Source: an uncultured archaeon
GTDB lineage: Archaea > Thermoproteota > Nitrososphaeria > JACIWG01
Length of the DNA stretch: 64,000 bases
NCBI GenBank assembly: GCA_938034445.1
Contig: CALHLD010000024.1
Span: 1 to 64,000, forward strand
Direction of reading: 5' to 3'
Below the pieces are notes generated by a model that had not been told where the DNA came from, made no database searches, and saw only the letters and a list, made by a program, of their open reading frames with translations. Of the stretch, positions 1 through 64,000 are shown one piece after another. Every line of letters starts with the position of its first letter. Position 1 is the first letter of the stretch. Made by a program: the position numbers and the translations under genes.

Positions 1-24
1 AGGGCGCCATAACTAACAAAAGAG

Positions 25-98
25 CGCCGCTGGGAGGATTTGAACCTCCACTCTACTGGTTAACAGCCAGCCGCTTTACCGGGTTAAGCTACAGCGGC
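25..98 (-). tRNA. tRNA-Asn(GUU)
   Basis: Read on the minus strand the sequence folds as a full cloverleaf. Acceptor GCCGCUG pairs with CAGCGGC, the anticodon stem CUGG pairs with CCAG around the loop CUGUUAA (anticodon GUU), and the T arm has GGAGG/CCUCC around UUCAAAU. The discriminator is G. No intron and no encoded CCA. It lies upstream of, and divergent from, the first protein gene. Confidence 0.95.
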
Positions 99-241
99 AC
101 ATTTTTGGAGGATTCATTAACTAAATATATAACTTTTTATATAAAAAATCGTTGTTAAATATGGCACCTTATTTTGTTTAAGAATGGATATGGATTTGTT
201 TATAAGCGTGTTTGTTTATAGGCTTGTGGAAAAGGATAAGA

Positions 242-892
242 ATGCATTTAGATAAAGAGTTTATTGAAAAAGTTAAGGATTTTTTAACAAAGTATACGGG
301 AGACACATTTATTTTGGTTGATGACATTAATTTTTTGAAAAGATTTAATATTTTATGGAATGTTTGTGTACCATATGACGTTAGACCAATTGGATATATT
401 GGAGGGGTAAGTGAAAGTTTGAATCATGAGGTAGTGGTTTACCCCCATATGTCAATAGATTTGCAGGGAGCAGCATATGATTTAGATAAGGCAGATATCG
501 AGCTGAAAGAGTTTCTAGAAGCGTTTTACCAGAAACCTAGGAGAGGTTGTATTATAGTAGGTATAGAGGATCTTAGACAGCGTAAAAGGTGGACAGATCT
601 AGAGAAGAAGCTTCCTTGGACAACAAGATATTTGAGAATGCTAGATGAGCTTGCAAGGGAATATAGCATAAAATATAATGTTAGTATAGTCTTTTCTCCA
701 GGGTTTGGTGGAAAACTTCAATGCAGAGATTATGCATATTTTAAAGCAGAAAAAATGGATGATGAAACAAAGCTTGAGTTGATTAAAAAGCATGCGATCG
801 CTTACACAGAATACTGTAGAGAGTATGAAAGAAGATGGGTTGAGTTTAGGAAAAAAGTGGAAGAGAATTGGGGAAAGAGTGAGATCGTTTAA
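242..892 (+). CDS. hypothetical protein, about 216 aa
   Basis: I do not recognise this protein. It is soluble-looking with mixed charge, no membrane segment, no clear nucleotide-binding motif, a Tyr/Arg-rich middle and a lysine-rich C terminus. I chose the ATG at 242; an in-frame TTG at 212 would add ten residues. An AT-rich TATA-like stretch lies around 125-145, between it and the divergent tRNA-Asn. Its 3' end overlaps the convergent glycosylase gene by 47 bases. Its length and low stop density support a real gene. Confidence 0.7.
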   Translation: MHLDKEFIEKVKDFLTKYTGDTFILVDDINFLKRFNILWNVCVPYDVRPIGYIGGVSESLNHEVVVYPHMSIDLQGAAYDLDKADIELKEFLEAFYQKPRRGCIIVGIEDLRQRKRWTDLEKKLPWTTRYLRMLDELAREYSIKYNVSIVFSPGFGGKLQCRDYAYFKAEKMDDETKLELIKKHAIAYTEYCREYERRWVEFRKKVEENWGKSEIV

Positions 893-1316
893 CCTTTTCC
901 CAAAACTCTATATCACCCTCAACAACAGTAAATAGTGGATGAGGTGCTGGCAGAATGATTCCCAATAATTTATTATATCTTGTTCTATCACGCCTAAACA
1001 ATTTTTTCATCAAGTGATTAAACTCATAAATTAGTTGACCTCTTGTCACTGGTATAGTGTGCTCTAAAAATGGTGGTTTAACGTTACGATTATTAAAGTT
1101 ATATCCTCTTTTAAGTGATTCAATTAATATGTGTAAAAGATAGGTGTTAATAGCGGATATAGGATCTTCTTGTATCTTAAATCTTATTAATTGAGGGTGA
1201 TTTTTGTATCCTCTTACTTCACCTAACAAAACCTTTTTTGCAAGCAAGCCCTCCCTCCAGCAGGCTACAAGTCCTTTCTGGTCAAGATATTTTGGATGAA
1301 TTGACCATAATCTCAT
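846..1316 (-). CDS. pyrimidine dimer DNA glycosylase (T4 endonuclease V-like, PF03013)
   Basis: The N terminus MRLWSIHPKYLD, then a GLVACWREGLLAKKVL stretch and GYKNHPQLIRF, are hallmark sequences of the Pyr_excise family. These enzymes flip out and cut UV-induced pyrimidine dimers and have AP-lyase activity. The 156-residue length is usual for cellular members. I chose the ATG at 1316, which gives the conserved N terminus; a GTG at 1340 would add eight residues not typical of the family. It overlaps the convergent upstream gene. Its role is base-excision repair of UV damage. Confidence 0.85.
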   Translation of the reverse strand: MRLWSIHPKYLDQKGLVACWREGLLAKKVLLGEVRGYKNHPQLIRFKIQEDPISAINTYLLHILIESLKRGYNFNNRNVKPPFLEHTIPVTRGQLIYEFNHLMKKLFRRDRTRYNKLLGIILPAPHPLFTVVEGDIEFWEKVKRSHSFPNSLPLFS

Positions 1317-1353
1317 TCTAAAAATAAGTAGTAGCCTCACATATTTTAAGATT

Positions 1354-2763
1354 TTATTTAAACAATGAGATGAAAGCGCTTATATTATCTTTTATCGATC
1401 TTATTAGCGGATGTCTTATAGCTTCAGGCTTTTCTAATTGTTCAAGTCTTATTATTCTAAAATAGATTGGGGGATGAGGGTCAAAACCCAGCCAAGCCCT
1501 AATCCTAAATGAAGGGTCCCTTTCAAGTACGAGTCTTCTAAAACCAATTTTCCTCAAAGCTTCAGCCAAAACCTTAGGTTTACCTATTATAACAGCGGAT
1601 TCCAGGTCAGCCTTAGACTCGAAAAATTTTGCGACAAAATAAACCATAGAGAAAGCTATTAGAAGATATATGAAACCTAATATCATAACCAGAGGCCAGA
1701 GCACATAAACTCTAAGAATATATTCTGTTGAAGCAAGTGTAAAGAAAGCCACAGTATCCTTTCCTTTTATATGGCTAAGTTCATGCCCTATAACAGTCAA
1801 AATTTCTTCTTCATTAAGTTGTACAAGGAGACCTGTGGTTATTAACATGACACCATATTTCGAACTAACACCTGAGGCTGCCGCATTTGGAATAGTAATG
1901 TTTGATACAATAATTTTTGGAATATTTAGCTTAAATTTTCTGCAAGCGTATTCTACAAGATCGTAAAGGTTTAATATTTTAGCGGAAACACTTTCAGGAA
2001 CACATTTTAATCCATATTTTGAGAAAACATTTTTAGCTGTTTCACATTCAACCTTTTTACCTTTGGCTAAAGTTAAATTGTATACTTCATTTTTAATTTC
2101 AGCCAAAATTCCAGGATTAACCTTAATCCTTTCAAATTCTTCTGGCGTAAGTTGATACTGTAGTATATGAACATACGGGTTATCCTTTGTAATTTCCCAG
2201 TCACCAATAGAAGAAACAATCCTTCCAGAAAAAAGAAGTATGATAAATTGGACCATAACCAGAAATATTGGAGTATAGGGTCCAAAAATTATAAAAAGAA
2301 AAACGCTTACAAAAATGAATATAAGAAAGAAGAAGAGCATGCTTTCAGAAAAAATTTTAATGATAAAATTGTTCTTTTTAGAAAAAACCTTTTCTGGCAC
2401 AATCGTCTTTCCTTCAACCCATGTAAAATATAATGTAGCCTGTCTAATCCTATCCTCAAAAACTTGAACACCTATAAAGAGATCCTCCTTAATTCTAGAA
2501 ACAAACTCTTCAGGAACAGGGCCTCTCAAATACATTTCAACCAAAATAGGATTGCCTACAATAATGGAAACATCTATCGACCAAGGAAAACTTTCAACCA
2601 TGACTTTAAAAGAGAGAACTTTACCTCTTTCATCTTCTAAAACTACAATTTCTTTAAAAATATCCTTCTTTCTAAGATAATTTTCTTCAATAAATTTTAG
2701 AAGATAGTCAAAGTTGATTGGAGAAATTTCAGTTTCTATAGTAAAAGACAATTTTGAGGACAT
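1354..2763 (-). CDS. M48-family membrane zinc metalloprotease (HtpX-like)
   Basis: An HExxH zinc-protease motif (GHELSHIKGKD, near residue 325) and a downstream glutamate ligand in FFESKADLES identify peptidase family M48. Hydrophobic membrane segments lie near residues 150-195 and again after the catalytic motif (about 345-385), so the protein is an integral membrane enzyme. The first 140 residues form a soluble domain I do not recognise. HtpX-type proteases remove misfolded membrane proteins. I chose ATG 2763; TTG 2787 is an alternative. It is divergent from the dehydrogenase at 2855. Confidence 0.85.
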   Translation of the reverse strand: MSSKLSFTIETEISPINFDYLLKFIEENYLRKKDIFKEIVVLEDERGKVLSFKVMVESFPWSIDVSIIVGNPILVEMYLRGPVPEEFVSRIKEDLFIGVQVFEDRIRQATLYFTWVEGKTIVPEKVFSKKNNFIIKIFSESMLFFFLIFIFVSVFLFIIFGPYTPIFLVMVQFIILLFSGRIVSSIGDWEITKDNPYVHILQYQLTPEEFERIKVNPGILAEIKNEVYNLTLAKGKKVECETAKNVFSKYGLKCVPESVSAKILNLYDLVEYACRKFKLNIPKIIVSNITIPNAAASGVSSKYGVMLITTGLLVQLNEEEILTVIGHELSHIKGKDTVAFFTLASTEYILRVYVLWPLVMILGFIYLLIAFSMVYFVAKFFESKADLESAVIIGKPKVLAEALRKIGFRRLVLERDPSFRIRAWLGFDPHPPIYFRIIRLEQLEKPEAIRHPLIRSIKDNISAFISLFK

Positions 2764-2854
2764 GCTATTACCAAAATTTGAAAACAAATATTATTTTAAC
2801 ATTTCTAAAACCTTTTTAATCATAAACATGCAACCTAGAAGAAGGTGAAAAAGT

Positions 2855-3748
2855 TTGGAGTTTAAAATAGGGTTTATCGGACTCGGTATAATGGGAAAAC
2901 CAATGGCAAAAAATTTGATAAAGGCAGGATTCAAACTAACTGTATGGAATAGAACCACATCAAAGATGAAGGAGCTCATAGACATGGGTGCAGAAGGGGC
3001 GAGTTCACCGAAAGAGGTTGCAGAAAAAAGTAATGTTATCATTACAATGTTAACAGATTCGCCTGATGTAGAAGAAGTTATTCTAGGACCATCCGGAGTA
3101 ATAGAAGGTGTAAGAAAGGGGTCGATAGTGATTGACATGAGCACAATATCACCTAAAGTTGCGAAAAAAATTGCAAAAAAACTTGCTGAAGTTGGAGTAG
3201 AAATGCTCGACGCTCCAGTAACAGGCGGAGAAATAGGGGCAATAAACGCGACCCTTTCAATAATGGTTGGAGGAAATTATGAGACCTTCGAAAAATGTCT
3301 TCCAATCTTCCAAGCTCTTGGAAAAAAGGTTACATACATGGGACCACACGGTAATGGACAAATCACTAAACTCTGTAACCAAATAATGTGTGTAATGAAC
3401 CTTCAAGGAGTATGTGAAGGATTAATGTTGGCGGCAAAAGCAGGTTTGGACTTAAACAAGCTTTTAGAAGTTCTAACAGGAGGAGCTGCAAACTCTTGGA
3501 TGCTGTCCAACCTAGGCCCAAAAATGATTAAAGGGGATATGGAGCCAGGATTTAAAATAGCTACACAGCAAAAGGATTTAAGACTAGTACTAGAGACAGC
3601 CGCAGAACTTAATGTACCATTACCTGGGACAGCAATAGTACAACAGATGTTCAGAGTCGCTGAAGCTGAAGGATTTTCAGAAAAAGGAACACAAGCCCTG
3701 ATTAAGGCGATGGAGAAGCTAGCAGGGTACAAGCTGACGAAAGAGTGA
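2855..3748 (+). CDS. 3-hydroxyisobutyrate dehydrogenase-family (beta-hydroxyacid) dehydrogenase
   Basis: The N-terminal Rossmann motif GFIGLGIMGKPMAKNLIKAG and the segment DAPVTGGEIGAINATLSIMVGG are diagnostic of the NAD(P)-dependent beta-hydroxyacid dehydrogenases (hydroxyisobutyrate, tartronate semialdehyde and glyoxylate/succinic-semialdehyde reductases). The predicted catalytic lysine lies in the conserved LCNQIMC region (around residue 170). Its 297 residues match the family. It starts at TTG 2855 behind GAAGGTGA. The substrate cannot be fixed from sequence; aldehyde or glyoxylate reduction is as likely as valine catabolism. Confidence 0.88.
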   Translation: MEFKIGFIGLGIMGKPMAKNLIKAGFKLTVWNRTTSKMKELIDMGAEGASSPKEVAEKSNVIITMLTDSPDVEEVILGPSGVIEGVRKGSIVIDMSTISPKVAKKIAKKLAEVGVEMLDAPVTGGEIGAINATLSIMVGGNYETFEKCLPIFQALGKKVTYMGPHGNGQITKLCNQIMCVMNLQGVCEGLMLAAKAGLDLNKLLEVLTGGAANSWMLSNLGPKMIKGDMEPGFKIATQQKDLRLVLETAAELNVPLPGTAIVQQMFRVAEAEGFSEKGTQALIKAMEKLAGYKLTKE

Positions 3749-3945
3749 CAAAAATTGTCTATCCAAAATTTTATATTTTTGAATAACAGTTTGATTTAAA
3801 CGATATTTTATCAGAAAAACTAGGAAATATAATAACAGAGGAGGGGAGGAACTTCCCAGCTGTCGAAAGTAAAGTTAAAAAAATGTCCTTTTTAACCCTC
3901 TATTGATTATACTTATTTTAATCGTATGCTAAAAGGTGACCATGT

Positions 3946-4545
3946 ATGGAGGATGAAGGAAAAAATATAGAAAATAGGGAAGAAGAGAAAAGTATTGAGC
4001 AAACCGAATCTATAAAAACACAAGAACAAGTGAAAAAGGCTGAAATTGAAGATTTAAAGAGTAAAGTTGAATTATATCGAAAAGAGGTAGAGGAGGAAAA
4101 GAAGAAGGCTGAAGAATATCTTACACGATTAAAATATGTTCAAGCAGATTACCTAAACTTTAGAAGGAGGATAGAAAAGGAGATAGAGGAAATCAAAAAA
4201 TATTCAAATGAACGTTTTATAATATCACTCTTAGAGATTGTAGACGAACTTGAAATGGCTTTAGAGGCGGGTAAGAATACGAATTCTATAAAAATTTTGC
4301 TTGAGGGGGTAGAGATGACACTCAAAAAGTTGAACAAGATTTTAGAAAATGAGGGAGTTAAAAAGATAGATGCATTAGGTAAAATGTTCGATCCAAACGT
4401 ACATTATGTTATAGCAAGGGTTGAAAAAGATGATATTGAAGAAGGAACAATTTTAGAGGAAGTCAGAAAAGGATATATTATGAGGGATAGAGTCATTAGA
4501 CCTAGTATAGTTAAAGTTGCAGTTAAATCTTCAAATAGAAAATGA
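3946..4545 (+). CDS. grpE: GrpE nucleotide exchange factor
   Basis: A long acidic, lysine-rich coiled coil (about residues 25-95) is followed by the beta-sheet head with the GrpE-type motif VKKIDALGKMFDPNVHYVI and a VRKGYIMRDRVIRPSIVKV ending. GrpE releases ADP from DnaK. It is the first gene of a grpE-dnaK-dnaJ cluster, with dnaK starting 20 bases downstream. The set is a known bacterial-to-archaeal transfer. The preceding 197 bases (3749-3945) hold no convincing gene. Confidence 0.95.
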   Translation: MEDEGKNIENREEEKSIEQTESIKTQEQVKKAEIEDLKSKVELYRKEVEEEKKKAEEYLTRLKYVQADYLNFRRRIEKEIEEIKKYSNERFIISLLEIVDELEMALEAGKNTNSIKILLEGVEMTLKKLNKILENEGVKKIDALGKMFDPNVHYVIARVEKDDIEEGTILEEVRKGYIMRDRVIRPSIVKVAVKSSNRK

Positions 4546-4564
4546 TGATTAAGGGGTGATTAAA

Positions 4565-6415
4565 ATGAGTGGAAATCAAGTCCGTGAAAAGGTTATTGGA
4601 ATAGATTTGGGTACTACAAATTCTGCTGCAGCAATATGGGAAAATGGCAAAGCAATCGTCATACCAAGTGCCGAAGGGCCGACTATCGCAGGCAAAATGT
4701 TTCCATCAGTGGTAGCCTTTACCAAAGACGGACAACTACTTGTCGGAGAACCTGCAAAAAGACAGGCAACAATAAACCCTGAAGGAACAATCTTTGAAAT
4801 AAAAAGAAAAATGGGCACTAACTATAAAGTCAACATTTTTGGAAAAGAGTATACGCCTCAGCAGATTTCAGCATTTATCCTACAAAAGATAAAGAGGGAT
4901 TCTGAAGCCTACCTTGGAGTGCCGATAAAAAAATGTGTGATAACCGTTCCAGCACACTTTAACGATAACCAAAGACAGGCCACCAAAGACGCCGCAGAAA
5001 TCGCTGGGTTCGAAGTTCTGAGAATAATAAATGAGCCAACAGCAGCATGCCTTGCATACGGAATAGATAAACTTGAAAAAGAAATGAAGATTCTAGTATT
5101 CAGTTTTGGTGGAGGAACACATGATGTCACAATAATGGACTTTGGTAAAGGAGTATTCCAGGTCCTTTCAACAAGCGGCGACACCCAAACTGGTGGAGCA
5201 GACATAGACCAGGCTCTTATGAACTATATTATTGAAGAATTCAAAAAGCAGACCGGAATAGATTTAAGGGGAGACAAGATGGCTATGGCTAGATTAAAGG
5301 AGGCGGCTGAAAAAGCGAAGATAGAGCTTTCAACACTCTTACAAACTGACATAGACCTACCATTTATATACGTAGACGCTTCAGGACCGAAACATCTTCA
5401 TATGACAATAACAAGGGCGAAACTGGAAGAACTTGCTGAACCAATAGTGGAGAGGACAAGAAATACTATTATGAGGGCGATAGAAGACGCTAAACTTACA
5501 CCCAAAGACATAGATAAGGTGATTCTTATTGGTGGAACAACAAGAATGCCTTTAGTACAAAGGTTTGTTGAAAAAATAATAGGAAAACCTCCAGAAAGGG
5601 GTGTAGACCCAATGGAATGTGTTGCAATAGGTGCGGCAATACAGGGTGCAGTACTAACAGGAGAAGTCAAAGACATACTTCTAATAGATGTTACACCATT
5701 ATCATTAGGTGTAGAAACACTTGGAGGAATATTCACCAAAATTATTGAAAGGAACACGCCAATCCCTACAAGAAGAAGCCAAATTTTTACTACCGCAGAA
5801 GATTTCCAGACGGCGGTGACAATACATGTCTTACAGGGTGAAAGAGCCATGGCAGCTGATAACATTTCTTTAGGAATGTTCCATTTGACTGGAATACCTC
5901 CAGCACCACGAGGAGTACCTCAGATAGAAGTCACATTCGATATAGACGCAAATGGGATACTGCATGTTACCGCAAAAGACCTTGGAACAGGAAAGGAGGC
6001 AAAGATAACAATAACAGCAGCAACAAAACTATCACAGGAGGAGAAGGAGCGGATGATAAAAGAGGCAGAACAGTACGCTGAACTTGATAAGAAGAGGAGG
6101 GAGGAGGCGGAACTTAGAAATGATGCAGAAGCACTAATATACACTTCTGAAAAGACAAAAAAAGACCTTGGAGACAAGCTTACACAGCAACAGAAGGAAC
6201 AGATTGAAAAAGCAGTTTCAGAATTACGTGAAGCACTTTCAGGTAAAGATATAGAAAAAATAAAGCAGAAGCGTGAAGAACTTAGGAGAGTTTTACAGGA
6301 AGTTGGAACAATAATATATCAGCAGGCAGCATCAGAATATGCTAAACAACAAAAAAGTGGGCAAGAAAAACAATCAGATGACAAGACTGTAAACACAGAA
6401 TATAAGGTTACATAA
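4565..6415 (+). CDS. dnaK: molecular chaperone DnaK (Hsp70) with altered ATPase motif
   Basis: This is a complete 616-residue Hsp70: phosphate loop 1 [10 protein letters not shown] near residue 12, the [12 protein letters not shown] region, the interdomain linker ([14 protein letters not shown]) and a substrate-binding domain. The start is ATG 4565 behind GGGGTGAT; GTG 4556 is possible. Oddity: phosphate loop 2, normally DLGGGTFD, reads S180-FGGGTHD, so the Mg-coordinating aspartate (D199 of bovine Hsc70) is serine and Phe is His. The partner Thr185 and Asp187 are kept. It also lacks the bacterial-type EEVD-like acidic tail. It works with the flanking GrpE and DnaJ. Confidence 0.96.
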
Positions 6416-6532
6416 AAAAGATCAATACTTTAACCGCATTTGCTTAAATTAATTTGTTAACAGAGAATTAATATCCTAAACCTTTAATTCTATTGAAGGG
6501 GAAATATACACGGTCTAAAGGGGTGGTAGAGC

Positions 6533-7663
6533 ATGTCTGGGAAAAAGGACTACTATGAGATACTCGGTGTACCAAGAAATGCTACAAAGGAGCAGATTAG
6601 GGAAGCATATAGAAGACTTGCCATGCTCTATCACCCTGACAGAAACAAGTCACCTGATGCCGAAGAAAAATTTAAGGAAATCTCTGAAGCATATGCGGTC
6701 TTATCGGATGATGAGAAGAGAAGACAGTATGATATGCTTGGGCAGGTTGGCTTCCAGCAACAGTATACTCCAGAAGACATATTTAGAGGAACAGATTTTG
6801 AATCAATATTTAGAGACCTAGGATTTGGGTTTGACTTCGATAACATATTCGACTTCTTCTTCGGAAGAGACAGGTTTAGAAGAGAAAATGTTGGCAGAGA
6901 CCTATACTATGAGCTTCAGATAACATTAGAGGAAGCAGCAAAGGGTGTAGAAAAGGAAATAGAAATTTACAGAAACGAAATATGTGACACATGCCATGGT
7001 TCAGGTGCAAGCCCAGGAACAAGTCCAAAAACATGTAGTGTATGCAAGGGAACCGGCCAAGTACAGAGAGTTCAAAGCAGTGGCTTCACAAGATTTGTTC
7101 AGATTACTACATGCTATGCTTGCAAAGGTAAGGGTACAGTTATAGAAACACCTTGCAGAGAATGTAAGGGTACAGGCATTACAAAACGTAGGAGAAGAAT
7201 AGTTGTTAAGATACCTCAAGGAATAGATGAAGGTTACAGGCTAAGACTAGAAGGACAAGGTGATATACCACCAAATGGAGGAAGACCTGGAGACCTGTAC
7301 ATTGGAATAAGGATAGCTCCACACAAACATTTTAGAAGAGAAGGAGACGACATATTCTATAAGCTTGAAATAAGTTTCCCTCAAGCAGTGTTGGGTACAG
7401 AGGTAACAATACCAACATTTGATGGGAATACAATTATTAAGATACCTCCAGGCACACAACCAGGAGAAACTATAAGATTACATGGGAAGGGTATGCCAAG
7501 ACTTGATAGAAGGGGAAGAGGCGACCTTATTGTAGAAGTAAATGTTATAGTGCCAAAGAAGCTTACACCAAGACAAAGAGAACTTATCCAAGAACTTGCA
7601 AAAGAATTTAGCACAGGCAATGTAGAGAATGGAAGAACACGGAACAGGTTTTTTAAATTCTAA
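6533..7663 (+). CDS. dnaJ: co-chaperone DnaJ (Hsp40)
   Basis: All type I Hsp40 parts are present: a J domain with the HPD tripeptide ([15 protein letters not shown]), a short Phe/Asp/Gly-rich linker (about 75-115), four CxxCxGxG zinc-finger repeats between about 146 and 205, and the C-terminal peptide-binding domain with [21 protein letters not shown]. It delivers substrates to DnaK and stimulates its ATPase. It lies 117 bases after dnaK. The linker is unusually poor in glycine for a G/F region. Confidence 0.96.
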
Positions 7664-7701
7664 AATTTCATAAACCAGCATATTTGATATTGTAGGGGAG
7701 A

Positions 7702-8607
7702 ATGGGAAAAAAGGTAGCAATAGTTAAAGAACGTACAAGATATGAGGCTGTTAAAAAGGCATTAGAGTACATAAAAGATGAGATAATAGAGGGAATTTAT
7801 GGAAAAAATGATGTGATTATTAAACCAAACCTTGTATCCTCATACAGGCAACTTGCATCCACACACATAGACACAATCAAGGCAATATATGATTTCATAA
7901 AACAATACTATAATGGAAAAATTTCCATCGTAGAAGGTTCTGCAACCAATACAATTACAGCATTCAAAAACTTCGGATACACACAATTTGCACAAGAAAG
8001 GGGAATAGAACTTTTTGATCTAAACCAAGACGATTACAGAGAAATAATCGTCTATGATAGTAGATATAATCGGATTACAGTAAGAGTTTCAAAAAGAGTT
8101 TTGGAAAGCGATTACAGGATATCATCGGCCGTATTAAAGACACATGATGCAGTAATTGCAACTCTTTCAATAAAAAATATGGTTGTAGGAAGCATACTAC
8201 AAGGCGACAAGCATAGAATACATCAAGGATACAAGGCAATAAACTTGAACATTTACAAGATAGCAAAATATGTTTGGCCACAGCTAGTGGTAATAGATGG
8301 GTTTGTTGCAATGGAAGGAGACGGACCAGTTTCAGGTACGCCAGTGGAGATGGGAACAGTTATAGCTAGTACAGACCCACTTGCAGCAGACACTGTAGGA
8401 GCATACATTATGGGATTCGATCCAAACGAGATAGGATACCTACATTATCTGAAGAAGTCAGGGGTAGGGGAAGGAAACCTAGAAAAAATTGAAATTTTAG
8501 GAGAGAAGCCAGAAAATGTTAGAAGACAATTTAAACCACATACTACATACAGCCTACAAAGAAAATGGGAAATAGAAGACACGGATATAGAAAGACTGCT
8601 CTCTTAA
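7702..8607 (+). CDS. DUF362 domain protein
   Basis: The pattern KKVAIVKERTRYEAVKKAL, then IIKPNLVS, VVEGSA-like IVEGSA and LKTHDAVIATLSIKNMVVGSI is typical of DUF362 proteins. Many of these carry a C-terminal ferredoxin domain; this 301-residue copy has none. A conserved Asp in GFVAMEGDGPVSGTPVEMG is visible. The biochemical function of the family is unsettled. It follows dnaJ by 38 bases, on the same strand. Confidence 0.85.
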   Translation: MGKKVAIVKERTRYEAVKKALEYIKDEIIEGIYGKNDVIIKPNLVSSYRQLASTHIDTIKAIYDFIKQYYNGKISIVEGSATNTITAFKNFGYTQFAQERGIELFDLNQDDYREIIVYDSRYNRITVRVSKRVLESDYRISSAVLKTHDAVIATLSIKNMVVGSILQGDKHRIHQGYKAINLNIYKIAKYVWPQLVVIDGFVAMEGDGPVSGTPVEMGTVIASTDPLAADTVGAYIMGFDPNEIGYLHYLKKSGVGEGNLEKIEILGEKPENVRRQFKPHTTYSLQRKWEIEDTDIERLLS

Positions 8608-8657
8608 GAGGCAGATAACTTAAAAAATTTAAATTATAGTGTTAGGAAAAGGGGGCC

Positions 8658-8960
8658 ATGACAAATTTAATTCCTCCGGAATATGCTTGGATTGTCCCAA
8701 TAGTAGTACCATTCATTATAGGATTGATAGTCGGCGTGATAATCAAAAAGGCGTTAAAGCTGATAATAGCACTTATAGTACTAATCGTATTCTTAGCAGT
8801 TGTAGGATATACACAATTACCTAGCTTCGAGGAAATAGCGAAAGCGGCTCTAATGTACCTACCAAAAATTTGGGCTGAAGCAAGTCCATTGTTGAACATA
8901 CTGCCTTACTCTTCTCTAACATTTTTACTTGGACTTGCATTAGGGTTATGGAAAGGATAG
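8658..8960 (+). CDS. small membrane protein, about 100 aa
   Basis: Three hydrophobic stretches are visible: residues about 10-30, 32-52 (positively charged KKALK between them) and 75-98. The architecture, with a glycine-rich GLIVGVIIKKALK helix, resembles the small FUN14-like membrane proteins common in archaea, but I am not sure of this. It lies between DUF362 and the HD hydrolase, seven bases before the latter, so the two are probably co-transcribed. Confidence 0.7.
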   Translation: MTNLIPPEYAWIVPIVVPFIIGLIVGVIIKKALKLIIALIVLIVFLAVVGYTQLPSFEEIAKAALMYLPKIWAEASPLLNILPYSSLTFLLGLALGLWKG

Positions 8961-8966
8961 ATTTTA

Positions 8967-9509
8967 ATGAACATAAAAGCAGTCACCAGAGCTGCTAGAA
9001 TATTAAAAAATATGCCTAGAACAGGATGGTTACAGAAAGAAATACCATTATATGTTGCTGAAACAGTTGCAGAACATACCTTCGAGGTAGCCCTAATTTC
9101 ACTATCATTCGCTTTAGAGTTAGAGGATAGAATTAATATTGGAAAAGTTTTAACCATGGCCATAGTTCATGATTTAAGTGAGTCTGTTTTAGGGGATACA
9201 CCGAAAGCGTTAACTGAAAGATTAAGTGAGAGAATAAAACATGAGATTGAGAGTGAGACAATCGAGAATATTACTGGTTCAGAGGAGATAAGAAAGATTT
9301 TTGAAGAATATGCCGGTGGAGAAAGTTTGGAGGCAAAGATTGTTAAAACCTCAGACAAACTTTCAACTATATTACAGGCTAAAAGCTACAAGAGTATGGG
9401 GTATAAGGTAAATGAGATCATAGAGACAACAAGAAATGAGCTGGTGAAGACACTTAAACAGATTGAAGATAAAAATATAGTGGAAATTGTATATAGCTTA
9501 ATAGAATAA
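8967..9509 (+). CDS. HD-domain hydrolase (YfbR/HDDC2-like 5'-nucleotidase)
   Basis: Metal-binding HD-domain residues are clear: H in VAEHTFEVA near residue 37 and HD in AIVHDLSES near residue 69, followed by GDTPKALTERL and a later KTSDKLS aspartate. The order and the 180-residue size match the archaeal HD family related to YfbR, which dephosphorylates (deoxy)nucleoside monophosphates. It ends one base before the convergent purP gene. Function in nucleotide pool control is inferred from the family. Confidence 0.85.
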   Translation: MNIKAVTRAARILKNMPRTGWLQKEIPLYVAETVAEHTFEVALISLSFALELEDRINIGKVLTMAIVHDLSESVLGDTPKALTERLSERIKHEIESETIENITGSEEIRKIFEEYAGGESLEAKIVKTSDKLSTILQAKSYKSMGYKVNEIIETTRNELVKTLKQIEDKNIVEIVYSLIE

Positions 9510-9510
9510 T

Positions 9511-10608
9511 TCAATAAATTAAAGAAGATAGAGCACCTTTTTCTAGAGCAATCCTTATGTCCATAGCGATTCTTCTACCAGTAGACATAGGCTCCCTAAA
9601 CAGATAAGGCGTATAGGGAGAACCTTCTGGATAAAGGTTTGTACCAGCAACAATCCGTGCAGATACTTCGAAAACAATAAACCCCCTTCTAGGATTATAT
9701 ACGGTTTCAATACAAAATGGACCTATCAAACCTGGAGGAAAGAGTTCCATAGAGGATTCAACAAGCTTTGAACCCATATCTAAAATTTGTGGAAGAAAAC
9801 TTTCTCTTACAACCACAGGCTGGTTTCCTGTCACAGTATAGTCAAGGTAGTCGGGTATGATATCAGGGTATCCTCTGTACACTTCATCTATTGGCTCAAT
9901 ACGCTTATCGATACTTAAAAGTTCCAAACCACCATCATTCAACCTTAAACCTCTAGAATATATTTGGCTATAAAAATAGTGAGGATAATATCTTACACCT
10001 GCCACAAACTCTTGTATAACAATCTTATCATTTTCTCCAATTAAACCTTCCCTAATCTTTTCCCCAATTTTTTGATAAAAGTCTTCTTTACCATTAACCC
10101 TAAAGTAGCCCCTACCGCCTCTAGCACCATAAACCTTCACAAAGGCATAGGTGTCAATTTCATCTGGGCTCCTAAAGATTCTTGGAAATCTTAACCCAGC
10201 CTTTTCAAACCACATAAACTGCTTTCCCCTATCACCCTCCCACTCTAGAACAAGCCTATTACCATACATTGGCACATAAAAAAAGTCAAGAAGATTTTTT
10301 GAACCAACATATTCTACAAAAGATCCATGAGCAACCACTATAGAATTTAAGTCAAGAAGCTTCTCTTGAACCTTATCTTCAAGGACATTCTTATAGCTAT
10401 CAACAACTATAAGCTCGTCAGGAAAAGCTTCAGGAAAAGCTTGATAATATTTTACCCTATCAGCTAAACAAATGCCAACAGTTTTAAAACCTTCACGTCT
10501 TGCACCATGAAATATTTGGAGAGAGGAGTGAGAACATAATGTGGCTATAGAAACTTTTCCCAAATCGTATCTTGAAAGAATACTTAAGATTTCATTTCTA
10601 TCGATCAT
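9511..10608 (-). CDS. purP: PurP, formate-dependent FAICAR synthetase
   Basis: The protein begins with a segment matching PurP (SILSRYDLGKVSIATLCSHS, residues about 8-27), followed by QIFHGARREGF, FVEYVGSKNL and FYVPMYGNR, then an ATP-grasp domain with GRGYFRVNG and EVSARIVAGTNLYPEGSPY. PurP converts AICAR to FAICAR with formate and ATP, the archaeal route for step 9 of purine biosynthesis. Its 365 residues are usual. purB, another purine enzyme, lies at 17099-18460 on the same strand but is not adjacent. Confidence 0.93.
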   Translation of the reverse strand: MIDRNEILSILSRYDLGKVSIATLCSHSSLQIFHGARREGFKTVGICLADRVKYYQAFPEAFPDELIVVDSYKNVLEDKVQEKLLDLNSIVVAHGSFVEYVGSKNLLDFFYVPMYGNRLVLEWEGDRGKQFMWFEKAGLRFPRIFRSPDEIDTYAFVKVYGARGGRGYFRVNGKEDFYQKIGEKIREGLIGENDKIVIQEFVAGVRYYPHYFYSQIYSRGLRLNDGGLELLSIDKRIEPIDEVYRGYPDIIPDYLDYTVTGNQPVVVRESFLPQILDMGSKLVESSMELFPPGLIGPFCIETVYNPRRGFIVFEVSARIVAGTNLYPEGSPYTPYLFREPMSTGRRIAMDIRIALEKGALSSLIY

Positions 10609-10641
10609 TTTCAGCCTAAAATATGAGGTTTGATACCATAA

Positions 10642-11142
10642 TTAAGTTTTCGAAACAAGACTTTCAACCTTACATATCGCATCATTCCAATCAACTACAT
10701 CAATTCCATATCTTAAAAAATTAACAGGGCCAATAAACCTTTTCACTTCATCCAAATGTATGCTCCTATCATCTATGTACAATATTTCTTTAGGAGATAT
10801 TATAACGTTATCCTTCCTAAAATTTTCTACTATCTTTTTAATCATTAAACCCTTGTTTGGTGAAGGTTCAATAACAGGATAACTGAAATATTTGAGAATG
10901 TTAAAATTTTCCAAAAGTTCAAAAACATTTTCTGGAAAGTTCCAGCTGGAAATAGAAAAGTAGAGGCCAAGACTTATAAAATGTTCTAGAAAATTTCTCA
11001 ACCCATAGTTTAGTTCAACCCTTGACCCACACTTATCTATAATCAAATCATCGTTAATTTTCTTAAAAGGTGGAATAAGAGAAGAAGCATCATTATGTGA
11101 CCAAATCGTCCTATCAACATCTAATACTATCAACTTCAGCAT
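10642..11142 (-). CDS. HAD phosphatase, magnesium-dependent phosphatase-1 (MDP-1) type
   Basis: HAD motif I is KLIVLDVDRTIWSH, with nucleophile and acid-base aspartates (DxD). Motif II is the Ser in LYFSISSWN, and motif III/IV is ILYIDDRSIHL. The DVDRTIW/SSWN pattern is that of the MDP-1/phosphatase IIIC branch. I start it at ATG 11142, which places motif I at residue 6; upstream starts (to 11244) add a non-conserved tail. The substrate (protein phosphotyrosine or a sugar phosphate) is unknown. It sits between purP and the OCD-family gene. Confidence 0.8.
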   Translation of the reverse strand: MLKLIVLDVDRTIWSHNDASSLIPPFKKINDDLIIDKCGSRVELNYGLRNFLEHFISLGLYFSISSWNFPENVFELLENFNILKYFSYPVIEPSPNKGLMIKKIVENFRKDNVIISPKEILYIDDRSIHLDEVKRFIGPVNFLRYGIDVVDWNDAICKVESLVSKT

Positions 11143-11258
11143 ATAATGACTAACATTTCTTTTAGAAATAAATACTTTTTGTAACAATTTTTTATCATAG
11201 AAAAGAGAATTTGCATATAACCTAAAAATTATATGTGCAATCAAAGCATTGTATAAAA

Positions 11259-12236
11259 TTAGTATTCTAAAGGCAAACCTAAATTTTTAGCTAAGGCTTC
11301 ATCGTAAATCTTTTTTGCAACAATAACGTCGGATATAGCAAGACCCAAGTTTAAGGCCATTATTTTCTCCTCATCACTAACACGACCTTCTATCTTTCCC
11401 ATAATCAATTCACATAATTCACCATCCACTTCTTTTATTAAAGGAAAATGACCTAATGTTTGATAATATCTAAGTTGCTCCACATCATCCGTATAAATTC
11501 TATCAACTTTAGAAAAGGTTTCAGGCAACCAGTAACTATCGAATTCAAGTGGCACAATTAGCCCACCATCCTTAACCCATTCTATTTTTCCAATAGGATT
11601 AGGTTTACTTAATATTGGAGTCGCAGTTACAATAATATCAGACCCTTGTATTGCATTTTTAGGGGAACCGCTTTTATAAACTTCAAAACCAAAGTTTCTT
11701 TTTACAAAATTTTCAAATTCTAGCACCCTTTCATAAACGATGTCAAAGACATTAACTTTTTTAAGATCATTTAGGACAAGTGATAAGAATTCTAAATGGG
11801 TCTTACCTTGCACACCACAACCTATTATTGAAACAGTTTCAGTATCCCTTCTAGCAAGATATTTTGCTGAAAGTGCTGACACAGCAGCAGTCCTTTTTGC
11901 AGTAATCCATGTTGCATCCATAATCGATATCGGCAAACCTGTTTCAGGATCATTTAATATTATGAGACCTGTAATATATGGAATACCTTTTAGTGGATTT
12001 AACGTGGAACCAGCTATCCATTTCATACCTGCTGCACCAAAATTTTGAATAAATGCAGGCATTGCATGAATAAATGTACCGTTTGATGGATGAATCCCTG
12101 GTTTTGGTGGGATTTCAACTCTCTTAAAATATTTTTCTTTAAAAGCACTTTCAACCCATTGCATTATATCTGATGGGGTGATATCCATAGATTCTATTTC
12201 TTTTCTCGATATGTAGATTATCTTACCTAACGCCAT
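11259..12236 (-). CDS. ornithine cyclodeaminase / mu-crystallin family oxidoreductase
   Basis: The segments EIPPKPGIHPSNGTFIHAMPAF, GAAGMKWIAGSTLNP and WITAKRTAAVSALSAKYLAR, followed by the NAD-binding SIIGCGVQGKTHLEFL, define the OCD/mu-crystallin family. Members include ornithine cyclodeaminase, archaeal alanine dehydrogenase, ketimine reductases and some C4-acid enzymes. The 325-residue length fits. It is the last gene of a minus-strand series (MarC, DUF1537 kinase, PdxA-like, this gene), so a role in the same C4 sugar-acid metabolism is possible. The substrate is undetermined. Confidence 0.88.
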   Translation of the reverse strand: MALGKIIYISRKEIESMDITPSDIMQWVESAFKEKYFKRVEIPPKPGIHPSNGTFIHAMPAFIQNFGAAGMKWIAGSTLNPLKGIPYITGLIILNDPETGLPISIMDATWITAKRTAAVSALSAKYLARRDTETVSIIGCGVQGKTHLEFLSLVLNDLKKVNVFDIVYERVLEFENFVKRNFGFEVYKSGSPKNAIQGSDIIVTATPILSKPNPIGKIEWVKDGGLIVPLEFDSYWLPETFSKVDRIYTDDVEQLRYYQTLGHFPLIKEVDGELCELIMGKIEGRVSDEEKIMALNLGLAISDVIVAKKIYDEALAKNLGLPLEY

Positions 12237-12286
12237 TATCCAAACATTTTTTCTATAAGAAGATAAAGTTTTTCACCTAAAATTTT

Positions 12287-13303
12287 TTAGAGTTTGAATT
12301 TTTTAGAAGACAATTCTATTGCTAACTTTATTGCTTCTAAAGTTGCACCTTCACTAGCGGTACCCTTACCAGCTTTACCCCATACAGTTCCATGATCTGG
12401 TGAAACTCTGATTATTGGAAGACCCAGACTTAAGTTAACTCCTTCCATAAAACCAACCATCTTTACTGCAATATGGCCTTGATCATGGTACATAGCTATC
12501 GTTGAATCAAATTGCTTATTATAGTATGCGCGGTAAAAGACTGTGTCAGGGGGATATGGGCCTGAAACCATTATACCCTGTGATGCAGCCTCTTGAATTG
12601 CGGGAGTTATTTCGTTAATTTCTTCATCACCAAATAATCCACTTTCACCAGCGTGTGGATTCAAGCCTGATACACCAATTTTGGGTTTGTCTAAACCAAA
12701 AAGTTCAATCAAGCTTTTATAAGTTAATTTTATAGTTTTCAAAACATTTTCTTTTTTAATAAGGTTGATAGCATTTCTGAGCGAAACATGTGTTGTCACA
12801 TGTACAACCCTAAATGAGCCAGCGACAAGCATCATCTTCACATCCCTAGAGCTTGTTAAGTCTGCTAAAAGTTCCGTATGACCCGGGTAATTGTATCCAG
12901 CCATATTAAGACTTTCTTTACTTATTGGCGCAGTAACAATTGCATGAACCTTATTCGATAGGGCAGATTTTACAGCCTCTACAATCGCTTCATAGGACGC
13001 CTTACCACCCAATACTGAGGGTCTACCATAAACAAGTTTAGAAAGGTCAACATTATTTAGGTCAAATATGTTTACATGAAAGGGTTCATCAGTATATTGT
13101 GAGGTATCACTAATTTTTATAAGCTTTAAGTTTTTAGCGTTAACAATTTCAGCAGCTCTCCTAAAAACATTGAAATCCCCGTAAACGATAAAAATCGCTT
13201 TTTTAGAAATCTCTTCATTCCCTAATGCTTTTAATACAATTTCAGGCCCCGAACCTGCTGGGTCACCCATCGTTATTGCAATTACTGGCTTCCGATAAGA
13301 CAT
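12287..13303 (-). CDS. PdxA family 4-phospho-(hydroxy)acid dehydrogenase (probably PdxA2-type)
   Basis: AITMGDPAGSGPEIVLKAL at the N terminus, metal-binding histidines in NYPGHTELLADL and NPHAGESGLFGDEE, and YHDQGHIAVKMVGF are the PdxA signature. Classical PdxA makes the pyridoxal precursor. A copy directly beside a DUF1537 kinase instead matches PdxA2, which oxidises 4-phospho-D-threonate or -erythronate to dihydroxyacetone phosphate and CO2. The upstream kinase gene stops at 13305, one base before this start codon. Archaea usually make vitamin B6 with PdxS/PdxT, which supports the catabolic reading. Confidence 0.9.
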   Translation of the reverse strand: MSYRKPVIAITMGDPAGSGPEIVLKALGNEEISKKAIFIVYGDFNVFRRAAEIVNAKNLKLIKISDTSQYTDEPFHVNIFDLNNVDLSKLVYGRPSVLGGKASYEAIVEAVKSALSNKVHAIVTAPISKESLNMAGYNYPGHTELLADLTSSRDVKMMLVAGSFRVVHVTTHVSLRNAINLIKKENVLKTIKLTYKSLIELFGLDKPKIGVSGLNPHAGESGLFGDEEINEITPAIQEAASQGIMVSGPYPPDTVFYRAYYNKQFDSTIAMYHDQGHIAVKMVGFMEGVNLSLGLPIIRVSPDHGTVWGKAGKGTASEGATLEAIKLAIELSSKKFKL

Positions 13304-13304
13304 A

Positions 13305-14567
13305 TTATTTCACACTTTTTAGTCTAGTCGATACTTTAATAAGTGTTTCTAGACCACCAAATCCACCAGCCTTTGTGACGATCAAGAGTTCCCCTGATTT
13401 TAGAATGGGAAGTCCAGGTTCAATTTCACCTATAATTTTAAACGAGCCAAGCTTAAGATTTTTTATTATCGAGATAGCGATGTCCCCACCAGTCATGTAA
13501 AGACCACAAAAGCTTTCAAATTTGAAGGAGTCTAAAATGGAGTAAACTAGTAAACCGAATTTTTCAGCTAAAACTGAACCAAATCGCGAAACATCTAAAC
13601 CTAATTCTTTAGCCAACATTATACCTTCTTCAATCTGTTCTTTAGAATATGATGTTGTAAGAATAATGTCTTGAGAAAAATTTAGGGCTTGATGAACTTC
13701 CTCTTTAACTCTCTCCTCTTCTTGCATAAAATTTTTTATTAAATTGGATATTTTAATCTGTACAAGCTTAGTTGGAAAAACTTTAAGGTATTCCGTAATC
13801 TGGGTTTTTGCAAGCTCATTAACAGAGCCAACAGCCATTATAATAGGCTTACCTACAGTAGAGCCGACGATAGTATTATATGCAAGCTGTTCAGCAAGGC
13901 CTGCAGAACCGACCCATATTACTCTCTTCTTATCTAACGAAAATATTAAGCTTACAATACTTTTTAGATCAAAGTCATTTTCTGCATCAAAAGATAAAAT
14001 TTTAAAGCCTTTGACAACTTTTATAACATCTTTATCCCTAAGTTCATTTAAATTAACATGACGATAGAATGTGCCAAAAATAGGTTCGAAGTATGATGGA
14101 ATGAACGAGGATTTAACTGGCGTCCTTAAATCTTTTCCAAAATACGTTTTTTCAACAGGTATACCATTAACCAAGTGCACACCATCCCTTGTTGTACGAC
14201 CCTGCTTGGGGAAAGCTGGAGCAAAAACAACCAACTCTGGATTCAAGGCGTCAATTAATCCAACAATTTCTGAGACAATATTACCTCTTAGAGTAGAATC
14301 AATTTTTTTGTATACTAGTGTATTGTTTAAACTTTCTTTTACCTTCTCGCCAAGCTTATATAAAATTGCATAAGATTTTTCTTTATCCATCGACCTACTT
14401 TCTGTAGTGATTCCGACAACATCATATTCATTAAGCAATTCACAAACCTTATCCAAGCTTAATGTAGTAATAGAGCTTAAGCCAAGTTTAGCAAACTGTA
14501 CAACAGTATCATTGACACCTGTAAAATCGTCTGCGATAACCAACACAGAATCAAATACTTTAACCAT
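13305..14567 (-). CDS. four-carbon acid sugar kinase (DUF1537; DtnK/DenK-like)
   Basis: SVLVIADDFTGVNDTVVQFAKLG, YKKIDSTLRGNI and VFAPAFPKQGRTTRDGVHLVNG are family hallmarks of the N-terminal sugar-acid-binding domain. The C-terminal nucleotide-binding domain ends with MTGGDIAISIIK and GLPILKSGELLIVTKAGGFG. DUF1537 enzymes phosphorylate C4 acids such as D-threonate and D-erythronate. I favour ATG 14567, spaced correctly behind AGGGTG; GTG 14576 overlaps the upstream stop. It is coupled to the PdxA-like gene. Confidence 0.88.
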   Translation of the reverse strand: MVKVFDSVLVIADDFTGVNDTVVQFAKLGLSSITTLSLDKVCELLNEYDVVGITTESRSMDKEKSYAILYKLGEKVKESLNNTLVYKKIDSTLRGNIVSEIVGLIDALNPELVVFAPAFPKQGRTTRDGVHLVNGIPVEKTYFGKDLRTPVKSSFIPSYFEPIFGTFYRHVNLNELRDKDVIKVVKGFKILSFDAENDFDLKSIVSLIFSLDKKRVIWVGSAGLAEQLAYNTIVGSTVGKPIIMAVGSVNELAKTQITEYLKVFPTKLVQIKISNLIKNFMQEEERVKEEVHQALNFSQDIILTTSYSKEQIEEGIMLAKELGLDVSRFGSVLAEKFGLLVYSILDSFKFESFCGLYMTGGDIAISIIKNLKLGSFKIIGEIEPGLPILKSGELLIVTKAGGFGGLETLIKVSTRLKSVK

Positions 14568-14572
14568 AACCA

Positions 14573-15139
14573 TCACCCTATAAACCCTTCACGGATAAGT
14601 GATATTGCGTAAGCAGCCATCAACATGGACATAACTTTGTCCAAAATTAGTGTACCATTTTTTCCAAGCAGCTTCAGAATCCTTTCACCACTTAAAAGTA
14701 TAATTAATGTTATTGAAGTACATATTAATATAGTTACAAGAGACATGATTAAACCCCAAGTATATTTTATGTATATTACAGCAGTAACTGCACCTGGTCC
14801 TGCAAGGAGAGGGGTTGCCATTGGAACAATGCTTATCTTGTCAGCTTCAGGCTTTGGCATCAATGACATTTCAAGAAGACCGAGAATGGAATATATAAAA
14901 AGAATAAGGCCTCCCGCTATTTTAAAATCTTCAATACTAACACCCATCAAGGAGAAAAGGGTATCACCAAAAATAGAAAAAGTTGACAAAATTAGTGTGG
15001 CAACAATAACACTCTTTTTTATTATTCTAGAACGTAATTTGGAATCAAATTCTTTAGTTAGAACAAAAAAGTATGGAGCGTTTGTGAATGGGTCTAAAAT
15101 AATTAAAAGTAATAGTATTGCTTGAAAAATGTCAAACAT
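14573..15139 (-). CDS. MarC/UPF0056 family integral membrane protein
   Basis: About six hydrophobic segments span its 188 residues, and LLLIILDPFTNAPYFFVLT, IFGDTLFSLMGVSIEDFKIAGGLILF and PLLAGPGAVTAVIY are characteristic of MarC proteins. The transported or sensed substrate of this family is unknown. It is first in the C4-acid-like cluster and its 3' end abuts the kinase gene, so it is a candidate uptake protein for that pathway (inference only). ATG 15139 was chosen over GTG 15148. Confidence 0.88.
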   Translation of the reverse strand: MFDIFQAILLLLIILDPFTNAPYFFVLTKEFDSKLRSRIIKKSVIVATLILSTFSIFGDTLFSLMGVSIEDFKIAGGLILFIYSILGLLEMSLMPKPEADKISIVPMATPLLAGPGAVTAVIYIKYTWGLIMSLVTILICTSITLIILLSGERILKLLGKNGTLILDKVMSMLMAAYAISLIREGFIG

Positions 15140-15233
15140 ACTGTTCACGGGTTCTGCTTTAAAATTTTCTTTAAAATACTTTTAGGAGTGTAACACAAAT
15201 ATTATATAAGCCATTTTTAAATTAGCTAATTGT

Positions 15234-15788
15234 ATGAAAGTAACTTATTTTATAGGACCATTGGCTTTAGTAAGCGCATGGATCACAATAATTTGTGCTA
15301 TAGTAGCGAATCCGTGGTTTAACTTGTACGAAAATGCATTAAGTGACTTAGGGGCAGTAAATTTAGAAAAAAATTATATTTTCAATTATGGACTTATTGT
15401 AGTGGGAATACTCTTTGGAATTTACTCTAGTGGTCTAGAAAAGATTACAAAGAATAGGATTAGTGCAATAGCTTCTGGGATCTCTCTAATAGCAGCAGCC
15501 CATCTAATAATGATAGCAATTTTTCCTTCGGGAACCGCACCACATAGATTTGTTTCCCTAGAATTTTTTCTACTTGTAGCCATTACAATCTTTTTTATTG
15601 CCGTAGCCTTTTACGTGGACGGAGAAAAAGTTTATGGTAGTCTTTCACTAGCAATATTTCTAGCAGGAATTTTAGGCAGTGCATTAATAGAATGGCCTTC
15701 CACAGCCCTACTTGAAGTATACAATATAATTTTGATAACATTATGGGCAATAATGATAACATATTATTTTATAGAGAAGAGGATATGA
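15234..15788 (+). CDS. DUF998 family membrane protein
   Basis: About six membrane helices are predicted in 184 residues. The loop after helix 1 reads WFNLYENALSDLGAVN, and later GTAPHRFVSLEFF, both DUF998 features. The function of the family is unknown. The gene is preceded by a TATA-like TATATAAG stretch about 25-30 bases upstream and likely has a very short leader. It converges with the asparagine-synthase-like gene, with ten bases between their 3' ends. Confidence 0.85.
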   Translation: MKVTYFIGPLALVSAWITIICAIVANPWFNLYENALSDLGAVNLEKNYIFNYGLIVVGILFGIYSSGLEKITKNRISAIASGISLIAAAHLIMIAIFPSGTAPHRFVSLEFFLLVAITIFFIAVAFYVDGEKVYGSLSLAIFLAGILGSALIEWPSTALLEVYNIILITLWAIMITYYFIEKRI

Positions 15789-15798
15789 TGATAAAATT

Positions 15799-17106
15799 TT
15801 ATAATAAAGAAATAATTTTTGATAGCAGCTTCTGTATACCACTACTATATTGCAGAGCCTTCTTTTGCATATTATAAACTTCTGGCGGTAGACCGAGTTC
15901 TTTAGCTAATAAACGTAAAATAATTTTTCTTTCATTTCTCTCAACATCTATTTTATATTTTAAAGGAAGAGAGAAGGCAACCTCTGCAACCTTATTATTT
16001 ATATACGGGAATATTGGTTCACAATACATTGATATCGAAACATCATCTCGAGAAATATCATTAGATTGTAACTTTTCAAAATCCTTTCTTAAGATTTCGT
16101 TAACATCATAGCCTTCTCTAGCATACGATACATACCTTCTATAGCCGCCGAAGAGTTCATCTGAACCTTGGCCGACGACTAAATTTTGAAAACCTGAATT
16201 TAGTGCTTCCTCTGCAACCATATTCAACAACAATGCAATAGAGAGGTTCATCAAGTTTTCCTTACCAAATATTTTACTCAAAAAGCGAGCTTTTTCAACT
16301 AAATCTTCCTTAACAACTTCTATCCTCTTTAGTTCAAAAGAAAGAATCGAAGACACTTTCTCAGAGTTAATGTAATCATATGAGTCTTTCAAGCATAAGG
16401 TTATTAAATGCGGCTTTATACCATGAGCGTTAATTAATTTTGCCAGTAGAGTCGAATCAATTCCTCCAGAAAATGCTATTGCAACATCATGGACACCGTT
16501 AAAATTTTTTTCTATGGAATATTTTAAAGCAGAATTTAGAAAAATTAGAGCTTCATCCAAATTATCTATTTTCAAACGATGATATTCATAATATTTTTTG
16601 CATAAAAAAATATTTTTTGGAAAGTTAATGTACAAAAATGATGCTGAAGGTATAGGTTCATATGCTAAATTGTAAAATTTTAAAGGATATGGATCTGACG
16701 AGAGTATGAAATGGTTTTTGCCATTAGAAAAGTATAGGGGTTTCGAGCATGTAGGAGAACGTAAAGCTAGAATTTCATCGTCCTCTAATACTATTAGTGA
16801 GAAATCACCTTCAACCTTTTCGGCTAAAATTTCATTAGAGTCGATTTTAATTCCTTCGTAAAACTTTAATATTCTTTTAATACTGTTATAGAGGTTAAAA
16901 ACCCGTCCATGAACAATTATATTAGATTCCTGTTCTCGATCTAGAGAAAAATATGATAATATGAGATTCTTTGCAACCTTCTTTAGAACGATCTTCGAAT
17001 ACTTCCTATATTGCATGCGCCTAATTATAGAAGCAGCTAAACTGTCTACATCATTATCACTTTTCACAACCAGATAGCCATTGGTCCTAATTACTTTATT
17101 AACCAA
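15799..17106 (-). CDS. asparagine synthase-like amidotransferase lacking the glutaminase cysteine
   Basis: The C-terminal half is an asparagine-synthase ATP-pyrophosphatase: PP-loop AFSGGIDSTLLAKLI near residue 212 and GQGSDELFGGYRRY near residue 320. The N-terminal half resembles a shortened glutaminase domain (GDFSLIVLEDDEILALRSP) but has no Cys at position 2, so ammonia cannot be taken from glutamine by the usual route. It may use free ammonia or another amine. Length 435 is shorter than AsnB (500 or more). It overlaps purB by eight bases. Confidence 0.8.
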   Translation of the reverse strand: MVNKVIRTNGYLVVKSDNDVDSLAASIIRRMQYRKYSKIVLKKVAKNLILSYFSLDREQESNIIVHGRVFNLYNSIKRILKFYEGIKIDSNEILAEKVEGDFSLIVLEDDEILALRSPTCSKPLYFSNGKNHFILSSDPYPLKFYNLAYEPIPSASFLYINFPKNIFLCKKYYEYHRLKIDNLDEALIFLNSALKYSIEKNFNGVHDVAIAFSGGIDSTLLAKLINAHGIKPHLITLCLKDSYDYINSEKVSSILSFELKRIEVVKEDLVEKARFLSKIFGKENLMNLSIALLLNMVAEEALNSGFQNLVVGQGSDELFGGYRRYVSYAREGYDVNEILRKDFEKLQSNDISRDDVSISMYCEPIFPYINNKVAEVAFSLPLKYKIDVERNERKIILRLLAKELGLPPEVYNMQKKALQYSSGIQKLLSKIISLL

Positions 17107-18460
17107 TTTCCTCCTCTATCCTTTCTAAAGTTCTTTTAACTATCTCTTTAGAGCCTTTAAGATGTGTTTCGGGCATAAAAATTTGATCAACCTCCTCCTT
17201 GTTAAGAAATTTTGAGACAGTAGCATCTGTTAATAAAATTTCTTTAAAATCCTTACCTTCAACTCTAGACCTATTAGACAAATCTCTTAGAATTTTATGA
17301 GCTTCAGATCTTGAAAAGCCTTTCCTGATGAGAGCGTCAAGAACAAATTCTGAGTATATTAGACCTCTGGTAAGTTCAATGTTTGCTTTAATAACATCTT
17401 CTCTTATAATCATTTTTGATAATATTCTACGAATTGATTCAATCATTTCATCTAATATGATGGCCGACATAGGTATTATGAACCGTTCATTAGCAGAATT
17501 TGTTAAATCTCTTTCATGCCATAATGCTATATTTTCAAGGGCCACTAAAGGCATAGAGCGTAGAAGTTTTGAGAGACTTGAAACCTTTTCACATGTTATT
17601 GGATTTCTTTTTGAAGGAACAGCTGAACTTCCAATTTGATCCTTAGAAAATTCTTCTTCAAACTCGCTTATTTCTGTTCTCGAAAGATTTCTAAATTCGG
17701 TTGCAATCTTATCTAATGTAGAGCCGACAAGAGCACACCACCAAATAAATTCTGCATAGTTTTCTCTTGAAACTACCTGTGTTGCAGCTTTAACTGGATT
17801 AAGGTTTAACTCAGCTCCAACTAGTTCCATAACTTCTAAGGCTCTTTTACCTAAAACAGAGCCACTTCCTACTACACCTAAAGTTTTGCACACTAGAACC
17901 CTTGGCTTAATTTCATGCAATCTATTAATGTGGTCTAGAAGATCGTTAGCCCAGACCGCAAACTTTTGCCCAAACGATATTATGGAGGCATGCTGACCAT
18001 GAGTTCTTCCAACAGAAGGGAGAGAAACATATTTTTCAGCTAAAGAACCCAAAATTTTTATTATACTCTTAAGCTTTTCTTCAATTATTTGAATGTAATC
18101 CTTTAATTGTAGAGATTGGGCCGTATCTAGTACATCATTACTAGTTAAGCCATAGTGCACCCATGGCTTTGCTTTATCTGAAACTACAGAAACTATTGCT
18201 TCAACAAGCGAGGCGGTTTCATGTTTTGTTATCTTTTCAATATCTTTCCACATCCTATAAGAAATGTGATCGGTATTACATTTAGAAGATATTTCAATTG
18301 CAGCGTCTTCAGGGATAATTTTTAACGTACCCTCTGCCTTTGCTACAGCAGATTCTACCATAAGCATGTACTTTAGTCTAGCTTCTTCAGAAAATATTTT
18401 TTTAACTTCCTCTGTACCATAACGTCCTGAATCTATTGGAAGTATTGGAGTGTAGGACAT
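17099..18460 (-). CDS. purB: adenylosuccinate lyase
   Basis: The fumarase/aspartase superfamily signature GSSAVPSKRNPITCEKV is complete, with catalytic Ser in the flexible loop and His in GRTHGQHASIISFGQKFAVW. The N terminus SYTPILPIDSGRYGTEEVKKIFSEEARL is typical. PurB acts twice in purine synthesis (SAICAR to AICAR, adenylosuccinate to AMP). The 453-residue length is normal. It is followed, with an 8-base overlap, by the asparagine-synthase-like gene. Confidence 0.95.
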   Translation of the reverse strand: MSYTPILPIDSGRYGTEEVKKIFSEEARLKYMLMVESAVAKAEGTLKIIPEDAAIEISSKCNTDHISYRMWKDIEKITKHETASLVEAIVSVVSDKAKPWVHYGLTSNDVLDTAQSLQLKDYIQIIEEKLKSIIKILGSLAEKYVSLPSVGRTHGQHASIISFGQKFAVWANDLLDHINRLHEIKPRVLVCKTLGVVGSGSVLGKRALEVMELVGAELNLNPVKAATQVVSRENYAEFIWWCALVGSTLDKIATEFRNLSRTEISEFEEEFSKDQIGSSAVPSKRNPITCEKVSSLSKLLRSMPLVALENIALWHERDLTNSANERFIIPMSAIILDEMIESIRRILSKMIIREDVIKANIELTRGLIYSEFVLDALIRKGFSRSEAHKILRDLSNRSRVEGKDFKEILLTDATVSKFLNKEEVDQIFMPETHLKGSKEIVKRTLERIEEEIG

Positions 18461-18493
18461 AGGTTAAGCATAAACTTCTAAACCCTTTAAGTG

Positions 18494-20662
18494 TTATGGA
18501 GGAAAATATTTAAGTTGATCCTTTATCTTCTTAGCTATAATTGGACCAAGTTTTGGAATCTTTGCGAGATCATGTTCCTTTGCTTTCTTTAAATCGTCTA
18601 TCGTCCTATAACCATTAGAAAAAAGTATACGAGCTCTTACACGCCCAACACCTTCAAGCTTCGTAAGCTCTAGAAGCTCCTTTTTAACACCGTAGCGTAA
18701 ACGTTCCTCAAGCAAACTGGAGACAGTTTGAAGGCTTTTGATATTAAATAGGTTAGATAACTTTGTGAAGGCATGCACCAGCCATTGAGCTGACTCTACT
18801 TGACGATAAAGGTCTCCTGGCTCGATTGAGAACTTTTCATATATTTCGTTTTCCGTTTCTTCGTTTAACCAACTTTTTAACGAAAGAAAACTTCGGCCTA
18901 CTTCCTCGAAAGATTTGAAGTCTAGATTAGCAAATGTATTAAATATGGGCATTAAATTATTTTCTATAAATGGTCTAAATTCCAAGTAATCAGAATGTCT
19001 AAGATGAAATTTTGGTTGAAAATCTTCTGAAGAAACAGCTGATAAGAGTATTAGGTCTTCCTCATCCATTATATTTTTGCTCTTAATATTTTTATACCCT
19101 TCGAAAATTGTTTTATAATGGATTCCAGTCGAAGTAGAAATATAGAGAAACGAAATATTTTTACCGAATTCGGTAGAAATATATCGCCCACCCTCCTCTT
19201 CTATCAACTCATTTAATTTGAGATGCGAGATACATGATTTAATTTTTGATAAAACAAATTGAGGACGTCTCTGATAACCAAATAGAGTACGCAAAAAAAA
19301 GTTGTATAATTCCTTTTCAGTTAAGCCTGGAAATCTGACTATTGTTGCAAGAATATGATTTCTTAAGGTTTCAGTATTAATAAGTTTTGAGTATATTGGT
19401 TCAGGTGAACCTTTAACATAATGTTCAAAAAATGTTTCAGTATCACCTGACCTTAGAATAGCGATTGCATAGCCTACATTATCATATTTTGGTCTTCCAG
19501 CCCTTCCACAAAGCTGCTTATATTCAAGAACGCTTATATCTTCACTTTGACCCCATTCACTATGATATCGGACAAGGCTGTTTATTACTACAGTTCTTGC
19601 AGGAAGGTTGACGCCAGCCGCTAATGTTGGAGTTGCACATAATATCTTGATATAGCCTTCCTTAAATGAGTCTTCAATTAATGTTCTATGAGAATGTGGA
19701 AGGCCTGCATGATGGAATGCTGAACCTTTTAAAACACAGTTAGCCAGCCTCCGCCCTACCTCAGTTAACTCTTCTGAGACTATTATTTTCTCATAAATGT
19801 CTTTAAGTTTTTCCGCCTCCAAATTACTTAAAAACTTCGATGAAACAACCGTCGCCTTCTCCGCGAGCGAGACCGCATTTCTTCTATTGTCTGAAAAGAT
19901 TAATACTTGACCACCTTCATTTAACATTGTATATGCGACATCGATTGCTGGACCATGGTTACTTCTTAAAGTTTCGAACTTTTGACCATCATAGAAAAAT
20001 ATTTGGCCATTTTGATAAACACCTTCAATAAGCTTAACTGGACGCCATGGTATATTAACTGTTTCAGCACCAATCCAAGAAGCAATATCTCTGTAGTTTG
20101 AAACAGTTGCACTTAAAGCAATGATCTGGGGTCTTGTAGGATAAGAAAGAAAATATGACATTATCATTTCAATAACTGGTCCTCTATCCTCATCATTAAG
20201 TAAATGGATTTCGTCAAATATTACTAGTCCAATCCTTTCTATCCACTCAGGATCATGTCTAATCATTGAATCAAATTTTTCATTAGTTAATATGAGAACA
20301 TCTTTTTCTTTTAAGTAGTCATCTCTAACATCATAGTCTCCAGTTGAAATTGCAATAGATGGATTGGAGCCGTCTGTTTTTAATAAGGTTGAAAGTACCT
20401 TGAACTCATTATATTTTTCATTTGCTAAAGCCTTTAATGGTGTAAGGTATATTACCTTTTTATTTTCAAGCACAGCTTTTGCTGCACACATCAATGCAAC
20501 TAGAGTCTTACCGCTTGCTGTAGGAGTTGTTAAAAGAACATTTTTTCCATCCAAAACACCTTTTTTAATTGCCTCCTCTTGCGGAGGGTATAATGTATGA
20601 TAACCTAAATTCTTTAACAGGATTTTTACTTGCTCAGGTAATGGTAGAGTGTCAACATACAT
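18494..20662 (-). CDS. hel308: Hel308 family ATP-dependent DNA helicase
   Basis: Superfamily-2 motifs appear in order: Q-motif region LYPPQEEAI, Walker A TPTASGKT at 46-53, DEIH box, SAT motif, GxxFHHAGL, and motif VI QLCGRAGRP. C-terminal winged-helix and ratchet domains follow, ending in a helix-hairpin-helix (LEGVGRVRARILFSNGY and LAKIPKLGPIIAKKI). Hel308 unwinds lagging-strand and stalled-fork DNA. At 722 residues it is complete. It starts two bases after mcm stops, so the replication genes mcm and gins23 are probably co-transcribed with it. Confidence 0.95.
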   Translation of the reverse strand: MYVDTLPLPEQVKILLKNLGYHTLYPPQEEAIKKGVLDGKNVLLTTPTASGKTLVALMCAAKAVLENKKVIYLTPLKALANEKYNEFKVLSTLLKTDGSNPSIAISTGDYDVRDDYLKEKDVLILTNEKFDSMIRHDPEWIERIGLVIFDEIHLLNDEDRGPVIEMIMSYFLSYPTRPQIIALSATVSNYRDIASWIGAETVNIPWRPVKLIEGVYQNGQIFFYDGQKFETLRSNHGPAIDVAYTMLNEGGQVLIFSDNRRNAVSLAEKATVVSSKFLSNLEAEKLKDIYEKIIVSEELTEVGRRLANCVLKGSAFHHAGLPHSHRTLIEDSFKEGYIKILCATPTLAAGVNLPARTVVINSLVRYHSEWGQSEDISVLEYKQLCGRAGRPKYDNVGYAIAILRSGDTETFFEHYVKGSPEPIYSKLINTETLRNHILATIVRFPGLTEKELYNFFLRTLFGYQRRPQFVLSKIKSCISHLKLNELIEEEGGRYISTEFGKNISFLYISTSTGIHYKTIFEGYKNIKSKNIMDEEDLILLSAVSSEDFQPKFHLRHSDYLEFRPFIENNLMPIFNTFANLDFKSFEEVGRSFLSLKSWLNEETENEIYEKFSIEPGDLYRQVESAQWLVHAFTKLSNLFNIKSLQTVSSLLEERLRYGVKKELLELTKLEGVGRVRARILFSNGYRTIDDLKKAKEHDLAKIPKLGPIIAKKIKDQLKYFPP

Positions 20663-20664
20663 AA

Positions 20665-22707
20665 CTATACCCTTTTATAGTATCCAGGCTTCACCATGTA
20701 GAAAACTCCTTTGCTTTCTAGCTGTGAAAAGTACATTTTGGCTTCAACTTCATTAAATTTTCCAGTTGCAACAATGGCTTTTATTAGTGTATTTAATTCT
20801 ACAGGTTCATTTGATGGGCCAGCCAATTCCTTATATTTTTGGAAAACAATCTCTAGCTTATTTCTCTCGCTTACAGGCATCCCAGTTATTGTGCCCATAT
20901 CTATTTTTCCAGTCTTCTTGTCTACTGCTACAGTGTAAAGCATATTCTTTGTCAAGGTGATAGCTTCAGCCGCGTCCTCTTCAGTAACCTTATCTTTAAG
21001 TAAGAGTCTAGCTCTCGCCATTGCTAAACGTATCAGTGATTCTAGCTGTCTAGGTGTAACAGGAATACCCTGAGTATCAGATTGTGACCTCATTTCAAGA
21101 TAAAAGTCTATCAACATTTTTTCAGCTTCAGGTGTTATTGAAGGATTTAGATTTTTACAGTATACAAGATATTTTCTTAGAAAATCGATGTCAAGTGGAG
21201 GCTTTTGCACAAAAGTACGTGAGCGCCTAAGAGCCATTATATGTGATGCAACTTGCTCGTCCACAGACCTTTCCGGAACATCTCTTATTACAAAGATTAA
21301 GTCAAATCTTGTTAATAAAGGTGAAGGGAGGTTAATGTTTTCAGCCAAATTTTTGTATGGATCATATTTTCCAAGCAAAGGATTAGCAGCAGACAATATT
21401 GAAGTTCGCGCATTCAAGGTAACCACAATCCCTCCTTTTGCAACTGATACTGTCTGTTGCTCCATCGCTTCATGGAGAGCCTGTCGGTCTGTACTGCTCA
21501 TTTTATCAAATTCGTCTATTGCACATACACCTTGATCAGCCAAAACCACAGCACCTGCTTCAAGCATTAGCATACCACTTTTTTCCCTGACGACGGCTGC
21601 AGTCAAGCCAGCTGCAGTAGTACCTTTACCAGAAGTATAGAGACCCCTCGGTGCTAAACGGGCAGCATATTTTAGAAGCTCACTTTTCGCTGTTCCTGGG
21701 TCGCCAACGATAAGTATGTTTATGTCACCTCTTAAAGTAGTTCCATCAGGTAATGGAATTTGTGGAGCACCAACAATTAGAAGCAAAATAGCCTCCTTTA
21801 AAAGATCATGACCATATATGGATGGAGCGAAAGAGCTAATTAGAGTCTTCATCCAATCAGGACGTTTAGCCAGCTCTCTAAATTTTATCTCATCAGCCTT
21901 TTCAATTACTATATCTTGAGGACTCTTCCCAAGAACTTCAACATAATTTCCTTCTAAGAAGGCGTTAAATGTACGGGAACGACCACCTCTTGTACCATAT
22001 TCTTCTTCAGCTCTAAGAATACCTGTAACAGTTACTCTGTCCCCAGGCCTAGCTACATCAACTATATCCCCATACAATTTTATTTCTAACTGTCTCGGAA
22101 GTTGTCCCGGAGGAAGTTCTTCTGGCAATTCTTGAATCCTTAAAAGCTGAAAATTTACGTAAATACTTTTTAGTTCATCAAGCTTAAAAAGGTCTCTCTC
22201 ATCACATTCTCTACATTTCAAAGGTTTTTTTAAAGAGCGTTCTTTCTGTGGCACTGACGTGACATGATTGTTTGGACAAACCCATGCAGCTTCGATTATG
22301 TAGGGTTTTATTTCTGAAACTCTTACAACTATGCCTGTTACAGCAACCAAGTTACCTAAAAGGTTTACATCCAATTTTCTTAATGGATACTTTTCTGGAA
22401 GATTTCTTATTCTAACTATGAAAAACTTTTCAACCTTCTTAGCGTATTCAGGGTCCTCCTCTTTTAAAAAATCTAATGCAGCTTTAGAAAAGATTTCCAA
22501 ATATCGTGGATCCTTTGTTGCTATAGCTGCAAGATCACTATTATAGCGTGAAAGGTCAGAATAGTCTATGATAAGCGAGTTTCCACCTTTTTGAATTATA
22601 TTATTTAATTGAACTCTATATTTTGGCTGTTTATAGTCGTCTAACCAGCCCTTAATAAAATCTAAGAATAGATCCTTAATCTTTGAATCAGACACTGATT
22701 CTAACAA
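20665..22707 (-). CDS. mcm: replicative helicase MCM
   Basis: The N-terminal domain carries a zinc-binding set (AAWVCPNNHV ... CRECDERD; the second ligand is His-like rather than a plain CxxC), followed by an AAA+ core with Walker A GDPGTAKSELL, Walker B/MCM box GVCAIDEFDKM and arginine finger SPLLTRFDLIFV, and a C-terminal winged helix. MCM is the 3'-5' replicative helicase. Length 680 is typical. The start is TTG, immediately after the gins23 stop. I see no intein. Confidence 0.96.
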   Translation of the reverse strand: MLESVSDSKIKDLFLDFIKGWLDDYKQPKYRVQLNNIIQKGGNSLIIDYSDLSRYNSDLAAIATKDPRYLEIFSKAALDFLKEEDPEYAKKVEKFFIVRIRNLPEKYPLRKLDVNLLGNLVAVTGIVVRVSEIKPYIIEAAWVCPNNHVTSVPQKERSLKKPLKCRECDERDLFKLDELKSIYVNFQLLRIQELPEELPPGQLPRQLEIKLYGDIVDVARPGDRVTVTGILRAEEEYGTRGGRSRTFNAFLEGNYVEVLGKSPQDIVIEKADEIKFRELAKRPDWMKTLISSFAPSIYGHDLLKEAILLLIVGAPQIPLPDGTTLRGDINILIVGDPGTAKSELLKYAARLAPRGLYTSGKGTTAAGLTAAVVREKSGMLMLEAGAVVLADQGVCAIDEFDKMSSTDRQALHEAMEQQTVSVAKGGIVVTLNARTSILSAANPLLGKYDPYKNLAENINLPSPLLTRFDLIFVIRDVPERSVDEQVASHIMALRRSRTFVQKPPLDIDFLRKYLVYCKNLNPSITPEAEKMLIDFYLEMRSQSDTQGIPVTPRQLESLIRLAMARARLLLKDKVTEEDAAEAITLTKNMLYTVAVDKKTGKIDMGTITGMPVSERNKLEIVFQKYKELAGPSNEPVELNTLIKAIVATGKFNEVEAKMYFSQLESKGVFYMVKPGYYKRV

Positions 22708-23265
22708 TTATTTTTCAACCTCCAATATTTTTGAAACAAATTCTCTAACATTTTTTTGCAACATTTTCAAAAGAGTTTGTTCCTCAAGGGTTAATTTTGG
22801 AAGTACGTCACTTACATCTGAGTAGGGACGAGCATAATGTAATAGTTTTCTTATCCTAATACTAATTAGGTCTTGGACATCATTATAAATTTTCAAATAT
22901 TCACTTCTCGCCATTATATCTGTTGCTGGAATAGAGCGCTTTTTATCTAAAAAGTCAAGAAGTTCAAGATAAAAGTTTTCTGAAAGCTGAGAAAGATTTA
23001 ATGAATCTTTTAAAAGTTTTTCTTTAGCAACACTTTTATAAAATTCTTCTTCAAAGCCTTCACTTTGAATTTCCACAAAACCATTTTTTTCAAGAACTTT
23101 CGCGGCCCAAAGTGGTACTGACATTATGGAGCCCTCTAAAATAGTGTCTGCATGTAGATCACCAAACCTTAAGTTTTGAACCGAAGATTTAAACTGTACC
23201 TTAACAGGAGAAAGTTTATACCCTAACCTCCTTATTTCAATTACTTCTTCAATTGTAGTATACAA
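22708..23265 (-). CDS. GINS complex subunit, Gins23 type
   Basis: The small beta-rich B domain appears first (VKVQFKSSVQNLRF to LWAAKVLEKNGFVEI, residues about 18-62), followed by an all-helical A domain, the B-A order of Psf2/Psf3 and archaeal Gins23. The gene sits directly upstream of mcm with no gap, the arrangement known from crenarchaea. GINS binds MCM and Cdc45/GAN to form the replisome helicase complex. The start is TTG 23265. The sequence is divergent, so the assignment leans on domain order and context. Confidence 0.8.
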   Translation of the reverse strand: MYTTIEEVIEIRRLGYKLSPVKVQFKSSVQNLRFGDLHADTILEGSIMSVPLWAAKVLEKNGFVEIQSEGFEEEFYKSVAKEKLLKDSLNLSQLSENFYLELLDFLDKKRSIPATDIMARSEYLKIYNDVQDLISIRIRKLLHYARPYSDVSDVLPKLTLEEQTLLKMLQKNVREFVSKILEVEK

Positions 23266-23419
23266 GGCTTACAGCCACCTATAAACAATATGTCAGCGGT
23301 TAAAAACTTTAATTGATATACTTACAATTTATATTCTATTTCCTAAACGTTTTTCTCAATTAGGCCAGCCAATTTATTTATGCTTATATTTATTGGATTT
23401 GATTGGTAGAGTGTCAAAT

Positions 23420-24385
23420 ATGAGCATGGAAGAATTAATGTGGGTTGAAAAGTACAGACCTAAAGAGCTAGAGGAAGTGGTAAACCAACGTGAAGTTATA
23501 GAGAGGATAAAGTTACTTATACAAAGGCCTCATGAGATGCCCCATTTACTTTTTGCTGGCCCCCCAGGAACAGGGAAGACAACAGTCGCATTAATAATTG
23601 CAAGAAAACTCCTTGGAGAAGGCTGGAGAAATTATACACTTGAACTAAACGCTTCAGATGAGAGAGGAATAAAGACTGTGAGGGAAAGAGTAAAGACCTT
23701 CGCAGGATACGTGGACAGGAGTGTAGGTATACCGTTTAGGCTTATTATCTTAGATGAGGCGGATGAAATGACACATGACGCGCAGACTGCTTTAAGAAGG
23801 ATAATGGAAGAAAGCTCAAAATATACAAGATTTATTCTAATATGTAACTATTCTTCACAGATAATCGAACCAATACAGAGTAGGTGTGCAATTTTTAGAT
23901 TCCAAAATCTAAGCAGAGAAGATGTAATTGAACATATTAAAAAGATATGTAAAAATGAAAAAGTTGAATTCGAAGAAGAAGCACTTGAACTTTTGTATGA
24001 AATAACAGGTGGAGATTTAAGGCATACTATAAACCTTTTACAGGCTTCGGTAAGTGGGGGAAGACTTACAAAGGAAAGTGTAATAAAGCAGGCAGGCTTA
24101 ATGGGTGAAGCAAAAGTTAGGGAAATGGTAAACTATGCATTAAACGGTAATTTTAACGAAGCCAGAAAGATTTTAGTTGAAATGTTAAATATTAATGGTG
24201 TTTCAGAAAATGAGATACTAAGAATCTTGGGTACAATATTGTTGAACGATGAAAGAGTTGACCATGGTAAAGCTGCAAAAATTCTAGCGGAATATGATTA
24301 TAGGTTAGTACAGGGTGCGAATCCAGAGATACAGTTAACAGCACTTTTATCTGAAATCGGAGAGTTAAAAAGTGAGAAAAATTGA
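23420..24385 (+). CDS. rfcS: replication factor C small subunit (clamp loader)
   Basis: AAA+ ATPase with Walker A GPPGTGKT at 47-54, Walker B LIILDEADEM, sensor 1 and the SRC motif (IQSRCAIFRF), all intact, followed by the RFC collar. It loads PCNA with RFC-L (43532-44731). I chose ATG 23420 (MSMEELMWVEKYRP); earlier TTG/GTG codons from 23393 are possible. It is divergent from gins23, with the shared promoter region at 23266-23419. It overlaps hisS by four bases. No intein. Confidence 0.96.
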   Translation: MSMEELMWVEKYRPKELEEVVNQREVIERIKLLIQRPHEMPHLLFAGPPGTGKTTVALIIARKLLGEGWRNYTLELNASDERGIKTVRERVKTFAGYVDRSVGIPFRLIILDEADEMTHDAQTALRRIMEESSKYTRFILICNYSSQIIEPIQSRCAIFRFQNLSREDVIEHIKKICKNEKVEFEEEALELLYEITGGDLRHTINLLQASVSGGRLTKESVIKQAGLMGEAKVREMVNYALNGNFNEARKILVEMLNINGVSENEILRILGTILLNDERVDHGKAAKILAEYDYRLVQGANPEIQLTALLSEIGELKSEKN

Positions 24386-25662
24386 GGCTTGAAGTCCCAA
24401 GGGGATTACGTGATATAGAACCTGAGGAATTTGATAAAATAGAATGGTTAAGAGAAAAATTTATGGAGACACTCGACCTTTTCGGATTTAAGAAGATGGA
24501 ACCTTCTACCATAGAGCTATTGGATATACTTGAGGCAAAAAGTGGACCTTCTATAATTGATGAAATATATTTTTTAAGAGATAAGGCTGGGAGAGAGCTT
24601 GGGCTAAGATTCGATTTAACTGTTGGAATAAGTAGGTATGTATGTAGTAGAAGAGATTTAGAGTACCCTGTAAAGGTTGGAGCCTTTTCAAGTGTTTGGC
24701 GATATGATGAACCACAACGTGGCAGATATAGGTGGTTTTATCAATGGGATGCAGAAATATACGGAAAACCATGTGTAGAATCTGATTCAGAAATAATAGA
24801 ATTGGCAAAAGTGTACTTTGAAAAAATCGGATTAGAGAATATTCAAGTTGAATTAAATGATAGGAAGGTTGTAGAAGAATATATTGTAAACGTTACAGGC
24901 GTTAAAGAAGAGAAAGCAGTAAATGAACTGCTAAGACTTCTAGATAAGACAACTAAAAAGAGTGAGGAAGAAATATTTTCAGAATACATTTCAAAGGGTT
25001 TCGAGAAAAAAGTTATAGAAGATGTACTAGAATTAGCAAAAATATCTGAAAAAACAGAAAATGTTTTATATGAAATGGAAAAAAAAGGTTTAAAGAAGAT
25101 TGAGGACTTAAAAAAAGTTGTTGAAGAACTTGAAATTAGAGGAATAAAAGATTTCCGTATAAATTTAGGCATAGTAAGGGGAATAGACTATTACAGTGGA
25201 ATTGTTTACGAATTTTATGATCCAGCATTACCAAGGCTAGCAGTAGCCGGTGGCGGTAGATATGATAAGCTCATGCAAGTTTTTGGTAGAAAAGACCTTT
25301 CAGCAACTGGAGCGGCAGGTGGCATAGAAAGGATACTTATGGTACTAGAAGAAAGGGGAAAGATTAAGATAAACAAAAAAAGAAAAATTTTTGTCGCCTT
25401 TGTTACATCAGAATTAAAAAAGAAGGCACAAAAAATCGTTACAGAACTTAGAAAAACAGGTTACCCAGCAGAAATGGACATATATGCAAGGGACTTGAGA
25501 AAACAACTAGCTTACGCATCTAAATATAGTAACTATGCAATAATTTTGGCTCCAAAAGAAGATCTAGAAAATAAGTGCATAATAAAAAATTTAGAAACAG
25601 GAAACGAGGAAAAGGTGGAATATACTAAAATTTTTGAAAAACTTGGAACAGTAATAGATTAA
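24382..25662 (+). CDS. hisS: histidyl-tRNA synthetase
   Basis: Class II synthetase: motif 2 VWRYDEPQRGRYRWFYQWDAEIYG, the HisRS-specific region LGIVRGIDYYSGIVYEFYD and motif 3 GGRYDKLMQVFGRKDL..AAGGIERILMVL are present, with an anticodon-binding domain at the C terminus. Length 426 is standard. It starts at TTG overlapping the rfcS stop codon (TTGA), so translation is probably coupled. It is the last gene before the 25.7-30 kb island. Confidence 0.95.
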   Translation: MRLEVPRGLRDIEPEEFDKIEWLREKFMETLDLFGFKKMEPSTIELLDILEAKSGPSIIDEIYFLRDKAGRELGLRFDLTVGISRYVCSRRDLEYPVKVGAFSSVWRYDEPQRGRYRWFYQWDAEIYGKPCVESDSEIIELAKVYFEKIGLENIQVELNDRKVVEEYIVNVTGVKEEKAVNELLRLLDKTTKKSEEEIFSEYISKGFEKKVIEDVLELAKISEKTENVLYEMEKKGLKKIEDLKKVVEELEIRGIKDFRINLGIVRGIDYYSGIVYEFYDPALPRLAVAGGGRYDKLMQVFGRKDLSATGAAGGIERILMVLEERGKIKINKKRKIFVAFVTSELKKKAQKIVTELRKTGYPAEMDIYARDLRKQLAYASKYSNYAIILAPKEDLENKCIIKNLETGNEEKVEYTKIFEKLGTVID

Positions 25663-25676
25663 AAAATTTGATAACA

Positions 25677-25688
25677 TTTGGTAGCCCG
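25677..25688. repeat. left 12-bp direct repeat (putative att)
   Basis: TTTGGTAGCCCG, identical to 30016-30027 inside the 3' end of tRNA-Gln and in the same orientation. It is continued by a degenerate copy of the tRNA T arm. Presumed attachment-site duplication. Confidence 0.5.
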
Positions 25689-25754
25689 TCTTGCGGGATT
25701 TAAACTCACGTCATGAAAATAATGAGATATGTCTAGCCCAATCCGACAAATTAT
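25682..25754 (-). pseudogene. tRNA-Gln-like relic
   Basis: On the minus strand it ends GACGGGCUACCA. The T-arm block matches tRNA-Gln at 14 of 18 positions after a 3-base offset, but T-loop C56 is U and the T stem has a mismatch. A D-arm-like hairpin (GUC/GAC) precedes it. The 5' acceptor strand no longer pairs with the 3' strand, so it cannot be a working tRNA. Best read as the decayed second copy of an att site. Confidence 0.5.
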
Positions 25755-25768
25755 TGCTGAAGAACATG

Positions 25769-25776
25769 TTATAAAA
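25769..25776 (+). promoter_or_regulatory. TATA box candidate for the ncRNA at 25797
   Basis: TTATAAAA, about 25 bases upstream of the start of a strongly structured, non-coding block. The word TATAAAAAGTTAG here recurs near 25957-25970, after the structure, so one copy may drive a different transcript. Confidence 0.35.
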
Positions 25777-25796
25777 AGTTAGGTTCACGACGGCGT

Positions 25797-25930
25797 CCCA
25801 CTATTCGGCCTGGTTAAATCTGAGGTATATAAAAACGGCAGGACAAGTCATGAGTGTGGATCTAACGTCCTGTGGCGTTAAAAAATTACCTGAAGGCCGA
25901 ATTTTAAACTTGAAAGAGTTTAAAATTTCA
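25797..25930 (+). ncRNA. candidate structured non-coding RNA
   Basis: A perfect 9-bp outer helix joins ATTCGGCCT (25803-25811) to AGGCCGAAT (25894-25902). Inside it AACG-x-CAGGAC (25834-25844) pairs with GTCCTG...CGTT (25867-25879). A second perfect hairpin follows, ATTTTAAACT (25901-25910) with AGTTTAAAAT (25917-25926), and then T-runs, which could terminate transcription. No open reading frame fits. I do not recognise RNase P, SRP or a known riboswitch here. The strand is chosen from the TATA box and T-runs. Confidence 0.4.
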
Positions 25931-26316
25931 CCCTTTTTCTATTACCCTAATTTTTTTATAAAAAGTTAGTTTTTATTCTTTAACATCATTGAGACGGATC
26001 TCTTTCAGCTTTTTAGCCTCATAAAGTGAACTCTATTTTATCTTTGCTATTTATCTTGCTCCTGTCCAATATTTCTTCGCACGCAAGTTTGGGCTAAAAA
26101 TTTCATTTCATGACCTTCACAGAAATAGGGCTGTGTGATATCAAGATAAAATCTGCTTTTCTTCTGCAACAAGAGCTCTGACCATATTATTTGATTGCAG
26201 AATGGAAATAAAACCTAAAAGAGACATCAAACTTCACTCAGATTATAATTAACTCTAGGACATTACAATTCGAGTGAAACATGTGTCTTTAAATTCTTTA
26301 CAGTTAAATATGTAAC

Positions 26317-26455
26317 ATGAGAGAAGTTTTTGACATGCACAATAATGTTGAACGCTTAGAGAAGTTAAAAGCCAATTTAGAAAGATCAAGATTCTGAAAA
26401 GTTAATTTTAAGTTCTCTAAGTCTTTTAAACTTTTTTCCGAATAATTTCTGAAGG
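26317..26455 (+). pseudogene. integrase-like N-terminal relic
   Basis: An ATG-led reading frame gives DMHNNVERLEKLKANLERSR then a stop, and the next frame continues SEKLILSSLSLLNFF. Together they resemble the N-terminal DNA-binding region of archaeal tyrosine recombinases (pattern NxxRxxxxxxxLxxSxxSExNKELILxF), broken by a frameshift and a small deletion. No catalytic domain is left. The resemblance is short, so I am not certain. Bases 25931-26316 hold no gene I can support beyond a 50-codon open stretch on the minus strand without a good start. Confidence 0.35.
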
Positions 26456-26628
26456 GTGCCAGAACTCCAGGGAGAACAGCACCAACTTCGATTGCACACT
26501 TTTCCACCTGATTCTTACAGGCATTAGTTATTCCTAAATTGGAACAAAAACTGATAACAGATAACCACTGAACACTGTAACAGTATCATAAATAGCCAAT
26601 TCTGCAACTTGTATGTTGAGTGAATCAA

Positions 26629-27459
26629 TTACTTTAATTTCTTTGCCCTTTTATCTAATGGACATGAGACTAGGCATCCCGCGCCACATACACATGTAGC
26701 TGGAGTTGCTTCTGTTAGCATGAATACAGTCTTCTGAAGAAAATCAGCGACATTCTTGTCTCCACGGTCCATTGCCGTCTTTAGAGTTCGGCCTTCAACT
26801 GCATTGGTTAGCCAACATTTTATAGGGTCAAACACTGGGTTGCCTGGTTTCCCTTCCTTAGAGATCGCTCCAGCCGGGCATGCCTCAACACATTTATTAC
26901 AATCATCACAGATTTCGTATTCAAGCATCGGATCTGGTTCTATTTCCAGTGTTGTTACAACTCCTCCCAAAATAACGTTAGGACCAAAATTCTCTACAAC
27001 GAGGTTTCCACTCTTTCCAATAGTGCCGATGCCTGCTAAATATCCTGCTCTGTTTAAGGCCACTCCTCCTGCTTTATAGAACTCATACACAGGATATGGT
27101 GTCCCTCCTAAAGCTTCTGAAAAAGTTTTAAATGTGTCCTTTGGTATTGATAGCCCTCCTATTGGGCTAGCCTTAAATCCTTGCTCCTCAATCCATAAGG
27201 CTAATTCGGTCGCTATTTCATCCACTTTTGTTCCCATAAGGTGCCCATGCTCTCTAGCCCAAAGGTGGCCTGGTATAGTTTCAACCATTCCCCTTGGTAT
27301 TGGCACGCCGATTACTATCACAGTTTTGGCGCCTGGAACTACAGATTCTGGTCGAACGGTTTCTGGAGCGCCCTTCCATCTATCTACAGAAGCTATTCCG
27401 ACGAATCTAGCACCCAACTCCTGAGCTTTTCTCTTAACACTTGCTTTATCAATCCTCAT
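26629..27459 (-). CDS. 4Fe-4S protein related to epoxyqueuosine reductase (QueG-like fold)
   Basis: The 276-residue protein has an N-terminal QueG/reductive-dehalogenase-like region (LGARFVGIASVDRW, GAKTVIVIGVPIPRGM, and AGYLAGIGTIGKSGNLVVENFGP), then two iron-sulfur clusters: CDDCNKCVEACP near 195 and a final set CVCGAGCLVSCP near 255. Such proteins are corrinoid- or Fe-S-dependent oxidoreductases of mostly unknown substrate. Its codons are visibly richer in G+C than its neighbours and it sits alone in the island, which suggests acquisition. Not a true QueG, as the length and C terminus differ. Confidence 0.8.
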   Translation of the reverse strand: MRIDKASVKRKAQELGARFVGIASVDRWKGAPETVRPESVVPGAKTVIVIGVPIPRGMVETIPGHLWAREHGHLMGTKVDEIATELALWIEEQGFKASPIGGLSIPKDTFKTFSEALGGTPYPVYEFYKAGGVALNRAGYLAGIGTIGKSGNLVVENFGPNVILGGVVTTLEIEPDPMLEYEICDDCNKCVEACPAGAISKEGKPGNPVFDPIKCWLTNAVEGRTLKTAMDRGDKNVADFLQKTVFMLTEATPATCVCGAGCLVSCPLDKRAKKLK

Positions 27460-28248
27460 TATAGTTCATCATCACTAATATAGTTATGAACATTTATATC
27501 TTTTTCGCTTATCAAAAACGAAAAGAGACCTAAACATCTGAACCTTTCATTTCACTAAACTAACAAATCATTTTAATACATTTGGAGTTAGGTTCCGCAA
27601 AGTTTTCAGGAGACTTAAAGATTTCAGGTATCGTAGCAGTTCCCTTAGATCTGAACCTGGAATGTGTAAAAATCTTCTGGAAACAGGTATTCTGCTATAG
27701 AAATGCTTCGGGAAAAATGACCACCATATTTTTCTCCCTTGAAATCGTATTCTATATGCTGTCAACTTTCTAACTTATCCTCCTTATGCCAGTAGATAAT
27801 TTCTGCTCCATTTTAAGGTTCTCATGTTGTTCTATAATATTCACAGTTTCTACATCATTAAGGAACTCTCTGATTAGAGAAGACAAGAATATAGTACTAA
27901 TCAATAAAACTGCTATTCCTGCAACTGTAATGGCCGTTAAAACCTTAACTCTCCATTTTTCCACACCAACTATTAGAATACCGTACAACATTAATTTTTA
28001 CGCACATTTAGAATTATTTAAGATTTCCTAATCAGTATCAAATATGTAGTCTACATATTCACTTAGTGATGATTAATGAAAATTGATGAGGATTCTATGA
28101 ACTTTTATCTAATGCGGTTTTTGCTTTTCCTAAAACTTCGTTAACCCCCTGATGGAAAAGTAGTTTTCTCCGAATTTTTGCAGCTATACTAAAGTCCATG
28201 AAATGCTTTTCTTTGGAAATCTACTCTTAATACTCCCTTTATAGAGGA
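27460..28248. other. gene-poor stretch with small minus-strand ORFs
   Basis: No well-supported gene. A minus-strand ORF at 27770-27991 encodes 73 residues with one clear membrane helix (about residues 16-38, LTAITVAGIAVLLISTIFL); downstream of it, out of frame, 27568-27765 is open but unlike any family I know, suggesting one broken gene. A second minus-strand ORF, 28095-28199, encodes a 34-residue basic peptide ending KAKTALDKSS and looks like the tail of a lost gene. I read the region as decayed. Confidence 0.4.
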
Positions 28249-29352
28249 TTAGTAAAACTCTTCGATCAACCATTTATGGAATTCTTCATTTGATTGGAAA
28301 GTGTTTATCATAAAAGGTGATGTGGTAATTCTCCTTGAGACGCCCTCATAGCTTATCCTGGAGTTCCAATATTTCTCGTGCAGTCTCTTCGCTTCCTCGA
28401 ATGGCAAGAAGACGATTCTATTATCACCCTTCGTTATTACGTCCCAGTCTACTATCGCTATCCTGTCACCGCTTTCTTTTATGACCACACATCCGTGGCG
28501 GTCACCTCTGTCCAAGAGGGTGATGGAAAGGTAGCCGGTGGGAAGACTCCTCCCCGCTATGTCATAGTATGCGTAGTAGAGAGACACTAGGACAGTCGCA
28601 TAATCCCAGCAGACACCCCTCTTATACCTGAAGCTTATCGGAGCGCCCCACACAGTTATGTTTATTACATCATAGTCTTTCACTTCCTTGAGAAATCGGT
28701 CTCCCATCTTGGTCAGTGGATACCACCAAGTCCCAACCATGATGAAGGTCAGGTTCTCTTGTGCCGGCGATGGAGACGTGTAGTTAAAGTCCCTGCGCCA
28801 AGCCTCATAGATACTGTAGAGGTCTGAGTAGAAGTCCCCATCGCTTCCGTCCCATCCACCCGTTACATTATAGACGTATTCCTTCATCTCCTTGTCGTAG
28901 GCATATGTCGATCTGTTAATGAACTCATAGAAGCTCATCAGCGTGAAGGTGTTGTTCTCACTGCATGTGGGTCCCCCGGCCAAGGTGTAGTTGCATGGGA
29001 CGATTAGCTTGTTCGCGATAAACTTCAATACTCGAGCCAGCTTACTATTAGCCTCCAAGACCTCATGATAACTATCGACTAGATTCTGATATTTCCCCTT
29101 GGCCTCGGATGCCTGGAGTGTGAGGTTTTCGTTAAGCTTGGCCAGCTGCTCGTAATCCTTCCTCAACTTGTCATACATGTCTTGAAGGGAGTAATAGGCT
29201 CCCTCGAGATTATGATACTCATCCATCTTCAGCATCAGCTTATTCTTGAGTTCCTGAGTTTCTCGGCTAAAGATAACATATGTGTAAAAGTTCATTCCCA
29301 CTAAAAGCAAAATTACAACAAGTACTACTGCCAAAAGACTCCTACTACTCAT
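28249..29352 (-). CDS. membrane-anchored transglutaminase-like cysteine protease-fold protein
   Basis: An N-terminal membrane anchor (SLLAVVLVVILLLVGMNFY) is followed by a coiled coil (about residues 30-100) and a C-terminal transglutaminase-like domain with the catalytic triad visible: Cys in RGVCWDYATVL, His in RHGCVVI and Asp in AIVDWDV. The catalytic domain is predicted to face outside the cell. It could act as a peptidase or crosslinker; the substrate is unknown. Base composition is clearly more GC-rich than the flanking DNA, which suggests transfer. ATG 29352 preferred over TTG 29364. Confidence 0.8.
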   Translation of the reverse strand: MSSRSLLAVVLVVILLLVGMNFYTYVIFSRETQELKNKLMLKMDEYHNLEGAYYSLQDMYDKLRKDYEQLAKLNENLTLQASEAKGKYQNLVDSYHEVLEANSKLARVLKFIANKLIVPCNYTLAGGPTCSENNTFTLMSFYEFINRSTYAYDKEMKEYVYNVTGGWDGSDGDFYSDLYSIYEAWRRDFNYTSPSPAQENLTFIMVGTWWYPLTKMGDRFLKEVKDYDVINITVWGAPISFRYKRGVCWDYATVLVSLYYAYYDIAGRSLPTGYLSITLLDRGDRHGCVVIKESGDRIAIVDWDVITKGDNRIVFLPFEEAKRLHEKYWNSRISYEGVSRRITTSPFMINTFQSNEEFHKWLIEEFY

Positions 29353-29395
29353 AACACAACCCAACCAAGGAGAACTGCAACCACACTTTTAAATA

Positions 29396-29995
29396 TTGAA
29401 TTCTATCCTCAAAGATGAAGAGTGGGCTCCGATCAAGCTTTTTCTACCCTAAAGGCTAGAGTTGATAGGCCTGGAGCTAACCATAAACTTATCATCAATG
29501 GAATCCTCTATGTTTTAACTGCTATATGAAACGCCCATCCGCTATAGTTCTTACTAGACATGTTAGAAGAGACTGAAAGCTGGCAATAAAAAGGCGTATA
29601 AGATAGAATGTTCAAAGTTCTATCATTAATGAAAAAATCTGTATAGAAGTATTATATTAACAGCTTGACAGTGGAGGTTAAAAAGGGAGAGCTACTAGGA
29701 TATAATGAATTTTGCATAAATAGGCTCAAAAATATTATATGTATGCGTAAACGAGCATAATTCAAAGCGTTCAATAAACTATTAGAAAACTTGAGAAGCC
29801 TACAAGAAACTTTACGCCGATTCTGCATACGATACTGGAGCCCTTAAGGGATAAACTATCATCTATGAGCATTTAAGTAAAAATGCCCTGAATCCCAAGA
29901 ATGGAAGGAGAACCATCACATATAAAGTCGGTTTATAAGCAGACGCTATTGGCTGTCGAAAGGTTCTACACATTGCTTAAAAAGCTTGAAGAAGG
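29396..29995 (+). pseudogene. IS5-type transposase relic
   Basis: Pieces of one transposase can be read in order on the plus strand in different frames: LKDEEWAPIKLFLP (29408 on), NHKLIINGILYVLTA, YADSAYDTGAL (29813-29845, the second catalytic Asp region) and AVERFYTLLKKLEEG (29952-29996, C-terminal region). Stops and frameshifts separate them and the middle is largely unreadable, so the gene is dead. The pieces match the IS5/IS1031 pattern. Terminal inverted repeats were not found by eye. Confidence 0.7.
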
Positions 29996-30015
29996 TAATC
30001 ATAAGGTATAAAATT

Positions 30016-30027
30016 TTTGGTAGCCCG
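30016..30027. repeat. right 12-bp direct repeat (putative att in tRNA-Gln)
   Basis: TTTGGTAGCCCG covers the encoded CCA, the discriminator and the start of the 3' acceptor strand of tRNA-Gln. It is identical to 25677-25688. Confidence 0.5.
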
Positions 30028-30110
30028 GGAGAGATTCGAACTCTCGTCGGCGGGTTTCTTCAGCTTAGGCTTCCAAAGCCCGCTATGCTTGACCGCTACA
30101 CCACCGGGCT
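30021..30110 (-). tRNA. tRNA-Gln(UUG) with a 17-nt intron
   Basis: Acceptor AGCCCGG/CCGGGCU, D arm GUAGC..., anticodon stem GCGGG/CCCGC and T arm GAGAG/CUCUC around UUCGAAU are intact. The anticodon loop is split after G37. Removing 17 bases (30056-30072) leaves the loop CUUUGGA with anticodon UUG. The 3' CCA is genome-encoded, unlike in the other tRNAs here. Its 3' end faces the decayed element. Confidence 0.93.
30056..30072 (-). other. BHB intron of tRNA-Gln
   Basis: Canonical archaeal splice structure: outer helix GCGGG/CCCGC, central helix CUUU/GAAG (one G-U), 3-nt bulges GGA and AAA, and inner helix AGC/GCU with loop CUAA. Cleavage between bulge bases two and three removes 17 nt at the standard 37/38 site. 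Confidence 0.88.
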
Positions 30111-30136
30111 GTCTATTCCCATGGCAATTAGATGGT

Positions 30137-31198
30137 TTAAACTTTTTCTCCAAAAACCTCTATTTTAGAGATTATCTTCTCTTTTGGGTCTTCCATAGAA
30201 TTCCAAAATGTTTTAATCTTCTTTTCATACCTTATCCTGCTTTCTCTATTATAGAGAAAATGTCTTATTATTTTAATTACATGTTTCGGATTTTTAGGTC
30301 TTATTACAAACCCTTTTTTTATTAGAAAATTTTCTATTAAAGTAGGTTTTCCAGGGAACAAGGATATAGAAGGAATAGCCAACAGAGCAGCTTCATGAGT
30401 CATGGTACCACCAAAACCTATGAAAACATCTGAAAACCTTAATAAACTTGGCCCTTCAACAACATGTTCAGGTAAGATTATCTTTTCATCTAGCTCCTGC
30501 TTAATATGATAGAATTGGTTTGGATAGCGGGCTAACACTACTATGTTAGCCTTATCCTGAAACTCTTTCACAATATTTTTTAGCACCTCAAATACATTTA
30601 TTCTGTTTTCGCCTAAAAGGTATGAGGCATACTCCTCATGCATTCTAATAGTTATGGTTACCTTTTTTGTCAGATTTAGTTCGTCTTTAATGTCTCTAAA
30701 TTTCCAATCTTTTATCCATATTGCTGCATCCAAACACTTATATTTTACTATATTTTTTCTCGCTATCCCATAGCATGTCCAATATTTTTCTGAAATTATC
30801 CATGGTGTAAAAAGAAGCTTTGATAGGGGAACAGCTAATTTAGATGCATGAACAGCATGAGGGCTATCGCTAAACATTATATGGGGTATACCCATTCCAT
30901 AAGAAACTCGAGCACATTCTGGTGAAGAAAATGATATTGACAGATCAAACTTTTCCTCTTTAACAATGTTCGCTAGAAGCTCAATTCTTTTAGAACTTTC
31001 AATAAGTTTCTCGTATGGTGTTAAACCATGCTTACCAACCACGACAAGCTTATAGCCAATCATTGAACCTACTTCAAAACCACCATATCCAGACCTAGTA
31101 GTTGAAAAAACGTCATGCCCTCTTTCCTTTAACCATTGGCTTATTACATTAAAGAACAGCGCCTGCTTTGGAGTAAGTACATCAATCCAAATTTTCAT
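30137..31198 (-). CDS. DUF354 family glycosyltransferase-like protein
   Basis: The start MKIWIDVLTPKQALFFNVISQ and the block HDVFSTTRSGYG are diagnostic of DUF354, a two-domain GT-B-like family seen in archaeal polysaccharide loci. SPECARVSYGMGIPHIMFSDSPHA and the C-terminal FSDVFIGFGGTMTHEAALLAIPSI (donor-binding like) are also typical. I start it at ATG 31198, giving 353 residues; longer frames overlap the divergent gene. It probably acts with the adjacent sugar-nucleotide genes; the exact reaction is unknown. Confidence 0.82.
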   Translation of the reverse strand: MKIWIDVLTPKQALFFNVISQWLKERGHDVFSTTRSGYGGFEVGSMIGYKLVVVGKHGLTPYEKLIESSKRIELLANIVKEEKFDLSISFSSPECARVSYGMGIPHIMFSDSPHAVHASKLAVPLSKLLFTPWIISEKYWTCYGIARKNIVKYKCLDAAIWIKDWKFRDIKDELNLTKKVTITIRMHEEYASYLLGENRINVFEVLKNIVKEFQDKANIVVLARYPNQFYHIKQELDEKIILPEHVVEGPSLLRFSDVFIGFGGTMTHEAALLAIPSISLFPGKPTLIENFLIKKGFVIRPKNPKHVIKIIRHFLYNRESRIRYEKKIKTFWNSMEDPKEKIISKIEVFGEKV

Positions 31199-31247
31199 AT
31201 CTTTACACAAAACTATAATAGTTGAGGTTTTTAAATTTGTTGATGTC

Positions 31248-32369
31248 ATGGAAAAAACTTGGTTTACAGTATATGGTTTAAGTACAGAAGGATATGAGAT
31301 TACCTTAAAAGCTTTAGAAAAAGGATATACAGTTTCAATAGTAGATGAAAAACTGAATTCCCCTATTAAGTTTAGCAAAAGGATTTTGAATTATAAAAGC
31401 GTTGACGAATTTTTTGGAGAGGAAAACTTGGCAGAAATAACGTCTTTAGATGAGGTAATAGCCAAGACTAAGTTCATCCTATTCTGCCCAAAAATTAGAT
31501 GTGAGATAGAAGAAGTACAAAATTATTATGAAAAAATGTTAAGGGAAGTATCCCAAAAAATTGTAAAATACAGTATAGTATTTTTCTGGATACCTTTAGG
31601 TGAAAATGGACAAGAAAGGATAGCCAGAATCGTTTATGATTATTCTGGATTAAAAGAAAATGAGCTAGGGATTATCTTTCTACCACCATTTTTTGAGACA
31701 GACACAAACTATGCTGGAACAATAGGTAATGTGGAAGAGGGAATAAAATTTTGGAGAGAACTTGCAAACGTTAACATAAGCCCATTAACTTTAGAGAAAG
31801 CTGAGAGAAAATTCAGTTTAATGGTGTTGGAAAAAATTTCAAGGTATACAACCCAAATGATAACACTTTCTGATAAAGACATATCATCAGAAAGTCAACA
31901 TTATTTTAATGATATTTTTTCATACTACACCGATTTAAAGTTGATATATTACACAACTAAGAGGGGAACGCCGTTAAAAAGCTTCTCAGGCACACTTCTG
32001 AGAAATATCGAAAGCTATCCTAAGAATTTAGTCAACTACATAAAGAACATTGTTAAAGAGAAAAAACTTAAACCAAGTAGGGTTAGAGTGATCGTTTTAT
32101 GGAGTAAAAGTAGTTATCATGTTAGACCAGATTTCGATGAAGCGGGAAACAAGTTTATGATAATGTTGCAAGACGTTTTCCCGGACGTTCAACTACTTTC
32201 TTCGGATCAGCTACTTCATAAAAAACTTTTAACAACCTTTAATAGAAATATTTGCATCGTAGTAGCATGTTCGGAGAAGGATTTTAGAGTTTTAGAACAG
32301 CAATCTATTCAAAGCAGAGATAAAGTTATGGTTATTAAAGCCACTTTACCACCATCTAGGTTAGAGTAA
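31248..32369 (+). CDS. nucleotide-sugar dehydrogenase-like protein, divergent
   Basis: An N-terminal Rossmann-like segment (FTVYGLSTEGYEITLKALEKGYTVSIVDE) resembles UDP-glucose/UDP-ManNAc dehydrogenases, and the layout of about 370 residues with a C-terminal alpha/beta domain agrees. However, the catalytic cysteine motif (GGxCxPKD) is not visible and the dinucleotide glycines are changed, so activity is doubtful. It starts a plus-strand operon followed, two bases later, by the Gfo/Idh/MocA gene. Low certainty on family; high certainty it is a gene. Confidence 0.6.
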   Translation: MEKTWFTVYGLSTEGYEITLKALEKGYTVSIVDEKLNSPIKFSKRILNYKSVDEFFGEENLAEITSLDEVIAKTKFILFCPKIRCEIEEVQNYYEKMLREVSQKIVKYSIVFFWIPLGENGQERIARIVYDYSGLKENELGIIFLPPFFETDTNYAGTIGNVEEGIKFWRELANVNISPLTLEKAERKFSLMVLEKISRYTTQMITLSDKDISSESQHYFNDIFSYYTDLKLIYYTTKRGTPLKSFSGTLLRNIESYPKNLVNYIKNIVKEKKLKPSRVRVIVLWSKSSYHVRPDFDEAGNKFMIMLQDVFPDVQLLSSDQLLHKKLLTTFNRNICIVVACSEKDFRVLEQQSIQSRDKVMVIKATLPPSRLE

Positions 32370-32371
32370 AT

Positions 32372-33316
32372 TTGTCTAACATAAGGATAGGTGTGATAGG
32401 GATAGGAGGGTGGGGTAAAAATCATGTTAGAGTACTAAATGAGCTTAAAGCTTTAGAAGCAATATGTGATTTGAATGAAGAAAAGGTTAAAGAATATTCT
32501 AGAAAATATCAGGTTCACGGTTACACTGATTTAGATAAGTTTTTAGAGCATGAATTAGATGGCGTAATTGTTAGCACACCAACAAAAACCCATTATGAAA
32601 TTGCATTAAAATCCATTGAAAAAGGACTTAATGTTATGGTTGAAAAACCATTCACGTATGAAATTGAAGAGGGTGAAAAACTGGTAAAAAGAGCTAAAGA
32701 AAAAAATGTCATCCTAACCGTTGGATTCATTGAAAGATTTAATCCAGCTATGAGGGAAGTTAAAAAGCTTGTTGCAGAAGGAACAATCGGCTCACCCTTA
32801 TATCTTCTTTTCACTAGAGAAAATCGATGGCCGGTACACATTATTGATGTAGGCGTAATTTTAGATACAGCAATACATGATATAGATTTGTCAAGATGGT
32901 TTTTTGAAGAGGAACCTTCAATGGTCTTTGCACGAATGGGTTCCTTTGGAACAAAACATGAGAGAGTTGCAGCATTAGTCTTAGGCTTTTCGAAAGAAAA
33001 AACATCACTTATAATATCTAATTGGATAACTCCAAGAAAGGTGAGAGAGTTAGAGATTGTAGGCGAAAATGGGACAATATCCTTAAATTTTATTACACAA
33101 GAAATAAGAATAGATTTAGAAGATAAAACGGATATTCCAAGAATGAAATACGAGGAGCCTTTATTATTGGAATTAAAGCATTTTATAGAGTGTATAAAAG
33201 ATGGAAAAAGTCCTGAAGTTTGCGGGGAAGATGGAGTTAAAGCAACTAAAATAGCACATGCAGCATTAGCTTCAAATAAACTTGGCTCAGCAATATTTAT
33301 TCAATTAGGAAAATAG
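32372..33316 (+). CDS. Gfo/Idh/MocA family oxidoreductase (probable UDP-sugar 3-dehydrogenase)
   Basis: Rossmann motif IGVIGIGGWGKNHVRVLNEL, the EKPF motif (VMVEKPFTYEIEEGEKL) with its catalytic-region lysine, and IDVGVILDTAIHDIDLSRWFF with the conserved HD are typical of this family. Beside an N-acetyltransferase with left-handed beta helix, it is most likely the 3-dehydrogenase that prepares UDP-GlcNAc(A) for amination (WlbA/WbpB type), though no aminotransferase is adjacent. Start TTG 32372. Confidence 0.85.
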   Translation: MSNIRIGVIGIGGWGKNHVRVLNELKALEAICDLNEEKVKEYSRKYQVHGYTDLDKFLEHELDGVIVSTPTKTHYEIALKSIEKGLNVMVEKPFTYEIEEGEKLVKRAKEKNVILTVGFIERFNPAMREVKKLVAEGTIGSPLYLLFTRENRWPVHIIDVGVILDTAIHDIDLSRWFFEEEPSMVFARMGSFGTKHERVAALVLGFSKEKTSLIISNWITPRKVRELEIVGENGTISLNFITQEIRIDLEDKTDIPRMKYEEPLLLELKHFIECIKDGKSPEVCGEDGVKATKIAHAALASNKLGSAIFIQLGK

Positions 33317-33332
33317 AATGGTGAGTTAGAAT

Positions 33333-33860
33333 ATGGGAACAAACAATCCTATCAATTATGTTGGCAAAAATGTTAGAATAGGAAAGAATGTTAGAATCTG
33401 GCATTTTACGTATATTGGAGATAATACAGTTATAGGAGATAATGTGACGATAGGTTCACTCTGCCACATAGATTATAATGTTAAAATTGGAAATAATGTG
33501 AGAATTGAGGGCTCATGCTATATACCACCATTAACTATAATAGGAAATAATGTGTTTATCGGACCCGCAACAGTTTTCACAAACGATCCCTATCCTCCAA
33601 GCAAAAGACTAATTGGTGTGATTGTAGAAGATGACGTTATAGTTGGCGCACGTTCAGTTATTAAAGCAGGAGTAAAATTGGGAAAGGGATGTGTGGTGGC
33701 AATGGGATCGGTTGTGACACATGATGTTCCGCCAAATACAGTTGTTTTAGGGAATCCTGCAAAACCTATATACGATAGGAACGTATATGAGAACAAAAAA
33801 AGGAGATGGGAAGAACAAACATCATCTGAATATGCTTTTAACTGCAATACAGTTCCTTAA
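33333..33860 (+). CDS. hexapeptide-repeat acetyltransferase (WbpD/WlbB-like)
   Basis: Repeated IGxNVxIG hexapeptides fill residues about 10-115, forming a left-handed beta helix, with catalytic-type His in LCHIDYN and the GPATVFTNDPYPPSKR loop seen in UDP-2-acetamido-3-amino-glucuronate N-acetyltransferases. The ending VLGNPAKPIYDR is standard. It lies 16 bases after the oxidoreductase, making an amino-sugar modification operon. It converges with the small membrane protein gene, overlapping by 39 bases. Confidence 0.88.
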   Translation: MGTNNPINYVGKNVRIGKNVRIWHFTYIGDNTVIGDNVTIGSLCHIDYNVKIGNNVRIEGSCYIPPLTIIGNNVFIGPATVFTNDPYPPSKRLIGVIVEDDVIVGARSVIKAGVKLGKGCVVAMGSVVTHDVPPNTVVLGNPAKPIYDRNVYENKKRRWEEQTSSEYAFNCNTVP

Positions 33861-34070
33861 AACAAGTAATAAAAGAAGCCATAAAAGGAAAAGAATTGCT
33901 GAAAATACGACTTTCACTACCCCAATTAAAAATCTGTCAAAAAAAGTGTTCAATGGAACTGAGAATGGTACAATAGCTATAAGGATAATATATGATAGGA
34001 AGAGGAAAGTGATCCATGAAAATGTTATCAAAAAAATTAATCGAACAACATTATTCAATTTTTTCACCAT
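33822..34070 (-). CDS. small membrane protein downstream of the GlcNAc-phosphotransferase
   Basis: This 82-residue protein has two hydrophobic helices (about 11-35 and 50-72). Its ATG (34070) overlaps the end of the phosphotransferase gene (ATGAAATGGTGA arrangement), so translation is likely coupled. No family recognised. The membrane profile and overlap argue that it is real, but it also overlaps the convergent acetyltransferase end. Confidence 0.55.
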   Translation of the reverse strand: MVKKLNNVVRLIFLITFSWITFLFLSYIILIAIVPFSVPLNTFFDRFLIGVVKVVFSAILFLLWLLLLLVLRNCIAVKSIFR

Positions 34071-35044
34071 TTCATTAATAATGAGGTTACAATCGCTAAA
34101 AGCGAGCTATATACAAAAAGTAACAAGATACGCTTAGCGGCAGAATGTTCCGACATAGGACCGTCTGCAACAATAAGTCTAGCAAGAGTTATAGGAGCAG
34201 ACCTACTCTTAGAGACTTCAAGTAGTCCTTCTTTATTTAACACGATAGGCCTTTCCTTTATTTGCCTATGCTCAATAAATCCCTTTATACTTGCAAGTAT
34301 ATAAAAGCCGTTTAATATAGCTGGAAGAAAAGTGATTAATGAGGGAACCTCCGTTCTAGTTATTATTGTGCTTGCACCAAAGAATGCGCCCAAAGTAAGA
34401 CTTCCAGAATCACCTGCAAATATTCTTGAAGGATATTTGTTAAAAATGTAGAATGCAAGAGAAACTGTAAAGAGTGTTAGAGGAAAGATGATATTACTAA
34501 AATTTCCTGATATTAATGTAACAGTAAGCTGTGAAAATGCTAAAATTGTACAAACACCACTAACTGTACCATTATATACATCAATCATGTTTATTGCATT
34601 TGCGACAACGGGAATAGTAACAAGAACCAGTAGAGGATAAACTATTGTCAATCTAGTTGAACCAATAAAAGGGAATGCTATTGAAGGAGTATATGTTCCA
34701 AAAACCAGTATGGGAAAAGAGCCTAAAGCAGTTAATGCCATCTTCAAAAAACCACTTAATACCCTTAAATCATCGACTAATCCAATTACGAAAATTATTA
34801 ATGTAACTAAGAAGACTACAAGATATTTTAAATCTGAAGTTAGAAAATATAGTGATAACATTGGGAAAATTAGACCGGCAAAAATAGCTGGGCCAGCAGG
34901 TTTAGGAACCAACCTCTGATCTCTTTTATGGAAATCTTTAACAACCATATTTCGTTTGTATAGAAAAGGAATGAGCCATGCTATGGTAAAAAAGGTGATT
35001 ATAAACGATAGTATAGGAAGAATGAAATAGGCTAGTTGTAGCAA
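34064..35044 (-). CDS. glycosyltransferase family 4 (MraY/WecA/AglH-like GlcNAc-1-phosphate transferase)
   Basis: A polytopic membrane protein with about ten helices. Signature loops are present: the paired Asp in IGLVDDLRVLSG, NMIDVYNGTVSG and FAGDSGSLTLGAFFG, followed by a basic-histidine loop GFIEHRQIKERP. These enzymes transfer sugar-1-phosphate from UDP-GlcNAc to a polyprenyl (dolichyl) phosphate, the first step of N-glycan or surface glycan synthesis. It is convergent to the amino-sugar operon and likely uses its product or supplies the same glycan. Confidence 0.9.
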   Translation of the reverse strand: MLQLAYFILPILSFIITFFTIAWLIPFLYKRNMVVKDFHKRDQRLVPKPAGPAIFAGLIFPMLSLYFLTSDLKYLVVFLVTLIIFVIGLVDDLRVLSGFLKMALTALGSFPILVFGTYTPSIAFPFIGSTRLTIVYPLLVLVTIPVVANAINMIDVYNGTVSGVCTILAFSQLTVTLISGNFSNIIFPLTLFTVSLAFYIFNKYPSRIFAGDSGSLTLGAFFGASTIITRTEVPSLITFLPAILNGFYILASIKGFIEHRQIKERPIVLNKEGLLEVSKSRSAPITLARLIVADGPMSEHSAAKRILLLFVYSSLLAIVTSLLMKW

Positions 35045-35088
35045 TTTTATTCCGACTTTAGGTTTAAATCATAGGCTTAAAAAAGATA

Positions 35089-36123
35089 ATGTTGGGAAAT
35101 ATGAGACATATAGAGTGGACAGGAGAATTTTTGAAAATAATAGATCAAAGAAAATTGCCTGGAAAAGTAGATTATGTTTGCCTTGAAAATCTTGAGGAAT
35201 TCTATAAAGCAATAGTTGAAATGAAAGTAAGAGGAGCACCCCTTATAGGTGTTGTGGGAGCCTTTGCGATAGCCCTTCTAGCACAAAAAATAAAGGCAGA
35301 CAGTAGAGAGGAATTTTTAAAGAAAATAGAAGATGGAGTGAACTACATTTTAGGAAGTAGGCCAACAGCATATAACTTACAGTATTGTGTAAACTTTGTT
35401 TATAATGGAATTAGAGAATATGAACATATAGAGGACATGAAAAGAGTGGCCATAGAAAAAGCACAGGAGCTTATTAAAGTAGAAATGGAAAATAGTAGAA
35501 GAATTGGGGAATATGGTGAAAAACTTTTAAACGATGGTGACAGAATTTTAACACACTGTAATGCGGGGGAACTTGCTACAATAGCATATGGTACTGCACT
35601 AGCACCAATAAGGATAGCGTATGAAAAAGGAAAGTGTGTGTATGTTATAGTTACAGAAACAAGGCCGGCTCAACAGGGGGCGAGACTAACAGCATGGGAG
35701 CTTTTAAAAGAAAAGATACCTGTCACAGTTATCGCAGATACAGCTGTTGGACATATAATGTCTAAGGGAATGATTGATAAGATTATTGTTGGAGCTGATA
35801 GAATAACTAGGGAAGGATATGTATTTAATAAGATTGGAACATATCAGATTGCGATATTAGCTAAGGAACATAATTTACCATTTTATGTTGCAGCACCAAC
35901 ATCAACCTTTGACACAAATATAGACCATGATAAAGTAGTTATAGAAGAAAGAGATGCAAATGAGATAGTATTTGCTGGGAGAAAGAGAATTGTGGCTAAA
36001 GGTGTCAAAGTGTATAACCCAGTTTTCGATAAAACACCTCCAAACCTTATTAGAGCTATAATAACCGAAAAAGGAATAATTTATCCTCCATTCGAAAAAA
36101 GTATAAGTAAGCTTTTTTCCTAG
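35089..36123 (+). CDS. mtnA: methylthioribose-1-phosphate isomerase / eIF2B-like isomerase
   Basis: KVRGAPLIGVVGAFAIAL, SRPTAYNLQYCVN, catalytic Cys in LTHCNAGELATIAYGTAL, Asp in VGADRITREGYVFNKIGTYQIA and FYVAAPTSTFD are the MtnA pattern. It isomerises MTR-1-P to MTRu-1-P in methionine salvage. Related ribose-1,5-bisphosphate isomerases share the fold, but the N-terminal half here favours MtnA. The start may be ATG 35089 or 35101; a TATA-like stretch lies just upstream. Length 344. Confidence 0.88.
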   Translation: MLGNMRHIEWTGEFLKIIDQRKLPGKVDYVCLENLEEFYKAIVEMKVRGAPLIGVVGAFAIALLAQKIKADSREEFLKKIEDGVNYILGSRPTAYNLQYCVNFVYNGIREYEHIEDMKRVAIEKAQELIKVEMENSRRIGEYGEKLLNDGDRILTHCNAGELATIAYGTALAPIRIAYEKGKCVYVIVTETRPAQQGARLTAWELLKEKIPVTVIADTAVGHIMSKGMIDKIIVGADRITREGYVFNKIGTYQIAILAKEHNLPFYVAAPTSTFDTNIDHDKVVIEERDANEIVFAGRKRIVAKGVKVYNPVFDKTPPNLIRAIITEKGIIYPPFEKSISKLFS

Positions 36124-36142
36124 TCAAAATTATGAGGGAAAT

Positions 36143-36218
36143 GGGCTCGTGGCCTAGAATGGACTAAGGCATCGGCCTTCGGAGCCGAAGATCGTGGGTT
36201 CAAGTCCCACCGAGCCCG
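36143..36218 (+). tRNA. tRNA-Arg(UCG)
   Basis: Acceptor GGGCUCG/CGAGCCC, anticodon stem UCGGC/GCCGA with loop CUUCGGA (UCG), T arm GUGGG/CCCAC around UUCAAGU. No intron. It starts 20 bases after the mtnA stop codon. Confidence 0.95.
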
Positions 36219-36248
36219 TTAAATTAGAGTACGAATGTTTGGAAATCT

Positions 36249-37265
36249 TTATCCTTTACATCTTTTGTTTAAAGCAATTGTTACTATATCGTTTAGAACC
36301 GCTTGCGCAGTTTGACGTGGACTTACAAATTTTGCTGACACAAATATTTCTTGAGAATTTTTAAAATAAAATTTAACTGCCATATCACCGTAGTTTACGG
36401 TAGAAAATGGATTATCTTGTGAAATCATCTTGGGACAGACTTGTAAGATAATATTATCGCCTTCTTTTACTATTTCGCACAAAAGTTTTACTCTCTTACC
36501 TTGTTTTTTTGCGTCTACTATTAATGGTTCCACATTCCTTATACCTTCAATTTTTACATCATTTAATTTAAAATCTTGGCCATATATTGTGTTAGCTAAA
36601 ATGACAACTTTTCGGGCAGCATCTATACCGTCTACATCATCTGCATAGTTTGTTTCAGCCCAACCTGCTTTTATTGCTTTATCCAATGCTTCTTGGAAGG
36701 AAAAGCCTTTTTCCATTTCAGATATAATAAAGTTTGTTGTTGCATTAAATATACCTTCAACTCTTAATATTTCATCAGTTATAAAGCATGAGGAAAGAAG
36801 ACAGAAAATTGGCACATGTGCTGCAACCGTCGCCTCATACAGGAAATACACATTATTTTCTAAAGCCATATTTTTAAGCTGCTTAAATGCTACAACAAGG
36901 GGACCCTTATTAGCTGTTACAACATGTTTTTTGTGCATAAAAGCTTCTTTGATATGTGAAAGACCAGGTTCACCGTTTATTGTAGATGGCGTTAATTCAA
37001 CAACAATGTCACCACTAATGTCTTTTATTGCATCTATTGCAGAACATCCTTTTAAATAATAGTTACAATCATGCCATCCAAGTTCCTTATACTTAAGAAC
37101 TTCAGACAATTTTAGACCATTTTCGTTAACAGCTGTTCCTTTAGAATCGGATATTGAAACGAACTTTAGATCTAATCCTTTGACTTTAAGCTTCTGTTCT
37201 TCCTCTGACAAAAGTTCAAGCAAGCTCCTTCCAACATTACCTAAACCAATAAGCTGTATTCTCAT
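36249..37265 (-). CDS. hom: homoserine dehydrogenase
   Basis: NAD-binding RIQLIGLGNVGRSLLELL at the N terminus, VVELTPSTINGEPGLSHIKEAF, TANKGPLVVAFKQL with the catalytic-region lysine, and GIFNATTNFIISEM with AGWAETNYADDVDGIDAARKVVILAN identify the short (ACT-less) homoserine dehydrogenase. It reduces aspartate semialdehyde to homoserine for threonine and methionine. ATG 37265 is chosen over 37271. Bases 37272-37325 upstream carry its promoter region before tRNA-Leu. Confidence 0.93.
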   Translation of the reverse strand: MRIQLIGLGNVGRSLLELLSEEEQKLKVKGLDLKFVSISDSKGTAVNENGLKLSEVLKYKELGWHDCNYYLKGCSAIDAIKDISGDIVVELTPSTINGEPGLSHIKEAFMHKKHVVTANKGPLVVAFKQLKNMALENNVYFLYEATVAAHVPIFCLLSSCFITDEILRVEGIFNATTNFIISEMEKGFSFQEALDKAIKAGWAETNYADDVDGIDAARKVVILANTIYGQDFKLNDVKIEGIRNVEPLIVDAKKQGKRVKLLCEIVKEGDNIILQVCPKMISQDNPFSTVNYGDMAVKFYFKNSQEIFVSAKFVSPRQTAQAVLNDIVTIALNKRCKG

Positions 37266-37325
37266 ATGCAAAACCTATTCACAAAACCATTATTTAAATG
37301 AAACTAAAATATCAATAGAAGTTAA

Positions 37326-37410
37326 TGCGGGGGGTGGGATTTGAACCCACGAACCCCTACGGGACAGGAGCCTCAGTCCTGCGCCTTTGACCTGGCTTGG
37401 CAACCCCCGC
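37326..37410 (-). tRNA. tRNA-Leu(GAG)
   Basis: Class II tRNA with a long variable arm: acceptor GCGGGGG/CCCCCGC, anticodon loop CUGAGGC (GAG), variable arm CCCGUAGGGG region, T arm GUGGG/CCCAC around UUCAAAU. Discriminator A. No intron. Confidence 0.94.
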
Positions 37411-37417
37411 TATTGAT

Positions 37418-37840
37418 TTAGGTATTGTTTTTGAGGTTCTTAATTTTTTTGTTTTTATAATAGGATCTTTTTCCTGCCTCTTTGTAAAGTTGTTTTACTG
37501 TTTTTATTAATGTCGTTTGTTTGCTTTCAAGTTCCTCTTCTGTTATTGTATCCGCAAATGGACAAGAATGATCTATTGCTATATTATTTTTTATTGGATC
37601 GTATATTAGAGGGTATAGGCTGCACCCTATTGGTCTATTTTCGTATATTTTGCATTCTTTTTTGGAGGTATCATAAAATATGCAGTAACCGTTCTTGTTC
37701 TTTAACTTAGCAAAACCATCTTTATCAAATCTTATAAATTGATCTCTCTTAAAACCTAATTGCTCTATTCTTCTTATGTCATAATTTGTAAGTTGCATTT
37801 GTGTAAATTTACAGCAGTAACCGCATCTTTTACATTCCAT
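37418..37840 (-). CDS. YkgJ-family cysteine cluster protein
   Basis: The N-terminal MECKRCGYCC motif followed by CIFY, CKIYENRPIGCSLYPL and CPFA gives the full cysteine set of the YkgJ/UPF0153 zinc- or iron-cluster family. It is 140 residues with a basic C terminus. The family role is unproven; metal binding is the safe statement. It lies between two tRNA genes on the same strand. Confidence 0.88.
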   Translation of the reverse strand: MECKRCGYCCKFTQMQLTNYDIRRIEQLGFKRDQFIRFDKDGFAKLKNKNGYCIFYDTSKKECKIYENRPIGCSLYPLIYDPIKNNIAIDHSCPFADTITEEELESKQTTLIKTVKQLYKEAGKRSYYKNKKIKNLKNNT

Positions 37841-37921
37841 ATAAAAATAATTATTTTTGACCCTACTTTAAAATCTTTACTTTAATACATGACATTCCAT
37901 TAAATTTTTTAGTAAAGTTAG

Positions 37922-37994
37922 AGCTCCGGGCGGGCTTTGAACCCGCGACCTATAGCTTACGAGGCTATCGCTCTGCCAGCTGAGCTACCGGAGC
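37922..37994 (-). tRNA. tRNA-Thr(CGU)
   Basis: Acceptor GCUCCGG/CCGGAGC, D arm GCUC/GAGC, anticodon stem AUAGC/GCUAU with loop CUCGUAA (CGU), T arm GCGGG/CCCGC around UUCAAAG. Discriminator U. No intron. Confidence 0.95.
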
Positions 37995-38090
37995 ATAGCT
38001 TTACTTTTTAATAGAGTATTATTTTAAGTTTGTTAAAATTTTATTTAATCCATTTTTGTAGTTTATGTTGATATATGGTGTAGAAGGATA

Positions 38091-39056
38091 ATGGTTGATG
38101 AATTGACTGTTATTAACATGTTTTTGGACATTTTAGGGCAACCTAGAAAACTTTTTTCTGAGATTGGAGATGATGTTGCATGGACTAAGAAGGCAGTAAA
38201 AAGGGACAAGTTTGTTATTAAGGTTGACATGTTTGTTGGTAAAACTGATATGCCTAAGGGTATGAGCTTACGTCAAGCAGCAAGAAAAAGTGTTGTTGCT
38301 TGTGTTAGTGACTTCGCGTGTAAGGGGGTTAAACCTTGGGGTATGCTTGTTTCAATAGGTTTACCAAAGGGATTTAATGAAGAGCATGTTCTTGAAATAG
38401 CAAACGGCTTAAAGGATGCAAGGAATGAGTTTGGCATAGAAATAGTTGGAGGAGACACTAATGAAGCATCAGATTTAGTGATCGATTGTATTATGTTTGG
38501 ATGGGGGAAGAACGTAGTAAGTAGGGATGGCGCCTATATTGATGAGTATGTTCTAGTAACAGGCGATTTCGGTCTTCCACCTTTAGGTGTGGATATTCTA
38601 ACTGAGAGGAAAAAGATTAGAAGTCCTAGATTAACGGAGAAAGCTATTGAAGTAGTCTTATATCCTAGGCCGAGGCTAAATTTCGGTTTAATTGCTTGTA
38701 ATCGAAAATTGATTACAGCAGCTATAGATTCGAGCGATGGATTGGCTGTATCCTTATACGAGCTAGCGCAGCGCAGTCATGTAGATATACTTTTAGATGA
38801 ACTTCCAATAAATGAAACTCTTAAAAATAATAATGAGCTTACTGAAAATGAGAAAAGAGAATACACATTATATGGTGGTGAAGAATATGAGATAGTTTTT
38901 ACATGTAAAATGAAGGATGTTTCAAAAATATTAAAGATAGGTGAGGAAACAAATACACCAGTAAGAGTAATAGGAAGAACTGTTGAAGGAACTGGAAGAG
39001 TATTTTTTAAAGGAGAATTAATAGAGAGAAGAGGTTGGGTCCACTTCAAAGGATAA
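38091..39056 (+). CDS. thiL: thiamine-monophosphate kinase
   Basis: The Asp-rich GDDVAWTKK near residue 25, the conserved glycine-rich segment EIVGGDTNEASD near 115, SSDGLAVSLYELA and YGGEEYEIVFTC are in ThiL order. It phosphorylates thiamine monophosphate to thiamine diphosphate. Length 321. It belongs to the same ATP-binding fold as PurM and SelD but the motif set is ThiL. It starts 97 bases downstream of the divergent tRNA-Thr. Confidence 0.92.
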   Translation: MVDELTVINMFLDILGQPRKLFSEIGDDVAWTKKAVKRDKFVIKVDMFVGKTDMPKGMSLRQAARKSVVACVSDFACKGVKPWGMLVSIGLPKGFNEEHVLEIANGLKDARNEFGIEIVGGDTNEASDLVIDCIMFGWGKNVVSRDGAYIDEYVLVTGDFGLPPLGVDILTERKKIRSPRLTEKAIEVVLYPRPRLNFGLIACNRKLITAAIDSSDGLAVSLYELAQRSHVDILLDELPINETLKNNNELTENEKREYTLYGGEEYEIVFTCKMKDVSKILKIGEETNTPVRVIGRTVEGTGRVFFKGELIERRGWVHFKG

Positions 39057-39120
39057 TGGTTTTTGTAAGTAAAAGAGAAACATTTTTATCTCATTAAATG
39101 AAAGCTTATAGTGAGACAAT

Positions 39121-39306
39121 ATGTCTTCTAAAACTTATACTACAGGACAGACATGGGGCGCCTTAAAGAAGGCGTGGAAAGCTTACAAGATTGCTAAAGT
39201 GCAGAACGATAGAGAAAAGATGCTCGAATACGCTAAAAGGATTAGAACCTTACAGGAAGAGTTAGGTGTAGAAAAGGCAAAGTTTCCAGACCTGGGGCTA
39301 ACATAA
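39121..39306 (+). CDS. small conserved basic protein, 61 aa
   Basis: A 61-residue, helix-rich, Lys/Ala-rich protein beginning SSKTYTTGQTWGALKKAWKA. I recall very similar short proteins (TTGQTWGALKKAWKAY core) in Nitrososphaeria genomes, but have no function for them. It follows thiL by 64 bases and has its own likely promoter. It may bind nucleic acid or RNA, judging from the basic helices alone. Confidence 0.7.
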   Translation: MSSKTYTTGQTWGALKKAWKAYKIAKVQNDREKMLEYAKRIRTLQEELGVEKAKFPDLGLT

Positions 39307-39393
39307 GGCGCCTCCCCAAACTTTTTTTTGAATTAGGTTAGGATAAAATATTTTAATAGAAACTTTAAAAGGTTTGAACTGAAGCATTATAGT

Positions 39394-39468
39394 GGGCTCG
39401 TAGCTCAGTATGGATAGAGCACAGGCCCTCTAAGCCTGGGGTCGGGGGTTCAAATCCCCTCGGGCCCG
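39394..39468 (+). tRNA. tRNA-Arg(UCU) with C33
   Basis: Acceptor GGGCUCG/CGGGCCC (one U-G), D stem GCUC/GAGC, anticodon stem CAGGC/GCCUG, T arm GGGGG/CCCCU-type around UUCAAAU. The anticodon loop is CCUCUAA, so the anticodon is UCU but position 33, almost always U, is C. No intron. Confidence 0.93.
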
Positions 39469-39518
39469 TTATACCAAATAATTCCTTTTTCAGAGTTATA
39501 AGGGCATAGTATATAAAG

Positions 39519-39594
39519 TGGGGTCGGTGGGATTTGAACCCACGTCCGCGCGGGCCCAAGCCGCGCAGCGTAGACCAGACTGGCCCACGACCCC
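39519..39594 (-). tRNA. tRNA-Pro(UGG)
   Basis: Acceptor GGGGUCG/CGACCCC, anticodon stem CGCGG/CCGCG with loop CUUGGGC (UGG), T arm GUGGG/CCCAC around UUCAAAU. Discriminator A. No intron. It faces away from the NrdD-like gene. Confidence 0.93.
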
Positions 39595-39681
39595 ATGTTT
39601 AGGTTCAATTTTTCTTTTTTATTAATTTTTTAAAAAATAATGTTTTTTAGCACCCAGAAATAAATTAGTGTGGAGGGTTGA

Positions 39682-41739
39682 ATGTACGGAGATGTAATTG
39701 ATTTCGAAACACTTTATTCCGCTCTTGGATCTAATGAGAGATTAAATATTTTGAATGAATTAAATAAAAGTGGACCGTTATCATATACCCAATTAAAAAA
39801 TAATTGTGGTTTTGTTAAAAAAAGAGAATCAGGTAGGTTTGCCTACCATTTGAGGTTACTAACTTCCGTAAATCTTATTACATTAAATAAAAATACGAAG
39901 AAGTATAGTTTAACACCTTTTGGTAGGACAGTTTTAGCGGCCACGAATGAATTAAAGGAGGCAGCGTTGCAGTTTTCAGGAAAAATTTATGTTAGAACAT
40001 CAAAGCACAAAATTGAAGAATTTGATAGCAATAAAATTTATCAGTCACTAATTAGAGAGGCAAATGTTCCACGTGATTTAGCTTCTAAGATCACCGCTGA
40101 GGCTGAAGCACGTATTAGCAAACTGGAAAATGTACATTTAACCGCACCCTTGATAAGAGAGTTCGTAAATTCTATACTTGTTGAAAAAGGGTTAGACGAA
40201 TATCGTAACAGGCTTACAAGATTAGGTTTGCCTGTAAAGGATGTTACTGAAAAGATTATTCAAATAGGACTTTCCCAAGGAAATATAAGGTCCTTGAGGC
40301 AGGCGGCTGCAGATGCAGTTTTTACTGACTACCTCCTATTAACTCAAGTTACTTCAGAAGTCTTAGATATGCATCTTTCAGGAGAAATTAGTTTAGTAAA
40401 CACGGGATGCTGGGGTATTATGCCAGATAGCCTATTTTTCGACGCTTTAGCATTAAACTCTTTTAAAATTAAATTTGATTTAAAGGACCCACATTTACCT
40501 AGAGAATTTAATAAAGAAGACGTTAACTTTAATAAAGCAGTTTTATCAATAAACAAAATGCTTGAAAGTGTGACAAATGAAGTATGTATAGAAAATTTTA
40601 TTGAATTTTTACAATTAATAGAAAAAGTTGATGGAAAATTAAACGTTAAAAGAGTATACGAATTTTTTACGAACTCAGTTTTAGGAATTAACCCCTTATC
40701 TAACAACATTCTTACTTTCCAAATAAATGTGAATAATGAAAATAAAATAGAACTACTAAAAATTGTTTTTGAAGCATATTCAATTTATCTCCAAAAAACT
40801 TTAAAATCACGTATAAAACTTATCTTTAATATTTTCGAAAAAGAAAACTTTTCACATATAATACCTTATATTGCTGATATCATCAGAAAAGGAGGAAATA
40901 TTATGATTGCAAAACAACCATCAAAGTCAATATCATATATGGGTATAAGAAAAAATTTTGAAACCAATGAAATAATTTCTTCTGGAACCATAATTTTACA
41001 TTCAATATCCCTAAACCTACCACGCCTTGCTTACGCAGGCACTGAGGAAACATTTTTAAAGAGCTTAATGAAAATTAAGCTACAGAAAATATGTGATGCT
41101 GTAGGGGCACGGAAAAATAATTTAATCGATTTAATGGAAAAAGAGATATTGTACCTCTACGAATATAACAATGAGCTATTCTCTAAAAATTTCCTTTCAA
41201 TTGTAAATCTGGTAGGATTAGATGAACTTACAAAAATTGCAACAGCAGGAAATGGAGAAGAACAAAATAGGCTATGGATAAAGTTCATGGAATTTTCTAA
41301 AAAGGTCTTAGAAGAATATGGAAAAGAGAAAGGCTTAAGGATTTTACCAGCTGTTTATAATGATGATTCCTCTAAAAGATTCTATGAACTGGATAAAGAA
41401 AATATCCCTAGAGGAATTATAGAGAAAATTGGTGAAGAGAGATATTCACAGGCGCCAGTATTAGGAATTAAAATGTTGGATGAAGAAAACATAGTTAGAT
41501 GGTTACAATCAAGGATCGAAACTACTGATGGAGGATATCATGTGATTGTAGACCTAGATACACAAGAAGAAAACAATTTATTGGAAACGATGATTGATAA
41601 AATAGTTTCAAAATTGAGTATAGTAAAAATAAGAAGAAACATGATTTCTTGTGCAACTTGTGGAAACAAAAGTGTTATTCGAACAAAATGCCCTAGATGC
41701 AATTCAGCAAGAATCATTACTTTACAGACAGATAACTAG
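39682..41739 (+). CDS. NrdD-like protein with N-terminal winged helix and ATP-cone, glycyl-radical loop missing
   Basis: Three parts are visible. Residues 1-95 are a winged helix (GSNERLNILNELNKSGPLSY; KYSLTPFGRTVL). Residues about 105-200 are an ATP-cone (VRTSKHKIEEFDSNKIYQSL). The remainder aligns in outline with anaerobic ribonucleotide reductase NrdD (SLNLPRLAYAG) and ends with the NrdD zinc ribbon CATCG...CPRCNS. The glycyl-radical motif RVxGY that should follow the ribbon is absent: the protein stops 12 residues after the last cysteine. It therefore cannot be a normal reductase; a nucleotide-sensing regulator is my inference. No nrdG is adjacent. Confidence 0.75.
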   Translation: MYGDVIDFETLYSALGSNERLNILNELNKSGPLSYTQLKNNCGFVKKRESGRFAYHLRLLTSVNLITLNKNTKKYSLTPFGRTVLAATNELKEAALQFSGKIYVRTSKHKIEEFDSNKIYQSLIREANVPRDLASKITAEAEARISKLENVHLTAPLIREFVNSILVEKGLDEYRNRLTRLGLPVKDVTEKIIQIGLSQGNIRSLRQAAADAVFTDYLLLTQVTSEVLDMHLSGEISLVNTGCWGIMPDSLFFDALALNSFKIKFDLKDPHLPREFNKEDVNFNKAVLSINKMLESVTNEVCIENFIEFLQLIEKVDGKLNVKRVYEFFTNSVLGINPLSNNILTFQINVNNENKIELLKIVFEAYSIYLQKTLKSRIKLIFNIFEKENFSHIIPYIADIIRKGGNIMIAKQPSKSISYMGIRKNFETNEIISSGTIILHSISLNLPRLAYAGTEETFLKSLMKIKLQKICDAVGARKNNLIDLMEKEILYLYEYNNELFSKNFLSIVNLVGLDELTKIATAGNGEEQNRLWIKFMEFSKKVLEEYGKEKGLRILPAVYNDDSSKRFYELDKENIPRGIIEKIGEERYSQAPVLGIKMLDEENIVRWLQSRIETTDGGYHVIVDLDTQEENNLLETMIDKIVSKLSIVKIRRNMISCATCGNKSVIRTKCPRCNSARIITLQTDN

Positions 41740-41740
41740 T

Positions 41741-42034
41741 TTATGCTTTTTCAACAATAAGCTTTCCATAGCGACCTACGTTGAGGCGTATTTCCCCCTT
41801 ATAGCTATTTACATATCCATTTTCAATTCGGACCATATCACCTACATCTACTTTATCAATCTGTTCATCCCATAAAGTTAATTTTATTTTACCAGTTTCA
41901 TCCGCTAAAGTTAGGTCTGCAACCCTAGCCCTTTGACCAGTTTTTAATGTAACTTCTCTTGATTCAGGCTTCTCAATTATCTTTCCAGCCACTTGAACAC
42001 CCTTCATATTATCCCTTAATTGTGATATTCTCAA
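41741..42034 (-). CDS. RPA-like single-stranded DNA-binding OB-fold protein
   Basis: A single OB fold: MKGVQVAGKIIEKPESREV, RARVADLTLADETGKIKLTLWDEQIDKVDVGDMVRIENGYVNSYKGEIRLNV pattern is that of archaeal RPA/SSB OB domains. I start it at TTG 42034, giving the usual ...LRDNMKGVQV lead and 97 residues; the open frame continues upstream to 42190 but would overlap the divergent gene at 42080. No acidic C-terminal tail. It binds ssDNA in replication and repair by family knowledge. Confidence 0.82.
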   Translation of the reverse strand: MRISQLRDNMKGVQVAGKIIEKPESREVTLKTGQRARVADLTLADETGKIKLTLWDEQIDKVDVGDMVRIENGYVNSYKGEIRLNVGRYGKLIVEKA

Positions 42035-42079
42035 ATTATTCGCGCATAAACTTATAAACAAATACTTAAAAGCTTTACT

Positions 42080-42652
42080 TTGTGTAAGTTGATGACAAGC
42101 GAAAAAGAAGAGACAAAGAAGATAAAATTCATTGGAAAAATGAATAGAGAAAAAGAAAATATTATTGTGGAGAATGATGGAAGAATCCAAGAACTGTACC
42201 AGAGTGGTTTTGGTAAATTAGATGGACAAAGATTAATTCTGTCAAAATATGAAGCATTATACCTATTTGAGGTTAACAAAATAGAGATTTTACATAATAA
42301 TAGGAGCATGAGTTTTAATGAATTAATGGAGACATTTTATAGAAAAGATAAGGATATACTTTCCCGTTACCTAGTTTATAGGGATTTAAGGAACAGAGGT
42401 TTTGTGGTTAAGGAAAGTTTGGAAGATGGAATCGATTTTCATGCTTATCCTAGAGGTGATTATAAAGTTAATTCTATAAAATATGCCATTTTTGTACTCA
42501 ATGAAGGATATGAGATTGAGTTTGAGAAAATTTTTGAAAGTATTAAAAAAATTAAGGGAGGAGGAAATGGAATGATTATAGCAGTATTAGATAGGAGGGG
42601 GGAAGTCATATATTACCAAGTTTCTGAGGCGACCTTTTATGAAAAAAGGTAA
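42080..42652 (+). CDS. tRNA-splicing endonuclease homolog, probable structural (beta) subunit
   Basis: EndA fold: N-terminal domain, then RYLVYRDLRNRGFVVK, GIDFHAYPRG and MIIAVLDRRGEVIYY match the catalytic domain of archaeal tRNA-intron endonucleases. The catalytic Tyr is kept (Y119), but by alignment from memory to the M. jannaschii enzyme the His is Asn127 (YKVNSIKY) and the Lys is Asn159. Loss of two of three residues is what is expected of the structural subunit of the alpha2beta2 enzyme; the catalytic subunit must be elsewhere. It overlaps the prenyltransferase gene. Confidence 0.8.
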   Translation: MCKLMTSEKEETKKIKFIGKMNREKENIIVENDGRIQELYQSGFGKLDGQRLILSKYEALYLFEVNKIEILHNNRSMSFNELMETFYRKDKDILSRYLVYRDLRNRGFVVKESLEDGIDFHAYPRGDYKVNSIKYAIFVLNEGYEIEFEKIFESIKKIKGGGNGMIIAVLDRRGEVIYYQVSEATFYEKR

Positions 42653-43535
42653 CCTAAAATATTATGTTAAAATAATTAGACCTAAAAACAGTATTATGAT
42701 TGGGTTGGCAGTCATAATCGGAATAGTTTTGACCGACCCAAAACAGATTCTTTCAATAAGAACAATATATGGCTTTTTAACAGGATTTTTCATTTCATCC
42801 TATTCCATGATAGTAAACGATATTTATGATATTGAAGTAGATAAGGTTAATAACGTGGATAGGCCTTTAGCTAAAGGTTATATTACAGTAAAAAGTGCTT
42901 GGATTTATAGCATTGTATTGCTCTTTACAGGACTTTTATTTGCATATTTTACTTCAATTTTAGGCTTATTAATCACGATACTTTTTGCTTTCATCTCATG
43001 GTTTTATAATTTCAGCTTAAAAAAACATGGGATAATCGGCAATATAACAGTAGCGTTTTCAACCATCATACCATACATTTATGGAAATGTTATATTATCA
43101 TACAATGGGTTACAAGAATTTATTAGGAATCCGTCACTTTTAAGCCCTATTGTATACTGGTTTTCTATTGTATCTTTTTTCGCAGTCACAGGAAGAGAAG
43201 TAATAAAAACAATATCAGATATAGAGGGTGATAAGATAAGAGGAGTACAATCAGTTGCAATAAAATTTGGCACAGAAAACGCTGCAAAAATAGGTTCAAC
43301 ATTCTTTATTTTAGCAATAGCTTGCACATTAGGACCATATATTTTTAAGCATATGGGAGAAATTTATCTTTTAGCAGTTATGATACCAAATATTATATTC
43401 TCTTATCTGGTATACTCTATCTTAAAAGATAGTTCGAGAGAAAATGCTTTACGTGTTAAAAGAATGGCGTTAAATGGGATGCTTATTGGATTTTTATCAT
43501 TTACTATAGAAAAGATATTGGTGATAATAGTATGA
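42639..43535 (+). CDS. UbiA-family prenyltransferase, probable digeranylgeranylglyceryl phosphate synthase
   Basis: Eight or nine membrane helices, with the two prenyl-diphosphate-binding aspartate motifs NDIYDIEVDKVNNVDRPLAKG (about 67) and DIEGDKIRGVQSVAIKFG (about 193). DGGGP synthase adds the second geranylgeranyl chain in archaeal lipid synthesis; the short 298-residue form and the start KYYVKIIRPKNS fit it. It overlaps both neighbours (endA-like upstream, rfcL downstream by 4 bases), so the three are one transcript. Confidence 0.88.
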   Translation: MKKGNLKYYVKIIRPKNSIMIGLAVIIGIVLTDPKQILSIRTIYGFLTGFFISSYSMIVNDIYDIEVDKVNNVDRPLAKGYITVKSAWIYSIVLLFTGLLFAYFTSILGLLITILFAFISWFYNFSLKKHGIIGNITVAFSTIIPYIYGNVILSYNGLQEFIRNPSLLSPIVYWFSIVSFFAVTGREVIKTISDIEGDKIRGVQSVAIKFGTENAAKIGSTFFILAIACTLGPYIFKHMGEIYLLAVMIPNIIFSYLVYSILKDSSRENALRVKRMALNGMLIGFLSFTIEKILVIIV

Positions 43536-44731
43536 GTTTGCCTTGGGTAGAAAAATATAGGAACATTGAATTTAACATGATAATTGGAAATGATATGGCC
43601 AGAAAAGAGTTTTTTGAGTGGTTGAAGAATTGGAAACAAGGAGATAAGGCAGTACTTTTGGTGGGACCTCCTGGAGTGGGTAAAAACACTTCAGTTTATG
43701 CAGCTGCAAGACAATTAGGTTATCATGTTATAGAATTGAATGCCAGTGATATTAGAACTAAAGATGCACTTAATAAGAGACTAGGATCAAGTCTTTATGC
43801 TGCGAATTTGTTTAATGAGAAAAGAATGGTTTTATTTGATGAAATCGATGGCTTATATGGTAGGGAAGATTATGGTGGCCTAGAATATATTAATGAACTT
43901 ATTGATAAGCCACCTCTTCCAATTGTACTTACAGCAAATGATGAAACTAATGACAATGTCATAAAACTTTCTAGGAAGGTAATAATGATTAAATTTCAAA
44001 AAGTGCCTTTAAGACTAATTGAAATATACCTAAAGCACATATGTAAGAAGGAAGGTAAAAATATCGACAAAAAAAGCCTTCATAATATCATTGAAAAGAG
44101 TAATGGTGATGTACGTAATGCATTAAATATGCTTCAGGCAACAATAGATGCGCCATATGATTTGGAAAGATCTGGTTTTATGAAAGATGAAACTGTATCA
44201 AAATTTGATGCGATCATTGCTTTGATTTCTGAAGAAAATAAAGATTTAGCATTTAAAAAATTTTCTAAAATGAATGCTGATATAAACGAAAAGTTAATGA
44301 TAATATTTTATTCTATTTTAGCTTCAAACCTTGATAGCCATACAAGAAAAAGTGCATTAACGGCAGTAGCCGAGATCGACCTATTTAGGAATAAGATAGC
44401 TCAGACACAAGAGTGGAGAATGGCCAGATGGTATGATATGTATTTTGTTGAAAAGCTTTTTGACACCAATATTCGCAAAGACTTTAGATATTGTGAAGAG
44501 GAACCCTTATGGGAATTAAAACTAAAGTATTGGACAGAATACAGGATATTTAAAGAGATAAAGGAAAGGGTTAACCAAAAGTATCATGTTTCTGTTGGAG
44601 AATTTTCATTATACTATTTACCATGCTTAATCTCGTTAGCAAAAAAAGAGCCTGAAAAAGTATTAGAATATTTAAAATATGTAGGTTTTGGAGAAAATTT
44701 TCTTGCATATATACAAAAGAAGGTGGGATGA
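43532..44731 (+). CDS. rfcL: replication factor C large subunit
   Basis: AAA+ clamp-loader ATPase beginning LPWVEKYR, with Walker B VLFDEIDGL and the RFC-L-type sequence RSG-like DVRNALNMLQA. Walker A reads GPPGVGKN (45-52): the Mg-coordinating Thr/Ser after the lysine is Asn, with Thr next to it, which is unusual. The archaeal C-terminal extension is short and lacks an obvious PIP-box tail. It loads PCNA with RfcS (23420-24385). Confidence 0.93.
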   Translation: MSLPWVEKYRNIEFNMIIGNDMARKEFFEWLKNWKQGDKAVLLVGPPGVGKNTSVYAAARQLGYHVIELNASDIRTKDALNKRLGSSLYAANLFNEKRMVLFDEIDGLYGREDYGGLEYINELIDKPPLPIVLTANDETNDNVIKLSRKVIMIKFQKVPLRLIEIYLKHICKKEGKNIDKKSLHNIIEKSNGDVRNALNMLQATIDAPYDLERSGFMKDETVSKFDAIIALISEENKDLAFKKFSKMNADINEKLMIIFYSILASNLDSHTRKSALTAVAEIDLFRNKIAQTQEWRMARWYDMYFVEKLFDTNIRKDFRYCEEEPLWELKLKYWTEYRIFKEIKERVNQKYHVSVGEFSLYYLPCLISLAKKEPEKVLEYLKYVGFGENFLAYIQKKVG

Positions 44732-44734
44732 TAG

Positions 44735-45064
44735 ATGGAAATTATTGAAGGAAAATGGTTCAGATTGCCTAGATTAAGTGTGAATGATTTTAAAATATTG
44801 ATGAGTTTAGGCATAAAATATGATAAAAATAAGGGTATGATGATAAATTATCAAACTAACAAGAAACTTTTAATAGAATTTTTAGAAAATATTTTGAATA
44901 ATAAGATGATTCTCTATAAAGAATGTGGGATTTGTGGAAGAAGCATAGATTGTAGAACTTGTGAGTACGGTTTAAGCTGTGATTACTATAAGGTTTCAGA
45001 AAAGTGTGTTTGTGAAGAATGCTTGGAAAAAGATGAGAGTTACGCGTTCTACATTATGCAATAA
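44735..45064 (+). CDS. small cysteine-rich protein after rfcL
   Basis: A 109-residue protein with an N-terminal alpha/beta half (FRLPRLSVNDFKILMSLGIKYD) and a C-terminal cluster of nine cysteines (CGICGRSIDCRTCEYGLSC, then KCVCEEC), consistent with one or two zinc sites. No family recognised. It begins 4 bases after rfcL, so it may be part of the same transcript and linked to replication; this is context only. Confidence 0.75.
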   Translation: MEIIEGKWFRLPRLSVNDFKILMSLGIKYDKNKGMMINYQTNKKLLIEFLENILNNKMILYKECGICGRSIDCRTCEYGLSCDYYKVSEKCVCEECLEKDESYAFYIMQ

Positions 45065-45982
45065 TTATTTTATACAATATGGCTTCCGTAACATAACAGC
45101 CTTTAGGAAAGCCAGCCTCAAACCATCGTAATCTTTATTCTTCAGATAGGCTTTGGTTTCAACTTCGTTACCAGTAACCATTAAACATGGTTTAAAAGCA
45201 CCATTATAGGTGACTCTTAAACGATTACAATTTGCACAAAATTCACTATTTTCAATTGGATGAACTACCTCAACCTTTGTTGAATCTAATTCGAATACCT
45301 TCCTTTTGTGCATATCATCTCTAAAATATACATTTTTTGCTCTTTTTAAAAGCATACTTTCTAACGCATCAACAGGTTCATGATATTCATCGTAAAGTTT
45401 AGGAAGAATTCGCACAGGCTCTAATTCTATTATTTGTAGAATAGCACCAACTTTTGCCGAATAAGATATCATATCATCTACTTCATTCTCATTAATGCCT
45501 TTTAATAGAACCATGTTTATTTTTACAGGATTCAGCCCTACACCACATGCCTCTTTTATACCATCTAAAACACGAACAATGTTTCCTCCGCCTGTAATTT
45601 CATTATATTTTTTAGCATCTAACGTAGGAAGACTTACGTTAACCCTTTTTAATCCTGCAACTTTTAACTTTAAAGCATAATCTTTCAACAATTGACCGTT
45701 AGTTACTAAAGAAACTTCCTTTATCCCTTGTATGGATGATATAGAATACACTATTTCTACAATATCACTTCTGTATAGTGGTTCTCCGCCTGTAAGCTTT
45801 ACACTCTTAATTCCATAAGAGGAGGCAAGATTAACGATTGTCTTTATTTCATCAACGGACAACTCTTCATCATCGACTTTATTAAATCCTTCACCATGAC
45901 AATAAAAACATTTTAGATTACACTTCGATGTAAGTGATATTCTTATATTATAAACGGGTCTATTATATAAGTCTACAAGCAT
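45065..45982 (-). CDS. moaA: GTP 3',8-cyclase MoaA (radical SAM)
   Basis: Radical-SAM motif CNLKCFYCHGEG near residue 19, SAM-binding GGEPLYR, and the C-terminal second cluster set ANCNRLRVTYNGAFKPCL are all present; however MoaA's GTP-cluster cysteines should be checked (ENSEFCANCNRLR...C). It converts GTP to 3',8-cyclo-GTP for molybdopterin. It is third in the moaC-moaB-moaA minus-strand operon, five bases after moaB. The C terminus lacks the usual GG, as in many archaeal MoaA. Confidence 0.93.
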   Translation of the reverse strand: MLVDLYNRPVYNIRISLTSKCNLKCFYCHGEGFNKVDDEELSVDEIKTIVNLASSYGIKSVKLTGGEPLYRSDIVEIVYSISSIQGIKEVSLVTNGQLLKDYALKLKVAGLKRVNVSLPTLDAKKYNEITGGGNIVRVLDGIKEACGVGLNPVKINMVLLKGINENEVDDMISYSAKVGAILQIIELEPVRILPKLYDEYHEPVDALESMLLKRAKNVYFRDDMHKRKVFELDSTKVEVVHPIENSEFCANCNRLRVTYNGAFKPCLMVTGNEVETKAYLKNKDYDGLRLAFLKAVMLRKPYCIK

Positions 45983-45987
45983 TATTT

Positions 45988-46512
45988 TTACTCCCTCGCA
46001 TGCTTCACTATATGAGGAAGCTCATCACATAATATTTCCATGGCAATTTCAACCGCATCAGGTGAACCTGGAAGACAAAAGACAACACGCCCAGATATTA
46101 TACCAGCAGTAGCCCTTGAGATTATAGCAGCACCTTTAGCTTTATTAAAACTCCTTATTCTAAAAATTTCTCCAAATCCGGGCATTAATTTTGTAAACAA
46201 AGGAAAAAGGGCTTCAACTGTTACGTCAGAAGAAGCAATTCCAGTTCCTCCAGTTAATATTACAACATCACAGTTTTCTTCATAAATAGATCTAAGTGTC
46301 TCTTTCCTTATCATTTCAATATCATCGGGAACAATTTTTCTTGACCTTATATGATAACCTTTATCGATCAAAAATTGAGCAATTTTGAGTCCAGACAAAT
46401 CATCTATTTTACGTCCTTTAGAGGCAAGCTCATACCTAGATGAACTTACTGTTATGATAGAACAATAGATTTCAGTTGGAGAAGAAGACCTATGTAATTC
46501 ATAGCTTTTCAT
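45988..46512 (-). CDS. moaB: molybdenum cofactor biosynthesis protein MoaB
   Basis: The MPT-binding segments VVILTGGTGIASSDVTVEAL and FCLPGSPDAVEIAMEIL are the MoaB/MogA signature. It adenylates molybdopterin before Mo or W insertion. In a hyperthermophile the metal may be tungsten. It overlaps moaC by four bases and precedes moaA. 174 residues. Confidence 0.93.
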   Translation of the reverse strand: MKSYELHRSSSPTEIYCSIITVSSSRYELASKGRKIDDLSGLKIAQFLIDKGYHIRSRKIVPDDIEMIRKETLRSIYEENCDVVILTGGTGIASSDVTVEALFPLFTKLMPGFGEIFRIRSFNKAKGAAIISRATAGIISGRVVFCLPGSPDAVEIAMEILCDELPHIVKHARE

Positions 46513-46937
46513 TCATATTTCACCTTACTAACAACCCTTACATCTTGTATTTTTGTAAATGGATAATTTCCAGATGAATCTTTTTCATACTTTTTTACCA
46601 AATCCCAAATATTTAATAACGCATTTAAAACACCAGAAAGAGCTTCCATTTCAACACCTGTTTTTGAAGTAGACTTAACTTTGACACGTACCTTTATATA
46701 CATGTCACCAATCTCAAATTCAGGTTTAACACTTTCTATAGGTATTGGATGACAGAATGGTACAAGTTCAGGAGTCTTTTTGACCGCGATTAAAGTGCAT
46801 ATGGAAGAAATTTGTAACACATCACCTTTTTCAACCTTATTTTCTTTTATTAACCTTATTGTCTCAGGCTTTAGAAAAATGGTGCCTTCAGCTAACGCTT
46901 CTCTTTCAACAACTGGCTTTTTAGAAATGTCGACCAT
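46509..46937 (-). CDS. moaC: cyclic pyranopterin monophosphate synthase MoaC
   Basis: Contains VEREALAEGTIFLKPETIRLI, LVPFCHPIPIESVKPEF (catalytic-region His/Pro loop) and SKTGVEMEALSGVLNALLNIWDLVKKYEKD, the MoaC core. It completes formation of cPMP after MoaA. ATG 46937 is chosen over TTG 46943. First gene of the operon; the 200-base gap to the flavin reductase gene holds both divergent promoters. Confidence 0.94.
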   Translation of the reverse strand: MVDISKKPVVEREALAEGTIFLKPETIRLIKENKVEKGDVLQISSICTLIAVKKTPELVPFCHPIPIESVKPEFEIGDMYIKVRVKVKSTSKTGVEMEALSGVLNALLNIWDLVKKYEKDSSGNYPFTKIQDVRVVSKVKYE

Positions 46938-47096
46938 CCCCAATCCTTAATTCACTCCATATAAAGGTAAAATAAGTGGAGTATAAAAGAAATTCGGTAA
47001 TCGATAACTTTTTATTATGATTTAATTTTTAGAAAAACCATAAGTATTTGGGAGAAAAATTTATAATATATGACAGAAGAAAGCATGTAGGGCTAA

Positions 47097-47134
47097 CCAA
47101 CTACCTAGACAGTTCGTATAGTCTAGGTGATTGG
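47097..47134 (+). promoter_or_regulatory. leader hairpin covering the ribosome-binding site of the flavin reductase gene
   Basis: Perfect inverted repeat ACCTAGAC (47103-47110) / GTCTAGGT (47121-47128) with a 10-base loop, extended by CCAA (47097-47100) / TTGG (47131-47134) across a CT/GA mismatch. The 3' arm contains the AGGTGA Shine-Dalgarno sequence for ATG 47136. A TATA-like TTTATAATATA lies near 47059-47070, so the hairpin would sit in a leader of about 50 bases. It could hide the RBS (RNA switch) or be a protein operator. Confidence 0.5.
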
Positions 47135-47135
47135 T

Positions 47136-47852
47136 ATGAAACCCAAAGTATTGTTAATAAATGCTTCACCAAGGGACGGTGGCTGGTCTCAAAAACTATT
47201 ATTAGCTGCAAACTATGGTGTTTTAGATGCAAAGGGAGAGTCGGAAATTGTGCATCTCTACAAGTATGTTATTAAACCATGCATAGGATGTGTATCTAGT
47301 AACCCAAAAGATTGCAAATTCCCTTGCTTAATTGAAGACGATGACTTTAATAAACTTGGAGAAAAAATTGCTAATTCTCAAGGATTAATCATAGCAACGC
47401 CATTATATTGGTATATGGTTAGTGGTCAACTAAAGAATTTAATTGACAGACTAACAAGTATGGAGAACATGATTTTTCATGTTGGAAGAAGCCTTTTAGA
47501 TGGAAAGGTTGCAGGCTTTTTAGCAGTTGGAAACGATTCAGGATCCATAACAGCAATATCTTATCTAATGGTTACCTTTAATAGCATGGGAGTACATATT
47601 CCACCTTGGGCACTAGCATATCATCACAGCAAAGCAGATATACTTGATAACAGAGAAGCGATTTTAAATGCATATAATGTTGGATATAATGTTGTAAAAG
47701 CAGCTAAAAAGGTATCAAGCATAATCAAATGGTATAGGACAGATATTAAAACTGAAAAAATGGTAAGGGAAATAAAAAATACTTGTAACAAAAGAAAAGA
47801 AATTATTGCTAGCACAAAAGTGTATCCCACTATAGAAAAAATTAGAAGGTAA
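47136..47852 (+). CDS. NADPH-dependent FMN reductase / flavodoxin-fold oxidoreductase
   Basis: KVLLINASPRDGGWSQKLL (FMN phosphate loop), CIGCVSSNPKDCKFPCLIEDD and LIIATPLYWYMVSGQLKNLIDRL are the marks of the iron-sulfur-flavoprotein-like/FMN reductase family. The four Cys in the CIGC...CKFPC stretch could bind a cluster, as in Isf, though the spacing differs. ATG 47136 is used behind AGGTGA; GTG 47127 is an alternative inside the hairpin. 238 residues, basic C terminus. Likely electron transfer. Confidence 0.85.
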   Translation: MKPKVLLINASPRDGGWSQKLLLAANYGVLDAKGESEIVHLYKYVIKPCIGCVSSNPKDCKFPCLIEDDDFNKLGEKIANSQGLIIATPLYWYMVSGQLKNLIDRLTSMENMIFHVGRSLLDGKVAGFLAVGNDSGSITAISYLMVTFNSMGVHIPPWALAYHHSKADILDNREAILNAYNVGYNVVKAAKKVSSIIKWYRTDIKTEKMVREIKNTCNKRKEIIASTKVYPTIEKIRR

Positions 47853-48014
47853 AAATTGATGGTGTCTCCAGAAATTTTCGTCCATATAATTTACGCTCTT
47901 GTTTATTGAAACAGGACACACTTTTTGCTGTCTTACATTGTAGAGTTTTAATCCAATTGATTAACACTCTCTAATTAACCATTTGTCTTCTTCAGTAAAA
48001 CTTTTCCTACCTAA

Positions 48015-48037
48015 GGAGTTCAGCATGCACTTTAAAC
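48015..48037. repeat. 23-bp direct repeat, copy 1
   Basis: GGAGTTCAGCATGCACTTT plus AAAC, identical to 48076-48098. The copies start 61 bases apart, with a 38-base unique spacer between them. Size and spacing resemble a crenarchaeal CRISPR repeat-spacer unit, but there are only two copies and no cas genes in view. Confidence 0.6.
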
Positions 48038-48075
48038 ACATCCAAGTCCACGCGAGAGTATTCAGTGTACGAGTT

Positions 48076-48098
48076 GGAGTTCAGCATGCACTTTAAAC
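48076..48098. repeat. 23-bp direct repeat, copy 2
   Basis: Second identical copy. Flanks differ from copy 1 immediately on both sides, so the repeat unit is 23 bases exactly. Confidence 0.6.
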
Positions 48099-48165
48099 CT
48101 TATCATTATCTATGTAAATTCATCCTAACTAATAGGAACATTATATTCCAAAGTAGGGAAGGAGA

Positions 48166-48239
48166 TGCGGCGTCCGGGATTCGAACCCGGGATATCCAGC
48201 TTGGGGGGCTGGCATCTTAGACCACTAGATCAACGCCGC
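48166..48239 (-). tRNA. tRNA-Gly(CCC) with C33
   Basis: Acceptor GCGGCGU/ACGCCGC, D stem AUCU/AGAU, anticodon stem CCAGC/GCUGG, T arm CCGGG/CCCGG around UUCGAAU. The loop is CCCCCAA: anticodon CCC, with C instead of U at position 33. Discriminator A. No intron. Confidence 0.93.
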
Positions 48240-48252
48240 AACTTTACTATTT

Positions 48253-48582
48253 TTACTCTGGTAACTTAAATATAATTTTTTCTTTTTCAAAAATCATTTC
48301 ATATGTATCGTTAACGTTCATCGGTATCCCAAGTTGATCAAACTCTTTTTCTGTCAAGAATAAGATAACTTTTGGGTAATTGATTTCCTTTGGAACTGGA
48401 GGAAAAAGGCCCATTGATTGTATCTGTGTGAGTATAGATTGGGCTATTCTTGCCGTTTCATCACCGTATTGACGGGACATAAATGGTTGGCTTCTTACTT
48501 CAACTAACTCTATCTGTTTTCCAGGTTCACCTGTATCTGGTGCAGTATAACTTGTTATCCTAAACACTTTCACCAATACCAT
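48253..48582 (-). CDS. arcadin-1-like protein
   Basis: The 109-residue sequence with DTGEPGKQIELVEVR near residue 16, RIAQSILTQIQSMGLFP and LFLTEKEFDQLGIPMNVNDTYEM resembles arcadin-1 (Arcadin_1 family), a protein encoded with the actin homologue crenactin in several TACK archaea. No crenactin gene is adjacent. The match is from memory of the family pattern, so moderate confidence. If right, it suggests crenactin elsewhere in the genome. Confidence 0.55.
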   Translation of the reverse strand: MVLVKVFRITSYTAPDTGEPGKQIELVEVRSQPFMSRQYGDETARIAQSILTQIQSMGLFPPVPKEINYPKVILFLTEKEFDQLGIPMNVNDTYEMIFEKEKIIFKLPE

Positions 48583-48649
48583 TTTCTATCACCATACCTA
48601 TGCGAAAAGGGTAGAAATAAAAATTAATTTTATACCTTTTAGTAGCCTC

Positions 48650-49627
48650 TTGCGGTTGAAAATATTAGTAAGACCACTTTGTGCTGAAAGTTTGGGAGTA
48701 AGGTCTACAGCAACGTATGTTGAAACACCTGATGTAAAACTTTTAATAGACGCCGGATGTGCGTTAGCACCTCGTTTTGGACAAATACCGCACCCATTAG
48801 AGTACAAAGCTTTAGAAAGAGCTAGAAAAATTATTAGAGAACATGCAGAACGTTGTGAAGCAATTGTTGTTTCACACTATCATTTCGATCATTTTTCACC
48901 ATTTTTTGATGAGACTGATACCATGTGGACATGGAGTGACCGAAATGTTGCAAGAGAAATTTATTACGATAAAATTGTATACATTAAAGATTTTGAAAAA
49001 AATATTAATTTTAGCCAAAAAGTAAGGGGACAATTATTTAATAAGGCTGTTGCAAGTATTGCTAAAAAAATTGTTAAGGCTGATGAAAAAAATTTTTATT
49101 ATGGTGGAACAATATTGCAATTCAGCAAACCATTGTTCCATGGAGAAGAAAATAGCAAATTAGGATACGTTTTAGCAACAATTGTAAGGAGCAGGGGATT
49201 AACATTTCTCTATACTTCTGATGTCCAAGGAGCAATTTCTGACTACGCATTTAGATTCATTTTAGATGAACATCCAGATATATTAATTATCGGGGGTCCC
49301 CCAACATATCTTAATAGTTTTGAAGAAAAAAATTATAATCTTGCAAAAAATAATCTTCTAAAACTTGTTGAAGAGACTAAGTTACTGATAATTGATCACC
49401 ATACTTTAAGGGATATTAAAGCAATAGCGTTTATAGAAAGTTTAAAGGATAGGGCAAAAGAATTCAAAAATCAGGTAATAACATTCGCAGAATTTCAAGG
49501 AAAAGACAACCAGTTGCTTGAGGCAAAGCGCATGGAACTATATTTAGAGGACAGACCTAGTGAAGAATTTATGTATTGGGCTAACTTACCTGCTGAGATT
49601 CGGAGGAAAAGGATGCCCCCTCTTTAG
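48650..49627 (+). CDS. UPF0282 family metallo-beta-lactamase-fold hydrolase
   Basis: Metal-binding motif SHYHFDHFSPFF near residue 76, N-terminal LGVRSTATYVETPDVKLLIDAG and a late LIIDHHTLRD give the archaeal UPF0282 MBL-fold family. Members are probable nucleases or hydrolases, uncharacterised. Start TTG 48650 (LKILVRPLCAESLG); no ATG lies nearby. It overlaps the convergent hypothetical gene by 47 bases. Confidence 0.85.
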   Translation: MRLKILVRPLCAESLGVRSTATYVETPDVKLLIDAGCALAPRFGQIPHPLEYKALERARKIIREHAERCEAIVVSHYHFDHFSPFFDETDTMWTWSDRNVAREIYYDKIVYIKDFEKNINFSQKVRGQLFNKAVASIAKKIVKADEKNFYYGGTILQFSKPLFHGEENSKLGYVLATIVRSRGLTFLYTSDVQGAISDYAFRFILDEHPDILIIGGPPTYLNSFEEKNYNLAKNNLLKLVEETKLLIIDHHTLRDIKAIAFIESLKDRAKEFKNQVITFAEFQGKDNQLLEAKRMELYLEDRPSEEFMYWANLPAEIRRKRMPPL

Positions 49628-50000
49628 CAAGCATACTTTCTATTTGTTCTTTGGTCAATATCCCTGAATCTATTAAATTTGCAATCGAATTAGCTGAAGC
49701 GATCCCTGTCAACTTTCCTATTTTTCCACTAATTTGTCGCCATTTTAATCTTGTGTTACCACTTTTAGACACATAAATTATTCCGAGTATATCTTTAGCA
49801 TTAACAAATGTTATATCATATATTTTTGTAAGAGTTACTTTATCAACGGCCTCTATATATATTGCACCTGGACCCTCCTCTTTTTCTGGAAATATGTCAG
49901 GATTGCGAATATAGTTTTTTGGCATAAAAGAACGACAAGTACTATTTATTAGAAAGGTTCTCATTTTATTGAGGTGCACTGTTAGATTTATTTCCACCAT
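49581..50000 (-). CDS. hypothetical protein, 139 aa
   Basis: Not recognised. It begins with a beta-rich half (VEINLTVHLNKMRTFLIN; AIYIEAVDKVTLTKIYDITFVNAKDILGIIYVS) and ends in a helical half with LTKEQIESMLAKEGASF, a pattern like a short-linear SHOCT-type tail or a small coiled domain. No cysteine cluster, no membrane helix. Its start faces the cdc6 upstream region. Confidence 0.65.
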   Translation of the reverse strand: MVEINLTVHLNKMRTFLINSTCRSFMPKNYIRNPDIFPEKEEGPGAIYIEAVDKVTLTKIYDITFVNAKDILGIIYVSKSGNTRLKWRQISGKIGKLTGIASANSIANLIDSGILTKEQIESMLAKEGASFSSESQQVS

Positions 50001-50032
50001 ATTATCCCCAGATATTATTTTAACATAAGGGC

Positions 50033-50119
50033 TATAAATTAGTTTTTAAATAGATTTTGCTGGGCGATGAAGAAAAAAGGTTTCGAACTTCTATGAGAGA
50101 GATCTTGAGTTCAGAGCCC
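50033..50119 (+). ncRNA. candidate small RNA upstream of cdc6
   Basis: TATAAA (50033-50038) lies about 25 bases before GGGC (50062-50065), which pairs with GCCC (50116-50119); inside, GAACT (50085-50089) pairs with AGTTC (50108-50112). The 5' end GGGCGATGAAG resembles a C/D-RNA box C (6 of 7 to RUGAUGA), but a clean box D is not seen. The remainder of the 210-base gap shows AT-rich inverted repeats (GTTAT/ATAAC) near cdc6, which could also belong to an origin. Confidence 0.3.
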
Positions 50120-50211
50120 AAACAAATTATTTTCACTTACCTCTCTCTATTTTTTATGCAACAAAATTAAAGTTATGGTTAAATAACTGTTTAAATTATC
50201 TTTATGCAAAG

Positions 50212-51378
50212 ATGATAGAGGAATATCGAATATTTAAAGACGAAAGTAAGCTTTCTCCAGAGTATATTCCTAAGAGGATACCACATAGAGAGAGGGAATT
50301 AAATGAATTAAAAAGATATTTTAAGATGGTACTGCAAGATCCTAAAAGGAATAGTCAACAAGTTTTTATAATAGGGGCGGTAGGGAGTGGGAAAACGCTT
50401 ATTTCTAAAAAATTTCTACAATATGTGAGTGAACAATATGGTTTCAATGAAATAAGATTAAAGACATTCTACACAAATTGTAGAATTAATAAAGTGTTTG
50501 GAAGTATATTAAACAGCATCCTATCTACTCTAGGTCAATCATTTCCAACTAGAGGGTTTTCGTTAGATGAAATTGTACAATATTTTATATCAAAATTAAA
50601 TGAAGAAAAGGTGCATGTGATAGCAGTTTTTGATGAATTCGACGCACTAATTTCCCATGAAGGAATAGAACCGCTTTATATAATAACGAGAATTAGAGAA
50701 ATGGGAACAGAGAGTCAAATATTATCTTCGATTGTTATAAGCAAATCTTTTTCTTATTTAGATAAAGCGGATCCGAGCATTTTAAGTTCCATCCAAAAGA
50801 ATATAATTAAACTTGAATCATATAATGAATTACAACTTAAAGATATACTTTATGACCGTGTTATAATAGCTTTTGAGGAAGATGTGGTGGAAGATGAAAC
50901 CATAGAATTGATTTCTAAACTTGCATCTAAATATGGGGACGCAAGATATGCTATAGAACTTCTGCAACTTTCAGGAAGAATTGCAGAATTTAGAGGTGAC
51001 AGAAAGGTTAGACCAGAACATGTTAGGGAGGCACGATTACAATTACCACCTCAGATAAGAAAAGAAGAATTAAATTATTTAGATACTCATGAGAAAATAA
51101 TTTTGTTAGCATTAACTAAACTTTTAAAAGAACAATTAGATAATTATGTTACTCTAAAGGTTTTGGAACAAGAATACGAAAGTATGTGTAAAAAATTTGG
51201 AAAAGAGGCTTTAAAACACACTCAGTTTTGGTTAAAAATAAAAAATTTAAGCCAGAAAGAGATTATAAGTTCAACAATAACAAGTGCAGAACCTAAGGGA
51301 AGGACAACATTGATTAGCTTATTAAATATTCCAGCGGAACAACTCTATAATGAAATAAAAGAGAGACTAAAATTATGA
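50212..51378 (+). CDS. cdc6: ORC1/Cdc6-type origin-binding protein
   Basis: AAA+ ATPase with Walker A GAVGSGKT (55-62), Walker B VFDEFDAL, sensor 2 region GDARYAIELLQLSGRIAE and a C-terminal winged helix (ILLALTKLLKEQ... onwards). 388 residues, the usual length. It recognises replication origins and recruits MCM. Archaeal cdc6 genes commonly sit next to an origin. Its last bases overlap the next gene (ATGA). Confidence 0.95.
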   Translation: MIEEYRIFKDESKLSPEYIPKRIPHRERELNELKRYFKMVLQDPKRNSQQVFIIGAVGSGKTLISKKFLQYVSEQYGFNEIRLKTFYTNCRINKVFGSILNSILSTLGQSFPTRGFSLDEIVQYFISKLNEEKVHVIAVFDEFDALISHEGIEPLYIITRIREMGTESQILSSIVISKSFSYLDKADPSILSSIQKNIIKLESYNELQLKDILYDRVIIAFEEDVVEDETIELISKLASKYGDARYAIELLQLSGRIAEFRGDRKVRPEHVREARLQLPPQIRKEELNYLDTHEKIILLALTKLLKEQLDNYVTLKVLEQEYESMCKKFGKEALKHTQFWLKIKNLSQKEIISSTITSAEPKGRTTLISLLNIPAEQLYNEIKERLKL

Positions 51379-51668
51379 ATGAAAATTTAACTCTTTTTAG
51401 TAGCAAGGGTAAGTTTAAAATTTTAAAAATTCTTTTAGAGGAGAATGAAATAAATATTTCAGCTTTGATTAGAAAGACTAAAATGTCCTATAAGTTTGTA
51501 GAAAAGTATCTTCTTGAACTAGAGAAAGAAGGGGTAATTAGACAGAAAAGGTTTGGTAAAATAAGGATTATAAGTCTTGAAGATAATAAGTTTACACGTA
51601 TACTTAAAGATTTTTTTGTAGCACTAGAAAAGGTTGAGAAAGAGGATTATACTAAGGGGTACATTTGA
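51375..51668 (+). CDS. winged-helix (ArsR/MarR-like) DNA-binding protein
   Basis: A 97-residue helix-turn-helix protein: KFKILKILLEENEINISALIRKTKMSYKFVEKYLLELEKEGVIRQKRFGKIRIISL has the helix-helix-recognition helix-wing order. Its start overlaps the cdc6 stop, so it is co-translated; it may regulate cdc6. It converges with the EF-2 gene, whose stop is five bases away. Confidence 0.82.
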   Translation: MNENLTLFSSKGKFKILKILLEENEINISALIRKTKMSYKFVEKYLLELEKEGVIRQKRFGKIRIISLEDNKFTRILKDFFVALEKVEKEDYTKGYI

Positions 51669-51673
51669 GTCTG

Positions 51674-53897
51674 TTATTCTTTGTCTATAAATTCTTCTGG
51701 TGAAGGTGGAGTCTCGTTTAAGCCTTTTCTTTTTCTAATAGATGCGATAAGTTGTGGAAGAATGTTTGAGGGAACAGGACTCCATTCTTTAAAGTGCGTA
51801 TTCCACATAGCTTTGCCTGCAGTTGCACCCCTCATAGCCTCACTTAAATCAAATGTTTCTGCGGCAGGTATTACACCCTCTATTATTGTAAGCACACCCT
51901 TTTGTTCAACATTTAACATCTTTCCTCTTCTAGCAGAGATCACTCCAGCAACTGCACCAATTAAATCACTATTCGCTTTTATTTCTATACCTAAAACAGG
52001 TTCTAATAAAGTTGGATTTGCCAAGAGCATAGCCCCTAAAATTGCTCGCCTAGAGGCTGGCAAAAGTTGCGCATAAGTTCTATGAGCAGGGTCTTCGTGA
52101 AATTCAGCGTGATGTAGAACAACTTTGACACCCCTGCATGGCTCTAGTGCCAATGGTCCATTTTCCATTACATCAAAGAAGCCAACTCTTATTGAATCAA
52201 TTGACTCTTGCATAAATTGAACACCCTTTGTAGCGTCAACAAACAGATTACCTCTAGGGTCAACAGCGACTACATTCCTTGCCTCATCGGCATCCCATCC
52301 ATGATCCCTGAGTATTTTTGCTATAGTTTTTCTATCAAGTTGCTCATTAATAGTATTATTTCGTATTAATTCGATAACTTCGGGTGTCAAAGGTTCAACA
52401 CGCATGAATATACGATTATGTTTATTTGGGGACTTGGCCATAACCGGTCCAGCAGACACCTTTATAGTCTCACGATAGTTTATAAGTGGTGGTGTAGTCA
52501 CTATCTCTAAACCAGTTTGAGTAATAAGTGTGGTAGCTATTTCTAAATGCAATACACCCATACCAGACATTAGCATTTCACCAGTTTCTTCATTAATTTT
52601 GATTACAAGATTAGGGTCTTCAATCGACAGTCTTCTTAATGTTTCAATAAGCTTAGGTAAATCTCTTGGATACTTAGGTTCTATTGCAATTGTCACTACA
52701 GGTTCTGAGACATAACGTATCTGTTCAAATGGAACAATATCCCTTATTGAGGATAATGTTTCACCAGCTCTTGCAGCATCTAAGCCCAACAAAGCAGGAA
52801 TATTTCCTGCTGTAAGAACACCGACAATTTCCCTAAAAGGCCCCATAAACATACTTACTGATTGCACACGAGCCTGTGTTTTTGCGTTATGTAAATAAAG
52901 TATGTCCCCATCGTGTACTGTACCAGAAAAGAGTCTACCGACTGCAACTACACCAGCCTGAGGGTCAACCACCACATTCGTGACCATCATAACTGTAGGC
53001 CCCTTTTCATCACAATTTAAAAGAGCTTGGCCTACTTCAGAGTTTAAGTTACCTTTCCATATTTTTGGAATACGATATTTTTGTGCAACATGAGGAGGAG
53101 GATGATGTCTTATTACCATTGAGAGAATAGCATCATGTAATGGTATATTTTCAGCTAATGTTCTCATGTCTCCAGTTTCATATGCCTTATATATGTCACT
53201 AAAGCGTACACCCTTTTTTTGTGCGATCATAAAATTGAAACCCCAACGGTCTTTTGCCGAACCAAATGCAACACTACTATCTTGTATACTTACTTTCCAT
53301 TTTGATTTAAATTCTGGTTCAGCATAAATTTCTATTAAATTATTGAATTCATTAACTATATTTGCAAGCCAAACTTGCATCTTATCTGGAGTAAGTTTCA
53401 ATTCTTTAATTAGCCTATCAATTTTATTTATATATAATACTGGACGAACTCTTTCTTCTAATGCTTGACGAGTCACTGTTTCAGTTTGCGTCATTATCCC
53501 TTCAACAGCATCACATACAACAACAGCACCGTCAATCGCACGTAAACTTCTTGTCACTCTACCAGTAAAGTCAATGTGACCTGGTGTATCTATTAGATTT
53601 ATAACATATGGAACATTTTCATATTCGTAATAGAGTGTAACGTTAGCTGCCTTAATAGTCATTTGTCTTTGTTGTTCAAGATCCATATAATCTAGGGCGA
53701 GAGCTTGACCCGCAAGAGCCGGACTAAGCATACCGCAGGCAGCAAGTAGACTATCACTCATTGTAGTTTTTCCATGATCAACATGGGCAACAACACCAAG
53801 ATTATTCGGGTTTAGAGAGTTTACTCTAAACCTTTCGAATCTGGTCTTTGTTGCCTATGATTTTTAATGCTTCTGCAGTAGTTTTATATCTTGGCAT
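51674..53897 (-). CDS. fusA: elongation factor aEF-2, split by a 31-nt BHB intron
   Basis: Join 53897-53834 with 53802-51674: 2193 bases, 730 residues, normal for aEF-2. Exon 1 (64 bases) encodes MPRYKTTAEALKIIGNKDQI plus R and the first base of the next codon. Exon 2 starts with NLGVVAHVDHGKTT, so the P-loop, DTPGHIDF, NKIDR and later domains III to V with the diphthamide loop are complete. Without splicing translation stops after 23 residues, and the next start (53761) would lack the P-loop. It converges with the winged-helix gene. The factor translocates ribosomes. Confidence 0.95.
53803..53833 (-). other. 31-nt BHB intron in the aEF-2 mRNA
   Basis: The transcript folds as outer helix AGA/UCU (extended by ACC/GGU past a bulged U), central helix UUCG/CGAA, 3-nt bulges AAA and UAA, and a 9-bp intron helix GGUUUAGAG/CUCUAAACC with loop UAAACU. 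Cutting between bulge bases two and three on each strand removes 31 nt and joins CGA-AAT (Arg-Asn), giving the conserved IRNLG sequence. Same geometry as the tRNA-Gln intron. Confidence 0.9.
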
Positions 53898-53998
53898 AGT
53901 GAACCACACTAAACCACTAGAAAAACCCTTTTAAAAGATTTTGGAAAAATCATGTAAACAATTATTTAAGGTAAGAAAATAATATTCGCTCTAACCAT

Positions 53999-54601
53999 TT
54001 ACTCAATATTAGCATGCCTTTCTTTCATATATGACTCTGTTACATGAAACTCAGCAATTAAAGTGGCTATTATCGAATCAAGCAAAAATAATGCACTATC
54101 CTCAAAAAGGGTACCTAATGGAGCAAGAGGTTCATGAAGACCTAATATTTGTCTTGCAAAATAATCTCTAGGAGAGACTTCAATACGCCCTTTTAAAAGC
54201 ACAATATGATTAGAAAGTTTACCTAAAGGAGAGGAAGCATACGATGTTATTGATACAATCTTTGCACCTACTTGTTTTGCTGCCTCTGCAGCAGTAACTA
54301 TAAGTTTTGTTGAACCTGAACCTGAGATTGCTATAACAAGATCCTCTTTAGAAATGGAGGGAACAATCGTATCACCTAAAACATAAGCATTAAAACCTAA
54401 ATGAAGAAGACGCATTGCAAAAGCACGACCAACAAGACCACTTCGTCCAGCACCCATTATTAGAATTTTACTATTTTTATGTGATTTTAACATTTCAACA
54501 AAAACTCTTAATTCTTCTTCATTAACTTGAGACAAATTTTCCTTTACAAGTTCAGATAAAAGTATAGCTCGTTCCTTAATACTTTGAACGTTATTGCTCA
54601 T
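53999..54601 (-). CDS. hxlB: 6-phospho-3-hexuloisomerase (SIS domain)
   Basis: SIS-domain phosphosugar site [20 protein letters not shown] and [23 protein letters not shown], with size (200 aa) and [14 protein letters not shown] typical of HxlB/PHI. It isomerises arabino-3-hexulose-6-phosphate and fructose-6-phosphate; in archaea lacking the pentose phosphate path it supplies ribulose-5-phosphate. The partner synthase HxlA is not in view. Confidence 0.9.
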
Positions 54602-54634
54602 ATTTTTAGGTTAACAATATATTAGATAAAAAGG

Positions 54635-55303
54635 TTATTTGCTTAATTTTTCGAAAAATGCTTCATATAATTTTATGTTAGTATCTAAAAGTAACCTTAT
54701 TCTACGAGCCCTTTTTAATCCTACTCCATGAACCTTAGAAAGTTCTTCAACTGATGCAAGGAAAATATTTTTTGGAGTACCAAAATGTTTTAAAAGGCTT
54801 ACAGCAGTTTTATAGCCAATCCCTGGAAGAGAAGAAATTAAATAAATCTGTTGTCCAAAAAAATCCTTCTTCTTAGCGTGTTTAATAAAGTATCCATCCT
54901 TTTTACTAGGAGAAACATTTGATAGACAAGATAAGAATAAGGCTGTTTCGTCTTCAGAAGGGGAGTTAACTAGCTTTATTTTATAGTTTATAAGAAGTGA
55001 TGCAATAGCACACTGCACAACCTTAGGATTTCTTACATAAAATTCTATTTCATCATAATTTCCTTCTATTATAAGAAAAGCATTAATGTAAGAGGAAGAT
55101 AATTGTTCGATCTGATGAAATAAGCGACCATCAAATAGTGAGGAAATAAAGTCGTTAACTGATTTTCTCTCAACGGCCGTTTCAGGATTGATTATATAAT
55201 CACCTACTTCTAAGAATTTGAAAATAATCCCTATACCCATAGACTTTAACAAATTAGGTACATTAGATTTTGATTCCCTAGAATCTACTATTATATCGGC
55301 CAT
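54635..55303 (-). CDS. XPF/ERCC4-type structure-specific nuclease (short crenarchaeal form)
   Basis: Nuclease motif VGDYIINPETAVERKSVNDF (GDY, ERKxxxDF) and DGRLFHQIEQL come first, then a (HhH)2 domain (LISSLPGIGYKTAVSLL, LSKVHGVGLKRARRIR). No helicase domain, so it is the short form that acts with PCNA in crenarchaea. It cuts 3' flaps and branched DNA. 222 residues. Its start lies 8 bases from the end of the ecfT gene. Confidence 0.92.
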   Translation of the reverse strand: MADIIVDSRESKSNVPNLLKSMGIGIIFKFLEVGDYIINPETAVERKSVNDFISSLFDGRLFHQIEQLSSSYINAFLIIEGNYDEIEFYVRNPKVVQCAIASLLINYKIKLVNSPSEDETALFLSCLSNVSPSKKDGYFIKHAKKKDFFGQQIYLISSLPGIGYKTAVSLLKHFGTPKNIFLASVEELSKVHGVGLKRARRIRLLLDTNIKLYEAFFEKLSK

Positions 55304-55311
55304 TTATTCCA

Positions 55312-56046
55312 TCATAAATGGAAAAGGTGTATGAGCAATATAAACAAAACTACTAACGTTAAATTTAAACATAGAACAAAATAATCCTTCCGTTTAAAAT
55401 GTAACGTATAATATGAAGTTCTTTTTTTAGAAAAGCCATAAGCTCTTGATTCCATGGCTTCGGCGAGCTCTTCACTTCTAATTATTGATTGTACAATCAA
55501 AGGAATTAAAACAGGAATATAATTTCGTATACGTTTGAATATATTTCCCTTTTCTATCTCAAGACCTCTAGAACGTTGCGAATCAATTATTTGTACAGCA
55601 TCCAGTAATATTACGGGTACAAAACGTACAGCTGTAACAAAAGCAAATATTAAATCATATGGTAAGTGTAGGGAACGCATAACAAGATCAAGTTCATCAG
55701 GAGATGATGTTAGGAAAAAAATTGAAGAAGACGAAATAATTGCAATAAAACGTAATGAGATAATTATTGAGAAGATTAGGTCATAGCCTACTAACAGATT
55801 TATTGCAAATATCATGATCACAAATGTAAGAGAGAAAGTTATAGTTTTTATCATCCTTCTTAAAACTTTGGATAAGACACCAAGTAGAAAGATTGCAGAT
55901 AATAGTATGATGAATTCAAAAATAGTGCTACTAAAGAGGGAAAGAAGGAAAAGAGAAAGTGAAATAATTAACTTTACCCTAGGATCAAGAGAGTGTATAA
56001 TACTTTCTTGTCGTCTATACACAAGACCCTCTGCTAACCAGAACAT
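55312..56046 (-). CDS. ecfT: energy-coupling factor transporter transmembrane protein EcfT
   Basis: Five or six membrane helices in 244 residues with the two cytoplasmic coupling motifs characteristic of EcfT: SQRSRGLEIEKGN and MESRAYGFSKK. N terminus RRQESIIHSLDPRVKLI is also typical. EcfT couples the two ATPases encoded just upstream to a substrate-binding S protein. No S component is adjacent, so it probably serves several S proteins (group II). Confidence 0.9.
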   Translation of the reverse strand: MFWLAEGLVYRRQESIIHSLDPRVKLIISLSLFLLSLFSSTIFEFIILLSAIFLLGVLSKVLRRMIKTITFSLTFVIMIFAINLLVGYDLIFSIIISLRFIAIISSSSIFFLTSSPDELDLVMRSLHLPYDLIFAFVTAVRFVPVILLDAVQIIDSQRSRGLEIEKGNIFKRIRNYIPVLIPLIVQSIIRSEELAEAMESRAYGFSKKRTSYYTLHFKRKDYFVLCLNLTLVVLFILLIHLFHL

Positions 56047-56868
56047 CTATTTCAACCCTCTTAACAATTTCAACATCATTGAACGCGCTTCTACTATGTC
56101 AACAGGCGGTCGTTCTATTAGAGGATAAAGTTCTTCATATAATTCAACAAGCTGTGGTTTTGTAATACCGCATTTTTCTAACACAGAATCATCTTTAAAA
56201 ACACTCCTACAATCACCATCTTTAACAATTATACCATTAGAAATTAGTATTAGTCTGGGCTGTAAAAGCCATATAAATTCGACATCATGGGATACTACTA
56301 TAACTGTCTTATTTTGAGTTACCAACATTTTAATAATTTCTATAAGTTTCTCTTTTTGAAGAAAATCTTGACCAACCGTTGGTTCATCAAGTATTATAAA
56401 GTCTGGATTCCAAGCGAGAACTGAAGCCAAACATAATCTCTTTTTTTCACCACCACTTAATAATAATGGTGACATATCCTTATATTGTATTAGATTAAAA
56501 AATTCTAAAGCCCATTTGACCCTTTTGTTTATAATTTCTTCTTCGAAACCAAAATTTTTTAAAGCGAATGCAACCTCATTCCATACTGTGTCAGAGAAAA
56601 TTTGATGACCAGGATTTTGAAATACGAGACCGACTTTTTTAGAAAAATAAGCTACTGATTCTTTGCGCGTGTCTTTTCCAAAAACTTTAACAAACCCTTT
56701 TGTTGGTTTAAGTAATCCGTTGAAATGTTTTATAAGGGTGGTTTTACCAGAACCGTTACCACCCATTATTCCAACTACTTCGCCAAGCCCTATTTTTAGA
56801 CTTATGTTTTTTAGAACATAATCATTTGCTAGGGGATACTTAAAGTATAATGATTCAACTTCAATCAA
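56047..56868 (-). CDS. ecfA: ECF transporter ATPase (EcfA)
   Basis: ABC ATPase with Walker A GGNGSGKTTLIKHFNG, Q-loop VFQNPGHQIF, signature LLSGGEKKRLCLASVLAWNP, Walker B FIILDEPTVGQD and H-loop VVSHD. The QNPGHQIF and EPTVGQD forms are typical of EcfA. Paired with the adjacent ATPase at 56861-57730, which it overlaps by eight bases, and with EcfT. Confidence 0.92.
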   Translation of the reverse strand: MIEVESLYFKYPLANDYVLKNISLKIGLGEVVGIMGGNGSGKTTLIKHFNGLLKPTKGFVKVFGKDTRKESVAYFSKKVGLVFQNPGHQIFSDTVWNEVAFALKNFGFEEEIINKRVKWALEFFNLIQYKDMSPLLLSGGEKKRLCLASVLAWNPDFIILDEPTVGQDFLQKEKLIEIIKMLVTQNKTVIVVSHDVEFIWLLQPRLILISNGIIVKDGDCRSVFKDDSVLEKCGITKPQLVELYEELYPLIERPPVDIVEARSMMLKLLRGLK

Positions 56869-57730
56869 TTCCTATTAACCTCCTTTTTATTTCTTTAGAA
56901 AAATCTTTGACATTTAAGTAAAATTCGTTAAAAATTAACCCCTCATCTTTTAAATAATTTTGTAAGGCTATAACTGGTGGAACGTTGACACCGTAAAGAT
57001 TTAGATTTTTATTTTTTATAACCTCCTTCAAGCATCCATTAAAGATGATTTCTCCTTTATCTAAAACAATCATCCTGTTTGCTACATTTGTTAAAAGATC
57101 AATACGATGTTCTACCACTATAATTGTTAACCCGAACTTTCTATTTAATTCTTTAATTAACAATATGAACTCTAAGGCAGTTCGAGGATCAAGTAATGAA
57201 GTTGGTTCATCTAAAATTAATATTTTAGGTTTCATCGCAAGCACACCCGCAATAGCAACCCTTTGTTTTTGACCATCAGATAATTCATACGGAGGTTTGT
57301 ATCTTAGGTGCTCAATACCTAAAGCGTGCAAAACCCATTCAAGCCTACTATCAATTTCATTTCTGTCAAGTCCAATATTTTCTAGACCAAAAACAATGTC
57401 CTTTTCTACAGAAAACATAAATATCTGGTTTTCTGGATTTTGGAAAACAAATCCGACTTTTGTAGCTAATTCATTTACACTTTTATTTTTAACAAGTTCA
57501 CCATCAACAATTACCTCACCTTCATAAACACCACTATAGAGATGGGGAATTAACCCATTTATGCATCTTAACAGAGTCGATTTCCCACAGCCACTTGGGC
57601 CAACCAAGAGAACAAAGTCGCCTTCTTCAATAGACAAGTTTATATTTTTTAAAATAAGAGCGTTTGATCCTGAATATGAGAAACTAAAGTTTATGAACTT
57701 TATTATCTCTGTCAACGTTTCCATATGCAT
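56861..57730 (-). CDS. ecfA': ECF transporter ATPase (EcfA')
   Basis: Second ABC ATPase of the ECF module: Walker A GPSGCGKSTLLRCING, Q-loop FQNPENQIFMFSVEKDI, signature ELSDGQKQRVAIAG, Walker B ILILDEPTSLLDP, H-loop VVEHRID. EcfA-EcfA'-EcfT form the shared energising module for vitamin or metal uptake. Start ATG 57730 (57724 also possible). Confidence 0.92.
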   Translation of the reverse strand: MHMETLTEIIKFINFSFSYSGSNALILKNINLSIEEGDFVLLVGPSGCGKSTLLRCINGLIPHLYSGVYEGEVIVDGELVKNKSVNELATKVGFVFQNPENQIFMFSVEKDIVFGLENIGLDRNEIDSRLEWVLHALGIEHLRYKPPYELSDGQKQRVAIAGVLAMKPKILILDEPTSLLDPRTALEFILLIKELNRKFGLTIIVVEHRIDLLTNVANRMIVLDKGEIIFNGCLKEVIKNKNLNLYGVNVPPVIALQNYLKDEGLIFNEFYLNVKDFSKEIKRRLIGID

Positions 57731-57754
57731 TAAAAGAATAATATAAAAGGATAA

Positions 57755-58747
57755 TTACTTTAATGAAATTTTTCTGGCCTTTGTAGAAAATGTGGCTTCG
57801 AGCAACGATAAGAAAGTTGATAAAAAAAGTTGTTCGTCATCACAATTAAGATTAAAAGAGGCGGCGCATTTATGACCGCCACCTATTCCATTAAATTTTT
57901 TAGCTAAACTTTCCGCAAGAATATTAAGTGATAAAGCATTATTTTTGCACATGGCATCCGAACACCTTAAACTACCTTTTATCATATCATCAAAACTATA
58001 TGCAAGTATAAGATCACATCCTAAATCAACTAAAAATTTAGCTACAGAGGCTTGAAATGAGCCTATTTTTACTATACCAACTATAAAGCTGTCAAATTCA
58101 TATATATTTAATCTGGAAAACGATTTCAGTTTAGCGATTATTTCAGACCTATCCTTTTTTTGTAGAAGAAAATCTTGGCCCCAGTTTAATCTTGCACCCT
58201 TATCAATCAAAAAGCACACATTCTTTATTGTTCTTTCATTCGCCAAAATTAAATGTTTTGTATCAAACAGGATTCCAAGAAGAAGTAAATTGGATGTTAG
58301 AGGATCAAAATTAAAGCCTAAGTTTAGTAAAATTGATAAAACCATTTCACAAGTCGATGAATGTTCAGTGTCAACATAATAATGTGTATAAAAATGTATA
58401 CTCTCTTCAGTTAAAGGGTGGTGGTCAATCAACACTTTTTTACTAGAAGAATTTTTTACAAGATAATAATAATCACCTAAAAGTTTAGGAGAGCCCGTGT
58501 CTACAACAATTATTAGGTCAAAAGATTTAAAGTCTTTAGGCTTAGACAATTCCATACACAAAAATTTTCTTAGATTTTCGGCAGCAGAATCTAAACCTTC
58601 AGGAAAAAAGAAATTTATTTTTGCATTATTTTTTTTAAAAAAATTGCCTAAAGCTACAGATGAACACAGGGCATCAATATCAGCTAATCTATGAGTTAAA
58701 ATACACACATTATTACCTTTAAAGATATCATCTAAATTAGTGAACAT
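57755..58747 (-). CDS. DHH-family phosphoesterase (NrnA/RecJ-like)
   Basis: DHH-domain motifs: CILTHRLADIDALCSSVAL, IIVVDTGSP, VLIDHHPL and DTEHSSTCEMV, and a C-terminal DHHA1 motif GIGGGHKCAASF. Such proteins degrade short oligonucleotides (nanoRNase) or cyclic nucleotides. The first Asp-rich motif reads HRLADIDA in place of HxxPDxDA, minor drift. It is the last gene of the exosome-proteasome superoperon, starting directly at the prefoldin stop codon. Confidence 0.88.
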   Translation of the reverse strand: MFTNLDDIFKGNNVCILTHRLADIDALCSSVALGNFFKKNNAKINFFFPEGLDSAAENLRKFLCMELSKPKDFKSFDLIIVVDTGSPKLLGDYYYLVKNSSSKKVLIDHHPLTEESIHFYTHYYVDTEHSSTCEMVLSILLNLGFNFDPLTSNLLLLGILFDTKHLILANERTIKNVCFLIDKGARLNWGQDFLLQKKDRSEIIAKLKSFSRLNIYEFDSFIVGIVKIGSFQASVAKFLVDLGCDLILAYSFDDMIKGSLRCSDAMCKNNALSLNILAESLAKKFNGIGGGHKCAASFNLNCDDEQLFLSTFLSLLEATFSTKARKISLK

Positions 58748-59113
58748 TTAACTTTCTTTAATCCCTGTTTGTCCGGAAAGGGCACTACTTATTTTACTCT
58801 GCAACTCTGTAAGAGATTGTTTTAGCTTCTCTTCTTGTTTTGCTAAAATAGTCATTCTTGTTTTATCTAATTCAAGCTTTTCCTCCAACTCTTTTACAAG
58901 CTCATCTTTGCTAACTTTTATCAGAATTTGACCAGTAAACTTGTAGACCGTATCATCTGGTGCAGCCTTTTTTAATTCATCTAATGCACGTTCAATTTCT
59001 GAAATTTCCAAGTCAATCTGCCTTTTCTGAATTTGAACAGCTTGAAGATTCCTTTGCATTTCTTCAAATCTTGCTAAACGTTCTTTTAGCCAAGCGGGAA
59101 TCTCTTCACTCAT
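58748..59113 (-). CDS. pfdB: prefoldin beta subunit
   Basis: Two long coiled-coil helices (about 5-50 and 75-115) joined by a short hairpin TVYKFTGQILIKVSKDELVKEL, the beta-prefoldin pattern. Prefoldin binds nascent chains and hands them to the thermosome. Its position after eL43 is the standard archaeal superoperon order. rpoP, often found in between, is absent here. Confidence 0.93.
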   Translation of the reverse strand: MSEEIPAWLKERLARFEEMQRNLQAVQIQKRQIDLEISEIERALDELKKAAPDDTVYKFTGQILIKVSKDELVKELEEKLELDKTRMTILAKQEEKLKQSLTELQSKISSALSGQTGIKES

Positions 59114-59131
59114 ACAATATTCACCATATAA

Positions 59132-59341
59132 CTATAAATCATATGCACCGCCAGCTACTGTGTAGTTGCATTTCTTACAGAACCAAATACCTGAAGCTTT
59201 TCTTTTGAATCTTTTTGAACCGCAGGATGGACAAATTCTCTTTTGTCTTAGTACAGCTAAAGCTTTTGAAGCACGTTTTCTTACAGTAGCACCATACCTT
59301 GCACCTAAACCCTTTGTCATATTTACTTCAGATTTGGGCAT
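59132..59341 (-). CDS. rpl37ae: 50S ribosomal protein eL43 (L37Ae)
   Basis: 69-residue basic protein with zinc ribbon CPSCGSKRFKRKASGIWFCKKC and the ending YTVAGGAYDL, both signatures of L37Ae. It overlaps the end of rrp42 by 14 bases. Slightly shorter than some archaeal versions, but complete. Confidence 0.95.
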   Translation of the reverse strand: MPKSEVNMTKGLGARYGATVRKRASKALAVLRQKRICPSCGSKRFKRKASGIWFCKKCNYTVAGGAYDL

Positions 59342-60149
59342 TTTCTATCACCTTTTTTACAAACGATCTTAACTCCTCTGCCTTAGCCTTAGAAAGTTCT
59401 ACTATTTTAAATAATTGTTCCCTAGATATACCCATAGAACCACCTTTTTGCCCAGCACAAAGATTACCTTCATCATTAAAGGTTAAGGTTAGTCTTGAAT
59501 CTTGCACAGATTCCTCCTCTTCATTAGGGTCAATAAGTATATTGTCACCTATAATAATGGATGTAACTGATATAGGAATACAACGTGTTGGCAACTTACA
59601 TTTTTGAAACTCAATCTCTCCATCACCTTTAACGATTTTCTTTTCAAAAGTTGTTGTTAGAAGAGCCGAAACAGCTGAAAGAAATGCTGCATCAAAAATA
59701 TTACCATCCATATTTAATATGCTTATGTCTACAAATACGCAATATACTAATTTTCCAGGCTCTATAACCAACGCATTTAGATCTATCATTTGTGACTCCC
59801 TTATACCACGATCAACCACCCTAGAAACTTCTATTGCATCTTCGTCTGGTGGTCCAGGTTCAATTAATGCTGAGGAAAAAGGTAAAAATTCTGCATTAAC
59901 AACCAAAAGGCCTTGATTAGGTGTGTCCGGAAAGGGGGTGCCCGTTTCTATTTTTACTCCTGCAACGACTTTTGTATTACCTATAGAAACTTCTGCGGAA
60001 CCGTTTGATTTTTGTATAACTCCAACTTTTATTGTTATAGGACGAAAATCTGTTAAAGAACGTCCATCGAGACGTTTTTCTTTTGATAGCAATTCAATCA
60101 TTTGCATTTTCCTTAAATTTTCTATTATAGGAGATTTTTTAATTGACAT
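59328..60149 (-). CDS. rrp42: exosome complex subunit Rrp42
   Basis: RNase PH fold with RLDGRSLTDFRPITIKVGV, EGSAEVSIGNTKVVAGVKIETG-like pattern and SDGQ-free C terminus; Rrp42 is the catalytically silent partner of Rrp41 in the hexameric ring. 273 residues. Its ATG overlaps the Rrp41 stop by one base (TAATG). The acidic Asp pair of Rrp41 is lacking, as expected. Confidence 0.95.
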   Translation of the reverse strand: MSIKKSPIIENLRKMQMIELLSKEKRLDGRSLTDFRPITIKVGVIQKSNGSAEVSIGNTKVVAGVKIETGTPFPDTPNQGLLVVNAEFLPFSSALIEPGPPDEDAIEVSRVVDRGIRESQMIDLNALVIEPGKLVYCVFVDISILNMDGNIFDAAFLSAVSALLTTTFEKKIVKGDGEIEFQKCKLPTRCIPISVTSIIIGDNILIDPNEEEESVQDSRLTLTFNDEGNLCAGQKGGSMGISREQLFKIVELSKAKAEELRSFVKKVIENAQI

Positions 60150-60874
60150 TATTTTTCATCCACCGTCCCAAAATATTTTTCAATCAGGGCTTTTTTAAGT
60201 ATTTCATATACCTTTTTATTTCCTAGGATTGCTAAGTCAATTGCTTTTTTAAATTCTTCTTCTGAAAATATGCCATCAAACTGTAAGAGAACAATTTTGT
60301 CGAGATTTGGCATATATGCTACTGGCATATCTCCTTCACCCTCTTTGTCTTCCAAATCATTTAAATCTAGCACAATTTGACCATCAATTTTTCCAACTGC
60401 ACAACCAACTATGAGATCTTTCATGGATATACCACTATCAGCCAAAGCTGCTGAAACAGCAGTAATGCTTGCACATCTTGAGCCACCATCTGATTGCAAA
60501 ACTTCTACGAACACGTCAATTATTGATCTAGGATACTCTTCCAAGAAGATAACGCTTTCCATAGCCCTCCTTAAAACAAGTGAAATTTCTATCTCTCTTC
60601 TTGAAGGTTGTGGTGACTTTCTTTCTTCTGTAGAAAATGGAGCCATATGATAACGGCATCTTACAATTGCTTTATCTGGTAAAGCAAGGTGTTTAGGATG
60701 TGCTTCTCTTGGACCATATACTGCTGCAATAATTTTATTTTTACCAAATTCTATGTATGCTGAACCGTCAGCATTTTTAATTACCCCTATTTCAATTTTT
60801 ATAGGTCTTAATTCATCCCATCTTCTTCCATCTAATCTTATACCATTTTCATCTATTAATTTTCCCATATTCAA
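60149..60874 (-). CDS. rrp41: exosome complex exonuclease subunit Rrp41
   Basis: RNase PH fold: [46 protein letters not shown] (phosphate and RNA-binding arginines), [17 protein letters not shown] and the catalytic-region [25 protein letters not shown]. It performs phosphorolytic 3'-5' RNA degradation. Coupled to Rrp4 upstream by a 4-base overlap. 241 residues. Confidence 0.96.
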
Positions 60875-61548
60875 CCACTTTCTTTTGTTAATAGATCGTT
60901 TATCATATTTGTTAATGAAGGCAGGTGAGCCTTCTCTTCAATTAAGCGGATAGCTTTTGAAGCTAACACTATGCCTTCGGAAGGCCCCTGGACGATAATG
61001 ACCCCATTTTGGCCTATAATAAGTTTTGTTTTTGTCTTACTTTCTATAATTTTAGCCATAGAGCCTTTCTTACCAATTAATCTAGGTATCTTTGATGGAG
61101 AAAGTTTTATTGGTTCTCCATTTATTATTTTACCTAAACCATGATCCCTTACAGTTAATATTGGGTCCTTTGTACGGTCATATGATACTATCTTAGCTGC
61201 CAAAATGTCACCAACCTTAAACTGTGATGTAAGAGAGTGTGTCTGAGGAGAAAAGTCCCTACCAAATACATCCTGTGCTGGCAAGTGTGCAGTATAAATC
61301 GAGTTTATATCAACATCCCAAGAAAAAGCATCAAAGTCTATAATTTTACCAATAACAAAGTCGTTAACTCTTGGAATATAGGGGCCTGCTAATGGTATCA
61401 ATTTTACTTCTTTACCTTCAATTTCAACTAAACCAACTTTTAAAGAGAATAACTTACTACCTAATTTATATGTATATGGAGGGGGCTGCCCTTGATAGGA
61501 ATCATGTAATAACTCACCTGGTAAAACCTTTGTTCTAACTAAAACCAT
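60871..61548 (-). CDS. rrp4: exosome RNA-binding subunit Rrp4
   Basis: N-terminal [13 protein letters not shown], an S1 domain ([29 protein letters not shown]) and a KH domain with [28 protein letters not shown] make up Rrp4, the exosome cap that recruits RNA. ATG 61548 is chosen; in-frame codons to 61572 overlap the SBDS gene. 225 residues. Confidence 0.95.
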
Positions 61549-61555
61549 AACTATA

Positions 61556-62251
61556 TCACTTCCGTGCCACAATTGTGATTTCGGCTTCGCCTTTTGTTAA
61601 TGAACCAACTTTTTCAACTAATGATGAGTGTAGGCCAACAGGGATTTCAAGTTCGACTACGTAACTTCCATCTGGGAGCCATTGCTCCTTTAAAAATTTA
61701 CCAAATGATTTAAGCAATCCAATAGATTTTGAAGAATACTTTGATGGAATATTTATCTTCAAAATCAGATTTTGTGATTTAAGCGGAAGAATAGGACGCA
61801 AAGCTTCAACTATATTCTGTAATTGTTCTTCTGGTGACCTAAAAGGGTCAATTGATACGTGCACTTCTTCTAAAGCTTGCTCATATCTTGTTGGAGGGTG
61901 TGGAGTATTTGTTCTAGGGTCAACAAAATTCTTTGATAATATGGAAATTATAGCTTTTTTCTTTTCATCTATAAGCTTTCTTCTTTGCTCTAACGTAAGC
62001 TGAAGTTCGCCCTTTTTTAATATAATTTCGGCAACCTTATAGAAATCTGTTGTCCGAAAAAATTTTTGAAGTTTTTCTTCTGATACTCGCAGTCCCTTAG
62101 CTGCGTCTGAAAAAATTTCCTCTATACCAATCACTTGTGAAAGTTCTATTTGCTTTCCCATTTTATAGTTTAATGCTTGATCTGGACGAACTAGGAGTTC
62201 GAATTTTTCTCCATCTATTGTCAATCTAACACATGTAAATTTGCTACTCAT
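61556..62251 (-). CDS. sbds: SBDS ribosome maturation protein
   Basis: N-terminal FYSH domain (VRLTIDGEKFELLVRPDQALNYKMGK), KGELQLTLEQRRKLIDEKKKAI, TNTPHPPTRYEQALEEVHVSIDPFRSPEEQ are the SBDS marks. It couples release of the anti-association factor aIF6 with EF-2-like GTPases in ribosome maturation. 231 residues. Standard position between psmA and rrp4. Confidence 0.95.
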   Translation of the reverse strand: MSSKFTCVRLTIDGEKFELLVRPDQALNYKMGKQIELSQVIGIEEIFSDAAKGLRVSEEKLQKFFRTTDFYKVAEIILKKGELQLTLEQRRKLIDEKKKAIISILSKNFVDPRTNTPHPPTRYEQALEEVHVSIDPFRSPEEQLQNIVEALRPILPLKSQNLILKINIPSKYSSKSIGLLKSFGKFLKEQWLPDGSYVVELEIPVGLHSSLVEKVGSLTKGEAEITIVARK

Positions 62252-62265
62252 GTACAGTCCCTTTT

Positions 62266-62994
62266 TTACTGTTCAAACTTTTCTTTTGCTAGGGCTGCAA
62301 ATTTAGATATTTCATTTTCTGTATACCTTCTGAGCTTTCTAGTTTTGGTATCAACGACCGCCATTCTTATATGACTGGTACCAACTTTATCTTCACTAAC
62401 TAAATAAACAGATTTAACACCTAAAACACACAATTCATCTAATGTCATTGATGGGTTAAAATTGTTTTCTAAAAATTGAGTAACTTGCTCAGAGCCAGCG
62501 CCAATTGAGACCGCTTCATACTGTAAATAACTTCCACTTGGGTCGACTAAGAATACTGAAGGCCCCTTTTTGTCGACACCCGCAATTATAAGAGAGACGC
62601 CAAATGGACGAACACCAGCATATTGTGTAAATTCTTGAGTTAGATCGCCTAAATACTTTGCAACTGATTCAACATCGACGTCTTCGTCATAAAGTAAGCG
62701 ATTACTTTGCGAAAAAATTCTTGCACGATCTACTAAAACTCTCGCATCAGGAACATAACCGGCTGCGGCTGCACCAATATGGTCATCAATTTGAAATATT
62801 TTTTGGGATAATGTAGGAGACTGAAGTTTACGAATTCTTTCCTCAACTACTAAAACAACACCGTCTACACCCTTTAGACCCAAAGCAATAGTACCTCTCC
62901 TAACAGTTTCTAGTGCATATTCTACCTGATATAGTCTTCCATCAGGTGAGAATATGGTTAATGCTCTATCATATCCAGCAGATGGGCCGAAAAT
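62266..62994 (-). CDS. psmA: proteasome alpha subunit, apparent AUU start
   Basis: FGPSAGYDRALTIFSPDGRLYQVEYALETVRRG (in pieces) is the N-terminal gate helix region of alpha subunits and lies in frame up to ATT 62994. The next codons upstream are TAT, AGG and a TGA stop, with no ATG, GTG or TTG. GAGGTGA (63001-63007) sits six bases before ATT, an ideal Shine-Dalgarno. The first standard start (TTG 62883) would cut off 37 conserved residues. So I call a 242-residue protein from AUU. It begins the exosome superoperon. Confidence 0.9.
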   Translation of the reverse strand: MFGPSAGYDRALTIFSPDGRLYQVEYALETVRRGTIALGLKGVDGVVLVVEERIRKLQSPTLSQKIFQIDDHIGAAAAGYVPDARVLVDRARIFSQSNRLLYDEDVDVESVAKYLGDLTQEFTQYAGVRPFGVSLIIAGVDKKGPSVFLVDPSGSYLQYEAVSIGAGSEQVTQFLENNFNPSMTLDELCVLGVKSVYLVSEDKVGTSHIRMAVVDTKTRKLRRYTENEISKFAALAKEKFEQ

Positions 62995-63000
62995 ATACCT

Positions 63001-63007
63001 TCACCTC
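63001..63007 (-). promoter_or_regulatory. Shine-Dalgarno of psmA that fixes the AUU start
   Basis: GAGGTGA on the minus strand, six bases before ATT 62994-62992. The only codon between the in-frame TGA and the conserved Phe-Gly-Pro that can serve as a near-standard initiator. Confidence 0.7.
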
Positions 63008-63067
63008 TTTTTCTTTCCAACTAGTAGTCGGAGTGGCCACGTTTAAACCTTTTTATTTTTTATTAAG

Positions 63068-63135
63068 AGGTCAGTGTTATCGGTTCCTCAAAGCCTTTTA
63101 GCTCAGACTGGGACGGCGGTGCACTTCATCCCCAA
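63068..63135 (-). ncRNA. candidate C/D-type small RNA between psmA and the RNA-binding gene
   Basis: A block with higher G+C than its AT-rich surroundings. On the minus strand, TTTAAA (63158-63163) stands about 25 bases before GGGGATGAAG (63124-63133), a box-C-like word. CTGA words follow at 63103-63106 (D') and 63071-63074 (D), with a weak C'-like TTTGAGGA between. Spacing from C to D' (about 19) is longer than usual. On the plus strand the same block looks like part of a tRNA D arm (TAGCTCAGACTGGGA) but no tRNA closes. Confidence 0.3.
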
Positions 63136-63170
63136 AACAGTTATTGGGTAAGGACAATTTAAATTTTTTC

Positions 63171-63617
63171 TTAAGGATTTTCTAATCCAATTATTAAATT
63201 TTTATAAAAATTTTTTATATTTCCCACCTTATTCTTAGGAATAAGCTTTAAATATATTACGTTTGATGTACCCAATCTAAAAAATTTTTTGAACAAGCTA
63301 GATTTTTCTATTCTTAAATACAAGTTTTTGTGCTCATCTATTCTTTCTCCTATATCTTTTGCAAGATTATCTTTGTCTATTACATCTAAACGTTCAAAAA
63401 TTGTTTTAAGAACATGCTGCGCTAGATTACCTTTTATGTACGCAGTGTACTTATATATTGGATTACCATAATGGCCTTCAAAGACAGTTTTAGTAAAAAT
63501 TTCAGGATACAAGTTAAAACTAGATTTTATAATATCAAATAACTTCTTTTCATCTTCTGTCGCATGAACTAGAAAACTTATTTCTATACTAAAACCTTTT
63601 AACTCTTCCTTTACCAT
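63171..63617 (-). CDS. RNA-binding protein of the PF01877/COG1325 family (putative exosome-associated)
   Basis: 148 residues with an N-terminal alpha/beta half (EISFLVHATEDEKKLFDIIKSSF), then FEGHYGNPIYKYTAYIKG, the typical GHYGNPI motif of this archaeal RNA-binding family. It lies upstream of the exosome superoperon, same strand, but is separated from psmA by the candidate small RNA. The family function is not proven; an RNA role is suggested by repeated linkage to exosome genes. Confidence 0.82.
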   Translation of the reverse strand: MVKEELKGFSIEISFLVHATEDEKKLFDIIKSSFNLYPEIFTKTVFEGHYGNPIYKYTAYIKGNLAQHVLKTIFERLDVIDKDNLAKDIGERIDEHKNLYLRIEKSSLFKKFFRLGTSNVIYLKLIPKNKVGNIKNFYKNLIIGLENP

Positions 63618-63672
63618 TAAGGATAACTTGGCAATAAAGCATAAATAAAGTTTAATTACTTAGATTGGAAAG

Positions 63673-64000
63673 ATGAACGAAAACAGATTATTATGTCTTG
63701 GGATAGAGTCTACAGCACATACATTTTCTGTAGCAATTTTAAGTGAGAATAAGATATTATCAAATGAAAAAGAAGTTTATGTACCACCACCAGGAGAGGG
63801 GATTCACCCTTATGAGGCAGCTCAGCATCATTTAAAAAAAGCGAAAAAGGTTTTGCAGGATGCTTTAATCAAAAGTAAAATTAGTATTAAGGATGTTAAT
63901 GTGATTGCTTTCTCAGCAGGTCCAGGGCTTGGACCATGCCTAAGAGTTGGAGCTGTTGTGGCACGAACTTTAGCTAATTACTATAATAAGCCTTTAACAG
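63673..64000 (+). CDS. kae1: KEOPS subunit Kae1 / TsaD family (cut by window end)
   Basis: The first 109 residues are present: LGIESTAHTFSVAIL (ATP-binding start), VPPPGEGIHPYEAAQHHL with the metal-binding region, and AFSAGPGLGPCLRVGAVVARTLA. Kae1 carries out the threonylcarbamoyl transfer to A37 of ANN-decoding tRNAs. The frame is open at base 64000, so the C-terminal two thirds lies outside. Start ATG 63673, divergent from the RNA-binding gene. Confidence 0.95.
   Translation, partial: MNENRLLCLGIESTAHTFSVAILSENKILSNEKEVYVPPPGEGIHPYEAAQHHLKKAKKVLQDALIKSKISIKDVNVIAFSAGPGLGPCLRVGAVVARTLANYYNKPLT

Follow-up and report, generated by a model that had tools for sequence, protein, structure and literature searches.

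The window, a 64,000-nt stretch of DNA from an uncultured archaeon of the class Nitrososphaeria, carries on its forward strand an intact open reading frame with an ATG start (positions 39,682–41,739). The encoded protein of 685 residues, hereafter the pseudoenzyme, joins a winged helix-turn-helix and an ATP-cone to a body resembling NrdD, the class III ribonucleotide reductase (RNR), and is 87–89% identical to its counterparts in congeners and 59% identical to that of the sister genus. The winged helix (residues 11–87; 39,712–39,942) was located by Pfam and by alignment, scores 39.2 bits on the ArsR-like model DUF7347 (cut-off 27.6), and includes a KxESGxFAYHL stretch, much of which is invariant among the aligned Nitrososphaeria members. 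The ATP-cone follows at residues 102–174 (39,985–40,203; 29.0 bits against a Pfam cut-off of 25.8). In the cone of the bacterial RNR repressor NrdR, K50 and R51 contact the phosphates and V48, E56 and K62 also contact the nucleotide (PMC9110341); the pseudoenzyme retains the equivalents of V48, E56 and K62 and has T and S in place of K50 and R51. These two domains form the most conserved part of the family, with the cone conserved as strongly as the winged helix.

The remainder of the protein is a degenerate NrdD barrel region (40,228–41,616, with approximate limits taken from the model) and a four-cysteine (zinc) ribbon (C657, C660, C670 and C673; 41,650–41,700), after which the chain runs for only 12 residues to its stop and lacks the RVxGY motif of the glycyl radical loop. 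The Pfam NRDD match, at 64 bits against a cut-off of 26.2, covers residues 394–676 and corresponds to the second half of that model. An AlphaFold model that drew on 32 relatives (pLDDT 83.5, pTM 0.77) retrieved class III RNRs as all 35 of its best matches in the PDB, with a best E-value of 1.6e-18; phmmer found no useful match there. By these fold matches, the entire middle of the pseudoenzyme, beyond the part matched by Pfam, takes up the NrdD fold. A first-pass annotation had read a winged helix, an ATP-cone, NrdD-like barrel remnants and a terminal four-cysteine ribbon from the sequence and had called for a structure prediction; Pfam scores above the cut-offs and the matches of the predicted structure bear out all four.

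An 87-nt promoter region (39,595–39,681, forward strand) lies between tRNA-Pro and the pseudoenzyme gene. On the other side is a convergent gene for an OB-fold protein resembling single-stranded-DNA-binding proteins (41,741–42,190, reverse strand), which is kept beside the pseudoenzyme in the genomes of the window's family that we saw, with the gene for the large subunit of replication factor C near it (43,532–44,731). No nrdG gene adjoins, as the first-pass annotation had remarked, and the pseudoenzyme gene is not adjacent to any RNR gene in this genome. A true NrdD of 622 residues with the motif RIIGYY is encoded on contig C2, with a radical-SAM NrdG-like gene immediately downstream, and a class II RNR, NrdJ, which has its own ATP-cone, is encoded on contig C10. 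The NrdR model TIGR00244 matched neither the window protein nor anything else in the genome.

To judge from its active-site residues, the pseudoenzyme family is catalytically dead as a reductase. In an alignment of 34 relatives from many families with 6 true NrdD proteins, both barrel cysteines were present in 6/6 true NrdD and in 0/34 pseudoenzymes. The column of the finger-loop cysteine, which bears the thiyl radical in NrdD, holds glycine in 32 of the 34, including Gly421 of the window protein (40,942–40,944). Nitrososphaeria pseudoenzymes have lost the radical glycine loop altogether, and in other classes a degenerate vestige follows the ribbon, such as RSSATYIPLDLW, in which the RxxGY motif is spoiled; a proper motif was found in none of the 34, and the additional true NrdD proteins that we examined all end in RxxGY. 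Features that keep the fold are retained, namely the NLPR and GG motifs and the ribbon cysteines (the ribbon in 32/34). On the NrdD equivalog model TIGR02487 the window protein scores 56.5 bits, so far under the NCBIfam cut-off of 326 that we do not call it a working NrdD. The first-pass annotation had likewise proposed an inactive reductase, and had pointed to a frameshifted RVxGY segment or a radical glycine elsewhere in the chain as ways in which this might fail; a frameshift is rejected because the Nitrososphaeria relatives share the same ending, and neither barrel position holds a cysteine anywhere in the family. An active class III RNR with an unusual radical placement, which the NrdD fold might bring to mind, is refuted by this alignment and has next to no chance of being correct, the more so as most tested Nitrososphaeria with the pseudoenzyme have no NrdD whatever and a complete NrdD, distinct from the pseudoenzyme, is encoded next to an NrdG-like gene in the window's genome.

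The gene is present in 34 of 35 high-quality relatives and extends well beyond them. Named genomes yielded 336 stretches when scanned, and we analysed the best 80 of these 336, nearly all of which are titled Nitrososphaeria, Thaumarchaeota or archaeon; two are titled 'bacterium', yet encode the same gene pair. Across the phylum, 228 of 299 sampled genomes match a profile of the winged helix and cone, a count in which weak matches may be merely the ATP-cones of NrdD; strong matches outside Nitrososphaeria occur in about 100 Thermoproteota genomes, usually in open frames of 740–790 residues. The search for orthologues of the same domain order that the first-pass annotation had recommended thus recovers them in nearly all high-quality Nitrososphaeria relatives and in other Thermoproteota. 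IMG/VR and phage records hold no viral relatives, and a viral origin was rejected on that ground. A literature search, beyond whose reach most subscription literature lay, found no published description of the family. In the tree the family is monophyletic (support 100). Its sister clade consists of archaeal NrdD proteins, and in some of these the ATP-cone already resembles that of the pseudoenzyme. One true NrdD (locus L148, 2868–4982, reverse strand; motif RVTGYY) has a cone that starts VRTS and not VxKRDG, which is the altered cone of the pseudoenzyme family.

We consider it about 75% probable that the pseudoenzyme, a descendant of an RNR, senses nucleotides and regulates the transcription of RNR genes, and so does the work of NrdR with a different set of domains. 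Four observations from sequence and gene order strongly support such a role: adjacency to RNRs of two classes, a genomic slot shared with NrdR, the absence of NrdR from Nitrososphaeria, and a phased array of sites in Nitrosopumilaceae. The first-pass annotation had proposed a DNA-binding regulator that senses dNTP/ATP, comparable in logic to NrdR and with nucleotide or replication genes as possible targets; this reading is supported, and the adjacency sharpens the targets to RNR genes.

First, 72 of the 80 named loci (the best 80 of 336) have enough downstream DNA to assess the next gene, and in 68 of these 72 Nitrososphaeria loci it encodes an RNR large subunit (nrdJ), on the same strand in 65 (median gap 185 nt) and convergent in 3. 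NCBIfam models assign the RNR neighbours that were tested to NrdJ, class II. Three of the four remaining loci belong to members of the window's family and the fourth is L127. In other classes, 12 genomes (families f31, f40 and f60) have the pseudoenzyme as the gene just before a true nrdD, on the same strand; of the 76 genomes there that match PF13597, about 64 have it in a place not adjacent to nrdD. At one locus outside the class (L142) it lies upstream of nrdJ, and at the threshold applied that genome has no further PF13597 gene. The type of NrdD with which it is paired differs between congeners (L249 versus L145), which argues against a mere inherited tandem duplication. No RNR gene adjoins the pseudoenzyme gene in the window's family (f1) or in the genomes of f5 and f6 that were compared, so that its probable target in the window's genome, the RNR genes, is deduced by analogy with relatives.

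Second, NrdR and the pseudoenzyme occupy the same slot upstream of nrdD in different genomes; in family f11, NrdR is present and stands immediately before nrdD.

Third, NrdR, which is rare in archaea (PMC9110341), is absent by TIGR00244 from 51/51 Nitrososphaeria genomes tested (38/38 and 13/13). Family f2 of the same class (eleven genomes) has nrdJ and neither the pseudoenzyme nor NrdR, and an RNR can therefore do without the pseudoenzyme; NrdR as the explanation for the gene's absence there was rejected, since NrdR is missing too.

Fourth, pseudoenzyme promoters of Nitrosopumilaceae contain clusters of GATC with A-rich flanks (boxes AAAAnTGATCTAAAA). Across 22 promoters, each taken as 200 bp, we counted 88 GATCs; base composition predicts 12.4, and the rate of 3.6 per kb measured in intergenic DNA of three Nitrosopumilaceae genomes predicts about 16. 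In the 400 kb of sampled Nitrosopumilaceae DNA used for the motif statistics, which comprise 417 upstream regions, both pseudoenzyme promoters in the sample rank at the top, with 9 and 5 GATCs. Of the close pairs, 67% are spaced near whole helical turns where 21% would be expected; leaving out the strongest array lowers the share to 53%, against 21% (p 0.001, a value to be taken as indicative because related species were treated as partly independent). A search of 51 genomes for three phased GATCs yielded about 27 places; 11 of these, from 6 genomes, fall within a few hundred bases upstream of the pseudoenzyme gene, where the array sits just upstream of a likely TATA element. The other such places that we opened lie in or beside open reading frames without a visible array, and a GATC regulon beyond the pseudoenzyme gene was rejected. 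The array was not seen in the window's family, in Nitrososphaeraceae or in other classes; with this confinement to Nitrosopumilaceae, another factor could bind the boxes, which we regard as candidate sites that the pseudoenzyme may bind. The restricted array, the genomes in which no RNR gene is a neighbour, the f2 genomes and the T and S in the cone all weigh against the proposal.

The shared operator sites that the first-pass annotation had suggested looking for are thus represented by the phased array in Nitrosopumilaceae and not by anything we would claim in the window's own genome. There, the best match between the regions upstream of the pseudoenzyme gene and of nrdJ is AAAAATAATGTTTTT, an inverted 15-bp near-match of weak significance (p 0.035) that has no support at nrdD and does not recur in a congener's nrdJ promoter. 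Four Nitrososphaera-like loci (L124, L130, L131 and L136) have upstream of the pseudoenzyme an inverted repeat like TTGACC-TTTT-GGTCAA, possibly the operator of that clade. A Nitrosopumilaceae contig end (G331:C48:16-164) holds tandem 62-bp units with three phased GATCs each.

On this evidence, one copy of a duplicated archaeal NrdD would have acquired a winged helix at its N-terminus and would have lost both barrel cysteines as well as the radical glycine. The product would form an NrdD-like dimer, whose two winged helices would bind promoter sites of the operon that it shares with an RNR gene. Nucleotides bound by the ATP-cone, and possibly also by the dead barrel, would alter DNA binding, and RNR transcription would thereby track the dNTP/ATP state. 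Analogy with NrdR suggests a repressor, and the position of the array just upstream of a likely TATA also fits an activator. In the window's genome the pseudoenzyme would act in trans on the nrdJ and nrdD of other contigs. In a broader form of the proposal, the dead reductase body would itself be a sensor, of substrates or specificity effectors in addition to ATP/dATP, and would govern any RNR class, replacing NrdR in most of the Thermoproteota that carry it; this is tentative and, in our estimate, somewhat less probable than its opposite.

The pseudoenzyme would function like NrdR without being a member of that family, and descends from NrdD without being a working one. With NrdR it has in common the linkage to RNR genes seen in its relatives, an ATP-cone as presumed nucleotide sensor, a zinc ribbon, the slot before nrdD and helix-phased sites, which for the pseudoenzyme are candidate sites; the NrdR cone reads dATP versus ATP, and NrdR boxes need to be separated by an integer number of helical turns (PMC9110341, PMC12051234). 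However, NrdR is a protein of about 150 residues, a zinc ribbon followed by an ATP-cone, that binds DNA through its ribbon and has neither a winged helix nor a barrel, whereas the pseudoenzyme has a winged helix before the cone and a whole dead RNR after it. With NrdD (TIGR02487/PF13597) it shares the fold, the position of the ATP-cone, the terminal four-cysteine ribbon and the NLPR and GG motifs, but it lacks the barrel cysteines and the radical glycine motif, has the added winged helix and scores under the equivalog cut-off.

The pseudoenzyme also shares an N-terminal winged helix with DUF7347/ArsR-like proteins, and differs from them in the ATP-cone and dead RNR to which this domain is joined. 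A weak similarity to ArsR/SmtB models, together with ribbon cysteines retained in 32/34, could indicate a redox, metal or oxygen sensor in which the ribbon is the switch, the NrdD shell a scaffold and the choice of RNR set by oxygen or metal. We hold this to be quite improbable: every NrdD has the ribbon as part of its structure, the ATP-cone is conserved equally to the winged helix, and the family is present in NrdJ-only genomes and in genomes with NrdD alike.

Adjacency to RNR genes suits a subunit as well as a regulator, and a dead NrdD might act at the protein level by binding NrdJ or NrdD and supplying an ATP-cone in trans, with the winged helix as a protein–protein domain. Three neighbouring NrdJ proteins (L076, L105 and L142) match the NrdJ_Z model almost from the N-terminus and so have little space for a cone of their own. 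However, the neighbouring NrdJ of ammonia oxidisers, like the NrdJ of the window's genome, do have one, the partners belong to different RNR classes (NrdJ and two NrdD types), the part with the winged helix and cone is the most conserved, and a phased array of sites precedes the gene. We therefore judge this account unlikely and favour transcriptional regulation of RNR genes.

Ammonia-oxidising archaea are among the ocean's most abundant microbes, and the pseudoenzyme family offers a testable candidate for the control of RNR expression in those that lack NrdR. An enzyme family would here have given rise to its own transcription regulator through reuse of the reductase body, and aerobes would retain a remnant of an oxygen-sensitive enzyme though most of those tested are without any NrdD. 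A natural side-by-side comparison exists in one genome (G310; C20/L245 and C4/L148), where one nrdD directly follows NrdR and a second directly follows a pseudoenzyme gene.

Follow-up and report, generated by a model that had tools for sequence, protein, structure and literature searches.

Within the 64,000-nucleotide window (the whole stretch of DNA that was analysed), the aEF-2 gene occupies positions 51674–53897 of the minus strand and is split by an insert of 31 nt (53803–53833). In minus-strand order it runs from ATG (53897) CCAAGATATAAAACT...CAGATTCGAA in the 5′ exon, through AGGTTTAGAGTAAACTCTCTAAACCCGAATA in the insert, to ATCTTGGTGTTGTTGCCCATGTTGATCATGGAAAAACTACA in the 3′ exon. The 5′ exon (53834–53897, 64 nt) supplies codons 1–21 and the first base of codon 22 and encodes an N-terminus conserved in relatives, while the 3′ exon (51674–53802) continues from codon 22 to the stop; the insert falls at site 64 of the coding sequence (sites being numbered by the coding bases that precede the cut), between R21 and N22 and in phase 1. 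Removal of 53833–53803 leaves 731 codons including one terminal stop, i.e., a 730-residue protein in which the predicted splice junction is spanned by the peptide DQIRNLGVVAHVDHGK and which has Pfam matches to GTP_EFTU (residues 19–253), EF domains II–IV and EFG_C. The insert hence meets a first membership test for an archaeal pre-mRNA intron, that its removal restore a conserved protein in an interrupted coding sequence. An earlier note on this DNA had placed a 31-nt insert in aEF-2 just before the P-loop, which is correct to the base on the minus strand, and had held that cutting at bulge positions 2/3 would return an in-frame product of 730 residues, as it does with a single terminal stop. 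A TATA-like box, TTTTAAAAG (53928–53936, minus strand), lies ~30 nt upstream of ATG 53897 and is conserved in four intron-bearing members of the family.

With the insert left in place, the frame reads MPRYKTTAEALKIIGNKDQIRKV followed by a stop, and the 3′-exon frame contains no ATG, GTG or TTG from its last stop to the Met of MSDSLL, downstream of the P-loop, such that an ordinary start on unspliced mRNA could not give a GTP-binding aEF-2. The ORF called mechanically comprises 695 aa without the P-loop, bearing out the prediction that gene callers would lose the N-terminus. This ORF begins at Met 53761, and its product could in principle be the real protein, preceded by an untranslated leader; we give this almost no credence, given that a conserved P-loop closely precedes it in the same frame and that the upstream exon encodes an N-terminus kept intact by intronless relatives (in family f16, for example, with 90% identity over residues 1–186).

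Both junctions lie within a complete hBHBh splice-site structure (53799–53842, minus strand), identified from the fold and from motif counts. This comprises an outer helix (AGA 53842–53840 with TCT 53801–53799), a 4-bp central helix (TTCG 53839–53836 with CGAA 53808–53805), two bulges (AAA 53835–53833 and TAA 53804–53802) and a 9-bp intron stem (53832–53824 with 53817–53809) closed by a 6-nt loop. The centroid fold of the junction region adopts the bulge-helix-bulge (BHB) shape (z = −4.85, with 0 of 200 shuffles folding as well), reproducing the structure claimed earlier, which is right in each element. Two 3-nt bulges flanking a 4-bp helix at the junctions satisfy a second membership test as regards geometry, cutting at these bulges being inferred. 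The shape alone is weak evidence, as a 64-kb stretch is expected to hold ~1.55 motifs of equal quality when G–U pairs are allowed; since the G–U-tolerant count in the window is not significant, rarity was re-tested with Watson–Crick pairs only, and the resulting 9/4/3 motif occurs exactly once in the window (at aEF-2) and in none of 40 Markov-1 replicates. The main significance of the structure is that its predicted cuts coincide with the frame break and restore the protein.

Introns at the same site and in the same phase, of 31, 32 and 30 nt, are present in three relatives of the family (two congeneric genomes and a third from a different genus), with differing sequence and conserved exons; one genome bearing a same-site insert, G066, is a single contig. 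Another genome of the same genus (G001) lacks the aEF-2 region, probably through a contig gap. The source genome is a 1.80 Mb draft, 95% complete, in 56 contigs, which leaves room for the suggestion that the insert is a sequencing or assembly artefact or that the gene is a decaying pseudogene. The same-site inserts of independent genomes (that of the single contig among them) rule out an artefact, the exons are intact and there is no other aEF-2, so that either suggestion retains only a negligible likelihood. No second aEF-2 was found in the genome: PF03764 gives one match, PF00009 identifies only one EF-2 locus, and the remaining strong translational-GTPase matches are unbroken frames starting near their own N-termini. 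An intact second copy and an assembly artefact were two of the observations that the earlier note had itself named as refuting it, and it has survived both.

We surveyed Thermoproteota using as query the spliced aEF-2 N-terminus, or an intronless Bathyarchaeia one, in samples of 400 genomes from the window's class, of which 359 gave a match, and of 250 genomes from the phylum; matches that started late, were split or contained a stop were flagged, and the odd ones were fetched and spliced with a finder that required a large score gain. All counts are lower bounds drawn from the matches listed. The search for insert-bearing relatives that had been proposed with the original observation yields, beyond the same-site introns of the family, at least 55 distinct aEF-2 introns in at least 23 GTDB families (11 inside the class and 12 outside). 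Eight positions are occupied, concentrated at the P-loop and shortly ahead of switch I: sites 64 and 65 (both in codon 22), 84 (H28/V29), 88 (codon 30), 97 and 98 (both in Lys33 of the P-loop), 110 (codon 37) and 195 (shortly ahead of RQMTI, a switch-I segment). Among the bearers that have names, Nitrososphaeria JZ1_bin.63 uses site 97, Ca. Terraquivivens ruidianensis site 84, and a MAG with the label Bathyarchaeota QZM_A2_bin_28 site 64. No intron was flagged among the matches listed for families f3 and f10, which, from similarity to named loci, we infer to hold ammonia-oxidiser-type genomes.

Several individual matches bear description. The shortest aEF-2 intron (L137/L223, genome G136) has 16 nt (AGGTTTAACCCGAATA) and seems to be a BHB reduced to the minimum, its stem having 3 bp. 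In family f9, the introns of close relatives (L135, L138 and L141) range from 37 to 63 nt around a constant 10-bp stem and carry short repeats of TTAG/TTAA type in their loops. The aEF-2 match of G454 (family f49) breaks near residues 62–71 into different frames with a TAA, probably a further intron; that of G137 (family f10) has normal length and one internal TAA without an insert, probably a sequence error or point stop. A scan of viral contigs returned distant GTPases only.

Statistics were drawn from 52 distinct introns at the six main sites (64–98). Every one of the 52 disrupts the frame, and their lengths (16–63 nt) show no preference modulo 3 (18/17/17). The central helix is paired at 4/4 positions in 92% of them versus 4% of intron shuffles, and a fully paired helix together with ≥4 bp of stem occurs in 81% versus 0.07%; the BHB score served as tie-breaker among frame-equivalent cuts, and the shuffle control had an equivalent rule. 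With sites pooled, observed pairing at all nine stem positions beats 2000 of 2000 column shuffles, and several kinds of compensating pair are seen along the stem. When site 64 is taken by itself, position 3 of the stem is T–A in 13 introns, C–G in 10 and G–C in 3, and pairing at position 5 is not significant by column permutation. The central helix, built from exon codons and intron bases, co-varies across sites (TTCG/CGAA, CAGG/CCTG, ACGG/CCGT, CGGG/CCCG), a co-change of exon and intron that is required by EndA recognition and not by a translational mechanism. The membership test of compensatory change conserving structure is met, in an analysis not corrected for relatedness.

These data bear directly on programmed frameshifting or translational bypassing, by which ribosomes would skip the 31 nt, aided by the hairpin, on an uncut RNA. 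Directly after the junction there is indeed a stop codon, along with a stable hairpin, as in the known bypassing of T4 gene 60. Same-site inserts nevertheless have 30, 31 and 32 nt within one family (16–63 nt overall), and since these lengths represent every class modulo 3, no single frameshift or fixed read-through could serve them all; moreover, the conserved feature is the geometry recognized by EndA (3-nt bulges and a 4-bp exon–intron helix), for which bypassing has no need. We reject the mechanism on this evidence from relatives and consider it very improbable.

The enzymes that excision of an intron would call upon are encoded by the same genome. The structural (β) subunit of EndA lies in the window at 42080–42652 on the plus strand (Pfam domain match 42359–42613, start codon uncertain), ~11 kb away from the gene predicted to be its substrate, and lacks the His/Lys segments. 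The catalytic (α) subunit, which contig C4 encodes, has Aeropyrum pernix EndA as its closest match (3p1z, E 7e-44) and retains the active-site segments GPGIDHAP and VRKRF; in a gap-free alignment, Lys36 of this subunit corresponds to position 44 of the 3p1z chain, which we take to be the loop lysine. The loop region containing that aligned position has been linked to broad substrate specificity of EndA, and broad specificity is likewise described for the (αβ)2 type (PMC6379350). From the two subunit genes, the assembly here is presumably (αβ)2. RtcB, the expected exon ligase, is also encoded (L035, G000:C53), as a 934-aa open frame with its family match split in two, and apparently carries an intein. 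The test that the host encode a two-subunit EndA and RtcB is met, with the assembly type inferred. Another expected substrate of EndA is the 17-nt anticodon-loop intron that ARAGORN places in a tRNA gene at 30018–30110 on the minus strand; default ARAGORN calls this tRNA Pro(TGG) and its intron mode gives tta, while a splice between 37 and 38 would point to Gln(TTG).

We conclude with high confidence that the insert is an archaeal BHB pre-mRNA intron, whose excision by EndA and the joining of its exons by RtcB, both inferred in the absence of RNA data, would restore aEF-2. It is observed that the gene is disrupted and its frame exactly restorable, that the BHB has the expected geometry and covaries, that the site is conserved despite length change, that the gene is single-copy and that both enzymes are present; the transcription start, cleavage, ligation and essentiality are inferred. 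In the proposed sequence, transcription of aEF-2 would be driven by a promoter immediately 5′ of ATG 53897, the exon–intron junctions of the nascent mRNA would fold into the bulge-helix-bulge, a two-subunit EndA, presumably (αβ)2, would cut each 3-nt bulge between bases 2 and 3, and RtcB would ligate the exons to give the 730-residue protein. Unspliced mRNA would meet a stop after 23 codons and yield no GTP-binding factor, such that splicing should be essential for growth. The earlier note's interpretation is supported, and splicing remains unproven for want of transcript or peptide data.

BHB pre-mRNA introns are a kind already known, from cbf5 of Desulfurococcales and Sulfolobales (Watanabe 2002; Yokobori 2009, PMC2738675); as of 2009, archaeal pre-mRNA splicing was confirmed in no other gene (PMC2738675), and the later open-access literature that we found adds only a 5′-UTR case (PMC7714728). 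The introns described here differ in host gene (failing the membership test of location in cbf5), in occupying eight sites, and in their distribution, over Nitrososphaeria and other classes instead of Desulfurococcales and Sulfolobales; cbf5 splicing has been proven experimentally, whereas that of aEF-2 has not. The cbf5 of the source genome is itself uninterrupted, with its frame intact over 335 aa. Archaeal tRNA introns share the recognition structure and, by inference, the enzymes, but sit in tRNA, whereas the aEF-2 intron is hosted by an mRNA with no tRNA fold around the junction. In Haloferax, the BHB of HVO_1309 lies in the 5′ UTR of an EndA-processed mRNA (PMC7714728) and leaves the coding sequence uninterrupted, unlike that of aEF-2. 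In the open-access literature, we found no report of an aEF-2 intron; it is the multi-site hot-spot pattern that is unusual.

Inteins provide a further comparison, as relatives carry one in the same aEF-2 P-loop. At least seven loci have an intein at HVDHGK/TT (L006, L007 and L008 in family f4, L153 in f15, L167 and L168 in f2, and L054), a position at or adjoining the BHB sites 97/98 of other lineages; an f4 genome related to the intein bearers (L009) has none. Inteins are excised by protein splicing and are open frames of hundreds of codons, whereas the aEF-2 insert has 31 nt with a stop and fails the test of being in frame and translated.

An EF-2 tree (96 rows, one protein, weak deep branches) places site 64 on both sides of deep splits, with at least eight changes needed, against two for site 84, five for site 97 and six for the inteins. 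The simplest reading, suggestive only as it rests on the tree of one protein, is an old site-64 intron with many losses and several later insertions elsewhere; it is still possible that site 64 gained its intron more than once. In targeting invariant codons of the P-loop and switch I, the insertions resemble, by analogy, the behaviour of inteins, and casposons of Thaumarchaeota have also repeatedly targeted EF-2 (PMC6563490). We tentatively propose, at somewhat less than even confidence, that the aEF-2 GTPase domain is a recurrent landing site of mobile BHB introns, which would have arrived through independent insertions at some eight positions in or near the P-loop and just before switch I and would in part be interchangeable with inteins; their movement may proceed by reverse splicing into conserved codons at the RNA level. 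Site 64 would be old enough to span several Thermoproteota classes, in which aEF-2 synthesis would depend obligately on the tRNA-splicing machinery. In many thaumarchaeal and related genomes, the N-terminus and P-loop of aEF-2 will probably escape gene callers, phylogenies and proteomics. The multi-site, multi-family pattern offers a comparative data set for the gain, loss and movement of archaeal mRNA introns, and an intron in single-copy aEF-2 would make synthesis of a core translation factor conditional on splicing.
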